From Marinilabiliaceae bacterium (lineage in GTDB: Bacteria; Bacteroidota; Bacteroidia; Bacteroidales; Marinilabiliaceae): a stretch of DNA of 42,756 nt. Each line of letters opens with the position of its first letter. Positions within the stretch are counted from its first letter, which is position 1. Location: contig JAEINY010000021.1 in the NCBI GenBank assembly GCA_016342595.1, forward strand, positions 1 to 42,756. Reading direction: 5' to 3'. Of the stretch, positions 1 to 42,756 are shown in pieces. The notes beneath the pieces are model-generated. The model did not search any database and was not told the DNA's origin. It saw only the letters and a list, made by a program, of their open reading frames with translations. Both the position numbers and the translations under genes were made by a program.

Positions 1-84
1 ATTAATGTTTAATTATTAATTGAGGCCACAAGTAGGATGTTACTTTAAACAACATATTAGTAAAAGTTATCCCCTATGCGCCTA

Positions 85-170
85 ATAATTATCTTCATTA
101 TTTTTTAAAGGCTCTGTGACTGTTTTTTTATCCTATACTTTGCGCTCTCCGTGTAACACTTTTATAAAAA
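85..170. repeat. Degenerate dispersed intergenic repeat, copy a
   Basis: The leading spacer (1-259) holds no convincing gene. Its middle part matches the reverse complement of 37970-38062 along almost its whole length. Shared words in the same order are TCTTCATT, GGCTCTGTGAC, CTTTGCGCTCTCC and GTGTAACACTTT. It belongs to the same TTACAC/CTCTGTG word family as copies at 2171, 6761 and 30855. Function is unknown; it could be a degenerate non-autonomous element or a structured RNA or DNA site. Confidence 0.6.
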
Positions 171-259
171 AAAGTAGTTTACCATTCATCCCGGAACCAT
201 ACCTTTACTTATAATACATAGTAATATTGGCGACTCGGCGTCTTTGCGGTTCAACAATA

Positions 260-1024
260 CTATCGATCCAGCCAGGTTTTAAAACTCTTGACCCGCTCGC
301 GACTGACTACCAACTCCTCTCCTTTTTCTTGCCCTGTTACTTTAATTTTAAGGCGCGATGTACCATAGGCCACCATGTCCCGGATACTCTGAAGATTTAT
401 CAGAAATTTACGACTAATGCGGTAAAACTGCCGGGGATCGCACTGTGCTTCGATCTGTTCCAGGGTATGATCAATGGCGTAGTTACGACCTTCCCGGGTG
501 CGCAGATAAGTGGCCTTATCCAGACTGTAAAAGAAACTAAGGTCTGATGTTGGAATCATCTTCAGGTGATCACCCACTTTTACCAGGTAGCGCTCTTTAT
601 ATTGCTGTTGCGATAGCATTTGTGATGCATTTTGCAAAGCCAATTTCAGGGTATCCTCTACAGAGCTTTGGCCCATCCCTCGAAATTTTATGATGGCTGC
701 TTCTAACTCCACCCCATCTATGGGCTTTAACAAATAATCAATGCTATTGACTTTAAATGCTTTCACCGCATATTGATCGTAGGCCGTGGTAAATATCACC
801 GGAAAACGAAATTCCCCTTTATCGAAGATTTCAAAACTCAAACCATCACCCAGCTGAATATCAAAAAAAGCCAAATCGGGATGCGGATTCGCCTCCAGCC
901 ATTTGATGGTTTGTCTCACCGAATCACAGAACATCACTATTTCAATGTGCTGATCCAATTCTGTTAATAAATTACCCAAACGTTCGGCAGCCAATGGCTC
1001 ATCTTCTACAATTAAAACACGCAT
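260..1024 (-). CDS. LytTR-family response regulator
   Basis: This is a two-component response regulator of 254 aa, the normal size for the LytR/AlgR family. The N-terminal receiver domain (about residues 1-120) shows the acidic pocket E7/D8 in VEDEP, the phosphoacceptor D55 in the FFDIQ stretch, the switch threonine in FTTAYD, and K100 in LLKP. The C-terminal LytTR DNA-binding domain (about 145-254) includes the family-typical RKFLIN segment. The start codon lies one base after the stop of the upstream LytS-like kinase, so the two are almost certainly co-transcribed and form a cognate pair. The regulated promoters cannot be told from this window. The TonB-dependent receptor heading the same gene cluster is a reasonable guess, by inference only. 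Confidence 0.93.
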   Translation of the reverse strand: MRVLIVEDEPLAAERLGNLLTELDQHIEIVMFCDSVRQTIKWLEANPHPDLAFFDIQLGDGLSFEIFDKGEFRFPVIFTTAYDQYAVKAFKVNSIDYLLKPIDGVELEAAIIKFRGMGQSSVEDTLKLALQNASQMLSQQQYKERYLVKVGDHLKMIPTSDLSFFYSLDKATYLRTREGRNYAIDHTLEQIEAQCDPRQFYRISRKFLINLQSIRDMVAYGTSRLKIKVTGQEKGEELVVSRERVKSFKTWLDR

Positions 1025-1025
1025 A

Positions 1026-2069
1026 TTACAAATAGATCAATGGGATTGTTACGGAATAATTTTTCTCAGTCTGATAAATAGTGACCTCCTTACCGGTCAG
1101 ATACTGATAACGCTCGGTTAAATTCTGAATGCCAATACCCGAAGGTGGTTCGTTCACGGTCTTGGGTTGATAGGTGTTCGTTACAGTCAATTGATTATCC
1201 GCAATGATGAGTTTCAGCGAAAGGGGCTGATCACTGGATATGATATTGTGTTTAAAAGTGTTTTCCACCAACATCTGAACCGACAACGGAATGACCATAG
1301 CTTCATCGGCTATGTCCTCCGGTAGCTTTGCATTAAAGTTCTTGCCAAATCGAATCTGCTGCAAAAAGATGTAACGGCGCAAAATAGTTAACTCCTCATT
1401 GATGGTGATTAACTCCTTATCCTTTAACTGTAATAGATCGCGATAAAAACGAGAGAGCTCGGCCGTGAATTTCTTAGCACCCTTAACATCCTTATCGATG
1501 AGCGAGGTTAATACATTGAGGCTATTAAACAGGAAATGCGGATTAACTTGTGTTTTCAAGGCTTCATACTGCAAGGCCAATGCCTCTCGTTTAAGTTTCT
1601 CACGGTTTTCCACTTCACCACGCCATTGGCCAAGAAATGAACGGGCATAAAACCACATGGCAATAAAATAAAAAACCCCATACTCCATCCAGATGATGGG
1701 CATCATGTGTTCTTGGAAATATTGAAAGGAGAGCCCACTAATGAATCCGTACCAAAACACGTTGGTAAGGATGATCACAATGGTACAGCCAATAGTACTG
1801 GTGGTAAAAGCGACAAAAAGACTTCGCGCCGGCGAATGCACCCAATTGATCCATTTGCGCTCAAAGAAGTCAAATAAATACCCGTTTAAAAACAATCCAT
1901 AACCTAATGTAGTACTATAACCAGCATTGTAAGCGAAATTTTCAAAGGTTAATTTGTCAATGGAACTAAAAATGAGCATAAATCCCAATCCAATGACATT
2001 CGATACAATACCAAACATGATTAGTTTATAAACAGCGGATTCTTTTTGTGACTTCTTTTTACAATCCAT
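1026..2069 (-). CDS. LytS-type sensor histidine kinase
   Basis: This is a membrane sensor kinase of the His_kinase (PF06580) family, 347 aa from the chosen ATG. The N-terminal half has about four hydrophobic segments (residues ~17-35, 48-66, 88-108, 122-142), followed by a short coiled linker. The phospho-acceptor motif QVNPHFLFNSLN has H178. The N-box (IPLSVQMLVENTFKH, ~260-274) and the glycine box (GIGIQNLTERY, ~311-321) complete the catalytic domain. The frame stays open for 70 codons upstream, to 2279, but that extension is translated from an intergenic repeat (2171-2392). The internal ATG at 2069 is therefore preferred. The LytTR regulator follows after one base. Confidence 0.9.
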   Translation of the reverse strand: MDCKKKSQKESAVYKLIMFGIVSNVIGLGFMLIFSSIDKLTFENFAYNAGYSTTLGYGLFLNGYLFDFFERKWINWVHSPARSLFVAFTTSTIGCTIVIILTNVFWYGFISGLSFQYFQEHMMPIIWMEYGVFYFIAMWFYARSFLGQWRGEVENREKLKREALALQYEALKTQVNPHFLFNSLNVLTSLIDKDVKGAKKFTAELSRFYRDLLQLKDKELITINEELTILRRYIFLQQIRFGKNFNAKLPEDIADEAMVIPLSVQMLVENTFKHNIISSDQPLSLKLIIADNQLTVTNTYQPKTVNEPPSGIGIQNLTERYQYLTGKEVTIYQTEKNYSVTIPLIYL

Positions 2070-2170
2070 TGGTGATTTTTTAAATAATGACGAAGATAAC
2101 GAATTATGATTATTAACGATGGGAAACTGTTCAATTCCGGAGTTAAGTTTACTAGTATTTCGTTCACAAA

Positions 2171-2392
2171 TAAATGATGTATACCTCGGTTGAGCGAAGC
2201 GAAACAATCTTTGTGGCCCGATAGTTATCCGAGTCAAATTATTCTGCATGGAAAAGTTACACTGAGTACACTGAGGCAAAAAACATAAGGCAGTTCACAA
2301 AGGGTTATTATATCATCAACACAGCCTAATATAAGATATCCTCTTCGTGTCCCTCTGTGTTTTCTTCGTGCAACTTTGTGTAACTTTTTTTT
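2171..2392. repeat. Dispersed ~220-bp intergenic repeat, copy b
   Basis: This repeat fills most of the 2070-2423 spacer. Its reverse complement matches 6761-6984 over its whole length at roughly three-quarters identity by eye. Shared words include CGGTTGAGC, GAAACAATCTTTGTG, CATGGAAAAGTTACAC, CATAAGGCAGTTCACA and TTTTCTTCGT. The part from about 2230 to 2392 is bounded by inverted AAAAGTTACAC / GTGTAACTTTT ends, like a small non-autonomous element. Open frames across it are not conserved between the copies, so it is not treated as coding. Confidence 0.75.
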
Positions 2393-2423
2393 GGACGCAC
2401 TACTAGCGGAAAATGCAATGATT

Positions 2424-3056
2424 TTATTGTTTTGACAGACACTTCTCCAGCATCTCACGATTATGCTTTTCTCCCCAACCAGGTAACAATGAATTTTCGT
2501 CCCTTGTGGTGGTATACAATTTATCCGCTGTTTTAAAATGTACTAAAGCCTTTGCAGCGCCTCCGCCAAACATCTTAGGCGTGTGCAATACGTTGTTTCC
2601 CCGACAATAGTGGATGCGTGGATTATTAGCGTTCAAGCTTTCGGCTTTGGCCAATGCCTCCGCTGATAAAGATGAATACTTAAATCCGCGTGAAGGGCTG
2701 GTGATACGCAGACTATAGATCAGTGCCTGCAACACATAAACTTCTGATTCATCTTCCTTTTTCTTTACCAACTGATCCATGATGGCTTGTGCTTTATCCA
2801 ATACCACATCAATGGAATCGGCATCTTTCATAAAAAAAGTAGAATGGGTATACGCATAAGCGGAATAATAATAAGGCAGCCACTCGCTTTGCTCTTTTTC
2901 ACCGATCCGATAAAAGAGACTGGCGACTTGATCGAGCTCGCTTACGGTTTTAGCTTTAAAAATATTGTCAATGGAGGTTTTCATGGTTTCACTGTAATTA
3001 CTTGCTGAAGCACACAGACTACTAACGACCAAAATAATTGAGAATAACGTTTTCAT
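2424..3056 (-). CDS. Secreted TPR-like hypothetical protein
   Basis: This 210-aa protein has a clear Sec signal peptide (residues ~1-18, ending CASAS), so it is probably periplasmic. The rest is predicted helical and alternates small and aromatic residues in a TPR-like manner (LPYYYSAYAY, VYVLQALIYS, NPRIHYCRGN). The C-terminal part (FGGGAAKAL, then LLPGWGEKHNREMLEKCL) resembles a Bacteroidota family of short TPR proteins, recalled from memory and not checked. It starts 23 bases after the stop of a TonB-dependent receptor and lies upstream of a LytS/LytTR pair on the same strand. A role in envelope function alongside the receptor is inferred. The exact function is unknown. Confidence 0.8.
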   Translation of the reverse strand: MKTLFSIILVVSSLCASASNYSETMKTSIDNIFKAKTVSELDQVASLFYRIGEKEQSEWLPYYYSAYAYTHSTFFMKDADSIDVVLDKAQAIMDQLVKKKEDESEVYVLQALIYSLRITSPSRGFKYSSLSAEALAKAESLNANNPRIHYCRGNNVLHTPKMFGGGAAKALVHFKTADKLYTTTRDENSLLPGWGEKHNREMLEKCLSKQ

Positions 3057-3079
3057 TGTTTTACGATTTATGGTTTAAA

Positions 3080-5224
3080 TTAATTGATGGATATAAATAT
3101 GCCCAAAAACATAAACTGCTTCACATCGGGATGCATGGGCACTAATTTGTCGGGACTATTACCATCCATTGATGGCACGGTGCGGTAACCCAGGTGTTGC
3201 GTTTGCCCCAACACATTATTCATGGCAAAGTGAATGATGGTAAAATGATCGCCCAGGTGTGTGAGGTAACTCATATTTAAGCTTAGATCATGATACATGG
3301 GTGACCGTTGATTCATGAAATTAACATCTCCCGGCTGATGATATGGTTTGCCTGAAGCGGTAACCCACGTGGCACCAACCTGCGTATTGATAGCCCCCAC
3401 AAAATACTTTGCCACTGCTGAAAAAGTATGTTCGGCAATGTAATGAGGGGTCACTGTTGATGGATAGTCTTTGTATTTGCGCTTTGAATCAATATAGGAA
3501 TAAGACAACCAATAATCGGTTCGCTTAAAGGTTTCCCGATCACGAAAGAAAATATCCAATCCCTTGGCGTACCCTTCTCCTCCATTATTATATACCGGTA
3601 CAAAAGGATTATCACTTTCCTGGTAACTGACCAAATTATCATACTCCTTATAATAGGCCTCCGTCCGAAATAATCGCTTTTGAATATCACCGGTTTGAAA
3701 GCCCAGAATGTAATGTGTGGCTTTCTCAAAATTAAACTGGGATGAATACTTCAGATAATCATTCACCGGATTTTGAAAAAATTGACCATAGGCAGCAGAC
3801 AATTGACTATTCTTGCCGGTTTTATAAGCCATTGACAATCGGGGTGAGAGATTCGATCGCTTCAGATACGTGGAGTACTCATAGCGCAGCCCCGGCCGAA
3901 AGGCAAATTTTGCTGACAGTTTAATCTCAGGCTCCACAAAAAGTGCTGCTACATGATCTTCAATACCACCTGACCAACGCCGGGTTCCTTTGAGTTCTTT
4001 ATAATCCTGATCATATTTAGTGAAAGCATCAGAAACCCCGTAAGTTAATACAATCCCATCCTTTATATCGTGCACAAATGCCAGGCGCCCTTCAATAGTT
4101 AGTTCATTCTCGGATGAATGATGCACACCTGCAATGGTTCGATCTTCATCATAGGTAATAGCCACGCCGCTACGTAAGGCTGTTTTTTCACCCAATGACA
4201 TTTTATAGGTGCCATTCCAATACGTGTTGCCGCCTTCACTATCGATATAAACCGGTTTGTCGCTTCCATCGGAGGTATTAAATGATTGCAGGCCATAATC
4301 ACCGGTGGCGAACATCTTGAAGAGCCCTCCGTTTTTAAAGCGCTGGCGGTGCATCAGGTTTAGGTTAGCGGCCTCTGCCGGCTTCACCCAATCCAGGCGA
4401 TTATTGACCATGCCATAATAAGGTGCCAAATTGGTGTAGCTAATCCCGGCCGAAGTCGAGCGATCCTTAGCGCACCAGGTATTATTAGCTTCCAATCCAA
4501 TACTCATCATTGAAATGCCCGTTACCTCCTCAAGGGCAATATCGGTGGATTCGAGAATTAATACTGAGGATAGCGCTTGTCCATATTCGGCTGAATAACC
4601 ACCTGTACTGAATACCGTACCACTGAATAATGAAGGTGAAAAGCGGCCCCGGGTGGGTAAGTCGGGCACTTTGGAATAGTAAGGTTTGGCAGCCAGCAGA
4701 CCATCCACATAAACTTTGGTTTCGGCAGCTTCTCCTCCCCTTACCAGTAAACGCCCATCATCAGCTGCCGCTTGTGTGCCCGGTAATGTTTTCAGCGCCG
4801 CATTAATATCACCCATGGACCCCGCAGTGGTATAGATATCCATTGGGTCCAACACTGTAGCCCGGTTTTTATCACCGGCAATAAAACTACCGGCCGTGAT
4901 GGTGACCGCATTCAGACTGGTGACACTCTCTTTTAACCGGATGGATAAATTGGATAACGACTGATTCTCCAATGGCACTATCCGGGTGGTATAACCAATG
5001 TAACTAACCACTAACTTTTTCCCACCGGCAGCTTCGACTTCAAACTCAAACTTACCTTCTGTATCGCTTATGGTTCCATCATACGTCCCTTCAATAAATA
5101 GATTAACACCTACTAAAGGCTCGCCATCCATGGCTTGTACCAATCCGGCAATGCGATCCTGAGCTGAGAGCGAAACAGATACTAAAGTTGAAAGCAGGAT
5201 GAGGATGATTTGTTGTGTTTTCAT
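3080..5224 (-). CDS. TonB-dependent receptor with carboxypeptidase-like N-terminal domain
   Basis: This is an outer-membrane TonB-dependent receptor, 714 aa including a signal peptide (~1-21, ending SLSAQ). Residues ~24-110 form a carboxypeptidase-regulatory-like Ig domain (IAGLVQ, then SYIGYTTRIV). The plug domain follows (~120-240), with LLVRGGEAAETKVYVDGLL and FSTGGYSAEYGQALSS. The remainder is a beta-barrel that ends in aromatic and hydrophobic residues (MFLGIFISIN). The barrel is at the short end for the family and no SusD partner is adjacent, so a polysaccharide role is not supported. It heads a cluster with a TPR-like secreted protein and a LytS/LytTR pair. The substrate is unknown. 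Confidence 0.92.
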   Translation of the reverse strand: MKTQQIILILLSTLVSVSLSAQDRIAGLVQAMDGEPLVGVNLFIEGTYDGTISDTEGKFEFEVEAAGGKKLVVSYIGYTTRIVPLENQSLSNLSIRLKESVTSLNAVTITAGSFIAGDKNRATVLDPMDIYTTAGSMGDINAALKTLPGTQAAADDGRLLVRGGEAAETKVYVDGLLAAKPYYSKVPDLPTRGRFSPSLFSGTVFSTGGYSAEYGQALSSVLILESTDIALEEVTGISMMSIGLEANNTWCAKDRSTSAGISYTNLAPYYGMVNNRLDWVKPAEAANLNLMHRQRFKNGGLFKMFATGDYGLQSFNTSDGSDKPVYIDSEGGNTYWNGTYKMSLGEKTALRSGVAITYDEDRTIAGVHHSSENELTIEGRLAFVHDIKDGIVLTYGVSDAFTKYDQDYKELKGTRRWSGGIEDHVAALFVEPEIKLSAKFAFRPGLRYEYSTYLKRSNLSPRLSMAYKTGKNSQLSAAYGQFFQNPVNDYLKYSSQFNFEKATHYILGFQTGDIQKRLFRTEAYYKEYDNLVSYQESDNPFVPVYNNGGEGYAKGLDIFFRDRETFKRTDYWLSYSYIDSKRKYKDYPSTVTPHYIAEHTFSAVAKYFVGAINTQVGATWVTASGKPYHQPGDVNFMNQRSPMYHDLSLNMSYLTHLGDHFTIIHFAMNNVLGQTQHLGYRTVPSMDGNSPDKLVPMHPDVKQFMFLGIFISIN

Positions 5225-5443
5225 TATGATTAGATTTTATATAGATGCAAAATTGAACCAATCCCTTGGGATAGGATTTGCCGTTTTTGCTGATTGACAA
5301 TTCAAATATCTCATCCCGAATGGTACTTTGGAAAAAAAGGAAGACGACCTGTCGTTTAATCCGGATGAATGGTAAGGCGTCTTTCTGTTTTTTTATCCCT
5401 TCACAAATCACTAATTTCACGGGCTGTTATTAAACGAGCTGAA

Positions 5444-6253
5444 ATGAAAGATAAAGTCATTATAATCACGGGAGCCTCATCGGGCATTGGTCTGGCATGT
5501 GCCCGGGAATTCTCAAAGCGGGGTGCTCATTTGGCATTGGCCGCCCGTAGCCTTGATAAATTAAAAGAAGTTGAAGCGGAACTTCGCCAGGCAGGCACGC
5601 AGGTGATCTCTATCCAAACGGATGTCAGTCAGGAGGCCGATTGTAAAAATATGGTCGAAAAAACCGTTGAAGCATTTGGTCGTGTGGACATCCTCATAAA
5701 TAATGCAGGTATCTCCATGCGTGCTTTGTTTAAGGATGTTGACCTTACGGTATTAAAACAACTGATGGATGTGAATTTTTGGGGCACGGTTTATAGTACC
5801 AAATATGCACTACCTCACCTGCTTGAACAAAAAGGTTCCGTAGTTGGAGTTTCCTCCATTGCCGGCTATGTTGGTTTGCCGGGCCGTACCGGTTATTCCT
5901 CGTCAAAATTTGCCATGCATGGTTTCCTGGAGGCCCTGCGGGTTGAAAATCTGAAAACCGGCTTACATGTCCTCATTGCCGCCCCTGGTTTTACCGCTTC
6001 CAATGTACGTAAAGCAGCCCTGACGGCTAATGGAAGTAACCAAGGTGAAACACCCCGCAAAGAAGAGAATATGATGACGGCGGAAGAAGTGGCCGTTCAT
6101 CTGGCCAAAGCAATCATCAAACGGAAACGTACTTTAATATTAACTTTTGTTGAAGGGAAAGTAACGGTTTTCCTCAAGAAATTTTTACCCGGATTATTAG
6201 AAAAACTCACATTCAACCACATGGCGAAAGAACCTGATTCTCCATTCAATTAA
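5444..6253 (+). CDS. Short-chain dehydrogenase/reductase
   Basis: This is an NAD(P)-dependent oxidoreductase of the classical SDR family, 269 aa. It has the cofactor glycine motif TGASSGIG (~9-16), the NNAG motif (86-89), N111, and the catalytic S138 / Y151 / K155 set (VSSIAG and YSSSK). The ATG at 5444 puts the first beta-strand directly at the N-terminus. The frame is open upstream to 5369, but the extra 25 residues are not SDR-like. The stop is seven bases before a hotdog thioesterase, so the two probably form an operon. The C-terminal tail has a hydrophobic, basic character (VTVFLKKFLPGLLEKL), as in SDRs that act on lipids or acyl chains. The substrate is not determined. Confidence 0.93.
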   Translation: MKDKVIIITGASSGIGLACAREFSKRGAHLALAARSLDKLKEVEAELRQAGTQVISIQTDVSQEADCKNMVEKTVEAFGRVDILINNAGISMRALFKDVDLTVLKQLMDVNFWGTVYSTKYALPHLLEQKGSVVGVSSIAGYVGLPGRTGYSSSKFAMHGFLEALRVENLKTGLHVLIAAPGFTASNVRKAALTANGSNQGETPRKEENMMTAEEVAVHLAKAIIKRKRTLILTFVEGKVTVFLKKFLPGLLEKLTFNHMAKEPDSPFN

Positions 6254-6260
6254 TAATCGT

Positions 6261-6665
6261 ATGATTGAGAATAAAACATCCTTCAGAGTACGCTATGCGG
6301 AGACCGATCAGATGGGGATTGTCAATAATGCCAATTACCCCACCTATTATGAAATCGGCCGCACCGAACTGTTTCGTGAATTGGGTTTATCCTATAAAAT
6401 AATTGAATCAGCCGGTATCATCTTACCGCTGGCTGATTTATTTGTTAAGTATCATCGTCCCGCCTTATATGACGATATGCTGACGATTAAAACATGCATA
6501 AAGGAATGGCCGGCTAGCCGGATTCGCTTTGACTATTCCATCTATAATGAAGATGAAAAATTGGTTAATGAAGGGTATACCACATTGGCTTATCTGGATG
6601 CTAAAAGCAGGCGCCCCATGCGCATTCCACCCATGGTGGTAGAATTACTTCAACCCTACTTCTAA
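6261..6665 (+). CDS. Acyl-CoA thioesterase, YbgC/4-hydroxybenzoyl-CoA thioesterase type
   Basis: This is a hotdog-fold thioesterase of 134 aa, the usual length for the YbgC/FadM family. The N-terminal signature RYAETDQMGIVNNANY carries the catalytic aspartate D16, followed by the long central helix (YYEIGRTELFRELG). In most family members the residue after IV is His or Tyr; here it is Asn. It probably hydrolyses a short- or medium-chain acyl-CoA. It lies seven bases after an SDR gene in the same direction, which suggests joint action on an acyl substrate by inference. A 14-bp-stem hairpin follows. Confidence 0.9.
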   Translation: MIENKTSFRVRYAETDQMGIVNNANYPTYYEIGRTELFRELGLSYKIIESAGIILPLADLFVKYHRPALYDDMLTIKTCIKEWPASRIRFDYSIYNEDEKLVNEGYTTLAYLDAKSRRPMRIPPMVVELLQPYF

Positions 6666-6688
6666 TGAAGAAAAAAAACGGGTATATT

Positions 6689-6734
6689 ATTCATCGGGTG
6701 ACCAGGAAAGTTATTGCTTAGTCACCTGATGAAT
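6689..6734 (+). terminator. Hairpin after the SDR-thioesterase operon
   Basis: The arms ATTCATCGGGTGAC and GTCACCTGATGAAT form 14 base pairs with one wobble position, around an 18-nt loop. It starts 24 bases after the thioesterase stop. There is no strong T-tract, so termination may be weak or bidirectional towards the convergent LysE gene. Confidence 0.55.
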
Positions 6735-6760
6735 ATTTGAATTGGTATTGCATTCAAAAA

Positions 6761-6984
6761 AATAATAGTTACACAAAGTTGTACGAAGAAAACACAAAGA
6801 GACACTAAGATAATGTCTTATGCCTGGCTGTATGGATAGTATAATACTCCTCTGTGAACTGCCTTATGATTTTTTCCTCAGCGAGCACTGTGTAACTTTT
6901 CCATGCGAAACAACTTAGCCCAATAACTAGCGGCTCACAAAGATTGTTTCGCGTTGCTCAACCGAAGTAAACATCATTCAATAA
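6761..6984. repeat. Dispersed ~220-bp intergenic repeat, copy c (inverted relative to copy b)
   Basis: This is the partner of the repeat at 2171-2392, in opposite orientation. It occupies most of the 6666-7018 spacer. Conserved words on this strand include AGTTACACAAAGTTGTACGA, AACTGCCTTATG, TAACTTTTCCATG and CACAAAGATTGTTTCGC. No gene is called here. Confidence 0.75.
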
Positions 6985-7018
6985 TAAAATATTAATTTAT
7001 GAACGAGCTACTAGTTCG

Positions 7019-7672
7019 TTATGCCACCATTAAATATTCAGTAATTAACCAACTCACAAAGGCGATTATAACTAATACCACAATTGAACTACCGGCAATT
7101 TTATTAATCCAAAAGAGTCGTCGAAGGTTAATTTTACTCCGAAACAAATTCACTAAACCACTCAGTGTAAACCACCACAGGGAGGCTCCGGCAAATATAC
7201 CAACTACTAAGACCACTTGTTTCAAACCGGTACTGTCCGTTTGGACGACCCGAAACGCTGTGAAAAGGGCCATCAATAAAAAGACCGCTAAAGGATTCGA
7301 AATGGTCAATAAGAAAGTGGAGAAAAAATCCTGAGCCAGACTTCTGTTGCGTTTCTTCTGCTTACGTAACTGCACGGCGGGATTAGTATAAAAGATCCGT
7401 AATCCCATTCCGATAAGAATAATGGCTCCAATTATCTGTATCCACAAAATCTGAGTTTCTATAAAACCAATGATGAAGGAAAGACTGAAACCGGCAATAA
7501 TGGCATAAATGGTATCCGACATAGCTGCCCCCAATCCGGAAATGAAACCTGATAAACGGCCTTTATTTAATGTACGCTGAACACACAACACACCAATCGG
7601 CCCTAAAGGAATAGAAGCCAACAACCCAATTATAACCGCACTCAATATGAAACTCAAACTCATTATTAACAT
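7019..7672 (-). CDS. LysE-family amino-acid exporter
   Basis: This is an inner-membrane translocator of the LysE/RhtB superfamily, 217 aa. About six hydrophobic segments are visible (residues ~5-25, 40-62, 67-88, 115-137, 148-170, 190-212). The family-type motif near the N-terminus reads SIPLGPIGVLCVQR, followed by the small-residue segment GFISGLGAAMSDTIYA. It probably exports an amino acid or a related small metabolite; the substrate cannot be read from the sequence. The start at 7672 is an ATG. A second in-frame ATG at 7663 is equally possible. It is divergent from the phosphate transporter and convergent with the thioesterase operon. Confidence 0.88.
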   Translation of the reverse strand: MLIMSLSFILSAVIIGLLASIPLGPIGVLCVQRTLNKGRLSGFISGLGAAMSDTIYAIIAGFSLSFIIGFIETQILWIQIIGAIILIGMGLRIFYTNPAVQLRKQKKRNRSLAQDFFSTFLLTISNPLAVFLLMALFTAFRVVQTDSTGLKQVVLVVGIFAGASLWWFTLSGLVNLFRSKINLRRLFWINKIAGSSIVVLVIIAFVSWLITEYLMVA

Positions 7673-7863
7673 TTTTCAGGGCTTTATAATCGTTCATCAC
7701 AAGAGCTTATCTCTTATTCATAAGATAAGCATGATTCCTATCATTGTCACCCTTTTTTTTTCAATTTCCCAAAGGTCGGCCAAAATTATAAAAACCTTTC
7801 GATATTTTGGGTTGTTATTACCATTAATAAATTATAAAATTTTGATAAGTGATTTTGGACGGG

Positions 7864-7921
7864 TTAACATTGTTTTAACATGACATTTTATTCTTAACAC
7901 AAATTTAACACTCGCTTAAAA
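7864..7921 (+). promoter_or_regulatory. PHO-box-like TTAACA direct-repeat array
   Basis: TTAACA occurs at 7864, 7875, 7894 and 7905, with TTAAAA at 7916. Within each cluster the spacing is exactly 11 bp, one helical turn (7864/7875 and 7894/7905/7916). Direct TTAACA repeats at this phasing are the classical target of PhoP/PhoB-type regulators, best documented in Bacillus. The array ends about 30 bp upstream of a TAnnTTTG box, as expected for an activator site, and the gene behind it is a phosphate transporter. Confidence 0.6.
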
Positions 7922-7952
7922 TAGGCTCAATACGCTACTGATATCGACTTAC

Positions 7953-7960
7953 TATGTTTG
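7953..7960 (+). promoter_or_regulatory. Promoter -7 box (TAnnTTTG) of the phosphate transporter gene
   Basis: TATGTTTG fits the Bacteroidota -7 consensus TAnnTTTG exactly. Transcription would begin near 7967, about 27 bases before the ATG at 7994. That argues against the longer open frame starting at 7958. No convincing -33 TTG is seen, which is compatible with an activator-dependent promoter. Confidence 0.55.
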
Positions 7961-7993
7961 CGGCACGAAAAAGAAACACAAATACAAATTCTG

Positions 7994-10252
7994 ATGGAGA
8001 ACATTTATTTTATTTTGGTCATTGTGTTGTTTGCCTTGGCCATTTCCGATTTGGTTGTCGGAGTCAGCAATGATGCTGTTAACTTTCTTAACTCCGCTAT
8101 TGGAGCTAAAGCTGCACCCTTTAAGGTGATTATGATTATTGCCGCACTGGGCATTCTTTTTGGAGCCACCTTCTCCAGTGGAATGATGGAAGTGGCACGA
8201 AAGGGAATTTTTAACCCGCAGTATTTCTATTTTTCGGAGATCATGATCATATTCCTGGCGGTTATGATCACAGATGTGATCCTGCTTGACCTGTTCAACA
8301 CCTTTGGAATGCCCACCTCAACCACCGTATCCATTGTGTTTGAGCTTTTAGGAGCAGCGGTGGCTGTAGCGTTGATCAAGGTCATGAATAACCCGGAAAT
8401 TCCGCTAAGTGAATACATCAATACCGCCAAGGCACTGGCTATTATATCAGGAATCCTGTTATCCGTAGTCATTTCCTTCTCCGTGGGAGCCATTGTACAG
8501 TTCTTCACCCGGGTTTTGTTTTCATTTAATTATTCTAAACGGTTAAAATATTTAGGTGCACTGTGGGGTGGAATCGCGATATCTGCTATCACCTACTTTA
8601 TCCTTATTAAGGGAGCAAAAGGGGCTTCATTTATGGATAGTGCCGCCAAAGAGTGGATCAAAGGTAACAGCTTCCTTATTTTAGTTTATAGTTTTATTGG
8701 CTGGACAATAATACTCCAAGTGGCCAAACTAATCTTCAAAGTGGATCTTTTAAAAATCATTGTTCTCGCGGGAACCTTTGCTTTGGCAATGGCTTTTGCA
8801 GGGAATGACCTGGTCAACTTTATTGGGGTGCCATTAGCCGGTTTTGAATCATTTAAAATTTTTAACGCGACTCCGGGAGCAGCGCCTGATGGATTATTGA
8901 TGTCCTCCTTAGCCGGAAAAGTGAAAACAGATACTTATATGCTAATCATTGCAGGTATCATCATGGTGGTTACCTTATGGACATCCAAAAAAGCCCGGGG
9001 CGTTGTAAAAACATCACTGGCCTTAAGCCGTCAGCACGAGGGCGACGAGCGCTTTGGTTCCAGTTATTTTGCACGTTCCATTGTGAGAGCATCGATTAAC
9101 TTATCCAATGGTTTATCAGTTATTGTTCCTGCCGGAATTAGAAATTCGATCAGTCGTCAATTTGACTCTTCGGCCTATGAAGAAGAACGTCAAAAACTAG
9201 GTGAAGACGCCCCTAACTTTGATATGATCCGTGCTTCAGTGAACCTGGTTGTGGCCAGTATTCTGATCGCTATTGCTACCAACATGAAATTACCACTCTC
9301 TACCACTTATGTAACCTTTATGGTGGCAATGGGTAGTTCATTAGCTGACCGGGCCTGGGGCCGTGAAAGTGCTGTGTATCGTATTACAGGGGTACTCTCT
9401 GTGATTGGAGGATGGTTTTTCACTGCTTTTTCAGCCTTTACTGTTGCTTTTATAGTAGCTCTAATTATTAGTTGGAGTGGTCCTGTTGGTATCTTTGCAC
9501 TGGTTATTTTGGCAGCATATATCATGTTCAGAACGCATGCCATGCACAAAAAAACGGAGAGTGAAAAAACCGAAATTAAGGATATTGAAATTGAAGAGGT
9601 AAACGGAGAGATCCTGGCCGAAAAAGTACTTGAAAAATGTAAAGTGAGTGTATCAGATACCCTCCAAAAGGTATCTACTCTATACGGACAAACTATTCAT
9701 GACTTCGAAGCCGAAGATCGTAAAGGGCTAAAAAACATCTCAAAGGAAATTGCCACCTTAAATAAGAAGACCAAGAAGCTTAAAAATAATGTTTACACCA
9801 CCGTCAGAAAGCTGCAGGAGCAATCCATTGATTCCAGCCTGTATTATGTGCAAGTTCTGGATTACTTAAGAGAAACCGCTCATTGTTTAACCTTCATTGC
9901 CGATCCGTGTTTCCAACACATCGATAATAATCACAAGGTATTTAAGCCTGAACAATTTGAAGATTTAAATAACTTGAAGGTTGTTGTCACTGATTTATTG
10001 GATACGGTCACTCAAATGATCACTTCAGGCGATTACGCAGGTATCGACGGTTTATTGGAGAAACAACAAAACGTACTGGAAACCATTCGCCTGAACCGTA
10101 AAGCTCAGCTAAAACGCATTAAAAACGACAAAGCGGGGACTAAAGTGAGTATGTTGTATCTTAATATACTTCATGAAACTCAAAACATGTTATTGCATTT
10201 AATAAACTTAGCGAAAGCACAACGTGACTTCGTAGATTTTCAGTCTAAATAA
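7994..10252 (+). CDS. PiT-family inorganic phosphate transporter with PhoU-like C-terminal domain
   Basis: This is a sodium- or proton-coupled phosphate permease of the inner membrane, 752 aa. The two inverted PiT repeats are evident: the first signature is GVSNDAVNFLNSAIGAKA near residue 30, and the second is GNDLVNFIGVPLAGFES near residue 275. About ten to twelve membrane segments run to residue ~520. The last ~220 residues are hydrophilic and helical (TLNKKTKKLKNNV, YYVQVLDYLRETAHC) and resemble the PhoU/DUF47 helical-bundle family, so transporter and regulator appear fused. The start follows from the -7 box at 7953. A TTAACA array upstream suggests phosphate-starvation control. A hairpin terminator follows, then a porin gene. 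Confidence 0.92.
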   Translation: MENIYFILVIVLFALAISDLVVGVSNDAVNFLNSAIGAKAAPFKVIMIIAALGILFGATFSSGMMEVARKGIFNPQYFYFSEIMIIFLAVMITDVILLDLFNTFGMPTSTTVSIVFELLGAAVAVALIKVMNNPEIPLSEYINTAKALAIISGILLSVVISFSVGAIVQFFTRVLFSFNYSKRLKYLGALWGGIAISAITYFILIKGAKGASFMDSAAKEWIKGNSFLILVYSFIGWTIILQVAKLIFKVDLLKIIVLAGTFALAMAFAGNDLVNFIGVPLAGFESFKIFNATPGAAPDGLLMSSLAGKVKTDTYMLIIAGIIMVVTLWTSKKARGVVKTSLALSRQHEGDERFGSSYFARSIVRASINLSNGLSVIVPAGIRNSISRQFDSSAYEEERQKLGEDAPNFDMIRASVNLVVASILIAIATNMKLPLSTTYVTFMVAMGSSLADRAWGRESAVYRITGVLSVIGGWFFTAFSAFTVAFIVALIISWSGPVGIFALVILAAYIMFRTHAMHKKTESEKTEIKDIEIEEVNGEILAEKVLEKCKVSVSDTLQKVSTLYGQTIHDFEAEDRKGLKNISKEIATLNKKTKKLKNNVYTTVRKLQEQSIDSSLYYVQVLDYLRETAHCLTFIADPCFQHIDNNHKVFKPEQFEDLNNLKVVVTDLLDTVTQMITSGDYAGIDGLLEKQQNVLETIRLNRKAQLKRIKNDKAGTKVSMLYLNILHETQNMLLHLINLAKAQRDFVDFQSK

Positions 10253-10259
10253 TAATTAC

Positions 10260-10300
10260 AAACAGGAAGGAATCGGGAACTCCTTCCTGTTTATCTTTTT
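10260..10300 (+). terminator. Rho-independent terminator after the phosphate transporter
   Basis: The stem AACAGGAAGGA / TCCTTCCTGTT (11 bp) has a 9-nt loop. It is followed by TTATCTTTTTTCG and lies directly after the stop codon. Confidence 0.8.
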
Positions 10301-10402
10301 TCGTAACACACACTATTTTTTTGTAACTTTCCTTTTAGCTTCAAATATGCTGGCTGAGAGAGTGTGAAATTTAATTTACAGGAATTTAAACGGGAAGAAA
10401 TC

Positions 10403-11407
10403 ATGCTAAAGAAAACATTATCCACTTTCATAGCATTCGCGCTATTTGCAGGTGTTCATGCACAAGAAAAAGAAGAATTTAAGCCACATGGCAAAGTAGA
10501 AGGCCGCATCTTTGCAAACTTCAATGCTGATGTAACAGGTGATGGCGAAGCTAAAGCGTTCGAATTAAAAAGGGCTTATCTGGGCTATTCATATCAAATT
10601 ACTCCTGAATTAAAAGCTAAAATCAAACTGGATGTAGGAGGAAGTGAATTTATTCAAGAAGATGTAGAGTCTCAATATGCCTATTTTAAAACAGCCGCAG
10701 TCTATTATGAAAAGGACAATTGGTTTGTGGCATTTGGTCTGCACGACACCTATCAATTTAAAGTACAGGAAAAACTTTGGGGCAAACGCTATGTGTTGCC
10801 TTCTATGCTGGATAAACAGAAATTTGATTTCAGTGCTGATATCGGGGCTTCTGCAGCTTACCATTTTGATAATGTATCGCTTGATTTTTCCCTGTTTAAC
10901 GGCGAAGGCTATAAACAATTGCAACAAGATGATGCCTTTAGAGCAGGACTGGGCGCCACCGGATACTTACTGGATAGAAAGATCATCCTGCGTGGATATA
11001 GTGATTATTCATCACACGATGTGCATTTAGCCTCTTATACCGGTTTTATCGGCTTGGATATGGATAAGTGGTCATTGGGAGCTGAATACACTTTCCAGGA
11101 TAACTATGCATATATGGAAGGTCATGATCGTAATGCCTACTCTTTATTTGGTCAGTACAACTTTACACCAAAATTTGGAGTATGGGCCCGAGTGGATGGT
11201 ATTTCTTCAGATTTCGCTTCAGATGTGGATCCGGAGTACGTAGATAAATGGCAAAAAAAAGACGGCACCTACTTTTACCCGGGTGTGGAATACATCATTG
11301 TTCCAAAACACCTAAAAGCTTCCTTTAATTATCATCATCATGTAGACGATACGGCTGGTAACCATGAAGATGGTCAGATTTTCTTTAATATCGAAGTGAG
11401 ATTCTAA
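10403..11407 (+). CDS. Outer-membrane porin, OprP/OprO-like
   Basis: This is a predicted beta-barrel outer-membrane porin, 334 aa. It has a signal peptide (~1-20, ending GVHAQ) followed by alternating amphipathic strands, for example FELKRAYLGYSYQI and KAKIKLDVGG. It ends with a typical barrel C-terminus (IFFNIEVRF, terminal Phe). The AYLGY segment and overall layout fit phosphate-selective-type porins. Its position right after a PiT permease supports phosphate uptake across the outer membrane, but selectivity is inferred. The ATG at 10403 is preferred over 10364 because it places the signal peptide at the N-terminus. The separate terminator before it suggests its own promoter or read-through. 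Confidence 0.85.
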   Translation: MLKKTLSTFIAFALFAGVHAQEKEEFKPHGKVEGRIFANFNADVTGDGEAKAFELKRAYLGYSYQITPELKAKIKLDVGGSEFIQEDVESQYAYFKTAAVYYEKDNWFVAFGLHDTYQFKVQEKLWGKRYVLPSMLDKQKFDFSADIGASAAYHFDNVSLDFSLFNGEGYKQLQQDDAFRAGLGATGYLLDRKIILRGYSDYSSHDVHLASYTGFIGLDMDKWSLGAEYTFQDNYAYMEGHDRNAYSLFGQYNFTPKFGVWARVDGISSDFASDVDPEYVDKWQKKDGTYFYPGVEYIIVPKHLKASFNYHHHVDDTAGNHEDGQIFFNIEVRF

Positions 11408-11422
11408 TACAGATATTCCATT

Positions 11423-11462
11423 AAAAAAGGTCCTTGAATTCATTTTCAAGGACCTTTTTTTG
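11423..11462 (+). terminator. Rho-independent terminator after the porin
   Basis: AAAAAAGGTCCTTGAA pairs with TTCAAGGACCTTTTTTT around a 6-nt loop. This is a long stem with a T-tract, 15 bases after the stop. Confidence 0.9.
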
Positions 11463-11527
11463 TTTTAGCCCAACCCGTCAATTCAAAACAAAAAATCCAC
11501 AAAAGTATAAATACCCATTATTAGGTA

Positions 11528-11558
11528 TTGTTTTAATTAGCGTTTTTTTTCACTTTTG
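11528..11558 (+). promoter_or_regulatory. Promoter-like TTG / CACTTTTG pair
   Basis: TTG at 11528-11530 lies 20 bp before CACTTTTG at 11551-11558, close to the Bacteroidota TTG-N19-TAnnTTTG layout. Transcription would begin almost at the GTG at 11564, implying a leaderless message, or initiation at the ATG at 11606. Confidence 0.4.
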
Positions 11559-11563
11559 CAACC

Positions 11564-11914
11564 GTGAATAAACAAACAAGGACATATAATAAATGGATAA
11601 AAGCGATGAGCATCGTATGTATTACGGTATTCTCATTGTTAGTCATCAATAATGCCCTGTTTCATCACACCCACAAATTGGAATCGGGAAAGCTGGTTAG
11701 CCATGCTCACCCGTTTAGTAAGAGTGCACACCATCACAGTGCCGGTGAAGTATGCTATTACGATAACCTACAGATATTAACCAGTCAGGAGCTACCCAAG
11801 CTGCTCCCCGATGTTTATCTGGTATTAGAGCACTCTCTCATCGTTGTTGACGTCGACATTTTCTCAACAGAAATAGTTGGCATTTCGCAAAGCAGGGCCC
11901 CTCCTTGCTGTTAA
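11564..11914 (+). CDS. Small His-rich membrane-anchored or secreted protein
   Basis: This is a 116-aa protein with no recognised domain. A basic N-terminus (KQTRTYNKWIK) precedes one hydrophobic segment (~15-31), which could be a signal peptide or anchor. A His-rich stretch follows (FHHTHKLESG, SHAHPF, SAHHHSAGE), and the protein ends in RAPPCC. The histidines and terminal cysteines suggest metal binding. Similar small proteins with HTH...HAHPF-like stretches occur in Bacteroidota next to TonB-dependent receptors (recalled, not checked), and the next gene is such a receptor. The start is the GTG at 11564, which supplies the positive N-region; the ATG at 11606 is the alternative. Confidence 0.7.
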   Translation: MNKQTRTYNKWIKAMSIVCITVFSLLVINNALFHHTHKLESGKLVSHAHPFSKSAHHHSAGEVCYYDNLQILTSQELPKLLPDVYLVLEHSLIVVDVDIFSTEIVGISQSRAPPCC

Positions 11915-12112
11915 AAATCGTCTTTCATAAATTATATGTTCCGCTTTCCATCAACTTGGGTTTAATCCAGGCTGGTCCTAGGAATATATAAGCACAATCA
12001 ATTCGATTAACACAGAATTGGGATTGTCTAATGCAGGGAATTTATTCATTGTATAAGGGATCAATCTGTATAAAACACACACAATAAATCATAATTTTCT
12101 GAATCATCTAAA

Positions 12113-14449
12113 ATGAGACTAATTAAAGTTGCATTATTAGCGTTGACGTTTGTATTATTTACGAACCTAACCTTTTCACAATCTGCACCCCCAAAACCCT
12201 TGTGCAGTATTCAAGGAAACATCACTGCCGAAGGAGAAGCACTGCCTTTTGCGACCGTATCTATTAAATCAACCACATTGGGAACTGCCTCCGGGGCGGA
12301 TGGCGATTTCGAGTTATACCATGTGCCCGATGGTGAATATGTCGTCCGTATCCAGGCATTGGGCTTTAAACCCCTTGAAAAATCGGTTACTTTCAAAACA
12401 GGAAGACCTGTTGAACTAAATGTGGAATTGGAAAGCGACGTTTTAGGCCTCGAACAAATAGTTGTCACCGCCGATCGTAATGAGCGTAAACGAACCGAAT
12501 CCTCCACCATTGTCAATACACTGAATCCTAAAACACTTGAAAATACGGAAGCTATTTCGGTAGGTGAAGGTTTGAATTACGTACCAGGCCTGCGACTGGA
12601 GAACAACTGTCAAAACTGTGGTTTTACGCAACTACGGATAAACGGTATGGACGGTGCCCATACGCAGGTGTTGGTCAACAGCCGTGCCATTTTCAGTAAC
12701 CTGGCAGGCGTATACGGATTGGAGTTACTGCCATCCAGTATGATCGACCGCATTGAAGTTATTCGCGGGGGTGGGTCAGCACTTTATGGCTCCAATGCGG
12801 TGGCAGGTACTGTAAACCTGATCACCAAAGATCCGCTGAATAATTCATACGAGGTTAAAATGCAGCAGAGTTTTGTTGGTGTTGGCCTTGATGATGCAGA
12901 TGCTGAATCAGACCGATCCATTAATATGAATGCCTCTATTGTCAGTGAAGATAAAAAAACGGGCTTATCCATCTTCGGTTTTAACCGTAGCAAAGATCCT
13001 TTTGACGCCAATGATGATGGATTTTCTGAAGGATCAAAAATTGAAAACCTTACTTTTGGCGGGCGCCTCTACCACCGATTGGACTATCGTAGTAAAATCA
13101 CGGCAGACTTCATCCGGGTGAATGAAAACCGCCGTGGTGGTAATATGTTTGACTATCCACTTCATGAATCAGACATCTCCGAGGCTGTAGATCATAAAAT
13201 TACAACCGGAGCATTGACCTACGAACGTTTTGTGGGCGCTGCAGGCATGTGGTCGGTTTATGGATCTGCTCAACAAGTAGACCGCGCTTCCTATTATGGC
13301 GCAGAGCAAGATTTAAGTGCTTACGGCCAATCAGAAGGGATGACCTACAATGTAGGTAGTCAGTACTCTGCTGAATTTGGTAAAAACTCACTGGTGACCG
13401 GAATAGAATTGGTACACGACGATTTATTAGATGAAAAACTTGGCCAAAAAAACATTCGGCCTACCACGACTATTACCGATCAAAACATCAACATTATAGG
13501 TGCTTTTGCTCAGTTCGACCGCACTTTCGGACCAGTGAAAGCCTCACTAGGCGCACGTTACGATTATTATGATATTAAAGACAATGAAAACTCTGATGGC
13601 GATAACGATGGCCATGTCTTAAGCCCCAGAGCCACTTTGCTCTGGAACATCACACCTGCATTTCAATGGCGTACCAGTTATTCACAAGGCTATCGTGCTC
13701 CTCAGGTATTTGATGAAGATTTACACATTGAAGTATCTGGTGCTCGTAAGGTGATTCATGAAAATTCTGATGACCTGACGGTAGAGAGAAGTCACAGTTA
13801 TATGACTTCATTTGATTATAACACCCAATTAGGCAGTTGGAATATTGGTTTATTAGCCGAAGGGTTCTATACGAAACTAAACGATGCTTTTGCCCAGGAA
13901 TATGGAGAAGCTGATGAAAATGGTGTTGTGACTAAAACCCGCTATAATTCCGAAGGCGGTGCAGTGGTAAAAGGAATAAATCTGGAAGCCACACTGGCTC
14001 CTTCCTCGAACTTATATTTTAAAGGAGGTTACACAATACAAAGCAGCAACTATGAAGAGGGGCAGGAATTTGGTGAGAAAGAGTTCTTCCGTACTCCGAA
14101 AGATTATGGATTCTTCACGATTGATTACGACGTAACACCGCGCATCTGTTTAATTGCCAATGGTACCTATACCGGTAAAATGAAAGTACCTTACTTTGGA
14201 AATACAATTGCAGATCCTGAGGCCGGAGAGTTACGTACTTCTGAGTCATTCATGGATCTTGGATTTAAAGCTGAATACGACATCAAGTTGGCCGGGCTAC
14301 CATTCAAACTATTTGGCGGCGTTAAAAACATCTTTAACTCCTACCAGGATGATTTTGATAAAGGTATAGACCGGGATCCAGCTTATATTTATGGCCCTGG
14401 AGCCCCTCGCACTGTTTACTTTGGTATTAAGCTAAGTAATTTGCTATAG
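12113..14449 (+). CDS. TonB-dependent receptor with CxxC plug motif, probable metal or metal-complex uptake
   Basis: This is a 778-aa outer-membrane receptor. It has a signal peptide (~1-23), a carboxypeptidase-regulatory-like domain (~30-112) and a plug (~120-245) containing QIVVTADRNE, VLVNSRAIFS and EVIRGGGSALYGSNAVAG. A large barrel follows. The plug carries an unusual CQNC pair (residues 166-169) in the stretch leading to FTQLRINGMDGAH. This conserved-looking stretch distinguishes a subgroup of Bacteroidota receptors. Together with the His-rich small protein just upstream, it suggests transport of a metal ion or metal complex, which is an inference. The barrel ends near VYFGIKLSNLL. Confidence 0.93.
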   Translation: MRLIKVALLALTFVLFTNLTFSQSAPPKPLCSIQGNITAEGEALPFATVSIKSTTLGTASGADGDFELYHVPDGEYVVRIQALGFKPLEKSVTFKTGRPVELNVELESDVLGLEQIVVTADRNERKRTESSTIVNTLNPKTLENTEAISVGEGLNYVPGLRLENNCQNCGFTQLRINGMDGAHTQVLVNSRAIFSNLAGVYGLELLPSSMIDRIEVIRGGGSALYGSNAVAGTVNLITKDPLNNSYEVKMQQSFVGVGLDDADAESDRSINMNASIVSEDKKTGLSIFGFNRSKDPFDANDDGFSEGSKIENLTFGGRLYHRLDYRSKITADFIRVNENRRGGNMFDYPLHESDISEAVDHKITTGALTYERFVGAAGMWSVYGSAQQVDRASYYGAEQDLSAYGQSEGMTYNVGSQYSAEFGKNSLVTGIELVHDDLLDEKLGQKNIRPTTTITDQNINIIGAFAQFDRTFGPVKASLGARYDYYDIKDNENSDGDNDGHVLSPRATLLWNITPAFQWRTSYSQGYRAPQVFDEDLHIEVSGARKVIHENSDDLTVERSHSYMTSFDYNTQLGSWNIGLLAEGFYTKLNDAFAQEYGEADENGVVTKTRYNSEGGAVVKGINLEATLAPSSNLYFKGGYTIQSSNYEEGQEFGEKEFFRTPKDYGFFTIDYDVTPRICLIANGTYTGKMKVPYFGNTIADPEAGELRTSESFMDLGFKAEYDIKLAGLPFKLFGGVKNIFNSYQDDFDKGIDRDPAYIYGPGAPRTVYFGIKLSNLL

Positions 14450-14458
14450 TATTCGGCA

Positions 14459-14486
14459 CCTGACTAACGACGTTTTTATAGTCAGG
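14459..14486 (+). terminator. Hairpin after the TonB-dependent receptor
   Basis: CCTGACTA / TAGTCAGG form an 8-bp stem with a 12-nt loop, ten bases after the stop. No T-tract is seen; the stronger terminator lies just downstream. Confidence 0.5.
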
Positions 14487-14513
14487 CGCTGAATAGAGTG
14501 CATATTTCAATTC

Positions 14514-14548
14514 ACCGACATTCCTGGATTTAGGGATGTCGGTTTTTT
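14514..14548 (+). terminator. Rho-independent terminator
   Basis: CCGACAT pairs with ATGTCGG, extended inward by CC/GG, and a run of six T follows. It probably ends transcription of the His-rich protein and receptor unit. Confidence 0.8.
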
Positions 14549-14640
14549 ATTGAATATACCGTTTACTAATCAAAATGCGCCATTAATGCGTTTCACTTCT
14601 AAACGCGCCCATTGATTATGTATCGGCATTATACCAGCGC

Positions 14641-14658
14641 ATGCGATAGCAATCGCAT
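14641..14658. repeat. Palindrome ATGCGAT-AGCA-ATCGCAT
   Basis: This is a perfect 7-bp inverted repeat around AGCA. It has the same core (CGATAGCRATCG) as the palindrome at 41940-41957, so it may belong to a dispersed palindromic family. Confidence 0.5.
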
Positions 14659-14709
14659 TTGATATTTAATTGGTATTAAAGGCATATTTAACTGTAATGC
14701 GTACCTATT

Positions 14710-14930
14710 CAATAGACTGGTTTGTCCAGACCCTCGGGACAGGCGTGTCCACCGGCTCGGGACCGCAGTGTCCCTACAGCATGGACAAGAGCGAGCAGGT
14801 GAGGGAGGCTGTTTTTGATGGCAGCTGCCTGCAAATACAAGGAGCATGTCACCAGTTTGAAGGGGGAAGGGTCCATCAGAAGTGCGGGACCCGCCATATA
14901 CGAGGGGCAATCATTGTGCGGGAATGAGAT
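14710..14930. repeat. GC-rich structured island with tandem 23-bp palindromic units
   Basis: This stretch is visibly richer in G+C than its surroundings and full of short inverted repeats. Two adjacent units begin CTCGGGAC at 14733 and 14756, exactly 23 bp apart, each with an internal GGAC...GTCC dyad. Weaker units flank them. Further on are the palindrome GGCAGCTGCC (14820-14829) and GGGTCC...GGACCC arms near 14870-14895. Several overlapping frames are open on both strands, but none shows protein-like features, so no gene is called. It may be a dispersed repeat or a structured RNA. Confidence 0.5.
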
Positions 14931-14949
14931 GGATGTAATAGCCTTATTG

Positions 14950-15198
14950 TTACAACTCAATGCCTCGCAAGAAAAGTCCCCGTGGTATGCCGTAGGGATA
15001 TTTTGTTTTTACTAAGGTATCCTTGGAAATAGTGTCTTTAGGCAGTCCTTCCGGTTTTATACTGGGTAGAGAATCCTTTATTAAGGTTTGTCTGGTCAGC
15101 GTATCAGCTGTTTGCACTAAAATAAAATGGCTCTCTTCCATCCTATTAATGCTCCATATGAGGATTACATATAGAAATATGAAGAGTAACCATTTCAT
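14950..15198 (-). CDS. Small single-span membrane protein (hypothetical)
   Basis: This 82-aa frame follows the DUF4097-like gene after 18 bases, in the same direction. It begins with a strongly hydrophobic segment (WLLFIFLYVILIW, residues 3-15). A Thr/Lys/Asp-rich hydrophilic tail follows (TLTRQTLIKDSL, LPKDTISKDTL), so it looks like a small anchored protein exposed outside the membrane or a secreted peptide. No family is recognised. Its support is position in the operon and the plausible N-terminus; the 3' end approaches the GC-rich island at 14930. Confidence 0.5.
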   Translation of the reverse strand: MKWLLFIFLYVILIWSINRMEESHFILVQTADTLTRQTLIKDSLPSIKPEGLPKDTISKDTLVKTKYPYGIPRGLFLRGIEL

Positions 15199-15216
15199 GT
15201 TTATTAACTTAAAAAT

Positions 15217-15843
15217 CTAATTCTTATTCTTCCTTAAATACACATTTCCACTGATGGTTTCAAGAGCGATCTCCGTCCCTCCCCCATTGAGTGTAGCATC
15301 CACTTCGGCCCCCACTACTTTATTTTTCAGCGGACCTGAAAACTCCAGATCCAGATCACTATAAATATCGCCCGATATCGTCTTAGCACGAATATCAGCT
15401 TTTACCTTATTGGATAGCGAGAGATCGATGAAACCACTGATCGTTTTATAGTGAATAGCCCCCAATCCACTCCATGAAGCGATGTCGCCTGAAATGGTAT
15501 TCACATTAATATCCGCGCCTTTGGGCACCTTAATCCGGCAATACACATCCACCTCATGACAATTCCTTTTCCTGGGTTTAAAATCACTGGATAGTTCAAT
15601 CCGCTCATGCGTCTGATCAAATTTTACTTGATACTCTTCATTATTTTTATTATCATTCACATTCACACTGAGGTGCATTTCCACCGTTTTGGAATTCCAG
15701 GTTTCAATAGAAATGGAGTCCAGGATGGGCAGATCGATTTCAATGATTTCATTTTTCCAGGTATAGCTTTGGTCATACACTTTTTGAGCGATTAAGGATG
15801 TCATAAAAGCACAACTGATAAGTATGGTAACTATTTTTTTCAT
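15217..15843 (-). CDS. Secreted DUF4097-like beta-strand repeat protein
   Basis: This is a 208-aa exported protein with a signal peptide (~1-19, ending SLIAQ). The mature part carries repeated short strands of the DUF4097 / putative-adhesin type, seen as TISGDI (twice), TISGFI and TISGNV motifs at roughly regular spacing, which predicts a right-handed beta-helix-like fold. It ends with VYLRKNKN, closely matching the C-terminus of the next upstream gene (VYLRKK), so the two are paralogues. It is the fourth gene of an ECF sigma / anti-sigma cluster. Cell-envelope association is likely, but the molecular role is unknown. Confidence 0.85.
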   Translation of the reverse strand: MKKIVTILISCAFMTSLIAQKVYDQSYTWKNEIIEIDLPILDSISIETWNSKTVEMHLSVNVNDNKNNEEYQVKFDQTHERIELSSDFKPRKRNCHEVDVYCRIKVPKGADINVNTISGDIASWSGLGAIHYKTISGFIDLSLSNKVKADIRAKTISGDIYSDLDLEFSGPLKNKVVGAEVDATLNGGGTEIALETISGNVYLRKNKN

Positions 15844-15974
15844 GATGTTTCGTTAAAGTTTAGATACAATAATGGCTGTTCAGGTTACTCACCTAAAAGC
15901 ATTTTTCAGTAAACGATTTGATTTTTAGTTAAGCCTGAACCAGGATTCGTTCTTCAGCAAGCACAATACAGACC

Positions 15975-16790
15975 TTATTTTTTGCGGAGATACACATTGC
16001 CACTAATGGATTCCATGGATATTTTCACGCCACCACTGTTGATCATTCCTTTAGTCGTACCCCCAATCCCGGATTGAATGATAGCCAATTCATCGGCTCG
16101 TTCATCTTTTACCTTCTTCTTTTCGAACGTAATATCAAAATTGGTGTATATTTCACCGCTGATGGTTTTCAATGATAATGCTGCCGGCGTATTTCCGGGC
16201 AATGCAATGTCGATATCACCACTGATGGCTGAGATAGAAGTCGGATTTTTTTGGTTAACAACACTAAATGATCCTTCGATATCCCCACTAATGGAATGAA
16301 ACATAACTGGTCCTGAGAGATCTGTAAATTTAATGTCAGCCGATAATGTTTTCACATCCACCGCCGATTTTAAGCCATGTACTTCCACATCATCATGCGC
16401 CATTGGGCTACTATAATCAATTGAAATAGCCATTTGATTGGGAATAAAAATCGTGTAATGCGCTTCTTTTGACTGTGGCGAGGCCCCATAAATCAACAAT
16501 TTATCACCGGCTTCTTTCAACTCCAAACCCAATCCGGTATTATCCACATTATTATTAAAGATTGGTGTTAAGCCCTCTGCCCGCTTATCTGGCTTTTCAT
16601 AATTCAACACTTCCACCTTAAAGGCATCACTATTACTTTGTTTAACGATAATCTTCCCCAATAACTGATCGATTCGCACTGATTTCGCTGAACTGTTCTT
16701 ACTAAATGTTAATGGTTCTCCCTTTTTTTCCTGAGCCCAAAGGACACTGCAAAAAAATGTAATGCTAACTATTACTGATATGTATTTCAT
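15975..16790 (-). CDS. Secreted DUF4097-like beta-strand repeat protein (paralogue)
   Basis: This is a 271-aa exported protein with a signal peptide (~1-19, ending SVLWAQ). The mature region has repeated DUF4097-type strands (VKTLSADI, FHSISGDI, ISAISGDI, LKTISGEI, MESISGNV) and ends in VYLRKK. It is a longer paralogue of the product at 15217-15843. The gene lies 75 bases after the anti-sigma factor stop, in the same direction, so it is probably in the same sigma-controlled unit. No catalytic residues can be pointed to. A structural or adhesive envelope role is the family expectation, not something shown here. Confidence 0.86.
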   Translation of the reverse strand: MKYISVIVSITFFCSVLWAQEKKGEPLTFSKNSSAKSVRIDQLLGKIIVKQSNSDAFKVEVLNYEKPDKRAEGLTPIFNNNVDNTGLGLELKEAGDKLLIYGASPQSKEAHYTIFIPNQMAISIDYSSPMAHDDVEVHGLKSAVDVKTLSADIKFTDLSGPVMFHSISGDIEGSFSVVNQKNPTSISAISGDIDIALPGNTPAALSLKTISGEIYTNFDITFEKKKVKDERADELAIIQSGIGGTTKGMINSGGVKISMESISGNVYLRKK

Positions 16791-16865
16791 GATTTCTTGT
16801 TTTTAAAAGGATTAACCTTTTCCGGCCGGAAAAAATGGTATTATATTAATAAACTAATCTCTTAT

Positions 16866-17651
16866 CTAGAGCAATATATTAATTGCTTTTTGCGCTTCGT
16901 CTTGCACTGTTGCATGTACTTGATCATTATCAATAAATCGCTCCACCACGGGCACCACATTTTTATCTTTAAGTGCCACCAATGATTGAATCAGCACAAT
17001 TTGAATCAGTGGTTCGGTTTGTTGCTCCAGGGCTTCAATCAATCCTTGCCGGACCGCTGCACTTTGACTGTGCTGCATCAATGCATTGGCAGCTGCCAGT
17101 CGCACATTTACATTTTCATCTGCATTGAGCGTATTAAAAAGTGCCGATAATACATTATCATCAAATTGATTGATATCTTCTGTGAAATAGACAGCCTTTA
17201 AACGTTCACTTGGGGAATCCTGACGCAACATGGCAAACATTAGTAGTTGACGCATGTCATCCATTTCGCTTTGTAGTGCTGCTACCTGGCTTGTATTCTT
17301 TCCATGCTCATTAGTAGTCAATAGAAATTTCCCGGATAATGCACCAGTCACAAAGATGAGCACTGCTGCTGCTATTTGACGCCAATTCATGTGAATGTGA
17401 ATCGTAACAGGCGCTTTTTTTATTTGCTGCTGCTCCTTTTTTATCATTTCACTCACTTTCAGATCCAGTTCCATAGGTGGTTCCACATCCGGGCTTTTTT
17501 CCATCAGTGCCATTAACTGCTTTGTTCGTCGCAACTCTTCCAAACAATTATCACACGACTCCAGGTGTTGTTCAAATAATGTATGATCCTCTTTTGTCAA
17601 AGTACCATCCAGAAATTCAAGCAATCGATTATGTATATCAGAACAATTCAT
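16866..17651 (-). CDS. Anti-sigma factor with zinc-finger domain and HEAT repeats
   Basis: This is a membrane-anchored anti-sigma factor of 261 aa. The N-terminal zf-HC2 domain (~1-45) shows the H-x3-C-x2-C motif as HLESCDNC. A single membrane span is predicted near residues 88-108 (IAAAVLIFVTGALSG). The C-terminal, probably periplasmic, part (~145-261) consists of HEAT-like helical repeats (NVRLAAANALMQH, IQIVLIQSLVALKD, ATVQDEAQKAINIL). The start is ten bases after the ECF sigma factor stop, so the two are a cognate pair. The HEAT region would be the sensor or protein-binding part. Confidence 0.88.
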   Translation of the reverse strand: MNCSDIHNRLLEFLDGTLTKEDHTLFEQHLESCDNCLEELRRTKQLMALMEKSPDVEPPMELDLKVSEMIKKEQQQIKKAPVTIHIHMNWRQIAAAVLIFVTGALSGKFLLTTNEHGKNTSQVAALQSEMDDMRQLLMFAMLRQDSPSERLKAVYFTEDINQFDDNVLSALFNTLNADENVNVRLAAANALMQHSQSAAVRQGLIEALEQQTEPLIQIVLIQSLVALKDKNVVPVVERFIDNDQVHATVQDEAQKAINILL

Positions 17652-17661
17652 GGTTGTGTTT

Positions 17662-18192
17662 TTAAGCTAATTCGAAATAATACTTCCTTAGTTTTTCCAT
17701 GGCCCGATGCGCCCTTACTTTTATGGCCGCCACCGTTAAGCCGGTAATGGATGCGACCTCGTCGTACTTCATGCCCTGAAACCGATGAAGCGCGATGACT
17801 TCCCGGTCGATCCCGGAAAGTTTATTAATGCAATGATGCAATAAGCGATACGCTTCTTCCTTTTCAATACTGCTATCATCCGTTGCATAAGCCATTGCTT
17901 CATTCAATTCCATTGGCTGCCAATGCCTTTTCTCCAACTCCTTATTCATCACATTCCGGGCAATTTTAAATATCCAGGTTTTAAACTTATTACCTTCCAT
18001 ATAAGACTGTCGGTATTTTAAGATGCGATAAAAGACCTGTTGCGTAAAATCCAAGGCATTGCTTTCATCCATACCCATGCGCAGGTAAAAGTTGTATAAA
18101 TAGGTCTTGTAACGGGTAAACAAAATGCTTAAGGCATCCAAATCCCCATTCTTTACCTGTATCATTATTTCCTCATCCGTTGGCTGAGCCAT
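17662..18192 (-). CDS. ECF RNA polymerase sigma factor (sigma-70 family)
   Basis: This is an extracytoplasmic-function sigma factor, 176 aa from the ATG at 18192. Region 2 (~15-85) includes LFTRYKTYLYNFYLR, ALDFTQQVFYRI and FKTWIFKIARNVM. Region 4 (~115-170) includes LSGIDREVIALHRFQGMKYDE and a helix-turn-helix ending IKVRAHRAMEKLR. An in-frame ATG at 18231 would add 13 basic residues; the chosen start gives the standard N-terminus (MAQPTDEEIM). It heads the cluster with an anti-sigma factor, two DUF4097-like proteins and a small membrane protein, which are its likely regulon, possibly with autoregulation. Confidence 0.93.
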   Translation of the reverse strand: MAQPTDEEIMIQVKNGDLDALSILFTRYKTYLYNFYLRMGMDESNALDFTQQVFYRILKYRQSYMEGNKFKTWIFKIARNVMNKELEKRHWQPMELNEAMAYATDDSSIEKEEAYRLLHHCINKLSGIDREVIALHRFQGMKYDEVASITGLTVAAIKVRAHRAMEKLRKYYFELA

Positions 18193-18395
18193 TCTTTTCA
18201 ATTTTACTTTGAATATCCGAAGAATTCCCAAAGGTTACATCAGCTTAAGTATTTTTTTTCATCTTTCATCTCTTCCACAATTTTGCAAGCTCTAAATCAA
18301 CGGCATAACAAGCTAATAGTAAATTTAATATTCACTTCACTTCCACATAATACGGCCTTTACGTGGGCGCAATACATTTGATAAAAACTAAGATC

Positions 18396-18980
18396 ATGAA
18401 ACAGAAATATTTTAAATTAAGAACCGGCACCATTGCCCTATTTTGTCTGCTTCTTACCGGCAATATCCTTGCCCAGGAACAACTAATCATTGAAAAAAAT
18501 ATTTCAATCGAAGCAAAAGAAGATGTACAACAAAAGTTGGACCTTCTGGTCGAATGGTTAGTTAATCACACCAATGGTCAGATTCAATTCCGAAGTTGTA
18601 ATTCGGATAAGATAATAGTTGAAGGAGATATTCCTCTTCTGCTGGACAAATCACCTTTTATTTTGTCCTCGCAATTCAACGGAAATATTAAATACTGTGT
18701 GGATATATCATACAGTGAAAACCAAATCAAACTCCACTTCCGTAATTTGTACCATCACTCAACACATTCCATTAATGGCTGGGATTTTGACATGGGTTTC
18801 TTGCAAAAAAACAATAAAGTCCAGAAGGAGCCTGTATTGCATAATTTTGACTTCCTAAGCGAAGATTACTCCAGGCTGAATCGCTTTAAAACCGACCAAC
18901 AAATGGCACAGTTGGTATGTGAAAAAACCATTGAAACCATAGACCAAACGATACATCAAATCCCCTGGATCACATTTTAA
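18396..18980 (+). CDS. Secreted hypothetical protein
   Basis: This 194-aa protein has a signal peptide (~1-24, ending NILAQ). The mature part resembles the DUF4468 / TBP-like-fold type found in Bacteroidota: a region with DKIIVEGDIPLL, then alternating strands YCVDISYSENQIKLHFRNLY, then a C-terminal helix (MAQLVCEKTIETIDQTI). This assignment is from general appearance and is weak. The ATG at 18396 is used rather than 18363 because it starts the signal peptide. The gene is divergent from the ECF sigma operon, with a 203-bp spacer that may hold promoters for both. Confidence 0.75.
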   Translation: MKQKYFKLRTGTIALFCLLLTGNILAQEQLIIEKNISIEAKEDVQQKLDLLVEWLVNHTNGQIQFRSCNSDKIIVEGDIPLLLDKSPFILSSQFNGNIKYCVDISYSENQIKLHFRNLYHHSTHSINGWDFDMGFLQKNNKVQKEPVLHNFDFLSEDYSRLNRFKTDQQMAQLVCEKTIETIDQTIHQIPWITF

Positions 18981-18992
18981 TACGGTGCGAAA

Positions 18993-19023
18993 GAGGTGGA
19001 AAACATGATTATTTTTCACCTCT
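18993..19023. terminator. Hairpin between convergent genes
   Basis: GAGGTGGAAAA and TTTTTCACCTC form a stem of about 10-11 bp around a short loop. It lies between the secreted protein stop (18980) and the kinase stop (19039) and can serve both directions. The U-tracts are short. Confidence 0.55.
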
Positions 19024-19038
19024 CATATTATTCAATGG

Positions 19039-22000
19039 TTATTCCTCTTTATGACAGGGAATGGTAAATACAAATTTACTCCCTTCACCGGATTGACTTT
19101 CCGCCCATATTTGCCCCTGGTGTCGTTCAATAAATTCACGACACAGAATTAATCCCAAACCGGATCCTTTTTCTCCATAGGTTCCTTCTTTGCTACCTTG
19201 TTTCTCACCAATTTTAAAAAGGTTCTTTAACCGCTCCACTCCAATGCCAATTCCGTTGTCGTTCACAGAGACTGTTACTGTCTTGTTCTTTCGCTCAACG
19301 ATTATATCAATCTTACCCTCTCCATTAACATACTTAATAGCATTACTCAATACATTTCTGAAAACAGTGGCAATCATGTCCCTATCAAATACAGCTTCAG
19401 TCTCGGTCAGCACATTAACATTAATTGAGATTTTCTTCTCGTTTAAAGAGTGCTGCATCAATTCAATACCCGATTCGATAATGGCCGTTAAACTATTTCT
19501 CTGCGGATCAAAATTTATTTCTTTGCGTTGGGACTTAGCCCACAGCAACAAGTTATCTAACAGTTTATAAGTGTATTCAGTGGAAGTTCTCAGGGTGTTT
19601 AAAAAATGTCGAATCTCCTCCTCACTAAAATCATTTAGGTCTTCAGTTAATAATTCCAGAATAGAATTTGATGTACCTAGCGGGCCACGTAAATCATGTG
19701 CGATGATTGAAAAGAAACGGTCTTTGGTAGCATTCAATTCTTTAAGCTGATCCCGAACGGCTTCCAGTTCCTCTTTTTGCTCTTGTAAAACGAGATTTTT
19801 GATGGATATCTCTTTGGTGCGATCCGACACTTTCTGCTCCAATGTATTAAACAAGCGTGCATTGCCCAATGAAACGGCCAATTGCGTACACAAAATGGTT
19901 AATACACTAACCCTTTCACGGTTAAATACCCGTGCCGCCAGATTATTCTCAAGGTATAAAATACCCGTGATTTTAGATTGGGCCAATATGGGCAGTACGA
20001 TGATTGACTTTAAGTTATTCTCCTTGATGTATGGATCTTTTCGATAATTCACGTCGTTCGCGGCATCCGCCAAAATAACCATCTGCTTGGTTCGTTCAAC
20101 CAGATTAATTACCGGTACTGGCACTATTTGCTCCCATACCTCTTGTTTTCCCAAACTAACCGTTATTCTATTCTTATTGACGGTTCCAATGGCCTCCAGA
20201 GACAATTGCTCATTCACATCATCTTTCAACCAAAATAGCCCACGTTGTGCCCCAGCTTGCTCCAAAATGATTTTTAATGTCTTCTTGATCAATCTGGATA
20301 AAACAATTTCTCCGGAGATCGTCTTTGCAGCATCTAAAATAGTTGCCAAATCAATATCATCTGCCACCGTTGAAGTAGCTGAATGACTGGTTCTGGAGGT
20401 AGATACCTGAGTCGCTTTGGCGATGGCATCAGGATATAATATGTACTCTCCATAATGGTTCATTAAAAAATCAGCCTTGCCTTTACTTCCCCATATATCA
20501 TATAATTTATAAGCCTTACTAAGATTCAGCTGAGCCAATTCAAAATTCTTGACATCGATCCAAAATTTGCCAAACAACTCTCTGGCCAATGCTTCCATTT
20601 GAATATTATTCTGACCAAAGGCATTCTCAGAAGCTTTTGTATAATGATTAATCGCACTTAATGTTTGCCCTTTAACACGGCTCAATTCTGCTTCTACCAA
20701 GTGATAATAGACCGAAAAATTCATATGCGCGTAATTCATCCATGTTTTCATGCGCTTTTGATTGGCTGTCACTACACGCCTGGACTTTCTACGAAAAAAT
20801 GAGTTTTGATCTTTATAATTGGCTAAATAATTGAGTGATTCATAACAATAATAAACAGGTAAGACCACCAATCCACTGGAAGATTTAATGTATTGCTTTG
20901 ACTCCTCAAGCATTTCCTTCACCTCATCATACTTCTCAAAATGAAATCCTATGGTAATCTTGTTAAGATAAATCATAAACAAAGAAGTATCATCCTTTTC
21001 TTGATAATGATAGGATATCATCTCTTCCTCATTGTAGATCTCTCCAATTAGTTTCTCCGGCGAAATAGAACCATGCTGAAAATTGAAAACCATTTGCTGG
21101 ATCAGATTCAATTGACTGAATACAATCTCCTGATGATATTGAGATAAGGTTTGCGAGAACTGATGAATCTTATTTTGAATATCTTTCAATTGATACCCTG
21201 CTCTGAAACCATAACTTGCCCAGGCCACAACAGTACTTTGCATCGTTTCAAAATCACCCACCTCTTGCGCTTTATGATAACATTGAAAGAAATCGTTGAT
21301 GACATCGTCCATGGCTTCCTTCCACGGCCGCACGCCTACATTAAAGAGGTAAAATGCTTGTGGCCAATGTTCCTTGTTTTCCATCCGGTCAAATAAACGC
21401 ATGCCAGCCTGACTCAATTGATAATCCTGATCAGTATTGCTAAACATGGCATTACTCAACAATGAATAAGTCACAATCCCCACAGGTGAAATTGGGGCGA
21501 CACCATGCTTCAGTGTCAATCGCACCAACTTAAAAACGATGAGCATGAGTAAATTGGGATTTGCCCGATACAAAATACTAATCATGCTTCCCATCACTTT
21601 CATGGCCATCAGTAATACCTGATCTGTCATGATAGGAAGGTCTTCCAGGTTGTTTTGGTGAGATTTCAACAACCAGCGCGTCTTCATCACAAAATATAGC
21701 ACATGATGTAGCCCAGGCTTCGAGGGTAAACCTATTCCCAATCGCTTTAACAACACAAGCGATTCCTGAATGGCTTTTTGTTGCTGATTTTGTGAAATAA
21801 GCGCTTTAATACGAATGGTGCTAATTCGAGCTTTGTCTAATAAATTGGTCGAATACAATTGTAATACCTGCAAAAGGTGATCCATGTTGGTATACTCACC
21901 ACAATAGGCTGCTGACTCGGCTGCATTCAAATGCAACTCATATGCCAAATAGAAATCAGATTCCCAATCTTCGTCTGTTAAAAGAGCTAAGCCCCGGTTG

Positions 22001-24306
22001 GCATAATCATACGCAATTTTATAAGCTCCCGATTTTAACACTCTTTTACAAGCCTGCATGTTCAATTTGGCAATACTTAACCGTTCATTGGCTTCAATCT
22101 CATTAATGGCTTTATTAAAATGCCCCAGTATATTAAACAGATCATCCCCTATAACTTTCTCGTCATGCCTATTTAATAACAACCGACCTATGTGAAGATG
22201 AATAATGGATTTTGTGTCGCCATCAATCTGACTATAAACAGCATGCTTTATTTTGTCATGAAGAAACCCGTAATTAACAATCGTATCTATATCATCAAAC
22301 TGAATGGTAGAATAACCATCTAATGAATAAATAAAACGCTCCTCAATAGCCACTTTAAATATCTTATCGATAGTTGACAGTGGTTTATCTGTCATATTAC
22401 TCAATGTGTTCCGGTCAAAGCGCGGCCCTAAACAAGAAGCTAACTTTAATATCTCCTGCGTTTCCTCATCTAATGCTTCCAAGCGCTGGCTGATCAGATC
22501 AACAACATTATCGGTCACTTCCGTTCGTTTGATTTCATCATAATTAAAAACCCATTGGCCTAAAGATGTATCAAACGACACCATCTTCAGGGGGTATAAA
22601 TTACTGAGAAACTCAATCAGGAAAAATGGATTTCCGTTTGTTTTCTGAATAGAAATCGCTGCTAACTTATTCACATCAGAACGCGAACACGCAAAGGAGT
22701 CAGCAACCAAATCCCTGACATCCTGCACATTCAACGCTTCTACTTTTATTTCTACCCGATGCGTTCTAATTTTCTCCAAATGATGAAGTACCGGTAGTAG
22801 CGGATGTCCCAATGTTATTTCGTTATCGCGATATGACAACACTAACATAAAGGGATGATTGGAATTATTTCCAATTAACAATTCAATAATTTCAAGTGAT
22901 GCAGAATCCACCCATTGTAAATCATCCAGAAACAGTACCAATGGATGTTTTTCACTGGCAAACACCTGTACGAAACTGATAAAGCTCAGCACAAAACGAT
23001 TATGCGCCTTAAGCGGTAGTTCTTGCGGAGCAGGTTGCTTGCCAATGATTAATTCCAGCTGGGGAATAACTTCTACAAGCAAATGGGCATTTCCTTTTAG
23101 GGCATTTAATATGGATTTACGCCACCTCCTGATCTCTTCTTCAGGCTCTGTCAATATTTGATTGATGAGTTTCGAAAAGGCCTGAATAAATGCTACATAA
23201 GGGATGTTTTTATCGAATTGCTCAAATTTACCTGTTAAGAAATAACCATTCCGTTTTTGGACAGGTTGCTGTAATTGATTGACCAAAGATGTTTTTCCAA
23301 TGCCAGAATAGCCCTTTACAATGGCAATACAAATCTCTCCTTTACAAGACCTCTCAAAACAACCTTTAAGTTGGTTGATTTCCGCATCCCGGGCATAAAG
23401 CTTCTCGGGCACTGTGAATCGTTTTACAATATCCTGTCGACCAACCGGATAATCATCAAAACTCAAATTAGCTTCCAGATGTATGACACAAGCTTCCAGA
23501 TCTTTAATAATTCCATAACTACTCTGATAACGATCATCCGGCGATTTGGAAAGGAGTTTCATGACCACATCAGATAGGGATTTGGGAACCAGCAAGTTTT
23601 TGATGTAGAGTTCAACCGGCTGACGGGCCACATGACAATGAATCCATTCCCTGGGATTATTGGCCTTGAAGGGTATCTGTCCGCATAATAACTCATACAA
23701 AATAATGCCTAAGGAATAAAAATCACTCCTATGATCTACCGGACGATTTACCCGACCTGTTTGTTCTGGCGAGATATAGGCATAAGTTCCCTCCAAATGG
23801 CGCAAATGAATTGAATCCTGATCCCCATCAAAAATTTCTGCAGCTAAGCCGAAATCAATCAATTTTAACTTTTCTCTGTCTTCACTAAAAACAATATTGT
23901 TAGGATTGAGGTCCTTGTGTACTATATTTTGATCATGAACAGCAGCCAGGGCCCTACATACTTGAACCGCCAGCCTTAGCACTTCAATTAGCTCCTCTTT
24001 GATTGTAACCGGTGCAATTTGATGAATATAATCCTGCAAAGTCTCACTTCCAAAATCCTCAAAAACTATAGCCAGGCTATTATTGTGCTTTATCAATTCA
24101 ATGGATTGAATCACATTTTCAGACTGCATGGAGTTCACCAATTCATATTCACTCCTAAAACGTTCCATTTTTTGAGCATCCGCATACTCATGCCTTAAAA
24201 CCTTCAAAATAAATGAATGATCTTCTGCATCAACAGCTCTATATACTAAAGTCCTATCATTTCTGGATAGCTCTTCTTTTATTATATATTCATTTATTCT
24301 CTCCAT
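19039..24306 (-). CDS. Giant Ser/Thr kinase - AAA ATPase - GAF - histidine kinase hybrid
   Basis: This is a 1755-aa multidomain signalling protein. Residues ~5-275 form a Hanks-type Ser/Thr kinase with lysine in ILKVL, catalytic VHKDLNPNN, DFG (D151) and SPEQTGR. Next is a STAND-like ATPase with Walker A GYSGIGKTS (~332-340) and Walker B LVLFLDDLQWVD (~456-467). A long helical TPR-like region runs from ~600 to 1280. A GAF domain (~1320-1480) precedes a short coiled coil, a HisKA domain with FSIIAHDLRGPLG, and a HATPase with NAIKYV, DNGIGIG and GSGLGL. This order matches known cyanobacterial and proteobacterial hybrids. The ATG at 24306 is chosen over a TTG at 24318. It follows two hypothetical genes in one operon. 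Confidence 0.94.
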   Translation of the reverse strand: MERINEYIIKEELSRNDRTLVYRAVDAEDHSFILKVLRHEYADAQKMERFRSEYELVNSMQSENVIQSIELIKHNNSLAIVFEDFGSETLQDYIHQIAPVTIKEELIEVLRLAVQVCRALAAVHDQNIVHKDLNPNNIVFSEDREKLKLIDFGLAAEIFDGDQDSIHLRHLEGTYAYISPEQTGRVNRPVDHRSDFYSLGIILYELLCGQIPFKANNPREWIHCHVARQPVELYIKNLLVPKSLSDVVMKLLSKSPDDRYQSSYGIIKDLEACVIHLEANLSFDDYPVGRQDIVKRFTVPEKLYARDAEINQLKGCFERSCKGEICIAIVKGYSGIGKTSLVNQLQQPVQKRNGYFLTGKFEQFDKNIPYVAFIQAFSKLINQILTEPEEEIRRWRKSILNALKGNAHLLVEVIPQLELIIGKQPAPQELPLKAHNRFVLSFISFVQVFASEKHPLVLFLDDLQWVDSASLEIIELLIGNNSNHPFMLVLSYRDNEITLGHPLLPVLHHLEKIRTHRVEIKVEALNVQDVRDLVADSFACSRSDVNKLAAISIQKTNGNPFFLIEFLSNLYPLKMVSFDTSLGQWVFNYDEIKRTEVTDNVVDLISQRLEALDEETQEILKLASCLGPRFDRNTLSNMTDKPLSTIDKIFKVAIEERFIYSLDGYSTIQFDDIDTIVNYGFLHDKIKHAVYSQIDGDTKSIIHLHIGRLLLNRHDEKVIGDDLFNILGHFNKAINEIEANERLSIAKLNMQACKRVLKSGAYKIAYDYANRGLALLTDEDWESDFYLAYELHLNAAESAAYCGEYTNMDHLLQVLQLYSTNLLDKARISTIRIKALISQNQQQKAIQESLVLLKRLGIGLPSKPGLHHVLYFVMKTRWLLKSHQNNLEDLPIMTDQVLLMAMKVMGSMISILYRANPNLLMLIVFKLVRLTLKHGVAPISPVGIVTYSLLSNAMFSNTDQDYQLSQAGMRLFDRMENKEHWPQAFYLFNVGVRPWKEAMDDVINDFFQCYHKAQEVGDFETMQSTVVAWASYGFRAGYQLKDIQNKIHQFSQTLSQYHQEIVFSQLNLIQQMVFNFQHGSISPEKLIGEIYNEEEMISYHYQEKDDTSLFMIYLNKITIGFHFEKYDEVKEMLEESKQYIKSSSGLVVLPVYYCYESLNYLANYKDQNSFFRRKSRRVVTANQKRMKTWMNYAHMNFSVYYHLVEAELSRVKGQTLSAINHYTKASENAFGQNNIQMEALARELFGKFWIDVKNFELAQLNLSKAYKLYDIWGSKGKADFLMNHYGEYILYPDAIAKATQVSTSRTSHSATSTVADDIDLATILDAAKTISGEIVLSRLIKKTLKIILEQAGAQRGLFWLKDDVNEQLSLEAIGTVNKNRITVSLGKQEVWEQIVPVPVINLVERTKQMVILADAANDVNYRKDPYIKENNLKSIIVLPILAQSKITGILYLENNLAARVFNRERVSVLTILCTQLAVSLGNARLFNTLEQKVSDRTKEISIKNLVLQEQKEELEAVRDQLKELNATKDRFFSIIAHDLRGPLGTSNSILELLTEDLNDFSEEEIRHFLNTLRTSTEYTYKLLDNLLLWAKSQRKEINFDPQRNSLTAIIESGIELMQHSLNEKKISINVNVLTETEAVFDRDMIATVFRNVLSNAIKYVNGEGKIDIIVERKNKTVTVSVNDNGIGIGVERLKNLFKIGEKQGSKEGTYGEKGSGLGLILCREFIERHQGQIWAESQSGEGSKFVFTIPCHKEE

Positions 24307-24314
24307 ACCTGGTA

Positions 24315-25496
24315 TCAATTCAAATGCCCCGCTACTACTGCTTTGTTGTTATTAAACTGCGTTGAAATCTTAAAAATGTATGCAAACCCAATCCATATAA
24401 TCCAATTGTATATGCCATAAGGCAAATATCCAAAGAGTCCTTCAAAAGGCATTTCAAACACATAAAACCGATCCACATATGGCACACTGTATATCCAATA
24501 ACCGGGAACAATTGTAGAAAAAGGATGATGAAAAGCGCTGAAAAAGTTTACTGTTTCATGAATCAACCCGATAATTAACTCCGCAAAGCCAATCAATGCT
24601 AAGGGGGTCCAGTTTCCTTCACGTGCAATGGGCCTGAAAGGCGTCCATAAGCCAATCATATCAAAGGCCACACTTAAAATTATAACTGGTCCCAGCCATA
24701 CCATCGGGAAAAGAATATTTGGAAAGTAGGTGATCAGGAATATGGATAACAAGCTAATTACCATGGCCCCAGTTTGAACCGGTTTAGATAATGTAATTTT
24801 AGGGCCAAAGGAATACCGGCGTCCTAATGCTTTAAAGGAGTTTAAAAGCATATAACCTTCAAAGGCAAACGGAACCAATACACCCCCTCCAACAATAGCA
24901 TAGACATAAAATGCCAATGTAGAAATGCGAGCCGCTTCCGGGTAATACCAATTCACACCAACATAGAAACTCAGGTACTCAAAATAGCCCCACGCAAAAG
25001 CTGAACAGCACGCCATCCAAACTAAATTCCATGGTTTATCACCTAAGATAGAATGCCCATTGGTGCGTTTATACACCCAGCCATCAGTAGCAAAAACGAT
25101 TCCCCAGATAATGGGAATAAATCCTAAATTCAGTATGTAAGTCGCCGACTCAATATGTCCAAATAAAAAGACAGCATCAACTGATGAAACCACCAGGCCT
25201 GCCCAAAACCACCAGGGAAATTTTCCTTCACTATTAGTTGCCTGCCTGTTCTCAGGTCGTTTAAAACCAAACCACCAAGGATAGATATAAAGCAAAACGA
25301 CAAATGCAATTGGAAACAATAATCCAATAAATACAGGCCCGCTAAAACCGGGCTTGGCTGTCACTTCAGTAGGTGGGAAATAAAATAAATGACTTGGAAA
25401 TTCACCTTTATAATAAATCAAAGCACCCAATAGCGGCACTACTAAAATGGCGAAAACAGTAAGTATTACAAGAAAATATTTAGTTCGCTTCGACAT
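24315..25496 (-). CDS. Polytopic membrane protein of unknown function
   Basis: This 393-aa protein has about ten hydrophobic segments (e.g. FLVILTVFAILVVPLLGALI, FIGLLFPIAFVVLLYIY, FYVYAIVGGGVLVPFAF, GAMVISLLSIFLITYF). A notable conserved-looking stretch near the C-terminus reads FEMPFEGLFGYLPYGIYNW. Tryptophan and tyrosine are abundant near the predicted membrane edges. No transporter or enzyme family is recognised with confidence. Its first 17 bases overlap the end of the upstream gene (stop at 25480), and its stop lies eight bases before the giant kinase. Tight translational coupling suggests the three products work together, perhaps with this one as the membrane sensor or target. Confidence 0.82.
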   Translation of the reverse strand: MSKRTKYFLVILTVFAILVVPLLGALIYYKGEFPSHLFYFPPTEVTAKPGFSGPVFIGLLFPIAFVVLLYIYPWWFGFKRPENRQATNSEGKFPWWFWAGLVVSSVDAVFLFGHIESATYILNLGFIPIIWGIVFATDGWVYKRTNGHSILGDKPWNLVWMACCSAFAWGYFEYLSFYVGVNWYYPEAARISTLAFYVYAIVGGGVLVPFAFEGYMLLNSFKALGRRYSFGPKITLSKPVQTGAMVISLLSIFLITYFPNILFPMVWLGPVIILSVAFDMIGLWTPFRPIAREGNWTPLALIGFAELIIGLIHETVNFFSAFHHPFSTIVPGYWIYSVPYVDRFYVFEMPFEGLFGYLPYGIYNWIIWIGFAYIFKISTQFNNNKAVVAGHLN

Positions 25497-26607
25497 AATT
25501 AATTGATTTTACTTCCTCAGAAACAGGTTCCGATTTTATATTCATTTTTAAAGCTTCTAGTAAAAGTATTAATAACTGCTGCAGTTTCAATGGCTTTTCA
25601 CATAAGCCCAGCCATACTTTCAAAGCCAGAAATAATCCCTTTAATTTTGGCATTCGGGTATAGACATAAAAAGCTGTAGTGCTCCTTAATTGCTTTTTAT
25701 AATCAGCCAGCCATTGGCGCTCATTTTCGAAATGATCACCATCCCACCCCTTTAAGCCAACGATTTGGCAAAACATGGAATACCGCCGTTGCATGAAATA
25801 ATACCCTTTCCCTTGCTGCGAATAGTAATCATGTAATATATCAGATACTAACCAACCGCTGTGTGTGTTTAATTTATAAACATGTGGGATAACAAGCGAA
25901 TCAATGTTCCCCAACATATCTGTTCCGGGAGCAAAAGCATTAATAAGTTTTTGTATTTCCTCTACTGAAAGGTCTCTTCTTTGCTTGATCGTTTCAAATA
26001 AACACTCACCTGCCGAACTCGCAATATCCCCCAGCCAGGTGGCACAAAAAGCATTGTTCTCTACATGTGGAACCAGAAACCGGAGCCACATCAATTTATC
26101 AGGTAAGGGGGCCACCGTCATGGGATAATTGGTGGCATCCATACCAGCCAACACATGCCCCAAATCGCAATACAAATTATCCGGCAATACGACTTCCTGA
26201 TTATCGTTCTGATAAATCTCCGGAACGGTCCCTGCATTGGAATTCAACCAATCTCCTTCACGCACCAATACCTCACGTTTTAAATGAGAAGGTTCAACGG
26301 TTTTACCGGTTCTTTTAATTAAGGCAAAATGCTTATCGGGATAAATGGCACTATTATCAGGAACCAGCTTGACGATGTACCTATTAGAAATTTTGGCTGC
26401 ACCTCTTATTAATTGAGAATTCCAGCCAAATAAATCATAAAAAATCTTTCTCACATGCGATAAAACATCTTTGGTATCATGCTTACGCTGTTTATAATAC
26501 ACTTCCTCCTGTCGCAGCAGTTCTAAGAATTTCTCCAGGTTAATGGCATACTTTTTTACCGACGCAGGCTCAAAGTGTGTATTGATTGGTTGATATAGTT
26601 TTCCCAT
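25480..26607 (-). CDS. Conserved-looking protein of unknown function, first gene of the kinase operon
   Basis: This 375-aa protein is probably soluble, with no signal peptide. Polar and metal-ligand-type residues cluster in the middle: DLGHVLAGMDA followed about 45 residues later by ATWLGDIAS, with PHVENN between them. Such H/D patterns are typical of hydrolase-like active sites, but no family can be named. The C-terminus contains a leucine-rich helix (LQQLLILLLEALKMN). The start is the ATG at 26607. The 3' end overlaps the next gene by 17 bases. It begins an operon with a polytopic membrane protein and a giant hybrid kinase. The upstream spacer (26608-26844) is divergent with a TerB-like gene. 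Confidence 0.8.
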   Translation of the reverse strand: MGKLYQPINTHFEPASVKKYAINLEKFLELLRQEEVYYKQRKHDTKDVLSHVRKIFYDLFGWNSQLIRGAAKISNRYIVKLVPDNSAIYPDKHFALIKRTGKTVEPSHLKREVLVREGDWLNSNAGTVPEIYQNDNQEVVLPDNLYCDLGHVLAGMDATNYPMTVAPLPDKLMWLRFLVPHVENNAFCATWLGDIASSAGECLFETIKQRRDLSVEEIQKLINAFAPGTDMLGNIDSLVIPHVYKLNTHSGWLVSDILHDYYSQQGKGYYFMQRRYSMFCQIVGLKGWDGDHFENERQWLADYKKQLRSTTAFYVYTRMPKLKGLFLALKVWLGLCEKPLKLQQLLILLLEALKMNIKSEPVSEEVKSINYVEAN

Positions 26608-26844
26608 AGATCAAATGAAATGATACAAACATCATAAATAATTACGTCCGCAATTTTGCCAACTAAAAGTAAGTGTTTTTAATTACTTTTTAACATTTCG
26701 CAGGAATTTCTTCACTGAAATAGAAGAATTCAGTAATACTTATGCTGCGAATTATGGAAATATTGATCCCCATAAATAAGCATTTCGATATTATAATCAC
26801 ATAAATAACGTATACTTGTAACTATATTGAATAATGATTCGCTT

Positions 26845-27252
26845 ATGTTAGAATTTAAAGATTACTTCGACGAGAAGAAATGTTACATTGCTCAGCTTAT
26901 CAAAATGGCTAATGCTGATGAACAACTCAATATGGCTGAAAACATGTGGCTTAATTTTGTCACGGTTAGTATGGGTATTACGCCCGGTGATCTCAATGAA
27001 ATATCCCAAAACCTGGAAAAGTTTCATTTTTCAGCCCCGCTGGATGAGAAGGAACGCTTTTTTATGTTTTTCAGAATGATACAATTAATGAAAGTTGATT
27101 TAAACATCAATCAAAAAGAACTGGAATTGTGTCGTGAGATGGGATTAAAACTACATATAACCGGCGAAAAGGTAGACAAAGTATTGGCCTATGTAAAAGA
27201 AAACGAGCGAAAACTCATCACTTTTGATGATGTTTGTGCGTTAATTAAATAA
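26845..27252 (+). CDS. TerB-like domain protein
   Basis: This is a 135-aa helical, probably cytoplasmic protein resembling the tellurite-resistance TerB-like fold. It starts with YIAQLIKMANADEQLNMAE, where the acidic turn after the first helix is typical, and has a second acidic loop near VDLNINQKELELCREMG. The family is associated with envelope stress and metal responses, but single TerB-like proteins have no fixed role. The frame is open from a TTG at 26827; the ATG at 26845 is preferred. A TATACTTG element at 26811 is a near match to the -7 consensus. It is divergent from the kinase operon and followed by a strong terminator. Confidence 0.75.
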   Translation: MLEFKDYFDEKKCYIAQLIKMANADEQLNMAENMWLNFVTVSMGITPGDLNEISQNLEKFHFSAPLDEKERFFMFFRMIQLMKVDLNINQKELELCREMGLKLHITGEKVDKVLAYVKENERKLITFDDVCALIK

Positions 27253-27255
27253 CAC

Positions 27256-27289
27256 AAAAAAAGGGAAGTAACGTTTTACTTCCCTTTTT
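27256..27289. terminator. Bidirectional Rho-independent terminator
   Basis: AAAAAGGGAAGTAA and TTACTTCCCTTTTT form a near-perfect stem with A- and T-tracts on either side. It therefore works for both the TerB-like gene and the convergent outer-membrane protein gene. Confidence 0.88.
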
Positions 27290-27312
27290 GCATAGGCACC
27301 TATACAAAAAAA

Positions 27313-29751
27313 TTAAAACTCCTCTTCCATTCCTCCACTATCATTGCCGCGGTTTCCATTGCGGCGTTTTTGTATAAAATTATTGATTCGATAACTCAAT
27401 GTAAAGCTAATGACCGGGGCACTTCGAATGCGCTTTTGATAATTGTAAAAATCCGGTTCCTCGGTAATGGATTCGTGCCTGGCCGTTCCAAACAAATCTC
27501 TGGCTTGTAGCGTGGCTGATAATTTCCGATCCATGAAATCCATTCTAAAAGCTGCATTAAGGGTATAATATCCTTTTGATTCACCCTGGGATGTAATGGA
27601 AGGGCTGTCATAATTACCATTAAACTGTAACTGTGACCGCTTATTTAATCTAAATGTATTGTTAACACGACTACTCCAATTGAAAGAGCTCCGCTCAAAT
27701 GATTCATCATTTTTGACTCCCTCGATCCGGTAATCGTAAATATTACCCATTAAATTTACTTCCCACCATTTAAACAAGGGCACATTATACATGGCTTCAA
27801 GCCCTAATGCATAATCAGTACCGACATTCGCCACAGTACTCAATAATATGCCTTCTTCGTAAACACTTTTAATGCGTTCGACCTTGTTATGCGTTACTCT
27901 ATAATAAGCTTCCAATGACAATTGAGATTTTTCCCATTGTTTCAGATATGCCAATTCCAGGGCATCGATGTATTCAGGCTTTAAGTCGGGATTCCCTTGC
28001 CTCACATTATACATATCCTCCCAGGTAATAAAGGGCTCTAAATAATAGCCCCGTGGCCGATCAATGCGACGGGAATAACTCGCCATGACCTGGTGATCTT
28101 TAGGTAGTTTATATGATAAGTGCAAGGTAGGGAAATAATCGAAACGATCAATAGTATAACGATCATTTTCCTTAACAGAGGTGATTTCCCTGAACGTATA
28201 TTCACCTCTTAGCCCGGCTTGATAGCCAAAATTACCCAGGTTACCATTGTAGGTGGTATATAAAGCATAGATATTACGATTGTATTTGGTATTGTTACTC
28301 TTATCACTTTGTAAGATAAGATCCTGCTGATCGGACTCATACCAATATAATTCTGTGACATCCTCACTTTCACTGGATCGTCCCTGAAATCCCGCTTCGA
28401 ACTTATCAGACTCGCCAACCGGTTTTGTATAATCCAATCTTAACTCCCATCGGCCCGACGGGCCTTTCTCAGTCGTTTTAGATCCATCATTAATAATGCC
28501 TGCCGCATCCTGTAATACATTTTTCGAAAACTCATCCCCATCCCGATAACGGTAGTTTACCTGAGCATTCAATTCGTGACCCTTTTGAGCAAATTTATGT
28601 TGATAATTACCTGTTATAGAAACATAATCACCTCCTCGTTCGGAATCATTCAAGCTCAATTCCTCTACCAGATCATCCTCCGGCATTGTTGTGGTCAAAT
28701 AATTCAGCTCTGAATTACTTTTCATTTGATAATTGCCATAGCGTAATCCCACTGAAAAGAAATCACGTTGGGTGATGTCCCAATCAAAACCAGTGCGCAA
28801 TCCTCCTCCGTTGTAGCTGCGTTCATTATCTCCGTCGGCTTTAATAATGGTTGTTATGCCATCAGCAGTCGTTCGTCTTTCACTGTAACTCTCACCAGGA
28901 AAAGGACGATTATTATAATCACCCCCAATGTAAAAGTTAGTCCTTTTCTTCCGCCAATTCAATAAAAAGTCACCCCCATAACTCCCAAAAGAGCCACCTT
29001 TCAGATTCACCAATCCTTGCACACCCTGAGTGCGGTTCTTTTTAGTGATGATATTGATAATCCCAGCTGTACCATCGGGTTGGTATTTAGCCGATGGATT
29101 GGTAATAATCTCAATATTCTCAATGGTTGAAGCCGGTGTTTGACGCAAGGCATCACTGGGTTCCAATACCGTTGGTTTCCCATCAATTAAAACGGTAAAA
29201 CCGGTGCTTCCACGCAAGGACACATTCCCTTCGATATCCACTCGCACGGAAGGCACATTTTCCAATACTTCAATGGCCGATAAGGACGCTGATGTCATCT
29301 GTTTACCCACTGAAACCACTTTTTTATCAATCTTAAATTCCACCGACTGACGTTCGGCCACCACTTCCACTTCATCTAAAGCAGTACGACCAGCCCCGAG
29401 TTTTATCTCCCCCAGATCAACCAGGGTTCTGCCACGATCGATAATGATATCATCAAATCGGTTATCCTCATAGCCCATGAATGACACCACAATGTAAAAA
29501 GATCCAGGCTTCAGCCCTTTTATCTTAAATTCACCGTTCTGATCACTTATGGTTCCGGTGATCACAGAATTGTCAATGCTACTATAAATAGCTACTGTGG
29601 CATACTCTACCGGTTGTTTCGACTTGCCATCGAACACCTTTCCCTTAACGATGCCTTCCTTGTCTGGCTCAACAGGTTTATTTCCCATAATATTTGGAAA
29701 AATAAGTAACTGCACCAATACAAAAACTGTAATTAATTGTTTATTCAACAT
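27313..29751 (-). CDS. Outer-membrane beta-barrel protein, OMP_b-brl_3 / TonB-receptor-like
   Basis: This is an 812-aa outer-membrane protein. It has a signal peptide (~1-22), a carboxypeptidase-regulatory-like domain (~32-115, with GFYIVVSFMGYED-like strands), a plug-like domain (~125-240) with ENVPSVRVDIEGNVSLRG, TVLIDGKPTVL and AGIINIITKK, and a long barrel. The plug resembles the family usually annotated as outer membrane beta-barrel family protein rather than SusC. After the last barrel strand (ISFTLSYRI) is a hydrophilic Gly/Asn/Glu-rich tail ending MEEEF, which is unusual for a barrel. The start at 29751 is fixed by a strong Shine-Dalgarno-like AAAAGGAGAT immediately before ATG, rare in this window. 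The substrate is unknown. Confidence 0.9.
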   Translation of the reverse strand: MLNKQLITVFVLVQLLIFPNIMGNKPVEPDKEGIVKGKVFDGKSKQPVEYATVAIYSSIDNSVITGTISDQNGEFKIKGLKPGSFYIVVSFMGYEDNRFDDIIIDRGRTLVDLGEIKLGAGRTALDEVEVVAERQSVEFKIDKKVVSVGKQMTSASLSAIEVLENVPSVRVDIEGNVSLRGSTGFTVLIDGKPTVLEPSDALRQTPASTIENIEIITNPSAKYQPDGTAGIINIITKKNRTQGVQGLVNLKGGSFGSYGGDFLLNWRKKRTNFYIGGDYNNRPFPGESYSERRTTADGITTIIKADGDNERSYNGGGLRTGFDWDITQRDFFSVGLRYGNYQMKSNSELNYLTTTMPEDDLVEELSLNDSERGGDYVSITGNYQHKFAQKGHELNAQVNYRYRDGDEFSKNVLQDAAGIINDGSKTTEKGPSGRWELRLDYTKPVGESDKFEAGFQGRSSESEDVTELYWYESDQQDLILQSDKSNNTKYNRNIYALYTTYNGNLGNFGYQAGLRGEYTFREITSVKENDRYTIDRFDYFPTLHLSYKLPKDHQVMASYSRRIDRPRGYYLEPFITWEDMYNVRQGNPDLKPEYIDALELAYLKQWEKSQLSLEAYYRVTHNKVERIKSVYEEGILLSTVANVGTDYALGLEAMYNVPLFKWWEVNLMGNIYDYRIEGVKNDESFERSSFNWSSRVNNTFRLNKRSQLQFNGNYDSPSITSQGESKGYYTLNAAFRMDFMDRKLSATLQARDLFGTARHESITEEPDFYNYQKRIRSAPVISFTLSYRINNFIQKRRNGNRGNDSGGMEEEF

Positions 29752-29761
29752 ATCTCCTTTT
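29752..29761 (-). promoter_or_regulatory. Strong ribosome-binding site deciding the start at 29751
   Basis: Read on the minus strand, AAAAGGAGAT abuts the ATG. This GGAG lies only two bases from the ATG, closer than ideal, but it is the clearest SD-like sequence in the window. The longer open frame, to 29823, lacks such support. Confidence 0.5.
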
Positions 29762-29970
29762 CCTTGATAAATCCATATGATAAGACGTCTTTCTAATAAT
29801 AAACCATCACTATTCTTAAACAAAAGTTACGCAAGAAAGTGCGATCGCCACTTAATTGCTCTTTTTCTGATGATTATAAATACATAATTGAAACTCTCTG
29901 AATTGAAAATAAGAGTCCTTCAGGTATTACTCAGTTTTTTTTACCTTCGTCACTTCAAAATAATCAGACC

Positions 29971-30792
29971 ATGACACTGTCACAAGAAGAATTAAAACGC
30001 TTTGCGCGTCACACCATATTACCGGAGATTGGTATCGAGGGGCAAGTAAAATTGAAGAAGGCCTCCGTATTAATTATTGGAACCGGCGGACTTGGGTCGC
30101 CTATTGCTTTATACCTGGCTGCTTCAGGTATCGGCCACATGGGATTAGTTGATTTTGATGTAGTGGATGAGAGCAATTTACAGCGTCAGATCCTACATGG
30201 CACTTCGAACATTGGCAGTAGTAAACTGACATCCGCAGCTGAAAGCATTCAAGAAATCAATCCATTTGTAAAACTGGATCTTTACAACGAAATACTGACC
30301 TCCGAAAATGCGCTGAGTATTATCAAAAAATATGATGTGGTGACAGACGGAACAGATAATTTTCAAACCCGTTACCTTATCAACGATGCCTGTGTATTAA
30401 CCGGCAAACCCAATGTCTTTGGCTCTATTCGTCAGTTTGAAGGACAAGCCAGTGTATATTGGGCTGAACAAGGCCCCTGTTACCGTTGTTTATTTCCGGA
30501 GCCCCCGTCGCCGGGCAGTGTGCCTTCAGGTGCGGAAGCTGGTGTGATAGGTGTTCTGCCCGGTGTTATTGGCACTTTACAAGCCACCGAGGTGATCAAA
30601 GTGATTCTGGGCATTGGTGAGCCACTTATTGGCCGACTGCTGAACTACGACGCTTTAAAACTATCATTTAATGAAGTGAAGTTCATGAAAGATCCGGATT
30701 GCCCTATCTGTGGAGAGCACCCAAGCATCACAAAATTAATTGACTATGATACTTTTTGTGGCATTAACAATGAAACTAAAATGGAAAACTAG
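29971..30792 (+). CDS. MoeB/ThiF-type adenylyltransferase
   Basis: This is a 273-aa E1-like enzyme that adenylates the C-terminus of a ubiquitin-like sulfur carrier (ThiS or MoaD type). The nucleotide loop GTGGLGSP (~37-44), the segment VDESNLQRQ with the arginine finger, and DGTDNFQTRY are all present. Zinc ligands are visible as CYRC (170-173) and CPIC (244-247). The position usually occupied by a conserved cysteine in PSCAE is Gly187 here (PSGAEAG), and there is no C-terminal rhodanese domain. It therefore resembles stand-alone MoeB rather than the fused MoeB-rhodanese form. No thi or moa genes are nearby. A TACCTTCG element at 29942 may be its -7 box. Confidence 0.9.
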   Translation: MTLSQEELKRFARHTILPEIGIEGQVKLKKASVLIIGTGGLGSPIALYLAASGIGHMGLVDFDVVDESNLQRQILHGTSNIGSSKLTSAAESIQEINPFVKLDLYNEILTSENALSIIKKYDVVTDGTDNFQTRYLINDACVLTGKPNVFGSIRQFEGQASVYWAEQGPCYRCLFPEPPSPGSVPSGAEAGVIGVLPGVIGTLQATEVIKVILGIGEPLIGRLLNYDALKLSFNEVKFMKDPDCPICGEHPSITKLIDYDTFCGINNETKMEN

Positions 30793-30854
30793 TGGAATGA
30801 TTTGTATATTATAGCATTTATTATTCCAGGGGTATGTTTTACACAAACTAATTG

Positions 30855-31165
30855 TAACACAGAGTCTTCAAGCCTTGATATGCTAACAAAAGCAGAGATA
30901 ACGCTGAGAAAAAGGTAACACAGAGTTACACAAAGAAGCCACAGAGCAAAACAACAAGTTGTTTCTAAAAGCACAAAAGATTGCCATCGCCCTTGTTATT
31001 ATTTCGAATCCAGTGATAAAATCCGTGTTAATCTGTGTAATCTGTGTAATCTGTGGTTAAAAAAGAGTTATATAGTAGCCGCACAGAGGATAATGCAAAT
31101 ACCAAAAACAATTTCGTATTGAGATCACGGAGGTGGTTTCGCTTCGCTTCAACCGGAATGCACTG
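30855..31165. repeat. Degenerate dispersed repeat cluster, copy d
   Basis: This is the first part of the long gene-free stretch 30793-31869. It contains words shared with the copies at 2171 and 6761: GTAACACAGAG, GAGAAAAAGGTAACACAGAG, TTACACAAAG, CACAGAGCAAAAC and, near 31140, TTTCGCTTCGCTTCAACCGG. A 9-bp tandem repeat is embedded at 31021-31056. No coding frame is convincing. Confidence 0.55.
31021..31056. repeat. Short 9-bp tandem repeat
   Basis: Four adjacent 9-mers are seen: ATCCGTGTT, AATCTGTGT twice, then AATCTGTGG. They are embedded in the repeat-rich spacer before the TlpA-like gene. Confidence 0.7.
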
Positions 31166-31392
31166 CTATATAATTAACACCTGAATTTATTCATTTTTGT
31201 GTATTATGCTCGATAGTATAACCTGCCATCCAAGGTGCGATCCGCCTAATTGCAATAGCGTTAATAACGGTGTAATGGAGGCAAACAGAAAGAAAATCTG
31301 TTTGATTCCGTCTTAGAACTCATAGGTTTTTGGGAACCAAAATCCATGAAGTTCTTGAACGGAAGAGTTTATAAAAAACTCCATTCCATAGT

Positions 31393-31425
31393 CTCCCCAT
31401 TTGGGGAGATCCCGGTTCACCGGGA
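31393..31425. repeat. Adjacent twin hairpins
   Basis: CTCCCC-atttgGGGGAG-type arms at 31393-31408 are followed one base later by TCCCGG-ttca-CCGGGA at 31410-31425. The layout resembles the hairpin and G-rich motif at 37480-37520. A dispersed palindromic element is likely; no neighbouring gene ends here, so a terminator is less likely. Confidence 0.55.
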
Positions 31426-31542
31426 GAGCACTTATATAAAAAGAGTTGATTAGGTGTTGTCGAAGTTCAAATTGTGAAAAAGAACATGTGAAAATAAGTA
31501 CTATAATTTACTTTGCTTCCTATCAAATAAATTTTTTCTCTA

Positions 31543-31639
31543 AACCGCGAATTACGCTAATTAAACGAATTATTAAAATTTCTGGTAATTAACGTTTTCC
31601 GGCGGAAACGAATTCGTGTAATTCGTTAAATTCGCGGTT
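31543..31639. repeat. 97-bp imperfect inverted repeat
   Basis: The left arm AACCGCGAATTACG and the right arm ending ATTCGCGGTT pair over about 29 bp with a few mismatches. The apex carries a second hairpin built from GTTTTCCG and CGGAAAC. The GAATT word recurs throughout. This type of long palindromic intergenic element looks mobile or structural rather than coding. Confidence 0.65.
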
Positions 31640-31835
31640 CCATTAAAGAAAACTGCGAAGCAGTTGATATATTGTAATTAGGTGTTTCATATATCAGTAG
31701 GTGGCACCATTAATAAATACTTAAACTTGCAATTTGTCGCACTAGTGATATGGACAGGCTGAACATTCAGCCATCTTTTTTACAATGATACAAGAATACT
31801 AATACTGTACATCTGATTGCCTTAAATTAATTGGC

Positions 31836-31843
31836 TATCTTTG
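31836..31843 (+). promoter_or_regulatory. Promoter -7 box of the TlpA-like gene
   Basis: TATCTTTG matches TAnnTTTG exactly and lies 27 bases before the ATG at 31870. A TTG at 31817-31819 is 16 bp upstream, slightly shorter than the usual spacing to a -33 element. Confidence 0.55.
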
Positions 31844-31869
31844 CATGAAACAATAAAGATCTACTGAGA

Positions 31870-32403
31870 ATGAGATATACACTAGCGATATTCATACTAT
31901 TAACCGGCCTATCCACTCCTTCCTTTAGCCAGGGATTAAAGGTAGGACAGAAAGCACCAGAAATAATCCAGAATACACTTACGGGTGAAGAACTCAAATT
32001 ATCATCCCTACAAGGCAAAGTGGTGTTGATTGATTTCTGGGCCTCGTGGTGTGGCCCCTGCCGTAAGGAAAATGTGCATGTGGTCAGTGCCTATCAAAAA
32101 TTTAAGGATGCCACCTTTAAAAAGGGAACAGGTTTTACCATTTATAGTGTTTCGATGGATGTGAAAAAAGAGGCCTGGGAAAAAGCCATTGCAGAAGATC
32201 AACTGGAGTGGCCCTACCACGTGAGTGATTTAAAAGGCTGGCGCAATGCAGCTGCAAAAGAATATGGGGTACGTGGTATTCCGGCCAATTTTCTCATTGA
32301 TGGCGAAGGTACCATTATTGCCATTAACCTGCGAGGTGCCAACCTGGAATCGAAACTGCGGAAATTGGTGAAGAAGCAGTGGTTGCCTTTTTGGAATGAA
32401 TAA
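31870..32403 (+). CDS. TlpA-like periplasmic thioredoxin
   Basis: This is a 177-aa thiol-disulfide oxidoreductase with a signal peptide (~1-19, ending TPSFSQ), so it acts in the periplasm. The thioredoxin-fold domain (AhpC/TSA-Redoxin type) carries the active site FWASWCGPCRKEN near residues 56-68 and the cis-proline region YGVRGIPANFLI near residue 140. The stretch VGQKAPEIIQNTLTGEELKL before it is typical of TlpA/ResA proteins. A reducing role in cytochrome c maturation or in respiration is possible, but no such genes adjoin. A -7 box precedes it at 31836. No clear terminator follows. Confidence 0.92.
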   Translation: MRYTLAIFILLTGLSTPSFSQGLKVGQKAPEIIQNTLTGEELKLSSLQGKVVLIDFWASWCGPCRKENVHVVSAYQKFKDATFKKGTGFTIYSVSMDVKKEAWEKAIAEDQLEWPYHVSDLKGWRNAAAKEYGVRGIPANFLIDGEGTIIAINLRGANLESKLRKLVKKQWLPFWNE

Positions 32404-32514
32404 TTATTAGGAGTAATACCGATTACCATTGTAATAAGCAAAATGCTTTAGCAATCAGGTCGTACAGCTCTTGCTTGCGTTGTTCTGATGTAGTTTTCAT
32501 GCCAGCAAAAAAAG

Positions 32515-32545
32515 ATAGGCATTAAGTTGTTTACATGATGCCTAT
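32515..32545. repeat. Hairpin ATAGGCAT / ATGCCTAT
   Basis: This perfect 8-bp inverted repeat has a 15-nt loop, in the spacer between the TlpA-like gene and the transposase remnant. A short minus-strand frame of 25 codons (32423-32500) lies beside it. That frame is too short to call. Confidence 0.5.
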
Positions 32546-32630
32546 GCGCACAAGCTTACCTCTCTACTGCGCGAATCCTTTCGAGTGGGCTTACCATTAA
32601 ATGAAATAATCCAATGTATTACAAAGCATC

Positions 32631-32740
32631 TTGGGTGACGCACCCACACCGGTTGGGCAGTGCACCCCATCAACTTGGGCAGGCTGCCTAAACCCTTTGG
32701 ATGACCTGCCCACTGAGACTGGGCGCCCTACCCAATATTA
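32631..32740. repeat. Tandem array of five 22-bp imperfect palindromes
   Basis: Five adjacent units start at 32631, 32653, 32675, 32697 and 32719, exactly 22 bp each. The shared core is close to TTGGGCAGnCTGCCCAA, an almost perfect 17-bp dyad, followed by about five variable bases. Individual units form short hairpins such as GGGTG/CACCC and GGCAG/CTGCC. The unit length is not a multiple of three and no frame runs through cleanly, so it is not a protein repeat. It shares design, but not sequence, with arrays at 37757 and 14733. Confidence 0.8.
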
Positions 32741-32892
32741 TTAACCAGACTCGCGTTGGAACGGGGAAAATAGAACCGTGGTTCAATTACAAGTCGCTTT
32801 TTTTGACTTCGCGATCAATTAATCTCAGCAGTTATTTAAACTTCCGACAAGTTCATACAGGGATGCACACAGCCAACCATTTCCTAATCTAA

Positions 32893-33120
32893 AAAGACGA
32901 ACAGGCTATCAAAGCCTTAAAAAATCTACCCAATCTGCAGGATGATTTTAGAATAAGACTAATTAAGGATAAATTAGTGTGTATCCTTCCATACAGCCCT
33001 GAACTGAATCCTTCTGAAAAAACATGGCACTACATAAAACAGAATTTTAAGAATAAGGTATTTGAGAACCTAACAAATGTCAGAACGTGGTTAAAAATGA
33101 CCTACCTGAAAATAAAGTGA
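32893..33120 (+). pseudogene. IS630-type transposase remnant (C-terminal fragment)
   Basis: A frame with no start codon runs from 32893 to a stop at 33118-33120, about 75 codons. It encodes the C-terminal hallmark of IS630/Tc1-mariner (DDE_3) transposases, LPYSPELNPSEKTWHYIKQ, including the final catalytic acidic residue region. The N-terminal DDE part and the helix-turn-helix are missing, and a stop codon bounds the fragment upstream. No intact element ends are seen. It is a relic of past insertion, lying about 150 bp from the palindrome array. Confidence 0.85.
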
Positions 33121-33200
33121 TATCAATTACACGTAACAAATTATACACTGATGCTTTTATCAATCACCTTATTATTTAATTGGTATAATTTGAAATATAA

Positions 33201-33243
33201 AGAGGTTACCCAAAAAGAAAAATGGACAACCTCTCATCTTTTT
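33201..33243. terminator. Possible terminator hairpin
   Basis: AGAGGTT and AACCTCT form a 7-bp stem with a 20-nt loop, followed on the plus strand by CATCTTTTT. It lies next to the stop of the minus-strand lipoprotein gene and may end that operon. Confidence 0.35.
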
Positions 33244-33550
33244 ATTGGCATACTGCAGCCATTTTCGCCTCTTCAATCAATTTTTGAGTATAATTATCAA
33301 TTTCCAATTTTAATGACATAAATTGTTCATTGCTACCAGAAGGACTACAGAGTTTCACAATTTCATCATCTGAGTCATACCGTTCTCCATTATACACATA
33401 ATAGCACTCTCCTTCATCAGGACAGCACGTTGATATATCAGCTGTCGGACATTGAGAAAGAGGTGTTTCATCGCATGTTTCTTCATTATCTTTTTCGCAC
33501 GCAGCCAACGATAGTAACAACGGCAGTAGGAAAATCAAGCCCTTTTTCAT
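33242..33550 (-). CDS. Small cysteine-rich lipoprotein
   Basis: This is a 102-aa protein with a lipoprotein signal peptide: a hydrophobic segment, then lipobox LAAC with acylated C18. The mature part is acidic and has seven further cysteines, clustered as ETC, QC, TCC, EC, LC and a C-terminal VCQ. Several disulfides in the periplasm or on the cell surface are likely. No family is recognised. It is the last gene after an AsmA-family protein and a membrane-anchored DsbA-like oxidoreductase in the same direction, which would be a natural disulfide-forming partner by inference. Confidence 0.75.
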   Translation of the reverse strand: MKKGLIFLLPLLLSLAACEKDNEETCDETPLSQCPTADISTCCPDEGECYYVYNGERYDSDDEIVKLCSPSGSNEQFMSLKLEIDNYTQKLIEEAKMAAVCQ

Positions 33551-33600
33551 GACAATATATTTAAGTTTAATTTCTATACAAAAATCAATAATGCTGCAAG

Positions 33601-34221
33601 CTATTTATTTTTTAATAAACTTTCAAACTCATCAAAGGTCTTATACCCTTTTATCACTTCTTTGTTTATCAAAAATGTAGGTGTACCTTGTGAATTAAGC
33701 TCATTTAAGTCTTCAATATTGATTTTAATCTTTTTATAATCTTCATGCATAATAACACACTCAGCAACATTTGAATTTGTATTAATGTAACCATCAATTA
33801 ATGTTTGAAAATGCTCCGAGTAAATTATTTTATTGTTATGCAATAGCAGCTTATGAAGCGGTTGTAAATTGCCAAACTCACTAATGCAATAGACCGTTTG
33901 ATAAGCTTCCATAGCTTTTTTGTCAAAAATAGAGCACACCAACCTAAGAATGACTTTCACCCGTTTCGAAGCTATATAAGCACTGTCTAATTTAGGATAA
34001 ACCTCCTTAGCAAATTTCTGACAAAAGGAACAGTTATAATTGAAATATACAATTATTGAGTTCTGTACTTCAATATCTCCAAAAACAATATCATGTTCTT
34101 TTATTTGAGCTACTTCTTCAATTATATTTGAGTTAATCCTATATTCATATAAATATATAGTACCTCCAATAAGGCAAAAGCAAATTACCAGTAACGAGAC
34201 CAGTTTGTTCTTTTTTGACAT
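33601..34221 (-). CDS. Membrane-anchored DsbA-like thiol oxidoreductase
   Basis: This is a 206-aa protein with one N-terminal membrane span (~8-25, LVSLLVICFCLIGGTIYLY) and a periplasmic thioredoxin-like domain. The active site is C64-S-F-C67 in FNYNCSFCQKF. A helical insertion follows, and the cis-proline motif is QGTPTFLINKEVIKGY near residues 178-193. The CSFC dipeptide and the inserted helices fit the DsbA / Thioredoxin_4 group rather than TlpA. It starts 12 bases after the AsmA-like gene and precedes a small Cys-rich lipoprotein, so it is probably the oxidase or isomerase for that product. Confidence 0.85.
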   Translation of the reverse strand: MSKKNKLVSLLVICFCLIGGTIYLYEYRINSNIIEEVAQIKEHDIVFGDIEVQNSIIVYFNYNCSFCQKFAKEVYPKLDSAYIASKRVKVILRLVCSIFDKKAMEAYQTVYCISEFGNLQPLHKLLLHNNKIIYSEHFQTLIDGYINTNSNVAECVIMHEDYKKIKINIEDLNELNSQGTPTFLINKEVIKGYKTFDEFESLLKNK

Positions 34222-34233
34222 AAGGCATTAGTA

Positions 34234-37200
34234 TTATCTCACTCCAGTATCGTAAACTACCAAATCAGGATTGAATATTAATTTGATTTGTTTCTCCTTA
34301 ACCCGAAGTTTTCGTTTCATATCTCTTCTTCCGTCAGAATCCTCCCCTTCTCTTAATTTTTTTTGCCATTCACTATTTTTAATAATAAAAGGAACAAATA
34401 TTGATGTGAGACCTTTTGTACCACCATCTTTTTTAGTTCTACTTGCATCCGCCTGTTTTCTTTCACTTCTTTTTGACTCCCCTTTATTTAACAACTCCTT
34501 TAAATAAAAACGTAAGTGGTATTCACAATCCATATCCATTTTTTGCATACCAAAAATAGAGACGTCAAAGGTGTTACTTTTAATATTTGTTAGAGGGACA
34601 TAAAAAGCATTATCAAACATAAACATCTTAGTATCGATAGTTTGAAAAATAATATTGTCAGTATTGTCAATATTATATTCTTCACCAATTTCAACAGCAA
34701 CATCATAATTTTTTAAATGTCCATTTTCAAGTAACATATCTCCCTGCATGCGGATCTCCTCTGTATTAATAGAATCCCGAATAACAACTTCTGCAAGTAT
34801 ATTCGTGCTTAGCAAACCACTTAACTGATTATGATCTATATATGTATTGTCATATTCTTTAAAATCATCAAAATCTCTCAATGCTTGATTAATGTCAACT
34901 CCATTAGTCTGATTACTAAAAAACAAAATACTTTTCTCTTCGTGAATTTCATAACGAAAAGAGTTGTTTATATTACCTTTAAAAGCATTGCACTTAAGTT
35001 GATCTAATAAGTATAGGCTATCTCTAAAATTAAAATAGCAGCTCATTTTGTTGAGCAATACATCCTTATATTTTATACTCCCCCCCCTAACTTTTCCCTT
35101 TATTTGGAAATTAAAACCCAGATTCGTTAAACTCCTTAAAGGATCCCCTTTAACATCAGCAGAGGTGTCATTTACGATAGGGCTCCCCGATGATTGTTCC
35201 AATTCAGTAGTTATGGTTGAATCCGATTCCATAAACGGCTCAAACATGGCATAATCAATATGTCCAAAAGCAAGATTTCCATGCACCATTAGTGGGAGCG
35301 TGTCTTTCACTATGACCGACCTATACACATTGGCTATTTGCGCTGAATCCACGCCAAACTCGATGCCAATACATTCACCGCTTAGATTTGTGATATCAAT
35401 TGTATCAGATTTCAAGGCAACCTGACCCGAAAAATTCTTTACATTTATTAATGTATCCGGCATTTCCACATTCACGTTTTTAACATCCACGAGTATGGAG
35501 CTTTCATTCATGACCAGATCTATCAGATGATCAACAATGGAGTCCAGATGAATTTTTCCGGCTGATTGGATGGAAGCATTTACATCACCTGACATCTTTT
35601 TCACCAAAGTATCCGGCACCATCCCCCCCAAGTCATCCAGGTTTAAATGCATTTTACTATCTAACTTATAGTTGGGATAACTCAGGTTTTTTATCCATGT
35701 GGTTCCTTCCACCATGGATTGAGGCGTTTGAAAAAGAAAAGAATCCACATTCAGTTCCAGGGTCTCCAGTTGCGTTATGTTGCCATTAAAGCCAACTCCT
35801 ATTGACCCATTCTTCAGTTTAAAATGATAAGCTGGCACTTCCACCTGGAGGCCACTGGCAGAAATGTAATTGGATTGGTAATTCATTCGACCTGATAAAG
35901 AATCGATGGACAAAGTAGAATCTAATTGTAACTGAACCTTATCCAGGCTAAGCTCCACGACACTATTAGCCAATACCGATTTTATAAAAGCATCGCTTAT
36001 GGAATCCGGCACAACACCTCTGGTAGAAAGATTAACCTGTACATTTCCTTCTATATGTTCCACCAACGAATCGGGAACATACTGCTGAAATTCATCGATA
36101 TTTAAATCTGCCTGAGTAGTGATGCGGTAATTTATCCGGTCCAAATTACGCAATGAAATATTCCCATTTATGCTACTTTCTTCGGTTTCGATATGAAATG
36201 CATCGATGGATAAGCTGGTTGTTTGATTATTTTGTAAAGCTCCATTACTCATCTCACCACGCACATTCATATTTTGGATGGTAGGATAATCGACTGTTTT
36301 TACCAATCCATCCTCCAACGCAAACTTTACATCTATACGCGGCAACAATGAATCACTCACCACCCCATTCACGGTTCCTGTCATGTTGATTCGCCCGGAT
36401 AGTTTTTTGAGCCCCTCTTCATCCAGCAATTCAACAGGTGCGTATTTAATCAATTCATCCAAGCTAAAATTCGACCCTACTAGTTTCAAGTTAGTCAATA
36501 GGGTGTCCTGCAATGTGACTTGTCCATTAGCACTTAAAAGTGCACCATCCGTATCAACAGTTAAATCATGGATCGTAACTGTTTCATCAGCATAATCCAA
36601 TTTATAGGTTACTTCCGTCAGATTCATTAATGACAAATTGGTTGAATCAAGCTGGCAATCCGTCAGCCGGATAATCCCTTCAGAAGAAATATCGATGGCC
36701 TCATTGGTAATCGATCCCTCTACATTAATGTTAGGTACAAAGATATTTGCAGCAGCCTTTAAATTATTATCCTGGTATTGACACCGTACATTCTCCAACA
36801 TTAATTTATCCAAAAGCAAAGAAAAAGCAGCAACAGACGTATCACTTTCTTCAGGGGTGCCGGAAGGTATCAGAAAATCAAAATTACTAATACCGGCACT
36901 ATCCACCTGGTAGTTCACAAGGGCACCACTCACCGCTACTTCATTGAGCTCATATTTACCTTTCATAAGTGGTAGCAGGTAAACGGATAGATTTGCCTGA
37001 TCAATGCGCACCAATGTATCAATCGCTGATGACCTATTCGCAGCACTATCCTGAATTATTTCCTGACCTAACCAAACACCACTGAGCTCAAGGGTGGCCA
37101 ATGGAAATTCCTTGATGAGCGAAAAAGAAATGTCTTCAATGGCCAGAGGAGCATCAATGGTCTCGCGTATTTTATTTAAGGCCACATCTGTTATTTTATC

Positions 37201-37290
37201 CTCAAAAAACTCCGCAAATCCTACGAGTAGGATGATTAATGACAGAAAAACAATAATCAGAATCGCCACTATTTTGGATACTTTCTTCAT
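34234..37290 (-). CDS. AsmA-family protein
   Basis: This is a 1018-aa envelope protein of the AsmA / TamB-like superfamily. An N-terminal membrane anchor (~7-27, IVAILIIVFLSLIILLVGF) is followed by the AsmA N-terminal region (~30-150, with EDISFSLIKEFPLATLELSGV). A long beta-strand-rich body contains repeated units in which motifs such as YRITTQADLNIDEF and YKLDSKMHLNLDDLGGMVPD recur. This fits a hydrophobic-groove, lipid-conducting fold. The C-terminal part is hydrophilic and Lys/Arg-rich (SKRSERKQAD, RRDMKRKLRVKEKQ). The family functions in phospholipid movement between membranes. It is the first gene of a cluster with a DsbA-like protein and a Cys-rich lipoprotein. Confidence 0.88.
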   Translation of the reverse strand: MKKVSKIVAILIIVFLSLIILLVGFAEFFEDKITDVALNKIRETIDAPLAIEDISFSLIKEFPLATLELSGVWLGQEIIQDSAANRSSAIDTLVRIDQANLSVYLLPLMKGKYELNEVAVSGALVNYQVDSAGISNFDFLIPSGTPEESDTSVAAFSLLLDKLMLENVRCQYQDNNLKAAANIFVPNINVEGSITNEAIDISSEGIIRLTDCQLDSTNLSLMNLTEVTYKLDYADETVTIHDLTVDTDGALLSANGQVTLQDTLLTNLKLVGSNFSLDELIKYAPVELLDEEGLKKLSGRINMTGTVNGVVSDSLLPRIDVKFALEDGLVKTVDYPTIQNMNVRGEMSNGALQNNQTTSLSIDAFHIETEESSINGNISLRNLDRINYRITTQADLNIDEFQQYVPDSLVEHIEGNVQVNLSTRGVVPDSISDAFIKSVLANSVVELSLDKVQLQLDSTLSIDSLSGRMNYQSNYISASGLQVEVPAYHFKLKNGSIGVGFNGNITQLETLELNVDSFLFQTPQSMVEGTTWIKNLSYPNYKLDSKMHLNLDDLGGMVPDTLVKKMSGDVNASIQSAGKIHLDSIVDHLIDLVMNESSILVDVKNVNVEMPDTLINVKNFSGQVALKSDTIDITNLSGECIGIEFGVDSAQIANVYRSVIVKDTLPLMVHGNLAFGHIDYAMFEPFMESDSTITTELEQSSGSPIVNDTSADVKGDPLRSLTNLGFNFQIKGKVRGGSIKYKDVLLNKMSCYFNFRDSLYLLDQLKCNAFKGNINNSFRYEIHEEKSILFFSNQTNGVDINQALRDFDDFKEYDNTYIDHNQLSGLLSTNILAEVVIRDSINTEEIRMQGDMLLENGHLKNYDVAVEIGEEYNIDNTDNIIFQTIDTKMFMFDNAFYVPLTNIKSNTFDVSIFGMQKMDMDCEYHLRFYLKELLNKGESKRSERKQADASRTKKDGGTKGLTSIFVPFIIKNSEWQKKLREGEDSDGRRDMKRKLRVKEKQIKLIFNPDLVVYDTGVR

Positions 37291-37479
37291 CAGCTCACTT
37301 TTGCATATTAACGGAATCTCTTCCTTTTTATTATGTTATTTGACTCCCCTTTATATGCTCTAATTTACCAGTGAAACATATTGATTAGATCATAGCAGAT
37401 TACAGGGATGGATAGCAAAAATACCGCTTTTTTTCGATATTTCTTGGAATTACCTTATCATACCCGAGAACATGCTTTT

Positions 37480-37520
37480 CCCCTCCTGATTTTTTAGGAG
37501 GGGTGCCGAAGGCGGGGTGG
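37480..37520. repeat. Hairpin plus G-rich element
   Basis: CCCCTCCT and AGGAGGGG (37480-37503) form an 8-bp stem, and GTGCCGAAGGCGGGGTGG follows directly. This composite is reminiscent of dispersed intergenic elements in Bacteroidota (from memory, unchecked). It lies in the gene-free stretch 37291-38235. Confidence 0.5.
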
Positions 37521-37756
37521 TTAATTAACAACAAAGTAAAGACTATTTCCCTGCTTGTCATACCCAGGGCGATCGCATTTATAAAAAGACAATCCGTGTA
37601 ATCAATGGTTAAAATTTAATACAACATACCCTAAGTTTGAATGATCGATACAGAATGTAAGCTGTGTTAAAAACACAACAAGCATTTTAATGTTATCATT
37701 CCTGGATGGAGTATTTATTAACGACCCATGTGAATTACCTGAATAACAGAGGTTAT

Positions 37757-37871
37757 CCCACGCAAGAAATTCGCGTAGTACCACGCAAAGTATTTGTCTG
37801 CCTCTACGCAAGTAGATCGCGTGGTACCACGCAAGGTGTATGCGCGCATCTACGCATGTAATTGGTGAGGG
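37757..37871. repeat. Tandem array of five 23-bp units with palindromic junctions
   Basis: CGCAAG or a one-base variant recurs at 37761, 37784, 37807, 37830 and 37853, exactly 23 bp apart. Units have arms ACCACGC and GCGTGGT around a 9-bp centre. The junction of units 3 and 4 is the perfect 14-bp palindrome GCGTGGTACCACGC (37819-37832). Odd and even units resemble each other more than their neighbours, so there is also a 46-bp dimer period. A 101-codon minus-strand frame spans it, but 23 is not a multiple of three and the frame has no protein signature. Confidence 0.8.
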
Positions 37872-37969
37872 CAAAAACAATATAGAGCTAACACCCATCA
37901 GCCCCACTACTGGATTTTGCTGGCAGAATTTAGGAATTGTGACGGAATAACCTGACTGTATTTGTGTGT

Positions 37970-38062
37970 TTTTTTATAACAAAGTGTTACACGGAGAGCG
38001 CAAAGTTCAGGAAAAGGAAACGGTCACAGAGCCTATTAAATTCAATGAAGAAAACTATTAAT
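37970..38062. repeat. Degenerate dispersed repeat, copy e (inverted relative to copy a)
   Basis: The reverse complement of this stretch matches 85-170, with words GTGTTACACGGAGAGCGCAAAG, of which AGTGTTACACGGAGAGCG is the longest block, and GTCACAGAGCC shared in order. The rest of the spacer to 38235 shows only the small palindrome GTGTATGATACAC at 38144 and nothing gene-like. Confidence 0.6.
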
Positions 38063-38235
38063 CCCATCTACTAAGATTTAAAACCTGGAAATAAGGTTTA
38101 AGTGATAATAAAAGACCTTAATTTTTAAATACAAACCTTTGTAGTGTATGATACACCAACCTCTTATATAAATCAATCGGCAATTAGAATGCAGCCACAT
38201 ATTTTAAAGGATTATCCCTGCGAAATTTATGAAAT

Positions 38236-38766
38236 CTAGCGTGTGGCATACTTTAACAACACCGCACCCGAGGCGTAAGACTTCGCTTCTTCAAGATTTA
38301 GCAAAGCTTCCTGAGGGACCGCTTCAAACACCTCAATCCCATCCGGTAGAACGATTGGCATGACAAACAGTTGTATTTCATCAATCAAACCGGCATTGAA
38401 CAACGCGGTATTCAATTGACCACCACCTATCAGCCAAATATCCGTCCCCGGTTGTTGCTTTAATGCCTCTATAAAGGGTGTATGATTTTCGGTCACAAAA
38501 TTCACATCTGTTGACTGCGGAGGATCTTGTTTTCGAGTCACGACGAAATTCTTCTTGCCCGAATAGGGAAAAGCAATGTCCCAACCGATAATCTGGGCAT
38601 AGGTATTATATCCCATGATAGTTGTGTCTATGGAATTATAAAATGCCTGGTACCCATAATCCGATTGGTCAGGATTAGGGATGGACTCGAGCCAATCAAC
38701 CGCTCCATCTTTTCGGGCTATTTTACCATTTATACTGGCAGCAATATAGAGAATGAGTTTGCGCAT
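38236..38766 (-). CDS. Dihydrofolate reductase-like (RibD C-terminal domain) protein
   Basis: This is a 176-aa NAD(P)H-dependent reductase-like protein of the DHFR/RibD_C superfamily. The N-terminal strand and loop IAASINGKIARKDGAVDWL, the GYNTYAQI segment, the glycine motif WLIGGGQLNTALF (~116-128) and the C-terminal IDEIQLFVMPIVLPDG are typical of the short single-domain members found in many bacteria. The real substrate of these stand-alone proteins is unknown. They are not assumed to be the folate-pathway enzyme or riboflavin RibD. The gene stands alone on the minus strand before DUF2784 and DUF2809 genes, with gaps of about 90 bases or more. Confidence 0.87.
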   Translation of the reverse strand: MRKLILYIAASINGKIARKDGAVDWLESIPNPDQSDYGYQAFYNSIDTTIMGYNTYAQIIGWDIAFPYSGKKNFVVTRKQDPPQSTDVNFVTENHTPFIEALKQQPGTDIWLIGGGQLNTALFNAGLIDEIQLFVMPIVLPDGIEVFEAVPQEALLNLEEAKSYASGAVLLKYATR

Positions 38767-38855
38767 AATTTAGTTACTTATAGATGATCGCAATTACAAT
38801 AAATTAGAACGCTTCTCCAAATGTTATGTACACGCTGCGTATCCTTTCCAAAGCA

Positions 38856-39224
38856 CTACTTTTTACGCCTGATATGATACCAGAAAAAGCCATACACAAC
38901 AAGGTTCAAAACAACCACCAATGAACCAAATACTACCTGAAATTGAGGCGTTAAATTTTCCGGATAGATCAGTGGAATGATGTAATGCTCTATAAAATCA
39001 CCTTCATACACTCCGGTTCTGGCTTTTTGTCGAAAATAATTTTCAAGCGGGGTCAATGGGCAGATCCAATGCATGTATTCCACCAAAGCACCCCATATCA
39101 CCATAGGGAGGTGTATCCAAATCATCTTAGGCCATTTAAAATTTAGGAAAGCACCAAAAAGAACATAGAGGATGAATAATCCGTGAATCAATACTAGTAT
39201 GGATGCTATTATTCTAAAAATCAT
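38856..39224 (-). CDS. DUF2784 family membrane protein
   Basis: This is a 122-aa inner-membrane protein with about three hydrophobic segments (~5-25, 35-50, 95-117). It carries the DUF2784 hallmark, the Trp/Cys-containing stretch VEYMHWICPLTPLENYFRQKA, followed by FIEHYIIPLIYP. The function of the family is not known. It ends before a DHFR-like gene and follows a DUF2809 gene by 30 bases in the same direction, so the two small membrane proteins are probably co-transcribed. Confidence 0.88.
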   Translation of the reverse strand: MIFRIIASILVLIHGLFILYVLFGAFLNFKWPKMIWIHLPMVIWGALVEYMHWICPLTPLENYFRQKARTGVYEGDFIEHYIIPLIYPENLTPQFQVVFGSLVVVLNLVVYGFFWYHIRRKK

Positions 39225-39254
39225 CGTTTTTCAGTTTGTGTTATGCCAGTCAAA

Positions 39255-39677
39255 TCAACTTTTAATCGACGCTTTTATATTAAAAAGATATCGGCCAACT
39301 ATAAATCTTCGAATCATTACTCCTGTCGCAACACCTATCGCATAGGCTAAAATATCGCTCCATAAAAATCCATATCCCAGAATCAACCCACCTGGCCGTG
39401 TGGCGCGGATAGCATCAATCCAGGGAGCATGATAAAATTGACCAAATTCAATTGCATAACAAAAGATCAGACTAATGAGACCTATCTCAATGGCTGATCT
39501 TCGGATGAAAAAAGCACTAAATCCCAGATAAATCATCAAGGCATATAAGGCATCCCCTAAATAGATATTTATCCAATCAGGAAAGAGATAGGCATAAGCT
39601 CGGGATAAGAGTCCGGAGATAATAACAAGACACATTGCAACACTAAAAAAAATCCTATTTCGGTTCATCAGGGCCAT
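39255..39677 (-). CDS. DUF2809 family membrane protein
   Basis: This is a 140-aa polytopic membrane protein with about four hydrophobic segments (~8-26, 38-56, 60-80, 105-125). The family signature includes YLGDALYALMIYLG and, in the C-terminal half, WSDILAYAIGVATG. The function is unknown. The ATG at 39677 is given; a second in-frame ATG at 39668 would remove three residues. It lies 44 bases after the DUF4954 gene stop and before the DUF2784 gene, all on the minus strand. Confidence 0.86.
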   Translation of the reverse strand: MALMNRNRIFFSVAMCLVIISGLLSRAYAYLFPDWINIYLGDALYALMIYLGFSAFFIRRSAIEIGLISLIFCYAIEFGQFYHAPWIDAIRATRPGGLILGYGFLWSDILAYAIGVATGVMIRRFIVGRYLFNIKASIKS

Positions 39678-39721
39678 ATTTTACATATTACTTTCCGATG
39701 GCCAAATTAATACTTTAACCT

Positions 39722-41695
39722 TTATTGAGACGCAGAAAGCAGATGAATAATAGAATCTGCCTTTTGATTGATCATCTTGATCTCATTCTTTAATGTTATG
39801 ACAAATCCATTCTCTTCCATTTTACCATGTACCTGGTTAAAATCACCATCTGCTATTTCTTGATTCGAATTTATACCGTAGCCTATACGACTGGAGGCAT
39901 CAAACTCCTTTTGGGCGTCATTGAGAATCATGTTATTGAGTTTAATGGAAGCGATTCGCCAATCCTCAATGACTTGTTTAATTTCATCAACCGTGATCAC
40001 CGATAAACCAATATTGCGCCTTTCTTTAATGATGCCCTTGAATGCATTTGCTTTTAATGCGCGGTATGAATCATAGTATTCCGCCATCCGATCCAGTATA
40101 TGCTGCATGGAATGAATCCGTTTACTTTTGCAATCCTTTAGCAGTGCTTCCACCTGAGATGATGTAACGAATAATCCAGCCATATCCAACCACTCTCCTT
40201 TTGATGTGGAATCAATGGTTCGCGCCTGTTTGTGAACTTCTTTAATGTCAAATGGATCGGCAATATGATTGAGCAACACAATCATGCCCTCGCCCAAAAA
40301 CACCTTTAAGGCCAACTCATAATACTTACGACACGTCTTCAGCATCAAACGATTTATATACAAGCCATTTATCAAGATAGTGTCCTGATTTTTGGGCGTT
40401 TCGGTATATAAATGATCCAGCAGATCGATGGCCGTAATCACCTTTTCGATGATATAAGGTGAATACAGATCAAAAATGACCTGATCGCGTTTCATAGGTG
40501 ACTGCCGCTTATCCCGGGCCGGCCATTTGTAGATATCCCGACGGGTGCCAACCGTAAACAGATTCATGGCCGGGGTCAGATGACTCTTCCCATCCTCTTC
40601 GGTGATATAAGAGAACGGAAAACTACCGGCATCAAAGTGACTGGTATGCTTGCCCATCACAACGCTATATGGCCCCACCTTGCAGGGCCATAACAAGTAT
40701 GATAAAGACCCGGTCTTACAACCACGCTCCACAATACCCTGGTGCATGGGACCCAACTTATACATGTGGTTACTCTGATTCGTACCACTACCGGCATTAA
40801 AAAAGGAGAACTCACCTGCAATAAGTAATGAGGACTTATGGTGCGATGCAGAATATGGTCCTGCAAAAACACTGCAAGCTTCACCATGGTACATCTCTGC
40901 ATTGGCAAAAAACAACGAATGATCGGCTGAAAACTGCCGGCCGATACGCACGCCCTGGCCCACAAAACTATTGGTCACTATGGCAGCATCCAGTATATGT
41001 GCCCCTTCCTGAATAATGAAATGACGGGCAATCACATTATCACCAATCACGGTCGGGTCGCTCGTTTCAGAGAGAATGGTTCCCTCCTCCAGGTGCTTGG
41101 CTCCTGAAATATGAGCGCCCACGCCTATATTCACATTTTTGATTGTGGAGCAATGCTCGATTGACACCCCTGAACCAATAGTCCCTCTAGCTGATTGGGC
41201 TGCTCGTGCTTCTTGTTCTAAAATCTTAATCAGTATTTGGGTAAACTGATCATCGTGCCTAAAATGAGTCAATAACCAGGCTACATGCGCATTCAATTGA
41301 TTACAAATAGGCATGGCCCTTCCACCTGTCTCGTTCAGTACATCGACCATTGTACCATTACCAAAAGAGGTCATGCCATCCACAGAAATGAATCCATTAT
41401 CGCTTAAAATACAACGATCACCGACATCATAGTTTCGGAGCATTTTGGTATGATTAATTGTTACATGATTCCCAATATGACAATTATTCAACCTGGAATG
41501 ATAAATGCCTTCATTGGTATTTCTATCATCAGAAAACTTACCAAGTGTAACAGCCCCTTCAAATTTAACATGCCACACAAACCTGGAATCAAACACCGGA
41601 TGTACCAGCACATTTAACCAATCATCGGCATGACAGCCTTGTTTTTCCAGTTGATAGATTTCTTCCGGTGTGAGGTTTCGTACATCCATAATCAT
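39722..41695 (-). CDS. DUF4954 family protein with hexapeptide-repeat beta-helix
   Basis: This is a 657-aa protein of the DUF4954 family, which is largely restricted to Bacteroidota and spirochaetes. Residues ~60-310 consist of degenerate left-handed beta-helix hexapeptides (e.g. CHIGNHVTINHTKM, VGDRCILSDNGFISVDG, TIGSGVSIEHCSTIKNVNIG, VGAHISGAKHL). These resemble nucleotidyltransferase- or acyltransferase-associated repeats. The C-terminal ~270 residues are helical. No N-terminal nucleotidyltransferase domain is present, so sugar-nucleotide activity is not implied. The start may be the ATG at 41695 or the one at 41689, two codons later. The function is not established. Confidence 0.9.
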   Translation of the reverse strand: MIMDVRNLTPEEIYQLEKQGCHADDWLNVLVHPVFDSRFVWHVKFEGAVTLGKFSDDRNTNEGIYHSRLNNCHIGNHVTINHTKMLRNYDVGDRCILSDNGFISVDGMTSFGNGTMVDVLNETGGRAMPICNQLNAHVAWLLTHFRHDDQFTQILIKILEQEARAAQSARGTIGSGVSIEHCSTIKNVNIGVGAHISGAKHLEEGTILSETSDPTVIGDNVIARHFIIQEGAHILDAAIVTNSFVGQGVRIGRQFSADHSLFFANAEMYHGEACSVFAGPYSASHHKSSLLIAGEFSFFNAGSGTNQSNHMYKLGPMHQGIVERGCKTGSLSYLLWPCKVGPYSVVMGKHTSHFDAGSFPFSYITEEDGKSHLTPAMNLFTVGTRRDIYKWPARDKRQSPMKRDQVIFDLYSPYIIEKVITAIDLLDHLYTETPKNQDTILINGLYINRLMLKTCRKYYELALKVFLGEGMIVLLNHIADPFDIKEVHKQARTIDSTSKGEWLDMAGLFVTSSQVEALLKDCKSKRIHSMQHILDRMAEYYDSYRALKANAFKGIIKERRNIGLSVITVDEIKQVIEDWRIASIKLNNMILNDAQKEFDASSRIGYGINSNQEIADGDFNQVHGKMEENGFVITLKNEIKMINQKADSIIHLLSASQ

Positions 41696-41787
41696 TGATT
41701 TTAAAAATTTAAAGGTATCTTTTCAGAAAAACGTATACATAAAAACCAAGTCCAAACTTTCCAATGGCCTTACCAGGCGGGTTTTCA

Positions 41788-41827
41788 TTTTTTGTCATGA
41801 CACAAAAAACGAAACAAAAAAAGTCTA
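41788..41827. repeat. T/A-rich quasi-palindromic intergenic element
   Basis: TTTTTTGTCATGACACAAAAAA is written here in two parts: the arm TTTTTTG, then CATG, then CAAAAAA. An A-rich tail and GTCTAGG follow. It looks like a dispersed intergenic element, recalled as common in Bacteroidota but unchecked. It lies in the gene-free stretch 41696-42095. Confidence 0.35.
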
Positions 41828-41939
41828 GGCTACACTACTCATCGACCCATCACGTTTTGTAATCAGAAAAAGAATAAACTCGCTCCTACGTCACTCAAAC
41901 AGAATTCTTTTTTGCCTGCTTACAAAACTATGGGACCTC

Positions 41940-41957
41940 TCCCGATAGCGATCGGGA
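41940..41957. repeat. Palindrome TCCCGAT-AGCG-ATCGGGA
   Basis: This is a perfect 7-bp inverted repeat around AGCG, with the same core as the palindrome at 14641-14658. The rest of the 41696-42095 spacer shows nothing gene-like. Confidence 0.6.
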
Positions 41958-42095
41958 TACGTTAGTGAGGCCAATCCAAATGCTTGTAGCCAATTCTATT
42001 CAAGCCTGATAAGGGCAGATTCATTTTTTTAGATTTATTGTAGTTAATTATTAAAAATTGGTTCGAGTACTATTGATCAATAATACCATTAAACA

Positions 42096-42756
42096 TTAAT
42101 ATTCATTGGATAGCTTAATTTTGACATCAGCCACAAAACATCCTGCCTCATTAACTATCAGTGGATTAACATCTAATTCCTCTATAGCTGGATAATCCAT
42201 CACCAATTGACTTAATCGCAGCAGACAGGTTTTAACAGCATCAATATCTTTTACTTCTCTTCCTCGATAGCCATTTAAAAGTGGATACCCTTTAATCTCC
42301 TCCATCATGGACTGCGCTTGTTCAGGAGATACCGGAACCACCCGAAAGCTGACATCCTGATACAGTTCAACCAGGGTCCCTCCCATTCCAAACATAAGAA
42401 CGGGTCCAAAAGAAGGATCTCGTTTCATCCCCAGAATAACTTCTTCTCCATTTGGGATGAAGGGTACCATCAATACGCCTTTAACCACGGCATCAGGTCG
42501 CTTTTCGGCAATATTCTGAAGAATGCGGTCATAGGCTAATGCCGCTTCACCGGGAGTATTAACACTTAGCATAAGGCCCTCCACCTCTGTTTTATGAAGA
42601 ATATCCGGTGATACTATTTTCATCACCACCGGCCTCGAAAAGCTCTCCTGTGTTTGAGCGGCTTCTTCTGATGAATGAACCACTTTCCCTTTCAAGGTTG
42701 GGAATCCATACGCTTTTAGCAGTTCGGTGGCTTCATCTTCACAAAGAATAGTACGT
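42096..42756 (-). CDS. Acyl-CoA synthetase (ADP-forming) / acetate-CoA ligase, ATP-grasp part, cut by the window edge
   Basis: This is the C-terminal ~220 codons of an ADP-forming acyl-CoA synthetase or acetate-CoA ligase family protein; the 5' part lies beyond 42756. The frame enters at the edge with TILCEDEATELLKAYGFP, the usual beginning of the ATP-grasp_5 domain. It continues with VMKIVSPDILHKTEVEG, the glycine-rich FGMGGTLVELYQDVSFRVVPV, and the terminal VKIKLSNEY. A TTG at 42695 could be read as a start, but the homologous sequence clearly continues upstream, so the gene is partial. The reaction would be acyl-CoA + ADP + Pi to acid + CoA + ATP. Whether CoA-binding domains are fused upstream cannot be seen. 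Confidence 0.9.
   Translation of the reverse strand, partial: RTILCEDEATELLKAYGFPTLKGKVVHSSEEAAQTQESFSRPVVMKIVSPDILHKTEVEGLMLSVNTPGEAALAYDRILQNIAEKRPDAVVKGVLMVPFIPNGEEVILGMKRDPSFGPVLMFGMGGTLVELYQDVSFRVVPVSPEQAQSMMEEIKGYPLLNGYRGREVKDIDAVKTCLLRLSQLVMDYPAIEELDVNPLIVNEAGCFVADVKIKLSNEY

Follow-up and report, generated by a model that had tools for sequence, protein, structure and literature searches.

The sequence analysed here, hereafter the window, is a stretch of 42,756 nucleotides that corresponds to contig C416 of the 6.76-Mb assembly of a Marinilabiliaceae bacterium (GCA_016342595.1, contamination 6%). It carries a gene for a PiT-type phosphate transporter, whose product matched PF01384 at 93.1 bits for a cut-off of 33.7 (the search was run on 7997-10252, one codon shorter than the gene), and whose closest protein among named genomes, with 75% identity, comes from a Marinilabiliaceae bacterium. 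The gene that follows is probably the second one of the PiT transcript; a homologue is found behind PiT in 5 of 12 named relatives that were looked at out of 14. On the other side, many relatives carry, in divergent orientation to PiT, an ORF whose start resembles by eye that of the LysE-family gene of the window. A 1759-aa ORF is also present in the window (19039-24318, minus strand). The features of the region are the following.

7019..7672, minus strand: divergent LysE-family exporter (PF01810)
7864..7880, plus strand: distal TTAACA pair (7864 and 7875), 11-bp spacing, 89 and 78 bp from the -7 box
7894..7899, plus strand: repeat 1, TTAACA, 59 bp before the -7 box, conserved array
7905..7910, plus strand: repeat 2, TTAACA, 48 bp before the -7 box, conserved array
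7916..7921, plus strand: repeat 3, TTAAAA, 37 bp before the -7 box, conserved array
7927..7932, plus strand: repeat 4, degenerate TCAATA, 26 bp before the -7 box, consensus nMAAYA over 25 aligned promoters
7953..7960, plus strand: TATGTTTG, -7 promoter element, fits TAnnTTTG
7994..10252, plus strand: PiT-type phosphate transporter, 752 aa, ATG at 7994, Pfam PHO4
10403..11407, plus strand: outer-membrane-type protein, weakly Porin_O_P-like (20.5 bits, cut-off 20.9)

TAnnTTTG is the consensus of the -7 promoter element of Bacteroidota. The initial annotation of this DNA had reported TTAACA at 7864, 7875, 7894 and 7905 and TTAAAA at 7916, phased by exactly 11 bp inside each cluster and ending about 30 bp before an exact TAnnTTTG box. 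All five hexamers were found at these positions, the phasing inside each cluster is exact, and the box lies 31 bp past the hexamer at 7916. As 19 bp separate 7875 from 7894, the distal and proximal clusters are in different phase. Coincidence had been judged unlikely, and this was borne out: among 20,000 dinucleotide shuffles of the 321-bp intergenic region, none gave the triple of repeats (1 mismatch in 18) or two exact pairs, and 5 gave one exact pair.

Conservation of the array and of its distance to the -7 box

PiT relatives were present in 47 of 61 genomes, and loci were taken for the best 30 of these 47. Two of the 30 loci, L082 and L083, were dropped, their start not being identified, so that 28 upstream regions were used, that of the window included (a later look at the two dropped loci gave L268 without the array and L269 with it). 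A triple at 11-bp spacing was found in 26 of the 28 regions with at most 2 mismatches in 18, and in 27 with at most 3. At spacings of 7-10 and 12-17 bp, no triple with up to 3 mismatches was scored in any of the 28, and the reversed-strand triple at 11 bp was seen in none at 2 mismatches and in two at 3. Exact pairs followed the same rule, with 24 of the 28 regions having one at 11 bp and none at other spacings.

The distance to the promoter is fixed as well. From the start of the third repeat to TAnnTTTG, exactly 37 bp were counted in 24 of the 28 regions; the remaining four comprise a one-letter variant of the box at 37 bp, a box at 25 bp, and two regions with none in place. A profile of 25 rows, window included, was then aligned on the triple (L075, with a triple and no box, L079, with the box at 25, and L080, with neither, were omitted). 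Two blocks stood out in columns that had played no part in the alignment, at +33 a fourth repeat reading nMAAYA and at +59 the box; no conserved counterpart of the distal pair was present in the 25 rows. The conserved unit is therefore made of four 11-bp repeats, at 7894, 7905, 7916 and, in degenerate form, 7927, and the distal pair at 7864 and 7875 is an auxiliary site or a local one, whose phase does not match that of the proximal repeats. The extent first given to the array thus needs correction at both ends: its proximal repeats are conserved, its distal pair is local, and a repeat at 7927 has to be added. In a set of 14 named PiT relatives, which overlaps in part with the organisms of the 61 genomes, the triple (at most 2 mismatches) was found in 8, a partial one in 2 and none in 4.

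The -33 element had been described as weak, and this was confirmed. TTG or TTTG at a spacer of 16-22 was found in only 1 of the 25 promoters with an exact box, which means that the element is missing, and the fourth repeat sits roughly in its place, at the usual -33 distance. An operator placed at the -35/-33 element is a trait of Pho boxes, and the PiT array shows it, the -33 element being absent in 24 of 25 and the fourth repeat standing there; it also shows the tandem direct repeats with an 11-bp period.

Distribution of the arrays within and across genomes

The initial annotation had proposed a scan for TTAACA pairs at 11 bp, its reading being refuted if such arrays were as frequent before genes unrelated to phosphate. 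Taken bare, the pair does not discriminate: up to 2 mismatches, it gave 13 matches in the window for 9.9 expected, and up to 1 mismatch, 88 in the whole assembly against 101 for the reversed control, without enrichment, so that the TTAACA word alone is uninformative. The triple set against TAnnTTTG does discriminate, as reported below.

Nine exact pairs TTAACA-N5-TTAACA exist in the assembly, two of which are those of the PiT promoter. The pairs of C113, C176 and C372 are inside ORFs; that of C60 belongs to a kinase-linked class of arrays (see next section). Those of C394, C417 and C419 fall between genes, among which inspection by eye revealed none for phosphate. A triple-like array at C399:5735-5762 was discarded, being inside an ORF.

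When triple and box were combined, two matches were obtained in the assembly and none in the control: the PiT promoter and C134:10661-10727. As this pattern was written after both sites were known, it shows only the absence of others. The C134 site precedes a TonB receptor gene, which comes after a second PiT gene; this receptor and a lipoprotein-like gene (no Pfam family) adjoin the second PiT. Both promoters keep the 37-bp distance from third repeat to box, the second repeat is TTAAAA at C134, and the geometry of the TonB-receptor promoter is kept in G019. In the 61 genomes, a triple-plus-box pattern that recovers only the PiT site in our assembly, given the TTAAAA of C134, yielded 25 matches for 2 in the reversed control, and 23 of them stand directly before PiT. 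This pattern was itself drawn from PiT promoters, and the freer survey of the phylum described below weighs more.

With the conditions relaxed to an exact pair and a box separated by 28-58 bases, 58 matches were obtained in the same genomes against 7 in the control. Sorted by coordinates and by eye, these rows comprise 27 before PiT (24 loci), 6 before phoR, 9 divergent from a sensor kinase, 1 before pstS, 1 before a gene followed by a PstS match (G016), 1 before a polyphosphate kinase gene (offset 66) and 13 others, a minority of whose genes were named.

The same search in 247 genomes of the phylum produced 70 matches for 13 in the control. The offset from the first repeat to the box, free to take 31 values, was 48 in 23 rows, 59 in 16 and 70 in 5, that is 44 of 65 rows for 6.3 expected; the 65 rows (2 of our own and 3 with offsets 73-75 by coordinates were left out of the 70) are non-independent, many coming from related genomes and several from one genus (g51). 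These preferred offsets step by 11 bp, which sets the arrays of the phylum in register with the box. Downstream genes were looked at for 49 loci of the 70 rows, and Pfam gave the following names.

Porin_O_P above cut-off: L204, L239, L242, L248, L249
PiT: L238
PstS: L250; L236 (offset 49); L248 (offset 65)
PstC-type permeases: L219 (with a PBP domain), L251
TonB receptors: L233 (offset 50), L237, L240, L243, L245, L246
DUF1573 cluster of 7 and MarR cluster of 4 (one of each scanned), and others

A filter blind to the genes was then applied, in which repeats at +22 and +33 together had at most 4 mismatches. It retained 15 rows, or 13 promoters, which precede 4 porins, 5 TonB receptors (with a putative phosphate role), 3 pst genes (L219, L251 and, recognised as PstS by eye, L247) and 1 outer-membrane barrel (L234). 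With the looser pair-plus-box pattern, MarR, DUF1573, kinase-linked and unrelated genes come in as well. The proposed association with phosphate genes is thus seen in relatives for the triple-plus-box pattern, which was derived from PiT promoters, and over the phylum for arrays with four good repeats; it is mixed for pair plus box, and is not found for the bare pair. A common core word in the regulon, another trait of Pho boxes, is seen before PiT and the TonB receptor in our assembly, where pstS is negative; in other genomes it stands upstream of pst, porin and phoR genes. In one genus, an exact TTAACA pair lies 48 bp before the box of MarR-type genes (L211, L213, L216, L218; one scanned).

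The pstS gene of the assembly (C445:36757-37845, minus strand) matches TIGR00975 above cut-off and has pst-type genes behind it. Upstream, the best direct triple had 6 mismatches, and only a reversed pair with 1 mismatch was found. Among 21 strong PstS loci, a pair was seen in 4, a weaker pair in 1, and none by eye in 14; L088 and L091 were left unjudged, as the ORF picked was the neighbour of pstS. A second, weak PBP-like match, in C315, looked by eye more like a regulator of the LysR type.

Six matches to the OmpR-type DNA-binding domain exist in the assembly. One of them, C88:1335-2030, lies behind a PhoR-like kinase gene, and its best NCBIfam model is the PhoB of Bacteroides (214.6 bits, cut-off 270), followed by the family PhoB (212.3 of 296.2 bits); the kinase itself scored 269.2 of 400 bits with PnpS and 244.8 of 334.2 with PhoR. 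The genome that carries a Pho box should also encode a PhoR/PhoB pair, for which the C88 genes are candidates with every score under its cut-off. In relatives, phoR is divergent to the second PiT gene. The end of C134, with the second PiT, and the start of C88, with phoRB, are contig ends in our assembly. They probably lie side by side in divergent orientation, the arrangement of G019 and G011.

Upstream of our phoR, a TTAATA/TTAACA pair is present. In 16 of 30 phoR upstream regions, a pair was found whose last hexamer lies 50-51 bp ahead of the box, and this layout was absent in the other 14 (4 from other families, 10 from the family of the window). Across genomes, the PiT array was scored in 33 of 36 that have a close phoR, versus 1 of 9 that do not (triple with at most 3 mismatches or pair with at most 1, tallied by hand, relatedness left in, and leaving out the PiT matches of G008 and G048 and second PiT copies). 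The exceptions are the PiT genes of G040, G041 and G049, without array despite a close phoR, and that of G044, with an array and no close phoR. Outside the family of the window, the array was found in 8 of 11 genomes with a close phoR.

A second class of arrays with another spacing

The 9 of 58 pair-plus-box matches that are divergent from a sensor kinase include one of our own, C60:18803-18869 on the minus strand (L186). The others are the following.

G011:C99; G027:C19; G014:C50; G035:C47; G026:C55; G010:C121; G048:C555; G058:C118

Seven of the nine precede small secreted proteins rich in Lys and Cys, that of G058 precedes a longer secreted protein, and that of G048 meets the contig end. In C60, the regulator behind the kinase is RprY-like (NF051850, 254 bits of 370), and the best models of the kinase are PnpS and PhoR, far below cut-offs. 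The existence of this second class means that TTAACA arrays are not by themselves a mark of phosphate genes.

The two classes were compared by scoring repeats three and four at 22/33 or at 21/32 in 109 distinct matches. The 22/33 spacing fitted better in 26 of 29 PiT promoters, 7 of 8 TonB receptors, 6 of 6 porins, 5 of 5 pst and 3 of 4 phoR (none of these strongly), and 21/32 in all 9 kinase-divergent arrays and 6 of 7 DUF1573 arrays; 3 of 4 MarR arrays were ties. Of the PiT exceptions, two fitted 21/32 better, though poorly, and one was a tie; none was strongly 21/32. The array of the window (L119) has 1 and 2 mismatches at +22 and +33, and 3 and 4 at +21 and +32. It falls outside the RprY-linked class, which was set up here and is provisional, as 22/33 fits it better and its divergent gene encodes LysE. 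Judged on these sequences, putative phosphate-type arrays can be told from kinase-linked and DUF1573 ones by where their third and fourth repeats stand. Six arrays of DUF1573-type genes from other families (L207, L210, L217, L220, L226, L227; one gene scanned) combine a +32 repeat with an offset of 59 to the box, and three of them (L207, L226, L227) are divergent from a kinase-like ORF by eye.

A spacing code may underlie this split. We propose tentatively, and with somewhat more doubt than belief, that paralogous PhoB and RprY-like regulators would both read TTAACA and be told apart by repeats at 0-11-22-33 versus 0-11-21-32. In either case, steps of 11 bp would tie the array to TAnnTTTG, the box that belongs to the sigma factor particular to this phylum. 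Such a code is testable by shifting two repeats by one base.

Candidate regulator and comparison with known Pho boxes

We consider it highly probable that the PiT array is a Pho box, that is, four 11-bp direct repeats that PhoB would bind to activate transcription under low phosphate. This was the reading of the initial annotation, and it gains support from the conservation of the array, its locked distance to the box and the phosphate-type genes in whose company it occurs. Against it count the bare pair, which shows no enrichment, the want of a direct array before our pstS and before most PstS loci judged by eye, the phoR regions without the layout, the PiT genes that depart from the phoR rule, PhoB and PhoR scores under cut-off, the arrays before genes unrelated to phosphate, the OprP porin and phoR of F. 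johnsoniae, which were respectively not and hardly induced, and the contamination of the assembly. PhoB appears to be the likeliest binder. At low phosphate, PhoR would phosphorylate PhoB, and this OmpR-family protein would bind the four repeats head-to-tail, probably as two dimers covering about 7894 to 7937 in place of the missing -33 element. It would thereby bring RNA polymerase to the box at 7953, and PiT, probably with the following outer-membrane gene, would then be transcribed.

Another OmpR-family regulator, for instance the RprY-like protein encoded at C60, might bind the array instead, with PiT answering an envelope or sodium signal. Its appeal lies in the kinase-divergent arrays with their RprY-like neighbour, in the link with sodium reported for RprY of P. 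gingivalis, which is said to be tied to this ion, and in PiT carriers, which can be sodium-coupled. The spacing argues otherwise, as all kinase-divergent arrays prefer 21/32 and most PiT arrays 22/33; moreover, the presence of the PiT array goes with that of a close phoR from genome to genome, and our phoR has its own pair upstream. We therefore regard binding by RprY or a similar regulator as improbable.

Even less probable, in our opinion, is that PhoB uses the array to repress or fine-tune PiT. PiT is a low-affinity carrier, often thought constitutive and often not induced, which would suit such a role. No PiT induction was seen in the excerpts of a study of F. johnsoniae (PMC8115612). In the boxed promoters, however, a repeat occupies the place of the missing -33 element, which points to activation, and the same geometry stands before the TonB receptor gene, whose positional counterpart in F. 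johnsoniae is strongly induced according to these excerpts. Finally, coincidence can practically be dismissed, and so can an A+T-rich UP element or a bending tract that no specific regulator binds. In their favour, the reversed control gives no fewer matches than the bare pair, but no shuffle reproduced the triple, the repeats occur at 11-bp spacing only with the word kept and the box distance fixed, and the register with the box recurs over the phylum.

With respect to what is in print, the 11-bp repeat Pho box is known, as is, from the excerpts at hand, a TTTAACA motif for a Bacteroidota PhoP. In the literature searched, which left most subscription journals outside and was in part available as excerpts, a Pho box of Bacteroidota locked to TAnnTTTG, its recurrence in the phylum and the 22/33 versus 21/32 split were not found. 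The published work on phosphate control in this phylum that was retrieved, again partly as excerpts, consists of expression data, EMSA and one DAP-seq motif, with no promoter architecture. A fixed distance to the -7 box would allow Pho regulons to be predicted from sequence throughout the phylum, and the PiT carrier becomes a candidate Pho target in relatives of Marinilabiliaceae.

The Pho box bound by PhoP of Bacillus subtilis is made of TTAACA-like repeats at 11 bp. The PiT array has the same hexamer and spacing, and several repeats too, and differs by its phylum, sigma factor and promoter. The Pho box of E. coli stands in the -35 region, and the PiT array likewise at -33. In the excerpted description, the E. 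coli box bound by PhoB has two 11-nucleotide direct repeats in which CTGTCAT is most conserved (PMC4415409); both are thus 11-bp tandem repeats upstream of phosphate genes, whereas the PiT array has a TTAACA core, four repeats and 11-bp steps from TAnnTTTG. Pho boxes have also been predicted near plcP in marine bacteria, and B. fragilis PhoB binds the pstC promoter (PMC4796936 and PMC3547664, in excerpts).

Closer by descent is the DAP-seq motif of Riemerella anatipestifer PhoP, in which TTTAACA is most conserved and which was likened to ArcA in the excerpts of its report (PMC9603813); neither 'pst' nor 'Pho box' occurs in the text. It shares with the PiT array the phylum, the core word and a binder of the PhoP/PhoB type, and, unlike the PiT array, is described in these excerpts without a register with a -7 box.

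At the PhoBR locus of F. johnsoniae, phosphate depletion induced a TonB receptor (8.02) and a lipoprotein (9.91; log2 by the usage of the text), while the OprP porin was not induced (-1.3, FDR 0.25) and phoR hardly was (0.76), according to the excerpts of a text in which the word 'promoter' is absent (PMC8115612). PhoRB likewise neighbours a TonB receptor and a lipoprotein gene in G019 and, across the contig break, in our assembly, the match being one of position and type; induction was measured in F. johnsoniae, as the excerpts report, and in our assembly the box is seen in the DNA alone.

The RprY-type regulators (NF051850) are OmpR-type as well and stand beside TTAACA arrays, but with repeats at 0-11-21-32; their arrays precede genes for small secreted proteins or DUF1573 genes instead of phosphate genes. 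In two texts on RprY (PMC6032018, PMC3646045), neither 'motif' nor 'consensus' occurs for this regulator.
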